Assembly: GCA_002067705.1 (NCBI GenBank)
Contig: MVRL01000154.1
Location: 1 to 42,462 of the forward strand
Source of the DNA: Methanosaeta sp. PtaU1.Bin112
Lineage (GTDB): Archaea > Halobacteriota > Methanosarcinia > Methanotrichales > Methanotrichaceae
Direction: 5' to 3'
Length of the DNA: 42,462 nt
In this document: positions 1-42,462 of the stretch, piece by piece
How positions within the stretch are numbered: position 1 is the first letter of the stretch
How the letters are laid out: each line of letters opens with the position of its first letter
Notes under the pieces: generated by a model
Told to the model about the DNA's origin: nothing
Seen by the model: the letters and a program-made list of their open reading frames with translations, nothing else
Databases searched by the model: none
Translations under genes and position numbers: made by a program

Positions 1-66
1 GACGGTAGAATAATCCCCTTCTGTGCCTACAACACAGTTCATCGCTCTCGATTACAAAATGATTAG
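1..66 (+). CDS. C-terminal fragment of a gene cut by the window edge, possibly radical SAM
   Basis: The first 63 bases are open in frame 1 and end in TAG at 64-66. They encode 21 residues containing GRIIPFCAYN followed by TVHR. A PFC-[AT]-Y-N element near the C-terminus resembles the end of archaeal radical SAM proteins of the tetraether-lipid-synthase/COG1964 type, where a late cysteine can bind an auxiliary cluster. This is recollection of a family pattern, not an alignment. The upstream part lies outside the window, so neither length nor start can be judged. It could be a chance open frame. Confidence 0.35.
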   Translation, partial: DGRIIPFCAYNTVHRSRLQND

Positions 67-556
67 TAGAATTAATGGTATGTGTTTAGGAAAGAGGATA
101 CGGCCTAAAGAATATATTTAGGGAGTATAATTTCCTCGATCCGGCCACTATAGATATGAGCACTTGGGTGCCACTGTCGATCCTTATCTGAGTTGGCATC
201 ATCGTTCAGTTCTGGTATCTCAGACCACCATTCATCAATTCGATATAGTTATCTCACCTTTTTAGCTATTATTATCCTAGAGGGACTGGATGAGGTGCTG
301 ATATCATGATTTTTGCTGAGTTTAACTGCAATTAATGATGGATTTCTGATTTAACTTTTTACAATAAAGAGAATATTCAAGACCCCTTACAATCTCTAGA
401 TAGGATTGAATAATATGTCTGATGAAACTGAAGAGCTGCTTAAAGTATTTATGCTTACAAGTCTAAGAAGCAAAGAAGCAGTGTCTTACGGCCATGAAAA
501 GCAAATTATATAGTTGGAAAAAGATTTAAACTTCAAGGATTACAGGGCGATCTGCA
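67..556. other. Intergenic stretch without a convincing gene
   Basis: About 490 bp of AT-rich sequence separates the left-edge fragment from the ABC permease. The only candidate I see is a 32-codon ORF at 415-513 (+) starting MSDETEELLK and ending in TAG. It has no clear Shine-Dalgarno sequence and no recognisable family. A short stretch near 155-247 reads as hydrophobic residues but is interrupted by TGA, so it may be a decayed remnant. No RNA gene was recognised. Confidence 0.4.
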
Positions 557-2953
557 TTGTCCTCATATGCGTTTGGATTAGAGCTTTTCATTGCACTTAG
601 GAATATTACATTTCACAGGCGCCAGACGCTTCTCTCGGTCACAGCTGTCGCCCTTGCAGTCTCAATATCCCTTGTATTCACCTCTCTGGGAAATGGCTCG
701 CAGGAGCTACTGACCGGAATCGTCGAGGATAAGCTACCTCATGTAAAGATCTATCCGGAAGGGGATGAAAAGTATATCAACCTTTACCGGGGTCTTTTAG
801 ACAGGATTGCAACCATTGAAGGGATCAGATCCTATTCGGCAACTATATCATCACAGGCTACCATCTCTTTCAAGGAGAAGAGGAAAAATGCCCTCCTTCG
901 CGGCGTAGACCCCTTTAGAGAGGATGAAATTTACAGAATCAGCGACTCTATTGTAAGGGGAGATTTCTTTTCCATAAGAGGTATCAATAATGTTGTGATG
1001 GGCTTCAAGCTTGCCGAGAAACTGAACTTAAAGGTGGGAGACTCGATGCAAGCGAGCTTTCCCAGGGCTAATAACATCAGTTTAAAGCTTGTAGGCATCT
1101 TTGATTCGGGAACGCCCCTGGATGAGAGCTTGGCCTATGTCTCCTCTAAGACAGTCAGGAATTTTCTGAACGAAGGAGATGTTATAAATTCGGTTGAGCT
1201 TAAGCTCCGGGATATCTACCATGCCCAAAAGGTTGCGGATTTCATCGACGGTTTGGGCTACAACGCCATGAGCTGGCAGGAGTCTAATCCCGAGATTTTA
1301 AGGTCGATAAATGTAGGAGGATTCTGGAGATCTCTATCTATATTTTTCGTGATGATAATCGCAGCCTTCGGCATTGCTGCTATAATGAATATTCTGGTCA
1401 TGGAGAAAATAAGGGAGATCGGTATGCTCTTGGCTCTGGGAGCCGGCCGATACAGCTTGCTGAAGATATTTATCTACCAGAGTGGAATTCTTGGAATTTT
1501 TGGCGGTATTTTAGGCTGTATCCTTGGATTTTTGGCCATAATGGTACTGGGGAACCTGAAATTCGAGATCTCTGCCGCCGGAAGAGATCTCAGCTCAATT
1601 CCATTGGTGATAGATGCATGGAACTTTCCATCTTATGTCCTGCTGGCCTTGGGCTTGAGTGTGCTGGCAGGGGCTTATCCTGCCTATAAGGCTTCCAGGC
1701 TCAATCCCGTTGATGCACTCAAGGGCTCGGAGGAGGGAGGGAACAAACGAAGGAGATGGAAGCCTACCTTTCTTGAGGAGAAGCTGGCCTGCCAGTGCCT
1801 CTCTTTAGGCTTTGAGATGGCGGTGGCGGCAAGGCATATCCTATCAAACCGCAGGGGAACTGCTTTCACTCTTCTCTCGGTAGGAGTGGCAGTGGGAGTG
1901 ATCATAATGTCCCTGGGAATTACAGAGGGGGTCAGAATTGCTATAGTGGAAAACACTGTGGAGAAGAATCCACATTTATACGTAGAGCCAGAACAGGACG
2001 AGGATTATCTTCATTTCTATAGGACCTTATCCGAGAAGATCTGGGACTATCCCGGTGTTGTGGCAGTCTCACCCAGGCTTATCGGCCAGGGTGCAGCTCG
2101 GTACAAAGAAAACGTTGAAGCTGTGGAGTTCATAGGCGTTGACCCTCCCCAGGAGTACGGAATTATGGAACTGCAAGCCTCTATCAAATCCGGAGACTTC
2201 TTTGATCTGAGGTACGGCCGCAACTGCGCCTTTCTGGGGACAAAGCTTGCCGAGAATCTTGAGGTCCGGCCAGGGAAGAGATTCGACCTGGTGCAGAAGG
2301 AAAGGTTGATCAAGCTCCGGGTTGCGGGCCTGGTGGAGAAGGGCACAGCCAAGGACTACAACCTGGTCTACCTGCCGCTAAAGACTGCTCAGAATCTGGT
2401 GGAGCAGGGGGATGTGGTCACAGAGATAGCTGTCAAGCTATCTGATTTTGAGGAGGCTCCAGAAGCGGCTGAGACTTTGGGATACAGATTAAATAAGGAG
2501 ACGAGCTCCTGGCAGGAATTCAATAGGGAGATAGCCAGGTTCATCTCCACCCAGTCCAGGATAAATCTGATCTTCTTTTCCATGATCCTCTTGATATCGG
2601 GTTTTGTAATAGCCAATACCACGATCATGATCATCAGTCGCAGGACTAAAGAGATCGGAATAATGATGGCTATGGGTGCTTCGAGAAGGTCCATACTAAA
2701 GATATTCCTGACGGAGAGTCTTCTCCTCGCCCTGCCAGGAGGTATCCTGGGGTCCATGGTTGGGCTAGCTGTAGGAAGGATGATAGCAGCTTTTGGGCCC
2801 TCGGGCTTTGGTGGCGTTGCACTTACCTTTAACCTTCGACCTGAGTTGATTGCTTATTCCATCCTTTTTGCTATAGTCCTGAACTTTTTAGCCGGGCTAT
2901 ATCCAGCGATAAAGGCATCAGAGCTCGACCCTGTCGATGCGATAGCTTTGTAA
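557..2953 (+). CDS. ABC transporter permease with two tandem FtsX/MacB modules
   Basis: This 798-residue membrane protein is built from two homologous halves. Each half has an N-terminal transmembrane helix (about 25-45 and 435-455), a large extracellular MacB-type core, three further helices, and a terminal signature (AYPAYKASRLNPVDAL near 380; LYPAIKASELDPVDAI at the end). The cores align well, for example RGDFFSIR with SGDFFDLR and LAEKLNLKVGD with LAENLEVRPGK. MacB/LolC-type permeases normally dimerise, so this chain could be a covalent pseudo-dimer for export or lipoprotein and peptide handling. No partner ATPase is adjacent in the window. The start is TTG, the only candidate between the in-frame stop at 527 and the first helix, with an AGGG about 10 bases upstream. 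The substrate is unknown. Confidence 0.88.
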   Translation: MSSYAFGLELFIALRNITFHRRQTLLSVTAVALAVSISLVFTSLGNGSQELLTGIVEDKLPHVKIYPEGDEKYINLYRGLLDRIATIEGIRSYSATISSQATISFKEKRKNALLRGVDPFREDEIYRISDSIVRGDFFSIRGINNVVMGFKLAEKLNLKVGDSMQASFPRANNISLKLVGIFDSGTPLDESLAYVSSKTVRNFLNEGDVINSVELKLRDIYHAQKVADFIDGLGYNAMSWQESNPEILRSINVGGFWRSLSIFFVMIIAAFGIAAIMNILVMEKIREIGMLLALGAGRYSLLKIFIYQSGILGIFGGILGCILGFLAIMVLGNLKFEISAAGRDLSSIPLVIDAWNFPSYVLLALGLSVLAGAYPAYKASRLNPVDALKGSEEGGNKRRRWKPTFLEEKLACQCLSLGFEMAVAARHILSNRRGTAFTLLSVGVAVGVIIMSLGITEGVRIAIVENTVEKNPHLYVEPEQDEDYLHFYRTLSEKIWDYPGVVAVSPRLIGQGAARYKENVEAVEFIGVDPPQEYGIMELQASIKSGDFFDLRYGRNCAFLGTKLAENLEVRPGKRFDLVQKERLIKLRVAGLVEKGTAKDYNLVYLPLKTAQNLVEQGDVVTEIAVKLSDFEEAPEAAETLGYRLNKETSSWQEFNREIARFISTQSRINLIFFSMILLISGFVIANTTIMIISRRTKEIGIMMAMGASRRSILKIFLTESLLLALPGGILGSMVGLAVGRMIAAFGPSGFGGVALTFNLRPELIAYSILFAIVLNFLAGLYPAIKASELDPVDAIAL

Positions 2954-3047
2954 TGAATAACGAATATATATAATATCAATTAATGACAATTGACTTCGAT
3001 TTGCAGACGGCCGGGATATTGCATAACCATCGTTGTTGAGGTGAACC

Positions 3048-3767
3048 ATGAACGAAGGAAAAAAAGCTCAAAGGATTAAGATAATCAAGGATGGCCCCTA
3101 TCAGGTAAATGGTGCTTTGCCTCTATCGGAGCAGACTATTGTGACTGATGAGGCAGGCCACACCAGGCAACTGATTGATGAGAAAGAATATGCAGTGCAG
3201 GAATCTTATCACCTCTGTCGTTGCGGTTCGTCAAAGAGGAAACCCTTTTGTGATGGTACTCATCGGAAGATCGGTTTTGATGGAAGTGAAACAGCCAACA
3301 AGAGGCTTTACCTGGAAAAAGCAGAGACATTTGAAGGCCCAAATTTGAAGCTGACAGATGTGCAGGAATTTTGCGATCATTCTCGATTCTGTTTGCGGGC
3401 TGGTGGAATCAGAGAGCTAATTCGAAGATCGGATAATCCAGTTGCCAGGCAAACGGCAATTGAGGAGGCTATGATTTGTCCTTCTGGCAGGTTAGTTCTT
3501 TGGGATAAGGAGACTGGCAAACCCTTTGAAAAAGAGTTCAAGCCCTCTCTTGTGCTGATCAATGATAAAGAGAAAGGCTGTGAAGGACCAATATGGGTTC
3601 GCGGCGGAGTTCCGATCCAATCAGCAGATGGAAGCATTTATGAGACCCGAAACAGAGTAACCCTTTGTCGCTGCGGAAAATCTGAGAACAAACCATATTG
3701 CGATGCAAGCCACTGGATGAATAGTGATCAAAAGATCCAGTTCCGGAAGAAGTGGGGCCTGGATTGA
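3048..3767 (+). CDS. Iron-sulfur protein with two CDGSH motifs and a central ferredoxin-like domain
   Basis: This 239-residue soluble protein carries two CDGSH-type [2Fe-2S] sites, each with three cysteines and one histidine: C57, C59, C68, H72 (FCDGTH) and C207, C209, C218, H222 (YCDASH). The middle (about 90-170) has cysteines at 109, 115 and 144 (FCDHSRFC and MICPSGR) and resembles the Fer4_19/DUF1271 divergent ferredoxin domain that often accompanies CDGSH modules. The architecture suggests electron transfer or redox sensing; no substrate is evident. The start has a good ribosome site (GAGGTGAACC before ATG), and a TATA-like run ATATATATAATA lies at about 2968. It is a monocistronic gene convergent with rfcS. 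The second motif has A in place of G, which some family members tolerate. Confidence 0.87.
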   Translation: MNEGKKAQRIKIIKDGPYQVNGALPLSEQTIVTDEAGHTRQLIDEKEYAVQESYHLCRCGSSKRKPFCDGTHRKIGFDGSETANKRLYLEKAETFEGPNLKLTDVQEFCDHSRFCLRAGGIRELIRRSDNPVARQTAIEEAMICPSGRLVLWDKETGKPFEKEFKPSLVLINDKEKGCEGPIWVRGGVPIQSADGSIYETRNRVTLCRCGKSENKPYCDASHWMNSDQKIQFRKKWGLD

Positions 3768-3813
3768 GATTTTGCAGTCATGCTCATACGCATTTAGGGA
3801 TTGTTTAGATTGT

Positions 3814-4776
3814 TCAGGGCGTATTCGACTTGCTCAGGGCAAAGTAAGCCAGCAGTGCCTCCAGCTGAATTCTCTCATTAGCGCCTTCCGTCATGCGAAA
3901 ATCGATCTCTCCGATGCGGTCGATAAGCCTGACCTTCTCCTGATCGGAGATATCCAGGTCCATCATGGCCCGATGGATCTGGACCACCACGTCCTGGCCG
4001 GAGAGCCCTTTGGAGAGCAGAAGATCATCCAGCGCCGCCCGCGCCCCCACGAAATCCCCGGAGAGAGCGGTCTTGATGAAATTGCGGATCTCCTCAGGCT
4101 TGGCTGTAGAGGTGATCTGGTAGATAGTCTCCTCATCAACCTGATCGCCTAAAAGGGCCGCCGCCTGCAGGGCATTGATCGCCTTTCGCATGTCTCCGCT
4201 GGCAACATACTCGATGGCAGATAGCCCCTCTTCGGATACTATCAGCTTCTCCTCATCGGCAATGAACCTGACCCGCTTCTTGACGGCCTCCGCAGAGAGG
4301 GGCTTGAAGCGATAGACGGCACAGCGAGACTGGATGGGCTCAATGATCTTGGAGGAGTAGTTGCAGGAGAGGATGAACCTGGTCGTGGCCGAATATCGCT
4401 CCATGGTGCGCCGCAGAGCGCTCTGGGCGTCATTGGTCAGAGCATCGGCCTCGTCCAGAAATATGACCTTGAAATCTGCGTCGCCCAGAGGGGCCATGCG
4501 GGCGAAATCCTTGACCTTGTGGCGGATGATGTCTATGCCCCTCTCATCGCTGGCATTCAGCTCGATAAAGTTATTGCGCCAGGTCTCGCCGAAGATCTCT
4601 CTGACAATCGAGATCGATGCAGCCGTCTTTCCCACGCCTGGCGGACCGGAGAACAGAAGATGCGGCAGGTTTCTGGTCTTCACATAGGACTTGAGACGGC
4701 GGATTATCTCATCCTGACCCACAATGTCATCCAGCTTAGTAGGCCGGTACTTCTCGATCCAGATCTCCTCTTTGAT
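3814..4776 (-). CDS. rfcS: Replication factor C small subunit (clamp loader ATPase)
   Basis: This AAA+ ATPase loads the PCNA sliding clamp with the RFC large subunit. The protein begins [11 protein letters not shown], the conserved N-terminal RFC box. Walker A is GPPGVGKT at 44-51, Walker B is VIFLDEAD at 104-111, and the SRC arginine-finger motif is at 150-152. The three-domain length of 320 residues is normal. The only in-frame ATG is at 4836, but it lies upstream of a strong TATA-like element (4810-4823) and has no ribosome site. A perfect Shine-Dalgarno (GAGGAGGGG, 4781-4789) sits just before an ATC codon at 4776, exactly where family members start. I therefore place the start at ATC; this is an inference. 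If ATG 4836 is used the protein is 340 residues. Confidence 0.93.
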
Positions 4777-4809
4777 ATTGACCCCTCCTCTAAAAGGTTT
4801 CAGGCTGTA

Positions 4810-4823
4810 CTTAAAAAAATATT
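4810..4823 (-). promoter_or_regulatory. TATA-box promoter of rfcS
   Basis: On the minus strand this reads AATATTTTTTTAAG, a typical archaeal TATA region. Transcription would begin roughly 25 bases downstream, around 4790, directly in front of the GAGGAGGGG ribosome site. Its position downstream of ATG 4836 argues against that codon as the start of rfcS. Confidence 0.6.
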
Positions 4824-4882
4824 GGTCCACATCCATTCAGGAGCCTAAGAGACTTAGCCCTCTTTGGAATGGACCGAAGACA

Positions 4883-5716
4883 CTATTGCTTAACCGGAAG
4901 CTGAATCTCGGTTAACAGCTCTTCTTGCTGCGTCTCATGGGGGCTGTTTAGAAAAAGCTCTCTGGCAGGGGACTGAAACTCCAGCCCCCTTTGGGCCAGG
5001 CAATTGAACATCTCTTTATAGGTGATATGGAGAAGCTCGTGGCTGCCTTTATGCACCGCTGAGAGCACTCTGCATGCAGGCAATCTCTTTGCAAATACTC
5101 CCGAATCCTTCAATTCAATAGGCCCGGTTATTGGGATTGCGACCTCAATATCGGCATCGTCCAGATCAAACTCATCTCCATGATACATTACCATGAATGG
5201 ACCGGCTAATTTTGCCCTATGCTTCTGGTTCTCTGGACTGCGAATGATGGCCATGAGCTCCTCGGTCAGCTTATGAATCGTCTCTGCTATGCTTCCCTGC
5301 TCCCTCCTGGCAAGTACTCTCAGGGCGGGAACTTCCTTAATCACGGGACTTATCAGCGCCATCTTCATCAACACCTCGGTTCCTTCTTGGAGCAATTCCT
5401 TGATCCTCTCCATTCTTGAGATCTCCTGGGAAATGAGCATCTGTTGCATCTCTAAAAGGGAATTCATTCTTGCCTTGTCGCCGCGCTTTTCTGCCTGCAG
5501 ATAGCTCGCTATTGTGTCGATGTCCAGCTCCAGGAGGGCAAGCGTCTTGATCTTCACACCCAGGTCCAGTTGATCGGAGGTGTAGTACCTGTATCCGGTC
5601 AGGCGGTCTTTCGCAGCCGGCACCAGGAGGCCTTTGCGGTCATAGTAGCGCAGCGCCTTGGGCGAGATCCTTGTGATGGTCGAGAATCTGCTGATGGAGA
5701 TCTGATCGAAGGTCAT
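4883..5716 (-). CDS. MerR-family transcriptional regulator with GyrI-like ligand domain
   Basis: The 277-residue protein has an N-terminal MerR winged helix (about 5-75: ISRFSTITRISPKALRYYDRKGLL then GYRYYTSDQL), a coiled-coil linker (about 75-115), and a C-terminal GyrI/AraC-effector-type domain (about 125-277) that in BmrR/BltR-like proteins binds small lipophilic cations. MerR dimers untwist promoters with long spacers. The open frame extends to 5851, but that would overlap the ileS start; ATG 5716, with GGAG about 12 bases upstream, matches where MerR proteins begin. It is transcribed divergently from ileS and may share its TATA region. The target genes are not evident; no efflux pump is adjacent. 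Confidence 0.88.
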   Translation of the reverse strand: MTFDQISISRFSTITRISPKALRYYDRKGLLVPAAKDRLTGYRYYTSDQLDLGVKIKTLALLELDIDTIASYLQAEKRGDKARMNSLLEMQQMLISQEISRMERIKELLQEGTEVLMKMALISPVIKEVPALRVLARREQGSIAETIHKLTEELMAIIRSPENQKHRAKLAGPFMVMYHGDEFDLDDADIEVAIPITGPIELKDSGVFAKRLPACRVLSAVHKGSHELLHITYKEMFNCLAQRGLEFQSPARELFLNSPHETQQEELLTEIQLPVKQ

Positions 5717-5793
5717 TGCATAAATATCTCCGTTCGAGGACAAATGTATACCTGCGCACTTTGCCTCGGGGAAAGGTTTTGAGGTCACAAAGG

Positions 5794-5803
5794 CTAAATA
5801 TAG
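5794..5803. promoter_or_regulatory. Shared TATA-like element between MerR gene and ileS
   Basis: CTAAATATAG reads as a plausible TATA box on both strands. For ileS it predicts a start of transcription near 5825, just before the GGAGG ribosome site (5831-5835) and GTG start at 5844. For the MerR gene it predicts one near 5770, about 50 bases before ATG 5716. Whether one or two promoters operate here cannot be told from sequence. Confidence 0.45.
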
Positions 5804-5843
5804 AGGTATCATGGTGGAAACTCGTTTTTCGGAGGAACTGTAA

Positions 5844-8800
5844 GTGATCACCGAGGTGACGGGACAGTACGATGCGCATGATCTGGAGAGCCGGATCAGA
5901 GAGCTCTGGGATGAGGCACAAACCTATCGCAAAGTGCGGGAATTGAGAATCGGAGGAAAGAAATTCTTCTTCGTTGACGGCCCGCCCTATACCACCGGTC
6001 GAATTCACCTCGGCACCGCCTGGAATAAGGTGATCAAAGACTGCGTCCTGCGCTACAGGTCCATGAACGGCTTTGAGGTCAAGGACAGAGCCGGCTGGGA
6101 TATGCATGGCCTGCCCATCGAGGTCAAGGTCGAGGAGTCCTTCGGCTTCAGAAACAAGAAGGACATCGAGGCCTACGGCGTAGACAAGTTCATCGCTCGC
6201 TGCAAAGAGTTCGCGCTGCGGCAAAAAGACGACATGACGGCTCAGTTCAAGATTCTGGGAGCCTGGCTGGACTGGGAAGACCCCTACATGACTCTCAAGA
6301 ACGAGTATCTTGAGGCAGCCTGGTGGACGCTGAAGAAGGCCCACGAGAACAACCTCCTGGAGAGAGGCCTGCGGGTGGTAAACTGGTGCCCGCGCTGCCA
6401 GACGGCCATCGCCGACTCAGAGGTGGAGTACTGGGACGAGACTGACTACTCTATCTACGTCAAGTTCCCGGTGATCGGCGAGGAGAACACCTACATTGTC
6501 ATATGGACCACCACTCCCTGGACCATTCCTGCCAATGTGGGCGTGGCTGTTAACCCCTCCTTCCAGTACTCCAAGGTGCGGGCCTGGAAGAACGGAAAGT
6601 CGGAGATCCTCATCATGGCCTCAGACCTGGTCGAACCGGTCCTCAAGATCGGCCGCTATCAGGACTATGAGCTGTTTTCCACCCTGTCTGCCGAGCAGAT
6701 GCAGGAGCTGACATACAGCCATCCTCTGGGCGAGATGGTGCCCAGGCAGAAGAGCATCCTGCATAAGGTCTACGCCGCCGACTTTGTGACCGCGGAGAAC
6801 ACCGGCTGCGTGCATATCGCTCCCGGCCACGGTCTTGAGGACTATGAGCTGGGCATGAAAAATCATATGGAGATCTTCTGCCCGGTGGGCGGAGACGGGC
6901 GCTACACTGCGGAAGCGGGCGAGAAGTATCAGGGCCTGTATGTCAAGGAAGCCGATACAGAGGTTATCAACGATCTGGAAGAGAAAGAGAAGTTGCTCTC
7001 TTCAGGCCGGCTTACGCACCGCTACGGCCATTGCTGGCGCTGCAAGACTCCTATTATCTTCATCGCCACCAGCCAGTGGTTCCTGCGGATATCCGATCTG
7101 CGAGACAAGATGCTGGGGGAGGTCTCGCGCATAACCTGGTACCCTGATTGGGCGGGATCAGCTCGCTTTTCAGACTGGATCAACAATGCCCGCGACTGGT
7201 GCATCTCCAGGCAGAGGTACTGGGGAATTCCCCTGCCCATCTGGAGCTGTCCGGCTTGCGGACGCATCGAGGTCATCGGCTCATCTGAGGAGCTGGAGCA
7301 GAGAAGCGGCGAGAAGCTTGCCGATCTGCACCGGCCGGATGTGGACAATGTCCACCTGGATTGTCCCTGCGGCGGAAAGATGGTGCGGTCTCCGGATGTC
7401 TTTGATGTCTGGTTCGACAGCGCCGTTGCCTCCTGGGCTACATTGCGTTTTCCCAGCCACAAGGAGGAGTTTGCAGAGTGGTGGCCGGCAGATTTCATCA
7501 CCGAAGGGCACGACCAGACGCGCGGCTGGTTCTACTCTCAGATGGGAGCCTCAATGGTCTCCTTTGGCCGGGCGCCTTACAAGAGCGTTCTCATGCACGG
7601 CTTCACCCTGGACGACCAGGGCAGGAAGATGTCCAAGAGCATAGGCAACATCGTCCAGCCGGAAGAGGTCGTGCAGAAGTTCGGGGCGGACATCCTGCGC
7701 TTCTATGTCTTGGGAGCCAATGCGCCATGGGAGGATCTGCACTTCTCCTGGGATGCTGTGGAGAACACATCCCGCATGCTCAATATCTTCTGGAATGCCT
7801 ATCGGTTTGCCCTGCCCTACATGGTCCTGGACAATTTCGATGCCGCTAAGGCAGACCTGTCCAGGTACCAGAGCAGCCTGCGCCATGAAGATCGCTGGAT
7901 TCTGTCTCGCGTAAACAGCCTGATCGAGGAGGTCACAGCAGAGATGGCGGGCTACCAGCTGCACCGCATCGTCCGATCCATCTCCGACTTTATACTGGAG
8001 GATCTCTCCCGCTGGTACATCCAGCTGGTGAGGCCACGCACCTGGATTGAGCAGGATGATCCGGACAAGCTGGCCGCCTACGCCACGATCTATGAGGTCC
8101 TGGTCAAGCTCAGCCTGATCATGGCACCGTTTACTCCCTTCATCTCCGAAGCCATCTACCAGAACCTGGTCCGTGGCCTGGATGAGAAGGCGCCGCAGTC
8201 GGTTCATATGTGCTCCTGGCCCCAGGCCGAAAAGGGGCGGATCGACAAGCGCCTGGAAGAGAGCATGATTCTCGTAAGGGAGATTTCCATGGCCGCCTCC
8301 AACGCCCGCCAGAAGGGCGGCCGAAAGTTGCGCTGGCCGGTCTCTGAGATTGTGATTGCGCCCGCCAAGGAGGGTTTCGACCTGGACGGTCTGGAAGAGG
8401 TTCTCAAGGGCCAGACAAACGCCAAGAAAATAACCGTGCTAGCTGCAGGCGAGAAGCCGAAGATGGACCTGGAAATAGCTCCTGTTCACAAGAAGATCGG
8501 GCCGGTCTACAAGGGCCAGGCCAGAGCGGTCGTTGAGGCAATAGCCGCTGCCGATCCGTTCACGGTCAAGAAGGAGCTGGATTGCGGCGAGGCGACCGTT
8601 TCCTTTGCCGGAAAAGATTACCGCGTCACAGCGGAGATGGTGGCCATAAAGGAGCTTCCGCCGCAAAACCTGCCGGCAGCTGAGTTTTCCCGCGGATTTG
8701 TCTATGTGGACATCACCCTCACCGCCGAGCTGGAGGCAGAAGGCTATGCTCGCGAGATCATCCGTCGCATTCAGGACATGAGAAAAGAGCTGGATCTGCG

Positions 8801-9005
8801 GGTAGAAGACCAGATCCGGGCCATCGTCGATATCGAGAGCAAGCCGATCCTCGACCTGGCGGTTCTGAAGAAGGAGCATATTGCCAGCGAAGTTCGAGCG
8901 GTAGATTTTCGGCTGGGTCTAGGTCTCTCGCTCCAGGGAAAATTGGTTAAAGACTGGGATATAGAGGGAATCTGCGTGAGGATTGGCATAGAGCGGGCCA
9001 CATAA
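5844..9005 (+). CDS. ileS: Isoleucyl-tRNA synthetase
   Basis: This class Ia synthetase charges tRNA-Ile with isoleucine in the cytoplasm. The 1053 residues match the archaeal/eukaryotic-type length. The HIGH-type motif is HLGT at 55-58 (after PPYTTGRI), and KMSKS is at 595-599 (followed by IGN). The editing domain (about 185-400) and the conserved WFDS and GHDQTRGWFYS segments before KMSKS are present, as are zinc-type CxxC pairs (for example WCPRC near 180 and CPACG near 470). The C-terminal anticodon-binding domain starts near 690. The start is GTG with a GGAGG site at 5831-5835. GC content is visibly higher here than in the flanking accessory genes, as expected for a highly expressed core gene. 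It may be cotranscribed with the downstream bifunctional-nuclease gene. Confidence 0.97.
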   Translation: MITEVTGQYDAHDLESRIRELWDEAQTYRKVRELRIGGKKFFFVDGPPYTTGRIHLGTAWNKVIKDCVLRYRSMNGFEVKDRAGWDMHGLPIEVKVEESFGFRNKKDIEAYGVDKFIARCKEFALRQKDDMTAQFKILGAWLDWEDPYMTLKNEYLEAAWWTLKKAHENNLLERGLRVVNWCPRCQTAIADSEVEYWDETDYSIYVKFPVIGEENTYIVIWTTTPWTIPANVGVAVNPSFQYSKVRAWKNGKSEILIMASDLVEPVLKIGRYQDYELFSTLSAEQMQELTYSHPLGEMVPRQKSILHKVYAADFVTAENTGCVHIAPGHGLEDYELGMKNHMEIFCPVGGDGRYTAEAGEKYQGLYVKEADTEVINDLEEKEKLLSSGRLTHRYGHCWRCKTPIIFIATSQWFLRISDLRDKMLGEVSRITWYPDWAGSARFSDWINNARDWCISRQRYWGIPLPIWSCPACGRIEVIGSSEELEQRSGEKLADLHRPDVDNVHLDCPCGGKMVRSPDVFDVWFDSAVASWATLRFPSHKEEFAEWWPADFITEGHDQTRGWFYSQMGASMVSFGRAPYKSVLMHGFTLDDQGRKMSKSIGNIVQPEEVVQKFGADILRFYVLGANAPWEDLHFSWDAVENTSRMLNIFWNAYRFALPYMVLDNFDAAKADLSRYQSSLRHEDRWILSRVNSLIEEVTAEMAGYQLHRIVRSISDFILEDLSRWYIQLVRPRTWIEQDDPDKLAAYATIYEVLVKLSLIMAPFTPFISEAIYQNLVRGLDEKAPQSVHMCSWPQAEKGRIDKRLEESMILVREISMAASNARQKGGRKLRWPVSEIVIAPAKEGFDLDGLEEVLKGQTNAKKITVLAAGEKPKMDLEIAPVHKKIGPVYKGQARAVVEAIAAADPFTVKKELDCGEATVSFAGKDYRVTAEMVAIKELPPQNLPAAEFSRGFVYVDITLTAELEAEGYAREIIRRIQDMRKELDLRVEDQIRAIVDIESKPILDLAVLKKEHIASEVRAVDFRLGLGLSLQGKLVKDWDIEGICVRIGIERAT

Positions 9006-9062
9006 GCAAACGATCAATACGAGTTGATGCGGAAGATAAAAAAGGCCGGGAGATGCAATGAG

Positions 9063-9539
9063 ATGAGCACTGAGGATGACGCCATGGTGGCGCCCGTTAC
9101 CGTCAAGGTCAAAGGAGTCTACATCGCGGAATCGGAGGGCAGCGCGCCAGTACCTGTGGTTCTCCTGGAAGACGGGATGGCCAGGATTGTGCCCATATTT
9201 GTGGGGCTGTCTGAGGCAGTCTCCATCCATCATGCTCTTTCCGGGGAACTCTCGCCCCGGCCCATGACCCATGATCTCTTCATCTCCGTGCTGGAGAGCC
9301 TTTCCGCCAGCATCACCAAAGTGCTCATCGATGATCTGGATGCTGGCATCTATTATGCCCGTCTTACCCTCAAAAGCGAGAGCAAGCAGAGCGAGATAGA
9401 TGCCCGGCCTTCTGACTGCCTGGCTCTGGCTCTGAGAAGCCGCGCCCCCATCGAGGTGCAGGAGAAGGTAGTCTCCGAATCCGCCATCAGCAAGAGCGAG
9501 GTGGAGAAGCTGATCAGCCTCGATAATTATCTGCAGTAA
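9063..9539 (+). CDS. Bifunctional nuclease-fold protein (DUF151)
   Basis: The protein of 158 residues contains one BFN/DUF151 domain (about 10-135), recognisable from the repeated strands VPVVLLEDGMARIVPIFVG, the segment PRPMTHDLF and the late motif IDARPSDCLALALRS. Family members in plants and Thermotoga have been described as nucleases or structural proteins of unknown role; in archaea the function is not established. An in-frame extension to TTG 9024 exists, but ATG 9063 has a GGGAG site about 10 bases upstream and better matches the family N-terminus. It follows ileS by 57 bp and may be read from the same transcript. Confidence 0.85.
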   Translation: MSTEDDAMVAPVTVKVKGVYIAESEGSAPVPVVLLEDGMARIVPIFVGLSEAVSIHHALSGELSPRPMTHDLFISVLESLSASITKVLIDDLDAGIYYARLTLKSESKQSEIDARPSDCLALALRSRAPIEVQEKVVSESAISKSEVEKLISLDNYLQ

Positions 9540-9581
9540 TTGTCATAAAGGTTATCTTCCCAGACTGTCAATTTAGTCGTT

Positions 9582-10778
9582 ATGACTGAGGATTCGGTGC
9601 AAGCGCCTCCCGGCAACCGTTGGAGCGACCCCTCTCGCTATATCATGGGTGTGTTCCTGCTCCTGGCAGCGCTCTTTGTGGTGTACATTGGCAGATCGGC
9701 CGTGCCTCTGGTGCTATCCGCCGCACTGCTGGCCCTGATAGTCGATCCGGTTATTCGGTTCTTGGCCACTCGGCTGAGGATGAAAAGGACCCTGGCAATT
9801 GTGGTTACCTACCTTTTCGTCGTGGCCATGCTGCTCTTGCTTCCCCTGCTCATCATCGAGCCGCTCGTGGAGGCGGCAAATTTTGCCCTGCAGATTGATC
9901 CCGCCATGATTGTGCAACGGCTGAGCAGCTTCATCCAATCAGTTTCCGTTGGACTGCAGTCCCATCCGTGGCTGGCCAGCGTATTGAATCCTCCAATTGA
10001 GTCCCTTCTCAAGGCTCTGAATTATTCCGCATCCGCTTCCCAAACTCCCGCTCCGGTCATGCAGATGTCTGTTGCCGACCTGAGCAGCCGGCTGGGCAGA
10101 GCACTGGGCGCGGTGGCAGGATTTCTGGGACCCACCTTTTCCGGCCTGGCTTCGGTATTGTTCACTCTGCTCATGGCGCTGCAGATGACCCTTACCGTCG
10201 GACAGTACAGGAACTGGTTCTCCGATCTGATCCCTCTCGGCCACGAGCCGGAACTCAGCTTGCTGTTTAGCAAAATTCATAAGATCTGGACAGGTTTTTT
10301 GCGGGGCCAGATGCAGCTCATGGCCGCGGTCGGGCTGCTCACCTGGATAGGCGGCTTAATTATCGGATTGCCTCAGGCATTCTTCCTTGGCGTCATTGCT
10401 GGATTCATGGAGCTGATCCCCAATGTCGGTCCGGTTCTGGCGGCAGTTCCGGCTGTTCTGGTGGCCCTGCTCTTTGGATCGACGCATCTGGCTCTGAGCC
10501 ATCTCAGCTTTGCCCTGGTGGTTATCATCTTCTATACCTTCGTCCAGATGATTGAAAATCAGTTCCTGGTGCCCAAGATCATGGGCGGCGCAGTCGATCT
10601 TCCACCCCTGATCGTCCTGATTGGGATCATCGTTGCCGCTGATGCATTCGGCATTATGGGCGCCCTCCTGGCCACGCCGATGATCGCCACTGGAAAGCTG
10701 GTATTTCGCTATATTTATGGGAAGATCATGGAGGATGCGCTGCCGGAAAAACAGGAGGGTTTAAAGCTGAATCGATGA
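9582..10778 (+). CDS. AI-2E family transporter (PerM-like membrane permease)
   Basis: This 398-residue integral membrane protein of the AI-2E/UPF0118 family has paired N-terminal helices (about 20-50 and 65-90), a long central extracytoplasmic segment (about 90-185), and about five C-terminal helices. It carries the family signatures GxxxLIPNVGPVLAAVPAVLVAL and a C-terminal ENQFLVPKIMGGAVDLPPL. Members export small molecules or act as Na+/H+ antiporters; the substrate here cannot be assigned. The ATG follows the preceding stop by 42 bp with only a weak ribosome site. The gene is convergent with the polyferredoxin gene downstream. Confidence 0.9.
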   Translation: MTEDSVQAPPGNRWSDPSRYIMGVFLLLAALFVVYIGRSAVPLVLSAALLALIVDPVIRFLATRLRMKRTLAIVVTYLFVVAMLLLLPLLIIEPLVEAANFALQIDPAMIVQRLSSFIQSVSVGLQSHPWLASVLNPPIESLLKALNYSASASQTPAPVMQMSVADLSSRLGRALGAVAGFLGPTFSGLASVLFTLLMALQMTLTVGQYRNWFSDLIPLGHEPELSLLFSKIHKIWTGFLRGQMQLMAAVGLLTWIGGLIIGLPQAFFLGVIAGFMELIPNVGPVLAAVPAVLVALLFGSTHLALSHLSFALVVIIFYTFVQMIENQFLVPKIMGGAVDLPPLIVLIGIIVAADAFGIMGALLATPMIATGKLVFRYIYGKIMEDALPEKQEGLKLNR

Positions 10779-10831
10779 AAGTCAGCCTCAACCTTGACCG
10801 CCTCCCGGGAAAGATATTGATCAGATCATAA

Positions 10832-11566
10832 TCATATCTCAAAATGGATGGCTTGCTGCGGGCATACGTCTGCGCAGACGCCACAGAGTATGCACTCGGT
10901 GTTTTCCATCCTGCCATGCTGGACCATGGCGACGACGTCTAGCCCCATAGGGCAGTCATTTGAGCATCTCTTGCAGCCGGTGCAGCGGGCCCCGGTAGCC
11001 GCAAGGCGAAGGGCAGGCCAGCGGATCAGGTTACGGATCGTCCTTCCGGCAATCATGATCACAGCTATCGGACAGAAATAATTGCAGAAGCCGCGCCTTC
11101 CACCCAGAAGGGCAAATGCGGTCAGAAAGGCGACCTGCACAAAGAAGATTATGTATGCTCCCGGTTTTGCTATGGAGATTGCGTGCTCCGTATAATAAAA
11201 AAGGTCGATGGCAGAAAATCCACCGGTGGATTGAATTGCAGAGAGGAGGGGGATTAGAATGATTGCCGGGAACATGATATACTTGAGCCATTTTAGCCTG
11301 CTTTCTTTTGCTGGGCGATTATTTATGGCAAAGTAGATCTCTTGCAGGCCGCCGGCAGGACAGAGCCAGCCGCACCAGAGCCTGCCTACGAATAGCGAAC
11401 TGGCAAAGAGGAGGATAAAAAGGATCAATCCGCCGGTGGCGATCCCTTCCGATGCGCCCCGGATTATTATCGGGCAGGAGATATACACAAAGGTCGCCGG
11501 CAACAGCACGAACGAGAGGATGATCAGCGTCTTTCTGATCCATTGCCTGCGAAGTGGGCTTTTCAT
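10832..11566 (-). CDS. Membrane-bound 4Fe-4S protein of the NapH/YccM type
   Basis: This 244-residue protein has about five transmembrane helices and a C-terminal cytoplasmic ferredoxin domain. Membrane-associated CxxxCP pairs occur at C65/C69 (CGWLCPAG) and C161/C165 (CNYFCP), as in NapH/RdxA/NosR-like proteins. Two [4Fe-4S] clusters are bound by C195, C198, C201, C205 and by C225, C228, C231, C235. Such proteins pass electrons from or to quinone- or methanophenazine-type carriers across the membrane. No enzyme partner is adjacent, so the pathway is unknown. A TATA-like ATTAAATACT lies near 11595 upstream of the start. It could also be a stand-alone redox sensor or a maturation factor. Confidence 0.88.
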   Translation of the reverse strand: MKSPLRRQWIRKTLIILSFVLLPATFVYISCPIIIRGASEGIATGGLILFILLFASSLFVGRLWCGWLCPAGGLQEIYFAINNRPAKESRLKWLKYIMFPAIILIPLLSAIQSTGGFSAIDLFYYTEHAISIAKPGAYIIFFVQVAFLTAFALLGGRRGFCNYFCPIAVIMIAGRTIRNLIRWPALRLAATGARCTGCKRCSNDCPMGLDVVAMVQHGRMENTECILCGVCADVCPQQAIHFEI

Positions 11567-11658
11567 TAATATATGGTTAATAGTTGATAGTATTTAATAG
11601 CTGTTTATTCCCATGCTCAAGATGATTTCACATGATGAATTATGTTACGATAAAATAT

Positions 11659-11677
11659 TGCCAGCTCGTCGCTGGCA
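11659..11677 (-). terminator. Hairpin terminator behind the amidohydrolase gene
   Basis: A perfect 7 bp stem (TGCCAGC/GCTGGCA) with a 5-base loop lies 37 bp beyond the amidohydrolase stop. On the minus strand it is followed by a T-rich stretch (ATATTTTATC). The position and orientation fit transcription termination. Confidence 0.5.
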
Positions 11678-11714
11678 TTGCTAAATTCGTCAATTTTGTA
11701 AAGCGTTTGCCCGC

Positions 11715-13382
11715 TTAATTCATCCGCCTTCCGCCTACGAAAGTGGCCAAGACCTTCGGATTGTCTTTGGAAAATTCATCCAATGGCACAGAATAAAGAT
11801 CCTGGTCGAATACAACCAAATCAGCTTTATAGCCTGGATATAGAACGCCTGTATCGTTTCTCGATGTGGTGGCCGTGCTGCCGGAAGTCAAGCCAGAAAT
11901 GACCTCACTCACACCAATCGGCAAGTGCGCCCCAGGATCACCTATTCCAGTGACTGCAACACTGATTATCATAGTAGCTGGGGAATATTCCGGAGGGGAA
12001 ACACTAAAATCCGTGCTGATTCCGACTGGGATTTTGCTGTCGATAAGTTTCTTGATGGGATAAGCCTGTGCATTTTGCTCTCCATAATAATAGGCAGTAT
12101 CATCCTCTACAGACCAAAAAGCCGGCTGGACCGTCATGGCGACATGGCCATCGAATCCCTCCAGCCTTTCGATCTGCTCATCATTCGGAAATCCCATATG
12201 TATCAGGGTGTGAACTCCTTCAAGCTTTCCTTTTTTGGCCGTTACCTTATCTAGCGAATCGAGCACTGCTTCAATAGCCAGATCACCCTGCACATGGTAG
12301 TGCATGTTCATCCCATACTCTTCAACTCTCTCCACTATGCGTGTGAGGTTCTTTTCCTGTCCGCCAGCATCATCGGTGAAAATTTCCTGGACACCATGGT
12401 TGCCCTGGAGATTTTCCCAGCTCGTCCAGGCCTGCCCTCCTGCAAAAGCTCCGTCCACGAAGATCTTGCAGCCCAGAAATCGTACCATATCGGTATCATT
12501 CCCACGGTATTTGGCAGCGTCATCTACGTCATTGAGGTCAAATATCGTATAGCAATAGTTGATCCGCAAAGGCAGAGTCTTTTCTTTCTCCATCTCATAG
12601 AAAATCTCAGGTCTCATAAACCTCACGCCTGGTGCACCCATCAGGTCTACAGCCCCTGTGTAGCCTAGAGATGCCCATTGTTTTAGCATAAGAAGCGTGC
12701 CTGTCTTTATATCATTTATATCGAACAAATTGAACAATTTATTCCATGGCAGCGTCATGGCCGATTCCCGCAGCATGCCAGTAAGCCTGCCATCTTCCAC
12801 GCCCATTTTTCCTCCAATTGGCACCTTGGTTGCGGGAGTGATGCCCGCAAGCTTCATAGCGGCGGTATTTATAACCGCGTTATGGCCGAGCTTGTCACCT
12901 AAAAATGCCGGCCGATTGCCTGTTATTCTGTCAATTTTAGCAAGATCTTCGAGCGACCAATTATCATAATCCCGGAGAGAGAAGCCAGCCCCAAGGATCG
13001 TTTCGTTTTCTGGAATGGATTTGACTTTGACTTCCAGAGCTTTTGCCATAGAATCGGAACTGTTGCAGCCAATCAGGTTCGCTCCGACATAGAAGAAGTA
13101 CCCCGATTCCATCAGGTGCACATGGCTATCGATAAAACCGGGATACGCAACGCTGCCATTTAGATCGATGATCGATGAATCTGTATAATGCTCAGCATTG
13201 ACATTTGTTGCATTGACCACGCCGTTTACTGCCAAAAGATTATCTACCTTTTTTTCTTCATCAATGTAAATTGAGCCGTTGATAAAAAGCTGAATGCTGT
13301 CCTGCTCTATGGCATTTCCGAGGAAAGGCAATAAGAACAGCATCACAAATAACATGCGACGGACGCTCTTGATTATCTTCAT
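11715..13382 (-). CDS. Secreted amidohydrolase family 3 (YtcJ-like metal-dependent hydrolase)
   Basis: This 555-residue enzyme has a signal peptide (basic MKIIKSVRR, then a hydrophobic stretch to about 24) and a YtcJ/amidohydrolase_3 fold. The metal-binding HxH is H87/H89 in PGFIDSHVHL. Later conserved segments include MHYHVQGDLAIEAVLD (His ligand near 350), LIHMGFP, a GISTDFSVSPPEYSP catalytic-Asp region, and the closing composite sandwich GYKADLVVFDQDLYSVP. Homologues hydrolyse amides or carbamates of small molecules; the substrate is unknown. Export is unusual compared with cytoplasmic bacterial members. The start overlaps the last bases of a degraded hydrolase gene, whose promoter probably drives it. 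An AAGGAGG lies about 19 bases upstream and a closer AGGA also exists. Confidence 0.87.
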   Translation of the reverse strand: MKIIKSVRRMLFVMLFLLPFLGNAIEQDSIQLFINGSIYIDEEKKVDNLLAVNGVVNATNVNAEHYTDSSIIDLNGSVAYPGFIDSHVHLMESGYFFYVGANLIGCNSSDSMAKALEVKVKSIPENETILGAGFSLRDYDNWSLEDLAKIDRITGNRPAFLGDKLGHNAVINTAAMKLAGITPATKVPIGGKMGVEDGRLTGMLRESAMTLPWNKLFNLFDINDIKTGTLLMLKQWASLGYTGAVDLMGAPGVRFMRPEIFYEMEKEKTLPLRINYCYTIFDLNDVDDAAKYRGNDTDMVRFLGCKIFVDGAFAGGQAWTSWENLQGNHGVQEIFTDDAGGQEKNLTRIVERVEEYGMNMHYHVQGDLAIEAVLDSLDKVTAKKGKLEGVHTLIHMGFPNDEQIERLEGFDGHVAMTVQPAFWSVEDDTAYYYGEQNAQAYPIKKLIDSKIPVGISTDFSVSPPEYSPATMIISVAVTGIGDPGAHLPIGVSEVISGLTSGSTATTSRNDTGVLYPGYKADLVVFDQDLYSVPLDEFSKDNPKVLATFVGGRRMN

Positions 13383-13835
13383 ATCCTGTGTTCTCCCTCC
13401 TTATGAACATAATAAATTTGTATTAAATTGGCGAGCCGATCTGGATACGGATACATCATCCGTGCCCTGCCCCATTGAACTGGACCTGCCAGGAGGCATT
13501 TATCCTCTGGGCCAGAATTAATGAACTCTCTGGTGGCACGGCCGTATTTCCTGTGCCGCGACTATCGAATATTATTACTCTGTATTTGGCGGCAAGGCCA
13601 TCGGGCAAACGGGGATCTCGCATATCCATTGTTGAGCTGCAATCCATGATCAGCGCTATCGGGTCTCTCTGCCCCATTGTCCTGCAAGCGATGTTGATAT
13701 CGCCTACATGGGCCATCTTAACTTCCTCAGCGACCCGGTATTCTCTTCTCTGCAGGCCGTTACGGAGGAGTCATCAGTTGCCACTGTCAGCACAAATAGC
13801 AAAAAGAGGCCGGAAATCCGTGAGATCCATTTCAT
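13379..13835 (-). pseudogene. Degraded secreted alpha/beta hydrolase
   Basis: Three frames together reconstruct an alpha/beta hydrolase. The first (ATG 13835) gives a signal peptide, MKWISRISGLFLLFVLTVAT, and stops at the TAG overlapping the next segment. The second (13716-13456) carries the N-terminal strands VGDINIACRTMG and YRVIIFDSRGTGNT, then jumps directly to the C-terminal segment LILAQRINASWQ and the catalytic-His motif GAGHG before TGA. The third continues the expected C-terminus as MYPYPDRLANLIQ and ends at 13379. There are thus two frameshifts and an internal deletion of roughly 120-150 residues that removes the nucleophile elbow and the acid residue. A TATA-like ATAAATTTAATAC lies upstream near 13880. 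The gene cannot make an active hydrolase. Confidence 0.8.
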
Positions 13836-13988
13836 TAGCAATCTCCTTTATGGTCTCTTCATTTATTCCCAAAAGTATTAAATTTATCGGACAGCTTGGC
13901 AGATGAGCTTATTGCGTGACTGGCCTGTCCTGGCATCTTTTCAGACTATTCTTTTCCTTGCCATGCAAATTTCACTTTGATTGATTGC

Positions 13989-14008
13989 CTGCTCTTTTTT
14001 TCGAGCAG
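13989..14008. other. Inverted repeat upstream of the small secreted protein gene
   Basis: CTGCTC and GAGCAG form a 6 bp stem around an 8-base T-rich loop, about 70 bp before the start at 14080. A TATA-like CTTATATTCC follows it. It may be an operator or a chance palindrome. Confidence 0.25.
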
Positions 14009-14079
14009 CTCAGCAATAGCCTTATATTCCAGAATTGTTACGATTATTAGTGCTATTATTTTCCTGCGGAGATGAGACA

Positions 14080-14772
14080 ATGAGACTTATGAGATCTGCA
14101 ATTCTAGCTGTTCTGGTTGTCCTGGCATTGCCCGCTTTGGCTGAAGAGGAAGCGAACGATACCAGCTCAGAATCAGAAGCAATTTCTGCACCAGGAGCGG
14201 CAGAGATTATTTCCGTTATCGCCGATATGAATGCTTCCGCAAATCATACGATTCAGGATATCGATGGCTGGATATACTTACTGAGAGATGAGACTGGAAA
14301 TTGCACCAGCAATTCCGAACCGACCATAATGGGAAGCATTGCGGCAAATGCGATGGCCTGCCCGGGGGATCTGGCACCGATAGATGAGGAAGAGATCAAC
14401 ATCACAAGGGCTGCGGACGTCATTGAGAATACCTTGCCAAATGAAACTGCTTTTGAAAGGATATTTCTCACAAAGCCCGAAAATAGCACTGAGCCGATAT
14501 GGTGCTTCATCACAAAAGATGGAAAGACGATCTTAATCGGCGCCGGGAGCGGCGAGATTCTAAGCGGAATTCGGACAAAGAGCCGTGCTGCCAGCCGGGG
14601 GGCAATTTCCGATACCATCTCCGATTTGATTGATACGATCAGCGATGCCGAGTATTATATTTGCATAGATGCCTGCATCGCCGGATGCCATTCTCTGACA
14701 AGCGATACTTACAGTCCGGGGTATACTCTGGACAATTGCATATCGGATTGCCCGGAAGATTGCAAGAAATGA
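14080..14772 (+). CDS. Secreted protein of unknown function
   Basis: I do not recognise this 230-residue protein. It starts with a clear signal peptide (MRLMRSAILAVLVVLALPALA, cleavage before EEE) and then is acidic, with several NxS/T sites. The C-terminal 40 residues are cysteine-rich (CIDACIAGC, later NCISDCPEDC), suggesting disulfides or metal binding. A central IWCFITKDGKTILIGAGSG segment looks like a short beta-hairpin. The open frame extends to TTG 14035, but ATG 14080 follows a GCGGAG site by about 8 bases and begins the signal peptide. No operon partner is evident; the next gene downstream lies on the opposite strand. Confidence 0.7.
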   Translation: MRLMRSAILAVLVVLALPALAEEEANDTSSESEAISAPGAAEIISVIADMNASANHTIQDIDGWIYLLRDETGNCTSNSEPTIMGSIAANAMACPGDLAPIDEEEINITRAADVIENTLPNETAFERIFLTKPENSTEPIWCFITKDGKTILIGAGSGEILSGIRTKSRAASRGAISDTISDLIDTISDAEYYICIDACIAGCHSLTSDTYSPGYTLDNCISDCPEDCKK

Positions 14773-15028
14773 GCATCCTTCTGGCAAAATTTTTCCCCCA
14801 GCACATTTGCTCTTCCTTTTCCCATGAAAATCTCTCGTTACGTATCGATTTTCATCTTCTGGGTATGAGTCAACGAATCATGAGGGTTTTAAATGATCGA
14901 TGAAATCGCTGCTCGTAATCTCAGGCCCCATCGAGCTATTGCCTTGCTTGGTAATCCCATGCGGCGCAGGACCCTGATCGCCTTTATAGTCTCCATCTAT
15001 CGGGGTAATGAACTGTGCATAGCGGCAA

Positions 15029-17665
15029 TCAGATGCGGAAATCCTTATCGAATAGTTGAAGCTGGCCTGGCAGGCGGGACTGGCCGGGCTTGGTCTCTTC
15101 AGGGCCCTTTTCCGGGCCTGCGCCCTCTTTCGAGCCAGGGCCTTCTTTCGCGCCCGTGCCATCAACATTTCCACTCCCGTCGGTCTTGATCAGCCACAGG
15201 TCCATGCCGCCGGCTCCATAGGATGCCGTCCGTCCCGTCACAATATAGCCGCCATCAGCTGTCTGCTGAACCGATGTGCCAAAGTCGCCCTCCCTGCCGC
15301 CAAAGGTCCGGCTCCAGATCTCATTTCCTTCTGCATCGGTCTTGAAAAGCCACAGATCCATCCCGTCTTCCCCGCTTGAAGAGGTATGGCCGGCTATGAT
15401 ATATCCGCCATCCGCGGTCGGCTGCACTGCGGTGCCATAATCATCGCCCTGGCCGCCATAAGTCCTGCTCCAGATCACATCTCCAGCAGAATCGGTCTTG
15501 ATTAGCCACAGATCCATCCCACCCGCACCTTCTGAGGAGGTGGAGCCTTCTATGAGATAGCCGCCATCAGAGGTCAGCAGAACTCTGCTGTTGGCGTCAA
15601 AAATTGCACTATCAACTGCAGATCCTCCGAGGGTCTTTTCCCACAGTTTGCCGCCCTGAGCATCGGTCTTGATCAGCAGGATGCTCCCTTTTGATGAATC
15701 CCCGGCAAGGATGTATCCGCCTTCGCCAGTCTCCTGGATGGACGATCCCGTGGAAATCCCCCCGACATCCTCATTGAGATCCATTGTCCTCTCCCATTCC
15801 TTGTCTCCCAGGCCATCGGTCTTGACCAGCCAGATGGTGCTGGGACCCATCGAGCCCGTCGCACCGGTGGCGATATATCCTCCGTCCGCAGTCTGCTGAA
15901 CTGAGAAGCCACCGTCATCCAACGACCCCCCGAAGGTTTTATCCCACTCTTCTTTTCCCTGCGCATCGGTCTTGATCAGCCAGAGATCCTTTCCCCCTGA
16001 ACCAAAGGATGGTGTGATGCCGGCGATGACATAACCGCCATCATCTGTCTTCTGGAGGGATGTGGCAAATTCATCCCCGCCGCCTCCAAAGGCCCGGCTC
16101 CAGATCTCCTCGCCTGATGAGTCGGTCTTGATCAGCCAGATATCCATTCCACCGACACCATAAGATGATGTGTGGCCAGTTACGACGTATCCCCCATCGG
16201 TGCTCACCTGGACGGCAGAGCCGATATCATCTTTTGCTCCGCCGAAGGTCTTCATCCAGGATCCGGCAGCAGGCTTTTCTGCTGCTGCGGCTACTGCGGG
16301 AATCTTTTCCGACGCATTTGTCTTGAATGTCTCCCGCCTGCTATCATCACTTTCATTTGGCCCGGCATGCATTCCATCTCTAACCCGAACCTCTATCTGA
16401 AACTCGCCTTCCGAGGTGTTCCAGGGCCACTGGTTGCTGAGCTGCCAATTGGTTGTGGCGATATTGTTCAAAAAGAACCTGTAAAAAATCAGATCGCCAT
16501 CCGGATCTGTTGCATTAGCGGTCCACAATACGACTGAGCCTGCTTGCTGCGGGCTGGTCTTGTCTGAGATCAGGCTGACTATGATTGGTGGAGCATTCTC
16601 AGGAGGATTGGTCACAGACAGATTAGTCTCAGGCAGAGCCTTTGCTGGAGAGGTGTAAGCACCAGAGACCATGCCACTCATGCATCCTGGTGCATCGATA
16701 GTGACCAGGACGGTCCGTCTCTTGGCGGCGGTCAGGTCGGGTGATGTGTACTCGATAACATACGTTCCTGTAAGAATTCCCTGGATTTGCCTCAGAATCT
16801 CTGTGAAATCCGCCTTATTTATGTTGATCCACAGACCTGCTGATTCATTTGCCAGCTGTCTCATATCCGCATACTTTGCCAGATCCGAACGGGGCACATT
16901 GGGATCGACAATTGCACTGCGGAAGTCCGGAGATACGGCTATCAGCATGGCTCCGGCTCTCAGCATATCCATTTTAACGTCATCCATCGTATAAGCGGAT
17001 TTGGACATTCCATCGCCTTTCTGCTGGGATGGTTCATCAGTTGCCACAATGATGATCTTCTGAGCATTTTGTCTGAATCCGAATGACAGCGCCCGTTCTA
17101 TCCCGTCGAGCGAATTTTCCGGCAGATCGGAACTGCCGCCTGATGTAGTGAGTTTGCCTACGGTTTTTCTAAATGAATCGGCATCATTGGTCCAATTGGC
17201 CTGAGTTATTGCAGCTGTGCCATTGAATGTGACCAGAGAGTATCTGGCATCCATCTTGCTTGCATTGATCTTTTCGGTCAGGTCACGAATCTTTGATTTT
17301 AGTGCATTTATCTCGCGGTCCATGCTGCTCGTTTCATCGAAGACGATCGCCAGATCAAGCTCCTGTCCCGTTGCATTGCCAGTGAAATGGAAATTGCCGA
17401 TATCAGTATCGATTGTGTCTTCCTTAACTCTGAAGTCATCCTTCTTGAGATCTCCGTATTCTGTGCAGATTTTATCGATAAATATATTGACACCTATTTT
17501 TGGGAAAGCAGCTGTATCGATTCCGACAATTTTGATTCCATTTGATGCGAAATCAGATGGTTGATCTTTCGCCTTCGCTGCGGTCATAACAAATGGATTG
17601 ATGATCGCGGATGCTATTAAAAGATACATTATAAATCTAACCGTATATCTCCTCGGAATCGACAT
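15029..17665 (-). CDS. Large secreted protein: VWA domain, immunoglobulin-like segment and seven-repeat beta-propeller
   Basis: This 878-residue extracellular protein has a signal peptide (about 1-32), a von Willebrand A domain (about 100-310) with a MIDAS-like DETSS at 110-114, and an Ig-like segment (about 345-440). Seven repeats of about 50 residues follow (about 465-830), with consensus DGGYIxxGxTSSxGxGGMDLWLIKTDxxGxxxWxRTFGG. Seven such units would form a closed propeller. The tail is rich in Gly, Lys, Glu and Pro and may be a flexible or wall-associated linker. Adhesion or cell-surface protein interaction is the likely role. The open frame reaches TTG/ATG positions up to 17689, but ATG 17665 has a GATAGGA site and begins the signal peptide. 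Repeats 3 and 4 lack part of the consensus. Confidence 0.85.
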   Translation of the reverse strand: MSIPRRYTVRFIMYLLIASAIINPFVMTAAKAKDQPSDFASNGIKIVGIDTAAFPKIGVNIFIDKICTEYGDLKKDDFRVKEDTIDTDIGNFHFTGNATGQELDLAIVFDETSSMDREINALKSKIRDLTEKINASKMDARYSLVTFNGTAAITQANWTNDADSFRKTVGKLTTSGGSSDLPENSLDGIERALSFGFRQNAQKIIIVATDEPSQQKGDGMSKSAYTMDDVKMDMLRAGAMLIAVSPDFRSAIVDPNVPRSDLAKYADMRQLANESAGLWININKADFTEILRQIQGILTGTYVIEYTSPDLTAAKRRTVLVTIDAPGCMSGMVSGAYTSPAKALPETNLSVTNPPENAPPIIVSLISDKTSPQQAGSVVLWTANATDPDGDLIFYRFFLNNIATTNWQLSNQWPWNTSEGEFQIEVRVRDGMHAGPNESDDSRRETFKTNASEKIPAVAAAAEKPAAGSWMKTFGGAKDDIGSAVQVSTDGGYVVTGHTSSYGVGGMDIWLIKTDSSGEEIWSRAFGGGGDEFATSLQKTDDGGYVIAGITPSFGSGGKDLWLIKTDAQGKEEWDKTFGGSLDDGGFSVQQTADGGYIATGATGSMGPSTIWLVKTDGLGDKEWERTMDLNEDVGGISTGSSIQETGEGGYILAGDSSKGSILLIKTDAQGGKLWEKTLGGSAVDSAIFDANSRVLLTSDGGYLIEGSTSSEGAGGMDLWLIKTDSAGDVIWSRTYGGQGDDYGTAVQPTADGGYIIAGHTSSSGEDGMDLWLFKTDAEGNEIWSRTFGGREGDFGTSVQQTADGGYIVTGRTASYGAGGMDLWLIKTDGSGNVDGTGAKEGPGSKEGAGPEKGPEETKPGQSRLPGQLQLFDKDFRI

Positions 17666-17734
17666 CAATCCTATCTGCAACAATGCCAATAGATTAAAGG
17701 TTTTGCATTATCTCAAGGCTGCCTTTGGCGCCGC

Positions 17735-19069
17735 TTATGTGGACTTTCTTTTCTTTCCTTTCCATCTTTCCAGATGGCTGACCGCCAGCAGCAGTACACC
17801 CGAGACCGCCATGCCCAGCAGTGGGAAGATCTGGCCCAGGAAGAGAGCAGTCGCTCCGCCACCAACAAGAGCGCATAGCCCTCCCCCAGAGGTCAGGCCC
17901 AGTTGCTCTTTGTAGAACCCGGCAACGGTTGGCAGAAGAAGGCCACCGGTGAATACGGTATAGGCGATGAGCAGGGTCTTGATAATCCCTGGCAAGGAGA
18001 TTGCCAGGAGGAGTGAGCAGCAGCCAATAAGCATCACTGCCACCCGAGAGACTTTCATCAGATGAGCTGCATCAGCCTCTGGCCTAGCTTTCTTGTAGAT
18101 ATCAAAGGTTAGGATGGATGTGACCGTCATGAGGCTTGTATCTGCAGAGGACATAAAGGCAGCCAGGAGAGCCGCAGCCACCAGTCCCACCATTCCCGGC
18201 GAGAGAAGGCCGGTCATGAGCGATAGCATAGCCTCTTCCGGATGGATGGAGGGATAGAGCGAACGGGAGAACACCCCCAGGGAGGTGATGATAAATGCCA
18301 GAGGTATGAGGAGGATGGCCGCGAATAGAGCCGAGATCTTTGCCTGCCTTGGGCTGGCGGCGGAGAGCAGGCGAGAGTACATGTCAGGGCCTACCAGATA
18401 GGCTGAACCTACGACTATTATCATGGATAGCACCTCCCATCCTCCCATTTGATCCGAGGTAGGAAAGCTGCTGCTTAAAATGGGGCCGGGTCCATGAAGA
18501 TCAAGGGATGCAAAAAATAGGACCGTCATTCCAGTTACTATTATCAGAAACTGAACCAGATCGGTTCTCATTACCGAGCTCTGGCCTCCGTGTGCGGTAT
18601 AAAGAATGAATACCAGGCTGCAGGCAATCATGAATAATGTGCCGTCTGCCGCGAAGATGGAAGAGAGGACCTTTCCGGCGGCGGAAATTTGAGCGGCAAT
18701 CACGCCAATCCAGGAGATGGCGATAAGGAGCGAGGCAGCAGTTCTAACCCTCTGTCCGTAAAATGATCCAACCAGCTCCGGCAGAGTATAAAAACCCTGA
18801 GACCGGATCTTCTCGGCCAGAAAAAGCGATAGGATCAGCATTCCAATGGTGCCGGAGAGCATCCACCAGGCTCCCGGCAGGCCACTGCTGAATCCCAGGC
18901 CGGCCATGCCGATGGTAGAGGATGCCCCTACGATTGTTGCACAGAAGGTGCCGGTGAGGAGAATGGCTCTGATGCTTCTTCCTGCCAGATGAAAATCATC
19001 GAAGCCCTTGAGTCGCAGCCCCCAGGCGCCTATCATCAGCATAGCCAGCAGATAAATTGCAATTACCAT
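17735..19069 (-). CDS. Sodium:solute symporter (SSS family)
   Basis: This 444-residue protein has about a dozen transmembrane helices and the SSS fold. The first helix is MVIAIYLLAMLMIGAWG, and conserved glycine- and serine-rich core helices follow (for example GTFCATIVGASSTIGMAGLGFSSGLPGAWW split over helices 2-3, and the Na+-site SSADTSLMTVTSI region near 305). It takes up an organic solute with sodium; proline, pantothenate, acetate-like or other substrates cannot be separated by eye. ATG 19069 lacks a nearby ribosome site; a GGAGGAAC 24 bases upstream instead precedes an in-frame ATT (19087), raising the possibility of a near-cognate start. A TATA-like GATTTATATTTCC lies near 19150. The VWA-propeller gene follows 69 bp downstream on the same strand. 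Confidence 0.88.
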   Translation of the reverse strand: MVIAIYLLAMLMIGAWGLRLKGFDDFHLAGRSIRAILLTGTFCATIVGASSTIGMAGLGFSSGLPGAWWMLSGTIGMLILSLFLAEKIRSQGFYTLPELVGSFYGQRVRTAASLLIAISWIGVIAAQISAAGKVLSSIFAADGTLFMIACSLVFILYTAHGGQSSVMRTDLVQFLIIVTGMTVLFFASLDLHGPGPILSSSFPTSDQMGGWEVLSMIIVVGSAYLVGPDMYSRLLSAASPRQAKISALFAAILLIPLAFIITSLGVFSRSLYPSIHPEEAMLSLMTGLLSPGMVGLVAAALLAAFMSSADTSLMTVTSILTFDIYKKARPEADAAHLMKVSRVAVMLIGCCSLLLAISLPGIIKTLLIAYTVFTGGLLLPTVAGFYKEQLGLTSGGGLCALVGGGATALFLGQIFPLLGMAVSGVLLLAVSHLERWKGKKRKST

Positions 19070-19283
19070 GGCGGATTGATTCGTAATTGTTCCTCCCTTA
19101 TTGTAAACCTTTCTGCGATTTCAGGTTGACAATACTATCAGGGAAATATAAATCTTTCTTATGGCTCAGTCGGCACCGTGCAACAAAGCTGCAGGGAAAA
19201 CAATATAAAATAGTGAGGATAACAGGATTTCGTAATCTGGTGATCTGATCACCTTAAATGATATCATTGGGGGTGCCAATCTA

Positions 19284-19679
19284 ATGAAGGTGTTTGCAAA
19301 GGCTGTATTGGTTTTACTGGTAGCAGCATCATTGCTATCTATGCTTCCTCTTGGCGGGGCCCAGAACGCGGATCAGCTTGAGAAGCGTCCCGCAGAAAAA
19401 GCTGCAGAGAATCTCTTTAATAAAGGCATCGGCAGCGCTTGGACGGGCGGGGAGCCCTTTTCATCCGGCACGGCAGCAGGCGAAAATCAGGTGCGCGGCG
19501 TGGCATGCGCGGATTCGGACATAAGGATTATCGGATATCTCGATGTGACGACTGGCATGATCATTGCCAGTGATGGCGGCAATAGCCTGCATATCAAACC
19601 CGCTCCCGGCAATTATCCGGTTTACGGATCCTTCGAGGCTGGCAAGCTGATGGGAATATACATCGATTTTACTCAGTAG
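19284..19679 (+). CDS. Small secreted protein of unknown function
   Basis: This 131-residue protein has a typical signal peptide (MKVFAKAVLVLLVAASLLSMLPLGGAQ). The mature part is about 105 residues, with one cysteine (VACADSD) and two beta-rich segments (IRIIGYLDVTTGMIIASDGG and HIKPAPGNYPVYGSFEAGKLMGIYIDF). I recognise no family. A GGGGGTG site precedes the ATG by about 8 bases. It is divergent from the symporter and convergent with the decarboxylase; both separating regions are AT-rich. Confidence 0.65.
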   Translation: MKVFAKAVLVLLVAASLLSMLPLGGAQNADQLEKRPAEKAAENLFNKGIGSAWTGGEPFSSGTAAGENQVRGVACADSDIRIIGYLDVTTGMIIASDGGNSLHIKPAPGNYPVYGSFEAGKLMGIYIDFTQ

Positions 19680-19748
19680 GTTTGCTTTAGGATATTTCAT
19701 GAGCAAGAAGAGGTCTGCTGCCATCTGGCGGGGCCTCTTAAATTCATA

Positions 19749-19819
19749 TCAATCATTTTATTTTTAATTGTTTTATTTCAATAATTTTATTGTAATAATT
19801 TATTTCAATCATTTTATTG
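19749..19819. repeat. Three degenerate 14-15 bp AT-rich direct repeats
   Basis: TCAATCATTTTATT (19749), TCAATAATTTTATTG (19778) and TCAATCATTTTATTG (19805) recur at 29 and 27 bp spacing between two convergent genes. On either strand the region is rich in T-runs, so it may serve as a bidirectional terminator. There are too few, too diverged copies for CRISPR. Confidence 0.6.
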
Positions 19820-19875
19820 CAACCAAAGCTATTGTTTATAATAATAACTAAAATATAATAAGACATAGATTTAAT

Positions 19876-22062
19876 CTATGCCTGAAAATCATGGGCAAGC
19901 TCAATGACCGCATCCCGTAGTGCCTTTGTGAGCACAGGGACGAAGTTGCCCTTTTCCGTATCCGTAAGCCAGGGACACATGGTGGTCGATGATAAGAAGT
20001 TCATAGTGATTAAATTTGAATCATCTACACCCAGACGTCTCATGAAGGTGCGCACGAACTCCTGGCCATAAACCTCCGGCTCAAACTGAGATGTGGTGAT
20101 GATCAGCTCCGGCTTGTGGTCGGGATTGTCTGGAGAAAGGCTGAGCGCCTCGAAGATCTTGTGATTGAAGTCGTTGGCTTTATTGGGGTCGGCATTCAGA
20201 GCGCCGTTCTTGTCTTTGAAATTAAAGGCATAGGTGATGATGATCTGATCTGATCCCAGCTCTTTCAGCAGATTTATGCCTTCCGGTGTTATATCCTTAT
20301 TCTCCTTCTCGACGATATTCTTCTTTATATAATGCAGCTGTTTTTCTATCTCTTTCCGGCTCTTTCCCTTCCTCTCCGCGGGTATCTGCTGCACGGGAAC
20401 GACGATGAATGGATCATCCGGCTCGGCCAGGGTGACAATCCCTGCATAGAAGCGTTTGCTGTTGAAGAGCGCCTTTCCGAGGATCTTTCCGTAGCCGCTC
20501 TGGTCAGGGCGGATGACGCGGTGGCTCAGGTAGACGCCTGCTGCAGAGGCTCCCGGCTTTGATCCTTCGATTCCGAAGACGCCCATAGCAGCATCAACCG
20601 TCTCCCCATGATAGACCTCCGGAGCCAGAAATGCTACCAGGTCTCTCATGCTCCTATTGCGATAGCAGAGCCCTCCGGCCGGATAGGGGATATAGCCTGC
20701 CTTATGCGGGTCGATTGTAACTGAGTCCGCCTTTGGGATGGCATTGTACTGTTCAGTTACATAATCGCTCAGCATGAAGTCCGGGGTGTGGCAGTCCATT
20801 ATCAATCCGGATGAACCGGCATGAGGTTTTCTCAGAAGGCTGGCAAAATAGCCTCCCCAGGCAGCATCGACATGGACGGCAAACTCAAGCCCTGATTTCC
20901 GGTACTCTTCCCTCATGGCGATCACTTCCGCCAGGGGGTCGACTGCGCTCTCCTCCGTCGAGCCCAAGACCACGACTACCATCAGCACAGGCTGCCTCGT
21001 AGCCAGGCATTTGTCCAGCTGGGTGCGCAGATGCTTGGTATCCATTCGGGCATCATTGTCCACATTGATATTCAAGAAATTATTCTTTCCAATGCCCAGG
21101 ACCGCCGCATTCTTCGGCCAGGAGTAGTGCTTGGTGGCAGGCCCCATCAGGACCGGAGGCTGCGCATCTTTGAGGTGGCATCTACTAAACTGCTCAAAGC
21201 CCAAGCTCTGAATGGTGTACGGGTCCAGAGCTTTGTTAATAGCCTGCACAGAGATTCCGTACTCCAGCTGCATCCTCTGAGTGAGATTGAGAATATCATC
21301 GATGCCCAGATTGAGGATGCTCCAGGGATCCAGATCAATGAGCGGGCAACGCCTTCCATCCGGAAGGGGTACGGTCATCCCTTTCGCCGCTTCCAGGGAC
21401 GGATCGTTTTTCAAGGCAACTGCTACTGTGATCGGATAATACTTCAGATTTCTTGCCGCCCACATTGCCTCCAGATTGGCGACCGATCCATCGCAGGTAA
21501 TGTGACCCCAGGACATGATAGTCCTTTTATCCTTTGGGGATTTGGTATCGAAACCCAGCATCTTGCATAGGTCGCTTCCCACCAGCGCTTCGAGGTAGGA
21601 GGTGACGGGAGAAGCTTCTGCAGCCACGTTGTTCTGGTTGTAGAGCATGGCTGAGAAGTACCCCATCATGCCCGGCATCGTCAGGTCCCAGTTCATGTGG
21701 GCTTGATATCGATAGCTGAAAAAGGGAACGGAATTCTTCAGCCTCTTTAGCAGTTCGCTATATTCGCGTTTCATGTATTTTACGCAATGCTTGTACTCAT
21801 CGCTTTCCTTAAGGCCCTCTGTGACATATTTGGGGTCCTGACGGTAATACTCCATTCTGTCATTGCAGTTGGCCTCGATTGCCTGCATTATCAGCTCCGA
21901 AAAGAGATCCTGGTTTTCGGCCTTTGGTCCCAGGAACCAGGCGGCCAATGATTCTGTTCCGGGCCCCTCAAGGTTTAATAATTCCTCTGGTGGTTTGCTT
22001 TTGATATATTCATTTATCTTTTTGGCATAGTTGAGCTGTCTGGGGCGCAGAGTATTTACCAT
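19876..22062 (-). CDS. Group II PLP-dependent decarboxylase, tyrosine-decarboxylase-like
   Basis: This 728-residue enzyme belongs to PF00282. The PLP lysine is K454 in DPHKAGYIPYPAGG; the cofactor-stacking and Asp region is VHVDAAWGGY; earlier motifs are the N-terminal HMNWDLTMPG and NNVAAEASPVTSYLE. The order and spacing resemble the long bacterial tyrosine decarboxylases of Enterococcus rather than short archaeal MfnA. This suggests decarboxylation of an aromatic amino acid (or glutamate/aspartate) to an amine in the cytoplasm. In a methanogen the amine may feed acid resistance or cofactor synthesis, but this is not shown. The GGAGGGATCGAA ribosome site is excellent. A TATA-like element (about 22139-22150) and a tandem 14 bp repeat lie upstream. 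It is about 100 residues longer than TyrDC, mostly by insertions in the C-terminal half. Confidence 0.88.
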   Translation of the reverse strand: MVNTLRPRQLNYAKKINEYIKSKPPEELLNLEGPGTESLAAWFLGPKAENQDLFSELIMQAIEANCNDRMEYYRQDPKYVTEGLKESDEYKHCVKYMKREYSELLKRLKNSVPFFSYRYQAHMNWDLTMPGMMGYFSAMLYNQNNVAAEASPVTSYLEALVGSDLCKMLGFDTKSPKDKRTIMSWGHITCDGSVANLEAMWAARNLKYYPITVAVALKNDPSLEAAKGMTVPLPDGRRCPLIDLDPWSILNLGIDDILNLTQRMQLEYGISVQAINKALDPYTIQSLGFEQFSRCHLKDAQPPVLMGPATKHYSWPKNAAVLGIGKNNFLNINVDNDARMDTKHLRTQLDKCLATRQPVLMVVVVLGSTEESAVDPLAEVIAMREEYRKSGLEFAVHVDAAWGGYFASLLRKPHAGSSGLIMDCHTPDFMLSDYVTEQYNAIPKADSVTIDPHKAGYIPYPAGGLCYRNRSMRDLVAFLAPEVYHGETVDAAMGVFGIEGSKPGASAAGVYLSHRVIRPDQSGYGKILGKALFNSKRFYAGIVTLAEPDDPFIVVPVQQIPAERKGKSRKEIEKQLHYIKKNIVEKENKDITPEGINLLKELGSDQIIITYAFNFKDKNGALNADPNKANDFNHKIFEALSLSPDNPDHKPELIITTSQFEPEVYGQEFVRTFMRRLGVDDSNLITMNFLSSTTMCPWLTDTEKGNFVPVLTKALRDAVIELAHDFQA

Positions 22063-22152
22063 TTCGATCCCTCCGAATATCGGGCGTCAATATCTTGGCT
22101 GGAATGAAATTGACAGCAAAGACTAATGTATTCGCAATAGTTAAATTTTTCT

Positions 22153-22180
22153 GCATGTGATACTATGCATGTGATACTAT
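22153..22180 (-). promoter_or_regulatory. Perfect tandem 2 x 14 bp repeat upstream of the decarboxylase TATA box
   Basis: The plus strand reads GCATGTGATACTAT twice without interruption. For the minus-strand decarboxylase gene it sits immediately upstream of AAAAATTTAACTATT, the probable TATA region. This is the expected place for an activator site in archaea, so it is a candidate operator. Two direct copies 14 bp apart place equivalent bases about 1.3 helical turns apart. Confidence 0.5.
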
Positions 22181-22237
22181 GCGCAAAACCGACAGAGATT
22201 TTAATTAGATTAAAATATAATAATTTACTGTTTCCCC

Positions 22238-22573
22238 TCAATCCACATTGGGGCGATAGTCGTCCCTGGGAGGATTGAATGTATCCACAACCACAGATGC
22301 CTCCAGAGCCAGTGCCGAGTGCGGGACATTGGGAGAAGCTGAGTAGCTGTCTCCCGCCCCAAGATCGCAACTCTTGCCGTCTACGGTAATGCGGATCTTT
22401 CCTGAAACCACGTAGCCTGCCTGATCATGGGGATGAGAATGATTTGGAATTTCCACACCCTTATCCAGATCAAACCGGCAGATCATCATATTTTCGGAGC
22501 AAACCAGAGTCCTGCGAATCAGTCCAGGGAGCATCTGGACAGCAGAAGCGGTTTCATATTGAAAGAACGACAT
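22238..22573 (-). CDS. Single-domain cupin protein
   Basis: The protein of 111 residues is a small beta-barrel of the cupin_2 family. Motif 1 is recognisable as NHSHPHDQAGYVVSGKI (two or three His plus Glu-equivalent ligands for a metal), and motif 2 as YSASPNVPHSALAL. It may be a metal-dependent isomerase, a dioxygenase-like enzyme or a ligand binder; the substrate is unknown. It begins 2 bp after the inositol-1-phosphate synthase stop on the same strand, so the two are almost certainly cotranscribed, which hints at a role with inositol- or sugar-phosphate metabolism. Confidence 0.86.
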   Translation of the reverse strand: MSFFQYETASAVQMLPGLIRRTLVCSENMMICRFDLDKGVEIPNHSHPHDQAGYVVSGKIRITVDGKSCDLGAGDSYSASPNVPHSALALEASVVVDTFNPPRDDYRPNVD

Positions 22574-22575
22574 GG

Positions 22576-23715
22576 TTACTTGACCAATGCAGGCTGTGGC
22601 CGGCAGAACGCTGCATTATCAAACTCGCCCGTCTCGCCACGAATGAACCTGTCCACCATCTCTTTAGCTATCTCGTCGGGATACTGAACCGGCGGATGCT
22701 TCATCGTATAGGCGGATATGGCCAGGAGCGGGCCTCCGATCTTTCTGTCCTTGGCAAGCTTGCAGATCCTTATGGCATCGATGGAGCTTCCGCCGCTGTT
22801 GGGAGAGTCTTCCACTGATAGTCGCAGCTCGAGATTGATGGGCACATCTCCAAATATCCTTCCCTCCATCCTCAGGAAGCAGACCTTGTTGTCTTTCTGC
22901 CATGGAACATAATCCGAAGGGCCAATGTGGATATCATCATCATTGAGCGGCACATCCAGAATAGACTGAACCGCTTGCGTCTTGCTGATCTTTTTGGATT
23001 TGAGCCTCTCCCGACTGAGCATATTAAGGAAATCGGTATTCCCGCCAATGTTCAGCTGATAGGTTCGATCCATAACGCAAGCCCTATCCTTGAAGAGCTG
23101 AGTAAGGGCGCGATGGACAATGGTCGCTCCAATCTGAGATTTTATGTCATCCCCAACGATCGGAACGCCTGCCTCCTGGAATTTTCTGGCCCACTCCGGG
23201 TTGGAAGCTATGAAGACGGGCATGCAGTTAACGAAGCCCACGCCTGCATCCAATGCTGCCTGAGCATAAAAGCGGGTTGCCTCTTCAGAGCCGACCGGCA
23301 TGTAATTTACCAGCACATCTGCGCCGCAGTCTTCCAGCTCGCGCCTTACGTCGCATGGCTTTTCATCAGCTATGACGAATCGCTTATCCTCAGGATAATT
23401 GAGCATATGGGGAGCAAATCCATCTAAGACCGGCCCCATCTTGACCATCACATTCTTGCGGGGAACATCAGGATAGAACACCTGGGTGCAGTTCGGTGGC
23501 GCGAATATGGCCTGGCCTACGTCTTTGCCCACCTTTCGCGCATCAATATCGAAGGCCGCCACCACATCTATATCGCCAGCTCTGTAACCACACACGTCAT
23601 AATGCATAAGTCCAATGCATTCTTTCTCATCAGTATGTTTGTAGTATTCGATTCCCTGAATCAGGGAACTTGCGCAGTTTCCCAAGCCCGCGATTGCCAA
23701 CCTAATCTTTTTCAA
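22576..23715 (-). CDS. Myo-inositol-1-phosphate synthase
   Basis: This 379-residue enzyme converts glucose 6-phosphate to inositol 1-phosphate using bound NAD+, the first step toward archaeal phosphatidylinositol lipids or inositol-based solutes. The Rossmann signature is GLGNCASSLIQGIEYY at about 10-25. The conserved core GDDIKSQIGATIVHR and the C-terminal MEGRIFGDVPINLELRLSVEDSPNSGG motif are intact. Length is typical of archaeal/actinobacterial Ino1. A GAGGTTGAAAAAG ribosome site and TATA-like boxes near 23780 and 23797 precede it. The downstream cupin gene is coupled. No inositol monophosphatase or phospholipid synthase is in the window. Confidence 0.95.
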   Translation of the reverse strand: MKKIRLAIAGLGNCASSLIQGIEYYKHTDEKECIGLMHYDVCGYRAGDIDVVAAFDIDARKVGKDVGQAIFAPPNCTQVFYPDVPRKNVMVKMGPVLDGFAPHMLNYPEDKRFVIADEKPCDVRRELEDCGADVLVNYMPVGSEEATRFYAQAALDAGVGFVNCMPVFIASNPEWARKFQEAGVPIVGDDIKSQIGATIVHRALTQLFKDRACVMDRTYQLNIGGNTDFLNMLSRERLKSKKISKTQAVQSILDVPLNDDDIHIGPSDYVPWQKDNKVCFLRMEGRIFGDVPINLELRLSVEDSPNSGGSSIDAIRICKLAKDRKIGGPLLAISAYTMKHPPVQYPDEIAKEMVDRFIRGETGEFDNAAFCRPQPALVK

Positions 23716-23835
23716 CCTCTTTTCCCCTCCTGGGTCAAATGAAGCTCGGAGACCTGAATTCGGAGTCGCAGCTTCGTATAAATGCAGGACATATATAACA
23801 TTATAGGCTCGGGATGGTTTTTCCCGGACAGCGGC

Positions 23836-24720
23836 CTAATCTATCACAACGGGCGCCAGTAAAGCCTCGAGCATACGGGTAAGATCTACCATCAGCTTAG
23901 CCCTGCCTGCATCGTTTTCCTCGTACTCTATCCTGTAAGTTCTGGGAATATCCGTCAGGTATTTTGAGCCTTGCGGGTGAATCAGGATCGTCTCCTTTCC
24001 CAGGGTATGAGCAATACCCAGGCCATACATCACCCCAGCATCAGCTCCCGTGAGGTCGGCAATGATCACCGCGGCGTAATTGATGGATTGCCACATATCA
24101 CGCACGGCAGATCTACCGCTCCTGATGTCTTCCGCCTCAATTATCTGCATGCCTGTGGCCCGGCTTGCGTTTAAAATAGACTCTTCATTTCCTCTCCATG
24201 CACTGTCCTGAGGCTGGAGCAGAAGAAGAGTCCTCGAGCCTATCGGTTCTGGTGCATTCCCAAATATGGGGCGAGTGCGCATAAGGCTGAGCATGCTCTC
24301 AAATCTCAGGAATTCAGAATCGACGTGCTCAGAGGCGATCTTCTGCAAAGCAGAATGACGATCAGAGGCACTTTTTCCTATCAAATCCGCCGGAATCTGG
24401 ATGACAAATGCATCTGTAAAGCCGAACTCCCATTGGGCGTTATTGGCCGCTCGCTGGGGCGTGAGCGATATTTCCGGCCTATGGTAATAGCTTGTTATTT
24501 TGTTCTCTGTCCTGAACTGAGCCATAATGGAAAGGTTATCACGGTCCAGGATGGCAACCGCGCTGCAAGGAAGTTGACTTCTGGCGATGCCCCTCTGAAG
24601 ATGCCGGTCTTCAGTTACGCCATTAACTATCTCCATAAACTCGTCAATCAGCTTATCAACCTTGGCAATAAGCTCACTATCCATATCGCCGCTTCTCATC
24701 CGGTCTACATCGTTAAGCAT
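23836..24720 (-). CDS. Nucleoside 2-deoxyribosyltransferase-like protein with altered active site
   Basis: The C-terminal domain (about 165-294) has the nucleoside 2-deoxyribosyltransferase/TIR-like pattern: RTLLLLQPQ, then MWQSINYAAVIIADLTGADAG, then MYGLGIAHTLGKETILI. In usual members the last motif is YELGIAHALGK, and the Glu is the catalytic-type residue; here it is Gly (codon GGC). The N-terminal half (1-150) is alpha/beta without a family I recognise. The protein may therefore bind rather than cleave nucleosides or NAD. Several ATGs are possible (24744, 24720, 24699, 24684); 24720 overlaps the preceding acetyltransferase gene by 16 bp and is an arbitrary middle choice. It ends an apparent argG-DUF2111-GNAT operon. 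Confidence 0.65.
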   Translation of the reverse strand: MLNDVDRMRSGDMDSELIAKVDKLIDEFMEIVNGVTEDRHLQRGIARSQLPCSAVAILDRDNLSIMAQFRTENKITSYYHRPEISLTPQRAANNAQWEFGFTDAFVIQIPADLIGKSASDRHSALQKIASEHVDSEFLRFESMLSLMRTRPIFGNAPEPIGSRTLLLLQPQDSAWRGNEESILNASRATGMQIIEAEDIRSGRSAVRDMWQSINYAAVIIADLTGADAGVMYGLGIAHTLGKETILIHPQGSKYLTDIPRTYRIEYEENDAGRAKLMVDLTRMLEALLAPVVID

Positions 24721-25163
24721 ACACTCACATCCAGATTCTTCCACATCCGCACGGCATGATTGCCTCGACCATAATAGTTCCTGACCAGCTCGCGCTCCTG
24801 GTAGCCGGCTTTTCTGTATAGCTCGACGGCCTCTGGCCTGTCCAAAGCTGCTTCAAGTCGAATAGCCTGAGCGCCCAGGAGGGCCAGCCTCTCCTCCAAT
24901 GATGCCAGCAGCCTGCTGCCTATTCCCTTCCTTCGGTAGCCGGGATGAACGTCTAGGGTATAGACGGCACCTGCCTTTCCGCTGTTGTACCCCATGATGA
25001 AACCGAGCACTTTTTTATCCGGCTCGCAGGCCACAAGAGACACAGCATAGCGAATCAGATAAGAGAACATCCTGGGCGGAAAGGCGGTCTCTTCCGGGAA
25101 GCAGAGCCCCTCGATTTGCACGATCTGGGCCAGATCCCAGGGCTGTGCATTCCGGATCTTCAT
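24705..25163 (-). CDS. GNAT-family N-acetyltransferase (RimI-like)
   Basis: This 152-residue GNAT protein transfers an acetyl group from acetyl-CoA, probably to a protein N-terminus or a small amine. Motif A with the acetyl-CoA loop is VYTLDVHPGYRRKGIGSRLL (about 68-87), and the later EAVELYRKAGYQERELVRNYY is the RimI-type C-terminal segment. Its ATG overlaps the DUF2111 stop by 4 bp (ATGA), indicating translational coupling. The downstream deoxyribosyltransferase-like gene overlaps its 3' end. Confidence 0.9.
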   Translation of the reverse strand: MKIRNAQPWDLAQIVQIEGLCFPEETAFPPRMFSYLIRYAVSLVACEPDKKVLGFIMGYNSGKAGAVYTLDVHPGYRRKGIGSRLLASLEERLALLGAQAIRLEAALDRPEAVELYRKAGYQERELVRNYYGRGNHAVRMWKNLDVSVCLTM

Positions 25164-25549
25164 CTCTTCACTGGCACCTTGCCTGAAACCTGTTTAATGA
25201 CTGCTTCATATGCCCCGAAGACCTCAGGAATGTCGATGGTGCCTATCACATCAACTATCCCGACCGCGGCAACGGCTCGCCCCTCTACCAATATGGGCGC
25301 AACAGAGACGGGAATGCCTTGATAAGCACCATCTTTGGGAGTGGTGCGAATGCTCTTGCCGGTTGCAATGACCTCTTCCAGGACAGGGCCGCTATATTCG
25401 TCATCCAGAACCGTTCCTCTCTCAACTCTCACGCCGGGAAACCTCGCTGAGCGCATCGTCACGGGAAGTTGGACGACCTCGTTGAAGGCAAGGGCGAGTG
25501 CCGCCAGATCGGCTGATCTGGCATCCTCTGATATCACAACTCTGGACAT
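25160..25549 (-). CDS. DUF2111 protein, methanogen-specific family
   Basis: The protein of 129 residues matches DUF2111, a family I know only from methanogenic archaea. It shows the segments LALAFNEVVQLPVTMRS and GAYQGIPVSVAPILVEGRAVAAVGIVDVIG, the latter resembling a GAF/roadblock-like sensory fold. Its function is not established. The open frame reaches TTG 25576, but ATG 25549 starts MSRVVISEDA. A TATA-like TTTATTTGA centred about 26 bases upstream suggests a leaderless message. It follows argG by 50 bp and is coupled to the acetyltransferase gene by an ATGA overlap. Confidence 0.82.
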   Translation of the reverse strand: MSRVVISEDARSADLAALALAFNEVVQLPVTMRSARFPGVRVERGTVLDDEYSGPVLEEVIATGKSIRTTPKDGAYQGIPVSVAPILVEGRAVAAVGIVDVIGTIDIPEVFGAYEAVIKQVSGKVPVKR

Positions 25550-25599
25550 GCGGATTATATTGGGTCGCGATATCAAATAAACCCTATCCTTGCTTCTCT

Positions 25600-26784
25600 C
25601 TAAGTCCTCTTCAGCTCCTTCATCTTGAGCAGCCTCGCCTGGAAGCCATGGTATTTGGCAAAGCCTTCTGAATCTTTCTGGCTCAACGTCTGGGAGTCGA
25701 AGGAGACCATGTCCTGAGAATAGAGAGCATCCGGCGACCTGCGGCCAACGGATATGGCATTGCCGCAGTACAGCTTCATCTTGACCGATCCGTTGACCCT
25801 CTTTTGGGACTGATCCAGGAAGGCATTCAAATCGGAGTACAGCGGGTCCTCCACCAGGCCCATGTAGGCCATCTCCGACCAGGCTTCATCCACCATGACT
25901 TTAAAACGAAGCTCTGCGCGGGATAAGACCAGATGCTCGAGATCCTTATGCGCCGCAAGGAGGATTGTTGCGGCAGGATGCTCGTAGTTCTCGCGTGCCT
26001 TCAGGCCCAGGACTCTGTCCTCGACCATATCAGTCCTGCCTACTCCATGCTCGCCCCCGATCAAGTTGAGCTTCTCAATCAACTCGACACCACCCATCGG
26101 CACTCCATCTAGAGAGACGGGAACGCCCTGAGCAAATCCGATCTCAACGATCTGCGCGCTCTTGCCGGCATCAGGCCTCTTTGTCCAGCCGTAGATCTCC
26201 TCAGGCGGCTCGAAATACGGGTCTTCCAGCTTTCCTCCCTCGATTGACCGGGACCAGATGTTCTCATCTATCGACCAGGGTTTATCGCGGGTTACAGGGA
26301 CCTCTATACCATGATCGCGAGCATAATCAATCTCCCATTCTCTGGCTAAATCAAGCTCACGCATGGGTGCAATGACCCGGCAGTCTGTGGCCCGGAATAT
26401 TGCCTCGAAGCGCAACTGGTCGTTGCCGCGCCCTGTGCATCCATGCGCCAGGTTCTTTATGCCTTTCTGCCTGGCGATCTCGACCGCTTTTTTGGCGATC
26501 AGGGGCCGGGCGATGGCCGTTCCCAGAACATATCCCTCGTAGGAGCCGTTGGCTTTGATGAGCGGGAATATGTAGTCTCTTACGAACTCCTCTCTGGCGT
26601 CAATTACGTAATGGTCATCTCCCAGCTGCTTGGCCCGGCTGTTTCCTCTTTCGATATCCGACCTCGGCTGGCCTACGTCCACCAGAACGGTGACTATTCT
26701 ATCAAATCCATAGCGCTCTTTGAGGAGCGGAATACAGACAGATGTATCGAGGCCTCCGGAATAGGCCAGTACAACTTCAGACAC
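25600..26784 (-). CDS. argG: Argininosuccinate synthase
   Basis: This enzyme joins citrulline and aspartate with ATP in arginine biosynthesis. The PP-loop is [11 protein letters not shown] at about 7-17 from the proposed start. The family motifs [28 protein letters not shown] and [15 protein letters not shown] are intact, and the length of 394 residues is normal. An upstream in-frame TTG (26808) exists, but GTG 26784 gives [11 protein letters not shown], matching family N-termini. A TATA-like GGTTAAATC at about 26822-26830 would place the transcription start downstream of the TTG. It is divergent from the radical SAM gene. The downstream DUF2111/GNAT pair is probably cotranscribed. Confidence 0.96.
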
Positions 26785-26883
26785 TTTAGCAACACCAGTC
26801 TCGTACAAGAGGCCGGGTCGATTTAACCTTATCTCTTCCAGAAGCGATAAGTCTATAACAGCCGCGAAAAAAAGAAGGATAGG

Positions 26884-27978
26884 ATGACCCAGCTTATCAA
26901 GACGGCCGCCCTATGCGTAAGCTTCGATAGGGATCAAAAAGCCCTGCAGGCGTCAGGCGCTCTGGCCCTGATGGTCCAGCCGGTTTTAAAGATGATAAAC
27001 CAGAGGCTTGCGGAGGAGAAGCCTGCTCTGGTCAGGCTGAAGGATATCGTAGCCAGCACCTGGCTTCCGCCCATTCCCGGCGGTCCCTTCCGGAGATTGC
27101 TGGTAAACGAAGCTCGCTTTGCCATAGGCAGGCCGGTGCCTCAAACCCTCTCCATCGAGGTTACAAGACGCTGCGGGGCGAAATGCGATCACTGCCTGAT
27201 ACGGGAAGGTGAAGGAGAGCTCTCCCGCGAGGAAATTATGCGCACGATCGACCAGGCGCTGGAGATGGGGACCTGCATCGTCACATTTACGGAAGGCGAC
27301 CCACTCCTGCGGGAGGACATCTTTGAACTGATAAAGCATGTCGACCCAGAGAAAGCAGTGGTAAATCTCTTTACGCCGGGTCTTGATATGACCGTAGAGA
27401 AGGCGGTCAGGCTCAGAGAAGCAGGTCTGTACAATCTGATTATCGGCGTCTACAGCACCAATCCCGAGGAGCATGATCGGGTGAGGGGCGTTGAAGGGGC
27501 TTACAGCAAGGCGATAGAGGCCATAAGGATCGCTCTGCAGACCGGCTTGATGGTGACCATGGCCTGTCATATAAAGTCCGGCCAGGTGGACCGCATCTCA
27601 GATCTCTATGATCTGGCAACTGAGCTGGGCGTGCAGGAGCTGTCTGTCTGGGAGGGCATCCCCAAGACGCCCGAAGAGAAGCTGACGATGATCGAGAGGG
27701 AGAAGATCATCGGACTGTACAGGAAGATCAACTCGACGCCCGGCGGTCCACGGCTCTTTGCCAGCACATATTTCGAGGGCCAGATGATGGGATGCATGGC
27801 GGGTAGAAGGTGGATGCATGTCGCAGTGGACGGAGGCGTCCGGGCCTGCCCCTATCTTCGGGAGAGCTACGCCAATATCAAAGACTGCTCCCTGAAGGAC
27901 GCCTGGAAGGCTCTGCGCGCCACCGGGAGGTTTGAGGGATTCATAGGCAATTGCCCGGCACAGGATATCTTCAGCTAG
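26884..27978 (+). CDS. Radical SAM protein
   Basis: This 364-residue radical SAM enzyme has the cluster motif C97-x3-C101-x2-C104 ([11 protein letters not shown]), the SAM-binding GDPLL variant ([10 protein letters not shown]) and a TIM-barrel core. The late cysteines ([26 protein letters not shown]) look like a short SPASM/Twitch-like auxiliary-cluster region. The N-terminal 80 residues form a helical cap seen in archaeal MoaA-like paralogues of unknown role. I cannot assign the reaction; candidates are peptide, cofactor or tetrapyrrole modification. ATG 26884 has a GGATAGG site and a TATA-like GTCTATAAC at about 26851. It is divergent from argG. Confidence 0.85.
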
Positions 27979-27987
27979 TTTTTTTAA

Positions 27988-28007
27988 AATTTTTCACATG
28001 GAAAATT
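27988..28007. promoter_or_regulatory. 20 bp imperfect palindrome before the OapA-like GTPase gene
   Basis: A dyad with 8 of 10 matched positions per arm is centred on CACATGG between T- and A-runs (TTTTCACATGGAAAA). It lies just upstream of the likely TATA box (TTAGTATAG, about 28009-28017). It slightly resembles archaeal mini-ORB origin boxes of the TTCCAxTGGAA kind, but a single imperfect copy is weak evidence. It may equally be an operator or the T-rich terminator of the radical SAM gene. Confidence 0.3.
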
Positions 28008-28046
28008 ATTAGTATAGATATGCGCTTATCAGATCTGAGGTAGGAC

Positions 28047-28685
28047 ATGGGTTTCATCAGCAACCTCAAGGAGAGCCTTGGGGCCTGGATAGACAGGATA
28101 TTTAAAAAGAAGAGGGCCAAGATAGGGCTTTATGGCCCGCCTAATGCCGGGAAGACTACCCTTGCAAACAGGATTCTACATGATTGGAGCGGAGGAGAGA
28201 GCATGGGTGCGGCCTCCCCCATTCCTCATGAGACCCGTAGGGCGATGAGAAAGGAAGGCGTGGTGATTCATGCCAATGGATCCAGCATCGAGCTGGATAT
28301 CGTCGATACTCCGGGCATGGCCACAAAGGTTGATTTCAAGGAGTTCATGGCCTTCGGCCTCAATGAGTCTCAGGCCAAGAAAAGGGCTAAAGAAGCTACG
28401 GAAGGCGTGATAGAAGCCATCAAATGGCTGGATGACCTGGATGGAGTTCTCCTGGTTATGGACTCCACTGAGGATCCTTATACCCAGGTCAATGTGGTAG
28501 TGATTGGAAACATGGAAGCAAGGAAGCTTCCTCTTCTCATTGTAGCCAATAAGATGGATCTGCCCAACGCCGCTCCAGCCAGAATCAAGGCCGCTTTTCC
28601 TCAGCATGCTATGGTGCAGATCTCCGCTCTGGAAGGATCGAATATAGATAACCTTTATCAGGCGATTGCTGCTCATTTCGGGTGA
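28047..28685 (+). CDS. oapA: Era-like GTPase, first gene of the OapABC-like trio
   Basis: This 212-residue small GTPase has P-loop GPPNAGKTT at 30-38, the G3 motif DTPG at 87-90 and G4 NKMD at 168-171, with SALEG as a G5 candidate near 192. The N-terminal 25 residues are amphipathic and basic. In haloarchaea the homologous GTPase is annotated as origin-associated protein OapA and is followed by DUF2073 and zinc-ribbon genes, exactly as here; the molecular role is unknown. GAGGTAGGAC precedes the ATG. The gene name is by synteny and family memory; no orc1/cdc6 gene is in the window. Confidence 0.82.
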   Translation: MGFISNLKESLGAWIDRIFKKKRAKIGLYGPPNAGKTTLANRILHDWSGGESMGAASPIPHETRRAMRKEGVVIHANGSSIELDIVDTPGMATKVDFKEFMAFGLNESQAKKRAKEATEGVIEAIKWLDDLDGVLLVMDSTEDPYTQVNVVVIGNMEARKLPLLIVANKMDLPNAAPARIKAAFPQHAMVQISALEGSNIDNLYQAIAAHFG

Positions 28686-28690
28686 TCTTG

Positions 28691-29050
28691 ATGAGAGAAG
28701 TGCAGATGGACCTCATCTCGGCAGAGAAGCTGGAGAAAATGACCTCCATGGAGAAGATTCGGTTAATCCTGGACAAGGTCAAGAACGGCAAGATTGTGGT
28801 TTTAGAGTGCGGCTTGACCTCTGATGAGGAGGTGCGCCTTATCGAGATGACCATGACCGAGATTCGGGTGGACGAGTTCTCGGGGATAGAGATCGAAAGT
28901 TACCCCTCCAAGAAAGAGGGATCCTTCCTGGACAAGATATTTGGCAGAAATCTCAAAGGCCGGATGACAGTCATAGGTCCTGCCAACCAGCTGCGCACTA
29001 TTGAGAAAGACAAATATCAGATCAGCACCAAGGTCTCTGTGGGGGAGTAG
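28691..29050 (+). CDS. oapB: DUF2073 protein, OapB-like
   Basis: The 119-residue protein matches the archaeal DUF2073 family: MEKIRLILDKVKNGKIVVLE near the N-terminus and SFLDKIFGRNLKGRMTVIGPANQL near the C-terminus. The function is not known, but its constant position between the Era-like GTPase and a zinc-ribbon protein implies a shared complex. ATG 28691 lies 5 bp after the GTPase stop, with GGTGAT as ribosome site; an earlier in-frame GTG at 28682 overlaps the GTPase gene. It abuts the next gene directly. Confidence 0.83.
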   Translation: MREVQMDLISAEKLEKMTSMEKIRLILDKVKNGKIVVLECGLTSDEEVRLIEMTMTEIRVDEFSGIEIESYPSKKEGSFLDKIFGRNLKGRMTVIGPANQLRTIEKDKYQISTKVSVGE

Positions 29051-29605
29051 ATGCCTCATATCTGTACCCGCTGCAAGAACGTCTTCGATTCAGGAGAGGA
29101 TATCCTGAAAGGCTGCCCGAAGTGCGGCTGGAAGAAGTTCATGTTCGTCAAGAAGGGTCCAGAGGATCGCAAGGGGCAGTCGGAGCAGATTATAACCCGA
29201 GCTATGGGTGTGCGTGTCCCTCCTGGAATGAGGAAAAATCAACCAGAGATAAAAGAAGAGAAGATACAAAAAGAGATGATGCAGGCTTCAAGAGGCACTC
29301 ACTCCAGCGATGCGCATCCTCCTGAACACCATCATCCTTCCAGGATGAGTCAGGATGAAGACATTCATCAGGATAGATCCACTCATCAGGATAAAACCCC
29401 TCATCAGTATGGACCCCCACTGAGTGAAGGCAATAAAGGCAAGTCTATAGAGAAGACTCTGGAGAGCGTCAAGATAACTGCACCCGGCACCTATGAATTG
29501 AATCTGCCGTCCCTCTTTGAGCGAGATGAGCTGATTATGGCGGTCAAGGAGGGCACCTATTTCATCGATCTCGCATCGGTCTTTAAAAAGAGCAAGAAGG
29601 ATTGA
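29051..29605 (+). CDS. oapC: Zinc-ribbon protein, OapC-like
   Basis: The 184-residue protein starts with a zinc ribbon (C5, C8, C22, C25: CTRCKNVF then GCPKCGWKKF). After about residue 40 it becomes low-complexity and His/Gln/Asp-rich (repeated HQD-type units around 95-125, such as IHQD, THQD and PHQY). The last 45 residues form a conserved-looking end (TAPGTYELNLPSLFERDELIMAVKEGTYFIDL). The ATG follows the OapB-like stop with no gap (GGGGGAGTAG as ribosome site). The His-rich repeats could bind metal. This order completes the archaeal GTPase-DUF2073-zinc ribbon trio. Confidence 0.8.
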   Translation: MPHICTRCKNVFDSGEDILKGCPKCGWKKFMFVKKGPEDRKGQSEQIITRAMGVRVPPGMRKNQPEIKEEKIQKEMMQASRGTHSSDAHPPEHHHPSRMSQDEDIHQDRSTHQDKTPHQYGPPLSEGNKGKSIEKTLESVKITAPGTYELNLPSLFERDELIMAVKEGTYFIDLASVFKKSKKD

Positions 29606-29678
29606 CAGTATCACAAAATTTTACATGTTTAGGTGAGAAGACACTGAGAGGACCCGTTAGCATCAAGGACCGGATGAC

Positions 29679-29966
29679 TCATGACAGCGGAAGAGAATCC
29701 ACGTATCCCAGCTCTCTGGCTTTAGACAGCGCTGCTGAGGCTTCGTTGTCGTGTTCCAAAGCCTCCAGTGCAGCTCTTTTATTATACCAGGCCTCTGCAT
29801 ATTGCGGGGCCAGCCGTATGGCTTCTTCGTATGACTGGATTGCTTCTTCGTACATTGCTTGTTCATACTGAGCATTGCCCTTATGGCTCCAATCCTCTGC
29901 AGTCTGCTGGCCGCATGACAGCCCTGAGAAGAGCAAGATGAAAAGAGCAATCCTGGTGGTATTCAT
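29679..29966 (-). CDS. Small exported TPR protein
   Basis: The protein of 95 residues has a hydrophobic N-terminus (MNTTRIALFILLFSGLSCGQQ) that is either a signal peptide or a lipoprotein signal with Cys as acceptor. Two tetratricopeptide units follow (AEDWSHKGNAQYEQAMYEEAIQSYEEAIRLAP and AEAWYNKRAALEALEHDNEASAALSKARELG). TPRs mediate protein binding, here presumably at the cell surface. The open frame extends to 30011, but ATG 29966 begins the signal sequence. It lies downstream of the CARDB and PAN-domain genes on the same strand, separated by about 230 bp. Confidence 0.72.
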   Translation of the reverse strand: MNTTRIALFILLFSGLSCGQQTAEDWSHKGNAQYEQAMYEEAIQSYEEAIRLAPQYAEAWYNKRAALEALEHDNEASAALSKARELGYVDSLPLS

Positions 29967-30197
29967 AGACTTAATTGGTCTCTGGCAAGATATACGTCTG
30001 CCGACTGGCAAAAAAATGGGGCAGATGATTCATCCCTCCTCCTCCCATCGATCCTGCACCCTTACTCCCATTCTGTCCTTGATGCCCGCAGCCTCCGGTC
30101 CGTCCGGAGATTTTCATCGGTCCCTGCTCATCAGGCCCAAATCCGGAATGGTCCAGAGCTGCGGTCACCAAAAAATCAGATGGGAAACGACCGGCGG
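29967..30197. other. Spacer with a doubtful glycine-rich ORF
   Basis: A minus-strand frame at 30171-29971 encodes 66 residues rich in Gly, His and Met (for example GSMGGGGMNHLP). It starts at TTG/GTG after a T-run that could be a terminator, and it has no ribosome site. It lies between two same-strand secreted-protein genes with small gaps, so a real small gene cannot be excluded, but codon content is unconvincing. Confidence 0.3.
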
Positions 30198-30686
30198 CTA
30201 TGGGAAGGATAGAGTGGTATACCCGGCACTGGATAGGTTATTAGTCTCATCAGCCTCGTCGACCTGGTTTAGGTAATCAGCAGTGACACGGTACTTGTAG
30301 CTCTCGCCCGTTGGCACCTGGTGGCTGAAGGACAGGGTCTTTCTGTTCTTGATTACCGCTGACGCAATATCGTAGTTCAGGCCGGTCACGCCTCCGGTTG
30401 CCAGCAGGTTGTATCCTCTTGTTGGATCACTTGTCCACTCCACCTTCACCTTGAAAGGTCCGGTAGCAGTATTCCTTACCGGATTTATCACAGTCACATT
30501 GATCTGCACATTATGCCCTGAGGGGACCACGCTGACCCTGTTGATCTTCAGATCGCTGATTGCGATATCCGGCTTAATCCGTACAGCATCCGTAGACGCG
30601 GGGGCTTTCGCCGCCTCAACCACTGCCAATGGACTCATTACCATTGCCATTATTGCCATCAGGCACAGGAGACCAAACCATTTCAT
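30198..30686 (-). CDS. Secreted CARDB-domain protein
   Basis: The protein of 162 residues has a signal peptide (MKWFGLLCLMAIMAMVMSPLAVVEA) and one CARDB (cell-adhesion-related, APHP-like) beta-sandwich, recognised from PDIAISDLKINRVSVVPSGHNVQINVTVIN at the start and YRVTADYLNQVDEADETNNL near the end. Such domains are structural modules of archaeal surface proteins. GAGGTG lies about 8 bases before ATG 30686; an upstream ATG at 30707 directly abuts the PAN gene stop. It is the second gene of a PAN-CARDB pair. Confidence 0.82.
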   Translation of the reverse strand: MKWFGLLCLMAIMAMVMSPLAVVEAAKAPASTDAVRIKPDIAISDLKINRVSVVPSGHNVQINVTVINPVRNTATGPFKVKVEWTSDPTRGYNLLATGGVTGLNYDIASAVIKNRKTLSFSHQVPTGESYKYRVTADYLNQVDEADETNNLSSAGYTTLSFP

Positions 30687-30707
30687 GACAAACACCTCAT
30701 TTCTCAT

Positions 30708-31427
30708 TCACGGGAACAGCTTCACTCCGGAGTCGCAGCAGGAGGACGGGCTGCGGCGCGGAACATTCGATTTCAGCCAGCATTTGGCTTTGGTGGGATC
30801 TTGAATTCCCGGCCTGACATACGTCCAGGCCATGCATCTGGCATCGCCATCGCATTCCGCCTTGCATAGCCGCCAGTCTGGACTATCAAGCAAGAGGCTT
30901 CTATAGTCTCCCCCCAATCGGTTTGTTCCGGGCTCATGCTCATAATTGGGACAATTTATAACGTAGTCTGTAGCAAGCCTCGTGTTCCAGAGATTTCTGT
31001 CCAGCAGACACCCTTCATCGCCAGAGAAGATGACAGAAAGGGTGATGGCGAGGCTGTCATACGCTTTATAGCGACTGCAGAGATCATTTCTAATTTTGGG
31101 GATTAGTCCCATTTCGAACGGATAGCTATAGACCTGATTTGATTCGCTGCATTCGCTTGGCTTGCTCACTCGATCTCGATTATCCCAGGCAGCCTGAACA
31201 CATTCATCGAGATTGTGTCTCGCCCTTCTTCTCGCTTCATTTGGATTGTAGTAACCTACGGTTCCCTGGCCGGAAAAGGATGGATATGTCTGGCCGGTGC
31301 CGCCACTTATGGAAGTCACTGAAACCGAGTATGATGCTGTGCATGAGCGAGTTACATCCTGCCCCTCAGCCATCCCTGAGAAAGCCATAATCCATACTAG
31401 CAATAATATTAGCATCCGCTTATTCAT
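30708..31427 (-). CDS. Secreted PAN/apple-domain protein
   Basis: The protein of 239 residues has a signal peptide (MNKRMLILLLVWIMAFSGMAEG). The C-terminal 75 residues match PAN_4/apple: SLLLDSPDWRLCKAECDGDARCMAWTYVRP followed by AKCWLKSNVP and CCDSGV, with paired cysteines that would form disulfides. The central 120 residues are cysteine-containing and unrecognised. PAN domains bind proteins or carbohydrates. The gene abuts the CARDB gene, giving a two-gene secreted module, and is divergent from the first binding-protein gene of the nif-like region. Confidence 0.82.
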   Translation of the reverse strand: MNKRMLILLLVWIMAFSGMAEGQDVTRSCTASYSVSVTSISGGTGQTYPSFSGQGTVGYYNPNEARRRARHNLDECVQAAWDNRDRVSKPSECSESNQVYSYPFEMGLIPKIRNDLCSRYKAYDSLAITLSVIFSGDEGCLLDRNLWNTRLATDYVINCPNYEHEPGTNRLGGDYRSLLLDSPDWRLCKAECDGDARCMAWTYVRPGIQDPTKAKCWLKSNVPRRSPSSCCDSGVKLFP

Positions 31428-31745
31428 TTTTATCCATCCGTCCCATCCGCCCTCACATTCACCAATAACTGCAGTAAGCAGGCAGAGCTATACTTTATGA
31501 TTAATCATTAATCTATTTATCGCTTTGGGACCCTGCACTTTAAGACGACTCACTTCAGGAGCACAATATCGAGCCGCACGTCGATTAGTGCCCGATAGCT
31601 GCTTAATCAATATTTATGCTTTTTGTAATATCAATACCGAAATGCTTAATAATAATAGCCTAAATGAAACAGATATATAAGATATTATAAGACCAATAGG
31701 GAATGACAACTTAAGAACGCTAATTGGCAAAAGAGGTGTATTGAG
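31428..31745. promoter_or_regulatory. Divergent promoter region for the PAN gene and first binding-protein gene
   Basis: This 318 bp gene-free stretch has a clear TATA region AGATATATAAGATATTATAA at 31671-31690 for the plus-strand binding-protein gene, with GAGGTG at 31733-31738 as its ribosome site. The element TGCTTAAT occurs twice upstream (near 31602 and 31653). For the minus-strand PAN gene a TATA-like CATAAAGTATAG is read near 31490-31500. No RNA gene or riboswitch was recognised, though a B12- or metal-responsive element should be looked for here. Confidence 0.5.
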
Positions 31746-32873
31746 ATGAGAATCAACAAATGGTTATTACAATCGGCGCTGGCACTGTGTCTTTCGCTGC
31801 TCGCAATCAGCACTGCACTGGCATCGGACAGTGCGGATTCAGATTATCCCAAGAAGATCGTAGATAATGCAGATAGAGAGATCACCATCCATAGTCCAGT
31901 GCAGAGGATAATAGCAAACAATGGAGATGCAGTCGAGGCCATAATCATGCTCGGCGAAGGCGACAAGATTGTGGCCGTATCGGATACGGTAAAACAAAAA
32001 TCAAGCTACTATTTCCCTATGCTTAAAAAAGTGCCATCGGTGGGAACATTCAATAAGCTTGACTATGAGATGATCGGAGCCATCGCCAAGGGAGGCAATG
32101 ATACAATTGCTCCGGATATTATCTTCATAGGCTACAGCTACCCGGGAAAAGCCTATGGAATTGAAGCCCATGCCAAGGCGCTTGCTCCGTTCGAGAACAT
32201 AACCTGCATTGGCCTGGATTTCTTCTATCCCGAAAACATGACAACCGATATGGAAAAGCTGGGAGTTATCCTGAACAGGGAGGCAGAAGCTAGAGAATAT
32301 ATCAACTGGTACAATGAGAAAGCCGCCGACATAAAGGAAGCAGTGAAAGATACTTCGATGCCCGCAACATACGTAGAATGGACATCAAAGGGCGACGATC
32401 TGAGCGGAATGGGGCCAACTTCAGGAGCTGGCCAAATGGTGAAATCTGCTAACGCATACAATATATTTAGCGGTCTCACAGACGGATATCCGAAGATCAA
32501 CTGGGAGTACATCATCTCGAAGAAGCCCGATATCATAATTAAGCGGCAGTCAACGGCATCGGATGCCAAAGCATTGGGCTGGGAAGCTCCTCCCTCTGCG
32601 GAAGCAATCAAGCTTGAGAGTGTCGTCCAAGAGATCATGGGCCGGCCTGCTGCGAATACCGTGCCCGCAGTGAAGAATGGTAAGGTCTATGTCTTCAACT
32701 GGGACTTCATGGCAGGTCCAGACCAGATAGTAGGACTCACTTACCTGGCCAAGGTTATCCATCCGGAAGCAAAGCTTGACCCCGATTCCGTTTACAAGGA
32801 GTATCTGGAAAAGATCGGTCTGGAATATCCAGAAGGAAGGATATTCGTTTACCCTGTTTCCGAAACAAAATGA
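31746..32873 (+). CDS. ABC-type metal-chelate substrate-binding protein (PF01497), first of five
   Basis: This 375-residue exported protein has a signal peptide (MRINKWLLQSALALCLSLLAISTALA) and a FepB/BtuF-like two-lobed fold. The first lobe opens with the family entry motif REITIHSPVQRIIANNGDAVEAIIMLGEGDKIVAVSD, split at 31861-31980, and the protein closes with KNGKVYVFNWDF and IHPEAKLDPDSVYKEYLEKIG. Relatives bind Fe-siderophores, heme, cobalamin or other chelates. No permease or ATPase is nearby. It lies next to the nif-like operon on the opposite strand, separated by a terminator. Its mature form lacks the dockerin module found in three paralogues to the right. Confidence 0.88.
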   Translation: MRINKWLLQSALALCLSLLAISTALASDSADSDYPKKIVDNADREITIHSPVQRIIANNGDAVEAIIMLGEGDKIVAVSDTVKQKSSYYFPMLKKVPSVGTFNKLDYEMIGAIAKGGNDTIAPDIIFIGYSYPGKAYGIEAHAKALAPFENITCIGLDFFYPENMTTDMEKLGVILNREAEAREYINWYNEKAADIKEAVKDTSMPATYVEWTSKGDDLSGMGPTSGAGQMVKSANAYNIFSGLTDGYPKINWEYIISKKPDIIIKRQSTASDAKALGWEAPPSAEAIKLESVVQEIMGRPAANTVPAVKNGKVYVFNWDFMAGPDQIVGLTYLAKVIHPEAKLDPDSVYKEYLEKIGLEYPEGRIFVYPVSETK

Positions 32874-32915
32874 AAGACCTTGAAAGACCTGAGCTGTGGA
32901 ATAATTTATTCATTC

Positions 32916-32947
32916 TGCGGGCGATGTCGCCCGCAATCGAAATTTTT
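32916..32947 (+). terminator. Strong hairpin terminator between the binding-protein gene and the NifH-like gene
   Basis: A 20-base perfect palindrome (TGCGGGCGA and TCGCCCGCA, 32916-32935) is followed by a T-run at 32943-32948. It lies 43 bp after the binding-protein stop and would end that transcript. On the other strand it lies beyond the NifH-like stop and could act there too, with an A/T tail. Confidence 0.6.
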
Positions 32948-32998
32948 TAAATCATATGGGAGCCCAGATCCCATCATAACTGCATCCGGCATCACCGG

Positions 32999-33898
32999 CT
33001 ATTCATGCAATCGCGATCCATTTTTTGCTTTTTTTCTGTTCTCCTCTCTGATCTTCTGTGCCATTATGGCCAGATTCTCTCTTGAGAGTGGCTTTGGAAC
33101 TGCTGTTGATCTATTCTCAAGAATCGACCGGGCGAGAATCCTGAATCGGTCTGCTGCCGGAGAATCTGGGGCATGCTCTATCACGGTCTGGCCGTAAAGC
33201 TCGCTCTCCTGGATCATAGGATCGCTTGGTATCGTTCCTATTACCTTTGATCCGATTTTAGAGGCGAACTCCTCAACGAGACCCAGATCATCCAGAGACC
33301 CGCGAACATTGTAAATAATGCCGCCCAGAGCTGATCCGCCTCTGCCTGCGTAGCGCTGTATCCCCTTGCATATATTATTGGCTGCGTAGATGGCCAGATA
33401 ATCGGCGGATGTCACAACGTAAACATCATCCGCGAGCCCTTGGCGCAATGGCATGCCAAAGCCGCCGCAGACGACATCTCCCAGCACATCATAGATAACT
33501 ACATCAAGGCCGCTCTTGTAGACGCCCAGACGATCGAGCAGCTCTACTGCAACTTTTATTCCCCGTCCAGCGCAGCCCACGGCAGGCTCCGGCCCTCCCG
33601 CCTCAACGCATAAGGCTCCCTGAAAACCGGTGAAGACGACCTCGTTCAGATCTATGCTCTTGCCCCTGCCCATCTCAGTCAGTTCGAGCTTGTCACCTCC
33701 TTTTTCTCTCATTACATCCAGTATCGTGGGAATCTCCTGATCGCCTCTCAGATTTCTGGTGCAATCCGCCTTGGGATCGCACCCCATCTGCATGACCTTC
33801 TTTCCCATCTCAGCCAGGGCGGCGGCAATATTTGAGGATACAGTGGATTTTCCAATGCCTCCTTTTCCATAAAACGCAATTTGTAAAGGCTCTTTCAT
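32999..33898 (-). CDS. NifH-like ATPase (nitrogenase-like iron protein)
   Basis: The 299-residue protein is a NifH/BchL/CfbC-class ATP-dependent reductase. P-loop GKGGIGKST at 11-19; the bridging [4Fe-4S] ligands are C109 ([13 protein letters not shown]) and C144 ([10 protein letters not shown]). The Walker A' region reads [10 protein letters not shown] instead of the usual KADSTR, a mark of divergent NifH relatives. It would donate electrons to the partner encoded upstream. ATG 33898 with AAGGT upstream is used; the open frame to 34090 only overlaps the K-like gene. It is the last gene of the operon, 16 bp behind the K-like gene. Not assigned nifH: the neighbours argue against dinitrogen fixation. 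Confidence 0.92.
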
Positions 33899-33914
33899 GC
33901 ATATACCTTCTTTT

Positions 33915-35180
33915 TCAGGCACATATCTCTTCCTTATTCCGATTAAGAATTGAGTTGATGATGCTCTCACTGATAGATGCAATGCCGGAAAATCCGGCGT
34001 AAGGCAGATTCGATAGCGATATCTGGTCCAGGACCGGATAGGAGAGCCGGACCAGAGATGCTGAAAGCTCAGAAGCGATCCTCTTTTCAAAGCTCGATCC
34101 GAAGATGAGGCTCACCCCGGCATCTTTCAGCGCGAGGTTCATATCATGGCGATCGGGCTCCACCATTAATTTTTCGTAGGGAGCGTCTCTTGCATCCACC
34201 ATATCCGAAGTCGAATAGTTGCAGGATGATATGGCCAGCAACTTCACATCCATCCCCAGCTCATCGCTGAGAAACTCGGCCAGATCAAAAGCCCTGCCGC
34301 TCTCACCTATCACCGCTACGGGCGTCGAGTAAATTCCCTGGAAGAACATATGCGCCCGCTCGACGATCTTTTTCGTCCGCTCCTTCTCCTTCTCCAGAAT
34401 CTGTGGATCTGCCTGCTTTCCCACCGCTTCGGCGATCATCTCAACGAATTGAATGCTCTTCTTCAAGCCATAGGGATAAGGCACAGCAATGTAGGGAATA
34501 TCGAACTTCTCTTGCATGGCCTTTGCGCACTCCTGGCCGTCACCGCCCAGCAGGACATTGAGCTCTGCTTGGGGCGCTTTTTGCATCTGTTCAAAAGATG
34601 AGCCGCTCAGGACGCAGTTGACGAACAGATCCTGATCCTGAAGCATTGTTTTCATCTCGAAAAGGTCGCCCTGGCTGCAGAAATCGTCTGCTTTGAAGCC
34701 CAGAAGGTTGATACCCTTTGAAGTCTCTCCTTTGCCTTTGCTCATTTGCAGAACAAGCCGGGAGAGGGCTTCTTCGTAGCCAAGCCATGCCGGACCCTCA
34801 GGCCCGCCGGCGTCCATTGCGATCAGCTTTGCCCTAATCTCGTCCTTCAAGAGCATTTGCAGTCCAACAACATCCTCGCCCATGATGGCAGGAGCACTGC
34901 AGTTCAGGACGGCAATCGCCTTAGGGCTGAAGGTCCGGTCGGCAAGGCGAATGGCCGAAGCCAGCCTCTCCTCGCCGCTATAGACCTCGTCGCTGGATTT
35001 AAGACCGCTGAATAGGACACGCACGCTGTTCTGCTCCGAACTCAGGGTTTGCAGGAGCAGCGCCCCGCAATGGCAGCCGTTTCTGCCGTGAATAATGGTC
35101 ATGCTGTCGCTGATGCCGTGAAAAGCCCTGAGGGCTCCTACCATCTTGCAATCATGCAATGGATCATATATTATGCTCAT
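33915..35180 (-). CDS. NifK-like nitrogenase component 1 subunit
   Basis: The 421-residue protein belongs to the oxidoreductase/nitrogenase component 1 family, closest in pattern to beta-type subunits. Candidate P-cluster-type ligands are C36/C38 ([16 protein letters not shown]) and C94 ([16 protein letters not shown]); the counterpart of NifK C95 appears missing. The second half has the repeated Rossmann-like lobes ([23 protein letters not shown] and [12 protein letters not shown]). It is about 100 residues shorter than NifK. ATG 35180 overlaps the D-like gene by 17 bp, with GGGGTGG as ribosome site. It should pair with the D-like subunit to hold a bridging cluster and a substrate or cofactor. 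Confidence 0.88.
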
Positions 35181-36696
35181 TGAGTGCCACCCCGGCCAGG
35201 CCATGAAAATGGTAATAAGAGCTCTGACTGAATTTTGTGGAGCGCAGATGATGAAATGACAGGGCAATCCTGGCCCAGTGAGGCGTGAGGTTGCTGATGC
35301 CTTCGTCAAACTCCATCAGGTCGAGCAGCGGCGAGCGCACTCTCACCTTTCCCATAGCTTCACGGAAGACCCGGCATAGCTTCAGAGAAGGCAGAAATCC
35401 CACGCTCATCTCCGTCTGGGCAAACTCGTTTACATCCACGGTTCTGAAACCCTCCCGATTGTAGAAGTGAGCGATCTTCACCGGAGCCACCACCAGGTCG
35501 ATCTTCAGCCTCTTAAATGACTCCAGCTCCTCTTTGGGTGTGGGGTTGATCAGAAGCTCAGGATGATAATCATAAATCTCAGCCAGGCCCAAATTGGCTC
35601 TCTCGATCTCCTGAATGGCCCTGTCCGTAACCCCGTGGGTGAGGGTCTGGGTTCGATAGATGAGTGCAGCCACATCCACGCCAATATCTTTTAGCAGATT
35701 CAGGCTGAAGCCCACAGGTACTGCCACCTTGAGGCCCTGCAGTTCCTTTGAAGCGGATTGCAGCTTCAATTGAACTGCAGTCCGGCTCTTTTCGATGACC
35801 GACTCGGCCTCTCCCTCCTTGCCCATGATTTGGGCGATCTCCTTCAGGACGCGGGTGCTTCCTGCCAGTCCATAAGGACTGATCGTCTCAGGGTCCTTCT
35901 TTTGATTATATCTGTGCCATCCGGTGATCTGGCAGTATTCCGTGCCCATCCTCTTTTTCATCAGTTCCGCCCAGGACATTCTATAGCCGATGACGTTCAG
36001 ATCGGCCTTTGCCAGGTCCAGCATGTCTTTGGTGGTGGTATGATCGAAGCAGACCTTGTTGATCTTGATATTCATCTGGGAGAGCAGGTCGGCCATCTCC
36101 AGGAGCTTATTGGCGTTTCTCTGGGTGGGAGAGTTGATCAGATTGACAGAGCCCTCGTTTCTTTCCACGTCCTCCCGGCAGATCAGCTGGTCGGCCATAG
36201 CATAGAGAGAGTCTTGAATTCCCACGGGCCTTGATTTTCCCACGGAGTCGCCCGTAGAATAGATCACTTCGCAGCCGACTTTCTCCTTTGCCTTTAAAAC
36301 GGCAGAGGGGATATCGTCTCCAATCAGATCTGTGGTGCATGTGGTGATTACTATGATCAATCCAGGCGAATATTTCTCATAGGACTCGACAATCGCCCGG
36401 CTGAGCTTCTCCTCCGCACCGTAGACCACATCCACATTGTTCAGGTTGGTGCACGGACTGTCATAGAAGGTGGATGAAAGGGTGAAGGGGTTAAGCTTTC
36501 GTTGAAAAGCACATCCTACCGGCCCGTGAATTAGCGGCAGAGCGTCTTTAATTGCATTGGCTACAACCATGGCTCCAGCGATTTTGCCGTGAATTGCGGC
36601 CAGATGATGCATGGGAATGGCGCTATATATGCTCCTCATGGTTTCAAGGATGGGAGCTTCGTCTCTGGTGATTAAATCCAGCTCATCAGGTTGCAT
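35164..36696 (-). CDS. NifD-like nitrogenase component 1 subunit lacking FeMo-cofactor ligands
   Basis: The 510-residue alpha-type subunit keeps three P-cluster-like cysteines: C62 (LIHGPVGCAFQRKL), C82 (SPCTNLNNVDVVYGAEEKL) and C120 (TTCTTDLIGDD). By hand alignment the position of the NifD FeMo-co Cys275 (HCYRS-type context) is G237 in VIGYRMSW, with C255 some way off, and no His442 counterpart is seen near HFYNREGFRTVDV. The enzyme therefore likely uses another metal site or a bound tetrapyrrole-like substrate, as in the BchNB and CfbD relatives. ATG 36696 has GAGG 9 bases upstream. The promoter region has an 11 bp direct repeat. The last 45 residues are a basic and aromatic extension that I do not recognise. 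Confidence 0.88.
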   Translation of the reverse strand: MQPDELDLITRDEAPILETMRSIYSAIPMHHLAAIHGKIAGAMVVANAIKDALPLIHGPVGCAFQRKLNPFTLSSTFYDSPCTNLNNVDVVYGAEEKLSRAIVESYEKYSPGLIIVITTCTTDLIGDDIPSAVLKAKEKVGCEVIYSTGDSVGKSRPVGIQDSLYAMADQLICREDVERNEGSVNLINSPTQRNANKLLEMADLLSQMNIKINKVCFDHTTTKDMLDLAKADLNVIGYRMSWAELMKKRMGTEYCQITGWHRYNQKKDPETISPYGLAGSTRVLKEIAQIMGKEGEAESVIEKSRTAVQLKLQSASKELQGLKVAVPVGFSLNLLKDIGVDVAALIYRTQTLTHGVTDRAIQEIERANLGLAEIYDYHPELLINPTPKEELESFKRLKIDLVVAPVKIAHFYNREGFRTVDVNEFAQTEMSVGFLPSLKLCRVFREAMGKVRVRSPLLDLMEFDEGISNLTPHWARIALSFHHLRSTKFSQSSYYHFHGLAGVALNEHNI

Positions 36697-36712
36697 TCTG
36701 TCATCCTCTGTC

Positions 36713-36765
36713 TGCTATATGAATACTTACGACTGCATATATCATATAATACTTTGCTATATGAA
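36713..36765 (-). promoter_or_regulatory. Promoter with 11 bp direct repeats ahead of the nif-like operon
   Basis: TGCTATATGAA occurs at 36713-36723 and 36755-36765 (plus-strand reading), 42 bp apart, or four helical turns. Between them is a TATA-like TTATATGATATATGC on the minus strand. Because the operon and the second binding-protein gene are divergent, this region can regulate both. The repeats are a candidate operator; AT-richness makes chance occurrence possible. Confidence 0.45.
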
Positions 36766-36905
36766 ATTAGCATTAAATATCTTTTGATCAAGCAACATAA
36801 TTCATAGTTAATGTTATATATTACATAAATTGTAACATTAATAGACCTATAATATTGGGACAATATGCAGGAACAGAGATCAACTCAACAAATTTAGGAG
36901 GAAAA

Positions 36906-38024
36906 ATGAATAAATGCAAACATCAGATAGCTCTGGCATTGATCTTGCTGGGTTTTTTTCTGGCGGTCAGCGTGAGCTGTGTCTGTTCTGAAGAATCGAA
37001 ATATCCACTAACTGTAACTGATTCGGCTGGAAGAGAGGTAAGCATTACCGAACCTGTGCAGAGGGTTATCGTCATTAACACCGATTCGGCAGAGGCCGTC
37101 ACTATTCTCGGTGCATCCGACCTGATCGTGGGTCTGGCAGAGGGAATAAAGGATGCCTACGAATTTCGTAATCTGAAGAATCGCACCTCAGTTGGAACCT
37201 GGACGGAAATAGACTATGAAAAGATCGGAGAGGTTGTCCATAATGGCAGCCAGAATATGAGCTCCGATGCCCTTGTCTTGTGCTTTGTCTATCCCGGAAA
37301 GCCAAATGGAGTGGAGGCGGTCTCAAACAACCTCGCCACGATCGGCGGCATTAATGTCCTTGGCCTTGACTTCTACAAGGAGGAGAACCTGAGCAGAGAG
37401 ATGAAGCTGCTGGGATCGGTTCTCGGAAGAGAAAAGGAAGCAGAGGAGGTAATGGACTGGCATGATAAGGGAGTAGCAGAGGCAGAATCGGCTGCATCCG
37501 GTCTGGACCGCCCCAAGGTCTTTGTGGAGGGAAGCTCAAAGGGTTTGGGCGAGATCACTACATTTGGAAAGCAATCTGGTTCTGCAATGCTCCTGCAGAA
37601 AGCAGGCGGCGACAATGTCATGCAGAAAGATGAAGCATACCCAAAGGTGGACTGGGAGTGGGTTGTATCCCAAAATCCGGATGTGATTATCAAGACGGAT
37701 TACCTCAAGTCATCCGACGGACTTCCGGGATGGAGCCTGTCATCTGCCGAGGATGTCAAAGCGCTGGAGGAGAAGAGAAATGATATTCTCACTCGCCCTG
37801 GAGCCCAGAATATCTCTGCGGTGAAGAACGATCGCGTCTACATCGTATCTGCTCAGACCCTCTTCGGCCTGGACAACGTTGCGGGCCTGCAGAGGCTGGC
37901 AAAGCTGCTTCATCCCCAGATAAGCCTCAATCCTGAAGAAGCATACGCGGAGTATCTGCATTTCATGGGACAGGAGGAGCAGAAGGACAGGATATTCGTC
38001 TATCCGGAGATCGCCAAAGCCTAG
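36906..38024 (+). CDS. ABC-type metal-chelate substrate-binding protein (PF01497), second of five
   Basis: The 372-residue exported binding protein starts MNKCKHQIALALILLGFFLAVSVSC, either a signal peptide or a lipoprotein signal. The first lobe opens with REVSITEPVQRVIVINTDSAEAVTILGASD and the C-terminus has NDRVYIVSAQTLFGLDNVAGLQRLAKLLHPQ. It is a close paralogue of the gene at 31746 and also lacks dockerin. ATG 36906 has a perfect AGGAGG at 36896-36901; the longer open frame from 36855 has no ribosome site. It is divergent from the nif-like operon, with only about 200 bp of shared regulatory DNA, and is 5 bp from the next dockerin-fused paralogue, so the two are cotranscribed. Confidence 0.88.
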   Translation: MNKCKHQIALALILLGFFLAVSVSCVCSEESKYPLTVTDSAGREVSITEPVQRVIVINTDSAEAVTILGASDLIVGLAEGIKDAYEFRNLKNRTSVGTWTEIDYEKIGEVVHNGSQNMSSDALVLCFVYPGKPNGVEAVSNNLATIGGINVLGLDFYKEENLSREMKLLGSVLGREKEAEEVMDWHDKGVAEAESAASGLDRPKVFVEGSSKGLGEITTFGKQSGSAMLLQKAGGDNVMQKDEAYPKVDWEWVVSQNPDVIIKTDYLKSSDGLPGWSLSSAEDVKALEEKRNDILTRPGAQNISAVKNDRVYIVSAQTLFGLDNVAGLQRLAKLLHPQISLNPEEAYAEYLHFMGQEEQKDRIFVYPEIAKA

Positions 38025-38029
38025 AGTTG

Positions 38030-39286
38030 ATGGAAATGATGAGAAAAACAACCATGCAATTGATTCTGATATGCGCCCTATCAGTTCTCACGACCGTATC
38101 TGCAACAGGATACACTTTGCAGATATTTGGCAATGCCAATTTGGATGATGCAATCGACGAGCTGGATATCGCATATGTAAGGGATGTGATCGCCGGAAAG
38201 AGCGCGTCCACGGATCTGTCTGACGCCAACCGAGACGGCATTGTCGACGATGAAGATATCAAGCAGATAGAGATGATAGTCAATTCAACTGAAGATCATC
38301 TGGACCTTAAAGCCTTTACCATTTATGATAAGGCCAAGATCGTCAAAGTTTCAATGCCAGTTGAAAAGATCATAATCCTCAACTTGGCCTGCGCCGAGGC
38401 AATCAGATGCATAAAGGCTGAAGATAAGGTTATCGCAATCGGCTCATCCACAGTGGAAGGCTCAAACAAGGATTTCTTCTCGGATTTGAGCGGTCTTCCC
38501 ACTGTGGGAAAATGGAGCGACCCGGATATCGAATCCATACTTCGCCTCCAGCCGAATCTCGTGATTGCTGACTTGAGGACACCTGATACCGAGAAATTGG
38601 AGGATAAGCTGCAAGGGTCAGGAATCAGTGTAATCCGCATGGGGTTTACTTATCCTGACTACTCCCAGGCGGAGATGATGGCTCTGGGCTATATTCTCGG
38701 CAAGAGGGATGAGGCAAAAGAGTATACGAATTTCGCAGGAGAGTACATTGATCTCATCGAGCAGCGAATATCATCGATTCCCGAGAAAGAAAAGCCGGTG
38801 GTTTATCCCATTTACTACACATCAGACAATCTGTGGAAGAGCGGCTCCAATGGATCAATTGTGGATATGCTTTGCGGACTTGCTGGAGGGTCTAACATAG
38901 TTCATAATCTGACGGGAGGAACCGGTGGCATGTATCCGACAGTGGACCCGGAGTGGGTGGTCAAAGAGAATCCCGAGATCATCTTTACATGGAGTTCACC
39001 AGGGGGGTATAGCGTAACGAATGATACTCAGATGAAGCAGCTATGGACAAGCATCGCAAAGGCCCCCGAGCTATCCCAGGTGGACGCTGCAAAAAATGAG
39101 CGGATATATCTCATGACCACAGAGATCACAAGCCGTCCGAGGTGGTTTGTTGGACTTTCTTATCTCGCGAAGTGGATGCATCCCGATCTCTTCAGGGATC
39201 TGGACCCCGAGGCAATACATAAAAATTATCTGGAGAAGTACCAGGGTGTGAAATATCAGGGATCATTCGTATATCCTGCCAATTGA
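38030..39286 (+). CDS. Dockerin-fused metal-chelate substrate-binding protein, third of five
   Basis: The 418-residue protein has a signal peptide, then a dockerin-like pair of calcium-binding loops (about 30-85: IFGNANLDDAIDELDIAYV and SDANRDGIVDDEDIKQI), then a PF01497 domain (about 95-418). The second loop is a good DxNxDGxxDxxD match; the first is degenerate (N for D). The C-terminus PRWFVGLSYLAKWMHPDLFRDLDPEAIH matches its minus-strand paralogues. Dockerins bind cohesins on scaffold proteins, so this receptor could be tethered to a surface complex; no cohesin is in the window. Starts at TTG 38027, ATG 38030, 38036 and 38039 are all possible, and 38030 was chosen. Confidence 0.87.
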   Translation: MEMMRKTTMQLILICALSVLTTVSATGYTLQIFGNANLDDAIDELDIAYVRDVIAGKSASTDLSDANRDGIVDDEDIKQIEMIVNSTEDHLDLKAFTIYDKAKIVKVSMPVEKIIILNLACAEAIRCIKAEDKVIAIGSSTVEGSNKDFFSDLSGLPTVGKWSDPDIESILRLQPNLVIADLRTPDTEKLEDKLQGSGISVIRMGFTYPDYSQAEMMALGYILGKRDEAKEYTNFAGEYIDLIEQRISSIPEKEKPVVYPIYYTSDNLWKSGSNGSIVDMLCGLAGGSNIVHNLTGGTGGMYPTVDPEWVVKENPEIIFTWSSPGGYSVTNDTQMKQLWTSIAKAPELSQVDAAKNERIYLMTTEITSRPRWFVGLSYLAKWMHPDLFRDLDPEAIHKNYLEKYQGVKYQGSFVYPAN

Positions 39287-39476
39287 ATTAGATAAATTTT
39301 TATATTTTTTAGACAGATCTCCATTGGCCTTCATTCCATTCGTGCAGTTCCGATAGATTAGAGAACTTCTAAGCTTCATGGAGCCAAAAAGAATATTACT
39401 CCCGCCATATTTATGAGGTTTCCAGACGATGGTCCTGGACGTTTATTTAAGAAAAAATAAAAAATTGCTCGTCTGA

Positions 39477-40709
39477 TTAAGAGGGATATGCGAATACGCC
39501 GCGGGAATTCAGGTCGTAATCAAAGTCCTGCATGTTCAGGTATTGCTGATGCAGCGCCTTTGGATCCAAATCCGGGAAGAGATCGGGATAGAACCATTTG
39601 GCCATGTAGGCGATAGTCACCGGGACAGCGGGGCTTGCTCCGAATTCATAGAGCAGCATGTACACCCGGTCGTCTTTGACTGCGGTGATATTGCTCCAGC
39701 CGGTTCTGTCTAGGATCTCTTTTCTTTTGGATGCAAATCCTGATGAGTCATCGGTTGCATAGCCGCATGCAATCTCCGATGGCGATGTGAGTCTCACAAT
39801 GACATCTGGGTTTTGTATCATCACCCACTCAGACTCAACTTCCGGATATGCTCCTTCCAGATCCGAGGCAAGGTTCACTCCTCCAGCCATGGTGCATGCC
39901 AGATCTCCGCCTTTGCCCTTGGTGTAGGTCTTGAGGTCTGCATATCCTTCCAGGTAGACCCTTGCTTTTTTGTCTGCAGGCAGCTTTGAGGTCTTTTCCT
40001 GCACCGCATCGGTGATGTTGTAGAAGAACTTCAGGTATCTGTCCGCATAATCAGTCTTGCCGAGGATGTATCCCAGCATCTTCATCTCCGCCGGCAGATC
40101 GTCTGCCCTGTAAAGATCAAGAGCTACAATAGGAATACCTGTGCCGTTGAGCTTTGGCTCCAGGTACTTTGGGGCAGCAGACTTGTAGCTTATGGCCAGA
40201 TCCGGCTGTAGGGTGAGGATCTTCTCAATGTCCGGCTCGCTCCATTTTCCAACATTTGGCATCTTGCTGAAATCAGGAAGGTAGGTGGCGTCATCCAGGG
40301 TGTCAACCGAGACGCCTACGACCTTATCAGTGGCATGCAAGACCCTGATGGCCTCAGCGGCATCGCCGGTAACGGCTACTATTCTCTTGATGGGCATCTT
40401 CAGGGTTACAGTCCTGCCGGCGGTGTCGATAAGGGTCAAGCACTCTTCATCGTTCTGGATGATCAGCCTTATCTGGTCAATATCCTTCTGGTCTACCGTT
40501 CCATCATAATTGGCATCGGAGAGATTGGTGGCTTCATTTGTCCCTTTGATCACGCTTTCAATGTAATCAATATCCTTCTCGTCTATGGTGTCATCCATAT
40601 TGGCATTGCCGAAGATGTTGAGACTGAAACTTGCGGCCGCCGCGGGAGTTGGGATGATCATTGCCAAAGATAAAAGGGACAACAGTATGCAGAGAATCGA
40701 TATTCTCAT
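39477..40709 (-). CDS. Dockerin-fused metal-chelate substrate-binding protein, fourth of five
   Basis: The 410-residue protein has a signal peptide (MRISILCILLSLLSLAMIIPTPAAA), a dockerin-like module (about 30-88: IFGNANMDDTIDEKDIDYI and SDANYDGTVDQKDIDQI), then PF01497 (about 92-410), opening with GRTVTLKMPIKRIVAVTGDAAEAIRVLHATD. The ATG directly follows the TAA of the fifth paralogue, with GGAGGGG inside that gene's end as ribosome site, so the two are translationally coupled. It is convergent with the third paralogue; the AT-rich 190 bp between them contains T-runs on both strands. The ligand is unknown. Confidence 0.9.
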   Translation of the reverse strand: MRISILCILLSLLSLAMIIPTPAAAASFSLNIFGNANMDDTIDEKDIDYIESVIKGTNEATNLSDANYDGTVDQKDIDQIRLIIQNDEECLTLIDTAGRTVTLKMPIKRIVAVTGDAAEAIRVLHATDKVVGVSVDTLDDATYLPDFSKMPNVGKWSEPDIEKILTLQPDLAISYKSAAPKYLEPKLNGTGIPIVALDLYRADDLPAEMKMLGYILGKTDYADRYLKFFYNITDAVQEKTSKLPADKKARVYLEGYADLKTYTKGKGGDLACTMAGGVNLASDLEGAYPEVESEWVMIQNPDVIVRLTSPSEIACGYATDDSSGFASKRKEILDRTGWSNITAVKDDRVYMLLYEFGASPAVPVTIAYMAKWFYPDLFPDLDPKALHQQYLNMQDFDYDLNSRGVFAYPS

Positions 40710-41954
40710 TTAGATCCCCTCCGGATAGACAAATACCCCCTGCTTGCTCAGATCATAATCCAGTCCCTGAAACTTAGTCAAGTACTCCTGATGTATAGCC
40801 TCCGGGTCCAGATCCTCGAAGAGATCGGGATGCAGCCACTTTGCCAGGTAAATTATGCTCAGGAAATACCTTCCTCCGAAGAAAACATCTGCTGACTGGA
40901 TGTAGACATTGCCGTTCTTGACCGCCGAGACATTGGACAGCTCCGAACGGCCCGTTACCTCATCTTGTTTCTCTTCGAATTTGGTGGTATTGTCCTTGGC
41001 CAGAGCGTAGCCGCCGATATTGCTGATCTTCCAGATGATGAACTGGGGATCTCTCTTGACCAGTGATTCTGGGTCAACAGTTGCATCTCCGGTCGTATCG
41101 GCAAAGATATTCTTTCCGCCGGCCATGACAGTTACATTATTTGATGAGGAGCCCACGCCGCCGGTCTGATAAAAGTCGCTTCGCCCTCCTTCATATACTC
41201 TCGGTTTCGCTTCATCTGGTATATCTTTGACCACATTCTCAATCTCATCTATCTTACCGTTATACCAGTCTGTGAACTCTATAGCCTCCTTTACCCGTCC
41301 CACAATATACCCCAGCTTCATGATGTCTTCTACATAGGTCTCCGGCTTGAAGCAGTCCAGACCGATCACAGAGATATCCGGATTGGCTTTCTTTAGAGTA
41401 TCATTTATTGTCTCATAGTCGCCGGTCCACTGGGTTCCGTAGTAGACCACCAGATCAGGATTCTGCGTCAGAATCTTCTCAAAATCAGGTGTCTTTCCAG
41501 ATCCAACGCTCACGACCTGCTGGAATTCAGGGAAGTAGGATTTGTCATTCAATGCAGAGTCGCTGACCGCTACGATTTCGTCTGAGGTTTTTATCGTTCT
41601 CAGAGCCTCAGCAGCATTGCGGTTGACCGGGATGATCCGTTTTACGGGCGTCTTGATCTCTACAACCTTGCCAGCGGAATCGAGAAGGACGAGCTTCTTC
41701 TCCACTCCCTGGATGATCTCTTCTACTGCAGATACATCCTGCTGGTCGATCTTGCCATCGTAATTGGCGTCAGCCAGCTCGGTCTCCTTGTCGGTTTTAT
41801 TTATTATTCCTTGCAGATAGGTTATATCATCTGCATCAATGGTATCGTCCATGTTGGCATTTCCGAATATGTCCAGTGTAAATGCCCCTGCCGAAGGCAA
41901 AATGCATAACAAGACTCCGGACAGGGCCAAAAGCATCAAAGCACATTTATTCAT
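40710..41954 (-). CDS. Dockerin-fused metal-chelate substrate-binding protein, fifth of five
   Basis: The 414-residue protein has a signal peptide (MNKCALMLLALSGVLLCILPSAGA), a dockerin-like module (about 25-85: IFGNANMDDTIDADDITYL and ADANYDGKIDQQDVSAV) and a PF01497 domain (about 90-414), with GKVVEIKTPVKRIIPVNRNAAEALRTIKTSD opening the first lobe. The mature N-termini of this and the fourth paralogue are nearly identical, indicating recent tandem duplication. GAGG lies about 10 bases before the ATG, with TATA-like AAATATTATTGG near 41980. It is the first gene of a two-gene unit and lies 248 bp from the transposase at the right edge. Confidence 0.9.
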   Translation of the reverse strand: MNKCALMLLALSGVLLCILPSAGAFTLDIFGNANMDDTIDADDITYLQGIINKTDKETELADANYDGKIDQQDVSAVEEIIQGVEKKLVLLDSAGKVVEIKTPVKRIIPVNRNAAEALRTIKTSDEIVAVSDSALNDKSYFPEFQQVVSVGSGKTPDFEKILTQNPDLVVYYGTQWTGDYETINDTLKKANPDISVIGLDCFKPETYVEDIMKLGYIVGRVKEAIEFTDWYNGKIDEIENVVKDIPDEAKPRVYEGGRSDFYQTGGVGSSSNNVTVMAGGKNIFADTTGDATVDPESLVKRDPQFIIWKISNIGGYALAKDNTTKFEEKQDEVTGRSELSNVSAVKNGNVYIQSADVFFGGRYFLSIIYLAKWLHPDLFEDLDPEAIHQEYLTKFQGLDYDLSKQGVFVYPEGI

Positions 41955-42202
41955 ATACTATTCCTCATACCAATAATATTTCTAATATGAATTTATGGTT
42001 TATTCGTAAGGATATTTAAAACTAACTCGATTCAGCAAGCTCTCTCGGTAGCGTGCCAATTTTGATGTAAAATAGTAGTATTGTCCTATGATGAGAACAT
42101 TCTTACCATCGCCACGCTGGCAGCAAGATATTTCATCATTGGATTTAATAATTAGCCCTGTATCCCCAAGTTCGCCGAAACTTGTAGGAGGGACACAGAG
42201 CC
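41955..42202. other. Spacer between binding-protein gene and insertion sequence
   Basis: Contains the promoter of the fifth binding-protein gene at its left. At its right, an imperfect palindrome (AAGTTCGCCGAAACTT, about 42168-42183) lies just before the transposase ribosome site (GTAGGAGGG). The left inverted repeat of the insertion sequence is probably somewhere here, but the other end is outside the window and its boundary cannot be fixed. Confidence 0.35.
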
Positions 42203-42462
42203 ATGAATATAGGGGATTTTGCAGCAGATTATCTTGTCGATAAGAACGAAACAATGAGAAACGTGACCGAATCGATATTGAATGAAGTTATGCAAATCGA
42301 GGCATCAAGGCAGATACAAGCCCAACCTTATGAGCGCAACGGCAATAGAAGAGCACACCGGAATGGAACTCGAAATCGAAGCCTAAAGACCATTCATGGA
42401 GAAGTAACGCTCAAAAAGCCCCAATTCCGGGAGTTTCCATTCAAGACCGGTGTTTTCGCTAG
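42203..42462 (+). mobile_element. 5' part of an IS256/Mutator-family transposase gene, cut by the window edge
   Basis: From ATG 42203 an open frame of 86 codons runs off the window. It reads MNIGDFAADYLVDKNETMRN at the start. The middle, YERNGNRRAHRNGTRNRSLKT followed by IHGEVTLKKPQFR, matches the IS256 N-terminal signature (YERxxxRxGYRNGYxxRxLxT, then VGxLxLxVPxxR). IS256 transposases carry a DDE catalytic triad further downstream, outside the window. GTAGGAGGG lies about 10 bases upstream as ribosome site. The intact frame suggests a functional or recently inserted copy. Confidence 0.8.

Follow-up and report, generated by a model that had tools for sequence, protein, structure and literature searches.

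Those characterised members of the nitrogenase superfamily which lack the FeMo-cofactor cysteine, namely BchNB, BchYZ and CfbD, reduce tetrapyrroles. BchN-BchB-BchL (DPOR) and BchXYZ are built from H-, D- and K-type subunits, and in the bchN-B-H-L-M cluster the reductase genes stand together with those of a chelatase H subunit and a SAM methyltransferase. CfbC-CfbD, the archaeal nitrogenase-like enzyme of methanogens, also lacks the FeMo-cofactor ligands; CfbD is a homodimer and has no K partner. A study on Elusimicrobia reportedly defined nitrogenase-like groups up to VI. Group IV includes MarHDK and IsrHDK, which are H-D-K operons from a part of the superfamily that previously had no characterised members. 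In MarD the cofactor cysteine (Cys270) is present along with six P-cluster cysteines, and the protein uses an [Fe8S9C] cluster (PMC12552129). In the HmuS/BtuS heme dechelatase systems of Bacteroidota, uptake genes are tied to a CobN-family (de)chelatase (PMC12583661).

The window, i.e. the whole stretch of DNA analysed here, comprises 42,462 nt of contig MVRL01000154.1 (GCA_002067705.1, Methanosaeta sp. PtaU1.Bin112; the genome is treated as Methanothrix sp. in the analysis). The initial annotation had described minus-strand D-, K- and H-like genes, overlapping or 16 bp apart, with PF01497 receptors on both sides, one of them divergent from a shared promoter region. Open reading frames and profile searches confirmed this layout (Table 1). 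The D and K reading frames share 17 bp, a gap of 16 bp separates K from H, PBP1 is convergent with H, and five PF01497 proteins (E values from 1e-22 to 1e-27) flank the operon. PBP2 diverges from D over about 160-210 bp, with an ATG at 36906, and the sequence in between is probably a shared promoter region. A promoter and terminator scan with a bacterial model, applied here to an archaeal host, gave no more matches than shuffled sequences beyond noise, and an Rfam scan of the whole window returned no matches. D, K and H are all intact, and dN/dS values of about 0.06-0.10 indicate purifying selection. On the right the window ends with the contig itself, within a Mutator transposase gene, which leaves genes past that point out of view.

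Table 1. Features of the nitrogenase-like operon and its receptor genes in the window
Feature	Description	Position	Strand	Evidence
PBP1	PF01497, N-terminal signal, without dockerin loops	31746..32873	+	E 8e-27
H	NifH-like Fe protein, 299 aa	32999..33898	-	profile search, tree
K	component-1 beta-like subunit, 421 aa	33915..35180	-	profile search, tree, AF2 model, Foldseek
D	component-1 alpha-like subunit, 510 aa	35164..36696	-	profile search, trees, AF2 model, Foldseek
D/PBP2 intergenic	AT-rich, divergent	36697..36905		sequence
PBP2	PF01497, without dockerin loops	36855..38024	+	E 2.7e-23
PBP3	dockerin-like loops and PF01497	38027..39286	+	profile search, loop inspection
PBP4	dockerin-like loops and PF01497	39477..40709	-	profile search, loop inspection
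PBP5	dockerin-like loops and PF01497	40710..41954	-	profile search, loop inspection

Membership in the nitrogenase superfamily was evident from matches to PF00148 and PF00142, the component-1 fold, the Fe-protein P-loop and the two cluster cysteines. H matched Fer4_NifH with an E value of 4.5e-102, and two proteins matched Oxidored_nitro (5.8e-72 and 2.2e-53). In the nif/vnf/anf models D reached at best 96 bits as alpha subunit against a cut-off of 486 and K at best 109 bits as beta subunit against 874, whereas H came out 1 bit above the NCBIfam nifH cut-off (395.5 versus 394.35). The CfbC/CfbD models gave 342 bits for H (cut-off 402) and 49 for D (cut-off 268). In the DPOR models D and K remained far below the cut-offs, K with 114 bits versus 490. 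D resembled MarD with 102 bits. Foldseek searches with AF2 models recovered the component-1 fold, did not discriminate between Nif, NifEN, Mar and Bch, and gave BchNB no advantage over NifDK.

Cysteine positions were assigned with NifD/NifK motif anchors. D has equivalents of NifD C88 and C154 together with Cys82, and a glycine at the C62 position; in K, cysteines occupy the positions of NifK C70 and C95 and, with a shift of one residue, that of C153. H carries both cluster cysteines and a 12-residue insert common to ANME-1-like members of the clade. Equivalents of the FeMo-cofactor ligands Cys275 and His442 are absent from the window D and from all 27 aligned D proteins of its clade. The cofactor cysteine is kept in Nif proteins, MarD and another archaeal nitrogenase-like group, and is missing in BchN, BchY and CfbD. 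The MarHDK ligand set is not found in the window D-K. Window-type D-K retains five to six cysteines, more than DPOR and in a different pattern, and hence its cluster could differ.

In phylogenetic trees D and K grouped with ANME-1-like and alkanotroph-like archaeal genes, outside Nif, NifEN, Mar, Bch and Cfb (support 100/98 for D; SH-aLRT 99 in the D+K analysis). By comparison with these five reference groups, the operon of this methane producer belongs to an apparently undescribed nitrogenase-like branch that also occurs in methane-oxidising relatives. A placement within the Nif or Cfb clades, or related loci that never carry PF01497 genes, had been named beforehand as grounds for rejecting the initial interpretation; neither was observed. 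The genome holds nifHDKEN and cfbC/cfbD at separate loci, the cfb genes on other contigs, which indicates that the window operon is neither Nif nor Cfb. True nitrogenase, CfbCD and Mar/Isr identities were rejected on the basis of ligands, scores and tree. Within Methanothrix the clade occurs sporadically. The D protein of another operon of this genome (C72) represents a separate clade, set apart from that of the window D; at high score it was found only in this genome among a 295-genome sample, and also in the Methanothrix MAG L037. In this close strain the window operon is reduced to a remnant and the receptors persist, including a PBP2 copy with 87% amino acid identity, so that the operon and these particular receptors are not obligatorily linked.

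The genome contains four non-Nif, non-Cfb D-K-H operons (on contigs C72, C88, C136 and, in the window, C154), and all four stand directly next to a PF01497 gene, with gaps of 22-204 bp. The genome has 69 PF01497 genes, which together with 1 kb on either side cover about 4% of it, and the probability of four such adjacencies by chance (p^4) is about 3e-6 as a rough bound. This adjacency is more than chance. PF01497 genes were not found near the nif and cfb loci read in this genome. PF01497 or FecCD/FepC genes lie within 10 kb in 12 of 17 related loci, in all ten of those on contigs of at least 10 kb, and in none of eight loci of another nitrogenase-like group used as control, in line with the association proposed from the window. 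Relatives of PBP1 adjoin further nitrogenase-like operons (loci L023 and L036). In three receptors, PBP3-5, the signal peptide is followed by two dockerin-like calcium loops, which remain below the threshold of Pfam Dockerin_1. A genome search for cohesin PF00963 found none, and cohesins are present in ANME-1-like clusters. PF01497 proteins also serve siderophores and other chelates.

Chelatases of the CobN/ChlH type, ChlID and SAM methyltransferases recur around the operons of the clade, and in this genome the CobN genes lie next to PF01497 genes or nitrogenase-like operons. In the closest relative (L036), D is immediately preceded by a CobN gene, with a CbiK gene close by. A 35.7-kb ANME-1-like contig (G277:C67) has, in this order, ChlID, a Gate protein, CobN, two nitrogenase-like operons, a methyltransferase, FepC, FecCD, PBPs and CobN. 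A ChlI-ChlD fusion of 682 aa and a fusion of NifH with a SAM methyltransferase (G159) were also found. A clade-associated CobN/ChlH protein encoded outside the window matched PF02514 over its full length (1247 bits, positions 2-1089 of 1090). The link of CobN to chelatases is one of homology only. In the window, which stops at the contig end, no CobN, methyltransferase or tetrapyrrole-specific domain was found.

These loci contain the same kinds of genes as bchF-N-B-H-L-M of Roseobacter litoralis. BchM scored only 17 bits against the clade methyltransferases, without clear homology, and the parallel to bchN-B-H-L-M therefore lies in the kinds of genes and not in orthologous methyltransferases. 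The window operon shares H-D-K composition and the missing cofactor cysteine with DPOR and BchXYZ, but is separate from them in trees and has receptor and transporter genes where Bch clusters have photosynthesis genes. In contrast to CfbC-CfbD it includes K, and it has no tree affinity to that system. IsrHDK was compared by its published description only (PMC11423573). The archaeal chelatase tested scored higher with CobN (602 bits) than with HmuS (396 bits). For HmuS/BtuS systems we know of no nitrogenase-like reductase.

The reading that explains these findings best, at a probability of about one half, is an ATP-dependent two-component enzyme which reduces a tetrapyrrole-type ring as part of a system for taking up and processing metal chelates. 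H would supply low-potential electrons to D-K, which would bear an Fe-S cluster where nitrogenase has its P-cluster and no FeMo-type cofactor; as in BchNB, BchYZ and CfbD, a macrocyclic organic substrate, most likely a tetrapyrrole, may occupy the vacant cofactor pocket, and one or more bonds of the ring would be reduced. PF01497 receptors and FecCD/FepC transporters would import metal chelates, chelatases of the CobN/ChlID and CbiK types would put the metal in or take it out, and SAM methyltransferases would decorate the ring. The missing N2-type metal centre and the constant neighbours for chelate uptake, metal insertion and methylation suggest that a heme- or chlorophyll-like ring is probably reduced. 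A reductase of an imported chelate or tetrapyrrole had been proposed initially; its tetrapyrrole part was strengthened by CobN/ChlID/CbiK, the SAM methyltransferases and the lost active-site ligands, while import and the identity of the substrate as a tetrapyrrole, like the cluster type and the direction of uptake or salvage, are what we infer, and the same gene set could be a biosynthetic system.

It appears rather unlikely that the enzyme serves biosynthesis alone, towards an archaeal tetrapyrrole cofactor (modified F430, heme or corrinoid), with the receptors as adjoining metal suppliers. The bchN-B-H-L-M-like gene set, methyltransferases within operons and the modified F430 used by ANME-1 (PMC9012536) are consistent with it, but F430 synthesis already has its CfbC/CfbD elsewhere in the genome, and the sporadic occurrence in Methanothrix, the many receptors and the loss from a close strain speak against a cofactor that the cell cannot do without. 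Marginally more doubtful is that H and D-K reduce an imported siderophore-like, non-tetrapyrrole Fe(III) or Co(III) complex and thereby free the metal. To our knowledge, no nitrogenase-like enzyme reduces a siderophore, and the recurring CobN/ChlID and SAM methyltransferases, including the fusion, point to a macrocycle; the PF01497/FecCD/FepC adjacency and the response of a PF01497-like receptor and CobN-like proteins of Methanosarcina barkeri to the iron source (PMC10846266) fit such a metal release.

It is improbable, if conceivable, that these non-phototrophic, methane-cycling archaea use the bacteriochlorophyll-like set (BchNBL-type reductase, BchH/ChlID-type chelatase, SAM methyltransferase) for the synthesis of a new reduced tetrapyrrole, export it via ABC-2 pumps and re-import its metal complex via dockerin-anchored PF01497 receptors, i.e. 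a tetrapyrrole metallophore system. A C-S lyase resembling methylthio-alkane or isethionate reductase is very unlikely despite the similarity of D to MarD: the counterpart of Cys270 is absent across the clade, MarD lies outside it, and no NifB/MarB-like radical SAM gene was found among the adjacent genes read. That the operon encodes a true or alternative nitrogenase can hardly be maintained on the single bit by which H passes the nifH cut-off, given the missing cofactor ligands, the low scores of D and K and the nifHDKEN genes which the genome has elsewhere.

The roles of the abundant CobN/ChlH homologues of archaea were stated as unclear (PMC12583661), and group IV nitrogenase homologues of ANME-1 were ascribed to F430 synthesis (PMC9012536). 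The locus family described here unites CobN/ChlH and nitrogenase homologues with uptake receptors and methyltransferases. As reductase, chelatase, receptor and methyltransferase genes form one conserved set, the question can be tested on a single enzyme. Should its substrate prove to be a tetrapyrrole, the class of nitrogenase-superfamily enzymes that reduce such rings would reach beyond photosynthesis and F430.

The minus-strand nitrogenase-like operon D-K-H, described in the initial annotation as enclosed by five metal-chelate receptors, was recovered as such by Pfam. Its three reading frames are intact and conserved, with dN/dS values of about 0.06-0.10 against L036, a locus from one of the two Methanothrix MAGs that gave the nearest named matches (L036, 81% identity across all of D, and L037). 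Pfam scans of the larger ORFs, not exhaustive, revealed no nifB, nifV, vnf/anf or cfbA/B/E in the window. The window also encodes a large VWA-domain protein (886 aa) and a Mutator-family transposase truncated where the contig ends. The archaeal genome of origin (3.44 Mb, 99% complete, 3.7% contamination), in which the window is contig C154, contains six component-1 gene sets.

Features of the window, its genome and the related loci
Feature	Contig or locus	Position	Strand	Pfam
D	window	36696-35164	minus	PF00148
K	window	35180-33915	minus	PF00148
H	window	33898-32999	minus	PF00142
PBP1	window, one side of D-K-H			PF01497
PBP2-PBP5	window, other side of D-K-H			PF01497
VWA-domain protein	window	15032-17689
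Transposase	window	42203-42460
nifDKEN + nifH	C89
cfbD	C163
cfbC	C146
Four further D-K-H operons	C72, C88, C136, window
C72-type D-K-H	L037	9726-13011
H-methyltransferase fusion	L081	5420-7213
Cohesin protein	L080	2142-5264
Cohesin protein	L130	7754-10668
ABC pair	L087	6426-8026
ABC pair	L089	1512-3325
ABC pair	L068	2624-4407		ABC-2 (membrane gene)

A profile of window-type D was searched against 392 genomes of the phylum. Scores of at least 250 bits occurred only in the window's own genome and in families f9 and f31, separated by a sharp gap from the remaining matches (at most 160 bits). Among the latter, a partial match of 142 bits in the f9 genome G267, next to a clade H gene, was counted in the group. 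Seven f9 genomes exceeded the profile cut-off; no McrA was recovered from G277 and G121, and five f9 sequences (G086, G286, G159, G188 and G223) carry the McrA motif CCX4CX5C, known as the ANME-1 signature. Family f31 has two divergent McrA copies, as in alkanotrophs. From sequence, we infer that f9 is ANME-1-like and f31 alkanotroph-like.

The D, K and H tree proposed in the initial annotation placed window D and K apart from Nif, NifEN, Bch, Cfb and another archaeal nitrogenase-like group. The D clade had a support of 100/98, and SH-aLRT was 99 for the D and K clades. References were plasmid records (Roseobacter litoralis Bch, Rhizobium phaseoli and Nitratidesulfovibrio vulgaris Nif, a Nostoc set), own-genome sequences and a partial MarD read from a PDB alignment. 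Window H joined ANME-1-like H proteins weakly (81/61); like many of these, it carries a 12-residue insert absent from NifH, CfbC and Bch proteins. The exact position of Bch and Cfb is unsure because of long branches; the placement supports the exclusion of the window proteins from both and covers this exclusion, not a nearest sister.

NifD and NifK motifs served as anchors for the ligand columns. In this alignment, window D has counterparts of cysteines C88 and C154, carries glycine in place of C62 and has an additional cysteine, Cys82. In window K, C70 and C95 are present, and a further cysteine stands one position ahead of C153. All 27 aligned clade D proteins lack Cys275 and His442. The operon type named after contig C88 comes close to the pattern of DPOR (BchNBL), its D having three cysteines and its K a single one. 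The characterised enzymes of the superfamily known to lack a bound cofactor in the active site are DPOR, COR (BchXYZ) and the F430 reductive cyclase CfbCD, and all reduce tetrapyrroles. AlphaFold2 models of window D and K (pLDDT 75.5 and 76.3) adopt the component-1 fold, and their similarity to Nif, NifEN, Mar and Bch is about the same.

The genome encodes 69 PF01497 proteins, a very large expansion, many in long tandem rows and with more than 25 places on contig C88. A PF01497 gene is the immediate neighbour of all four non-Nif, non-Cfb D-K-H operons, which is unlikely by chance (3e-6, a rough figure because PF01497 genes cluster) since the sequence within 1 kb of such genes amounts to about 4% of the genome. 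CobN genes, which adjoin PF01497 or D-K-H genes, gave six matches but are probably five, because those on C72 and C184 appear to be halves of a single gene. The C72-type operons (L022 on C72, L023 on C136, and L037) form a second, separate nitrogenase-like clade, found at high score in Methanothrix only; receptors adjoin them, as does CobN on C72 and C136. Many receptors have dockerin-like loops, and cohesin (PF00963) had no match in this genome. In two ANME-1-like clusters, receptors and nitrogenase-like genes adjoin cohesin proteins, one of them carrying a PGF-CTERM anchor; this suggests surface anchoring of dockerin receptors.

The PF01497 neighbourhood also held in relatives: of 17 related loci, 12 had PF01497, FecCD or FepC genes no more than 10 kb away, as did all 10 of those whose contig or stretch measured 10 kb or more, the genomes being drafts with several loci on short contigs. 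The other archaeal group had none in eight loci (Fisher P = 0.0012, with several loci sharing one genome and so not fully independent). That group (L085, L086, L090-L094) keeps the cofactor cysteine, and a small methyltransferase-like neighbour is often present. The f9 and f31 loci carry tandem D-K-H sets of the C88 and window types together with PF01497, FecCD, FepC and methyltransferase genes. The fullest (G277, contig C67, 35.7 kb) comprises genes for ChlID, a Gate-domain protein, CobN and ABC-2, two D-K-H sets, then methyltransferase, FepC, FecCD, PF01497 and a second CobN. In G159, one ORF fuses a NifH-type H (residues 8-286) to a SAM methyltransferase (365-491). ABC-type ATPase/membrane pairs, possibly exporters, adjoin ChlID, a CobN half and nitrogenase-like operons at three loci; the membrane gene is ABC-2 by Pfam in L068 and by appearance only in L087 and L089. 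In L036, CobN lies directly upstream of D and CbiK about 10 kb upstream. L037 keeps PBP2-PBP4 (83-86% DNA conservation) adjoining its C72-type operon, and its window-type D is reduced to a remnant covering residues 1-69 and 181-232.

The function of archaeal CobN homologues has been described as unclear (PMC12583661), and ANME-1 group IV genes have been ascribed to F430 synthesis (PMC9012536). The open-access literature searched yielded no description of the combined locus. Roseobacter litoralis has a bch cluster (bchF-N-B-H-L-M) made up of the same kinds of genes as the archaeal loci. Taken together, a reductase without cofactor ligand, CobN, ChlID and CbiK chelatases, SAM methyltransferases and PF01497/FecCD/FepC uptake point to a tetrapyrrole-type macrocycle as the putative substrate, and the system may serve salvage of an imported ring, metal release or the building of a new ring.
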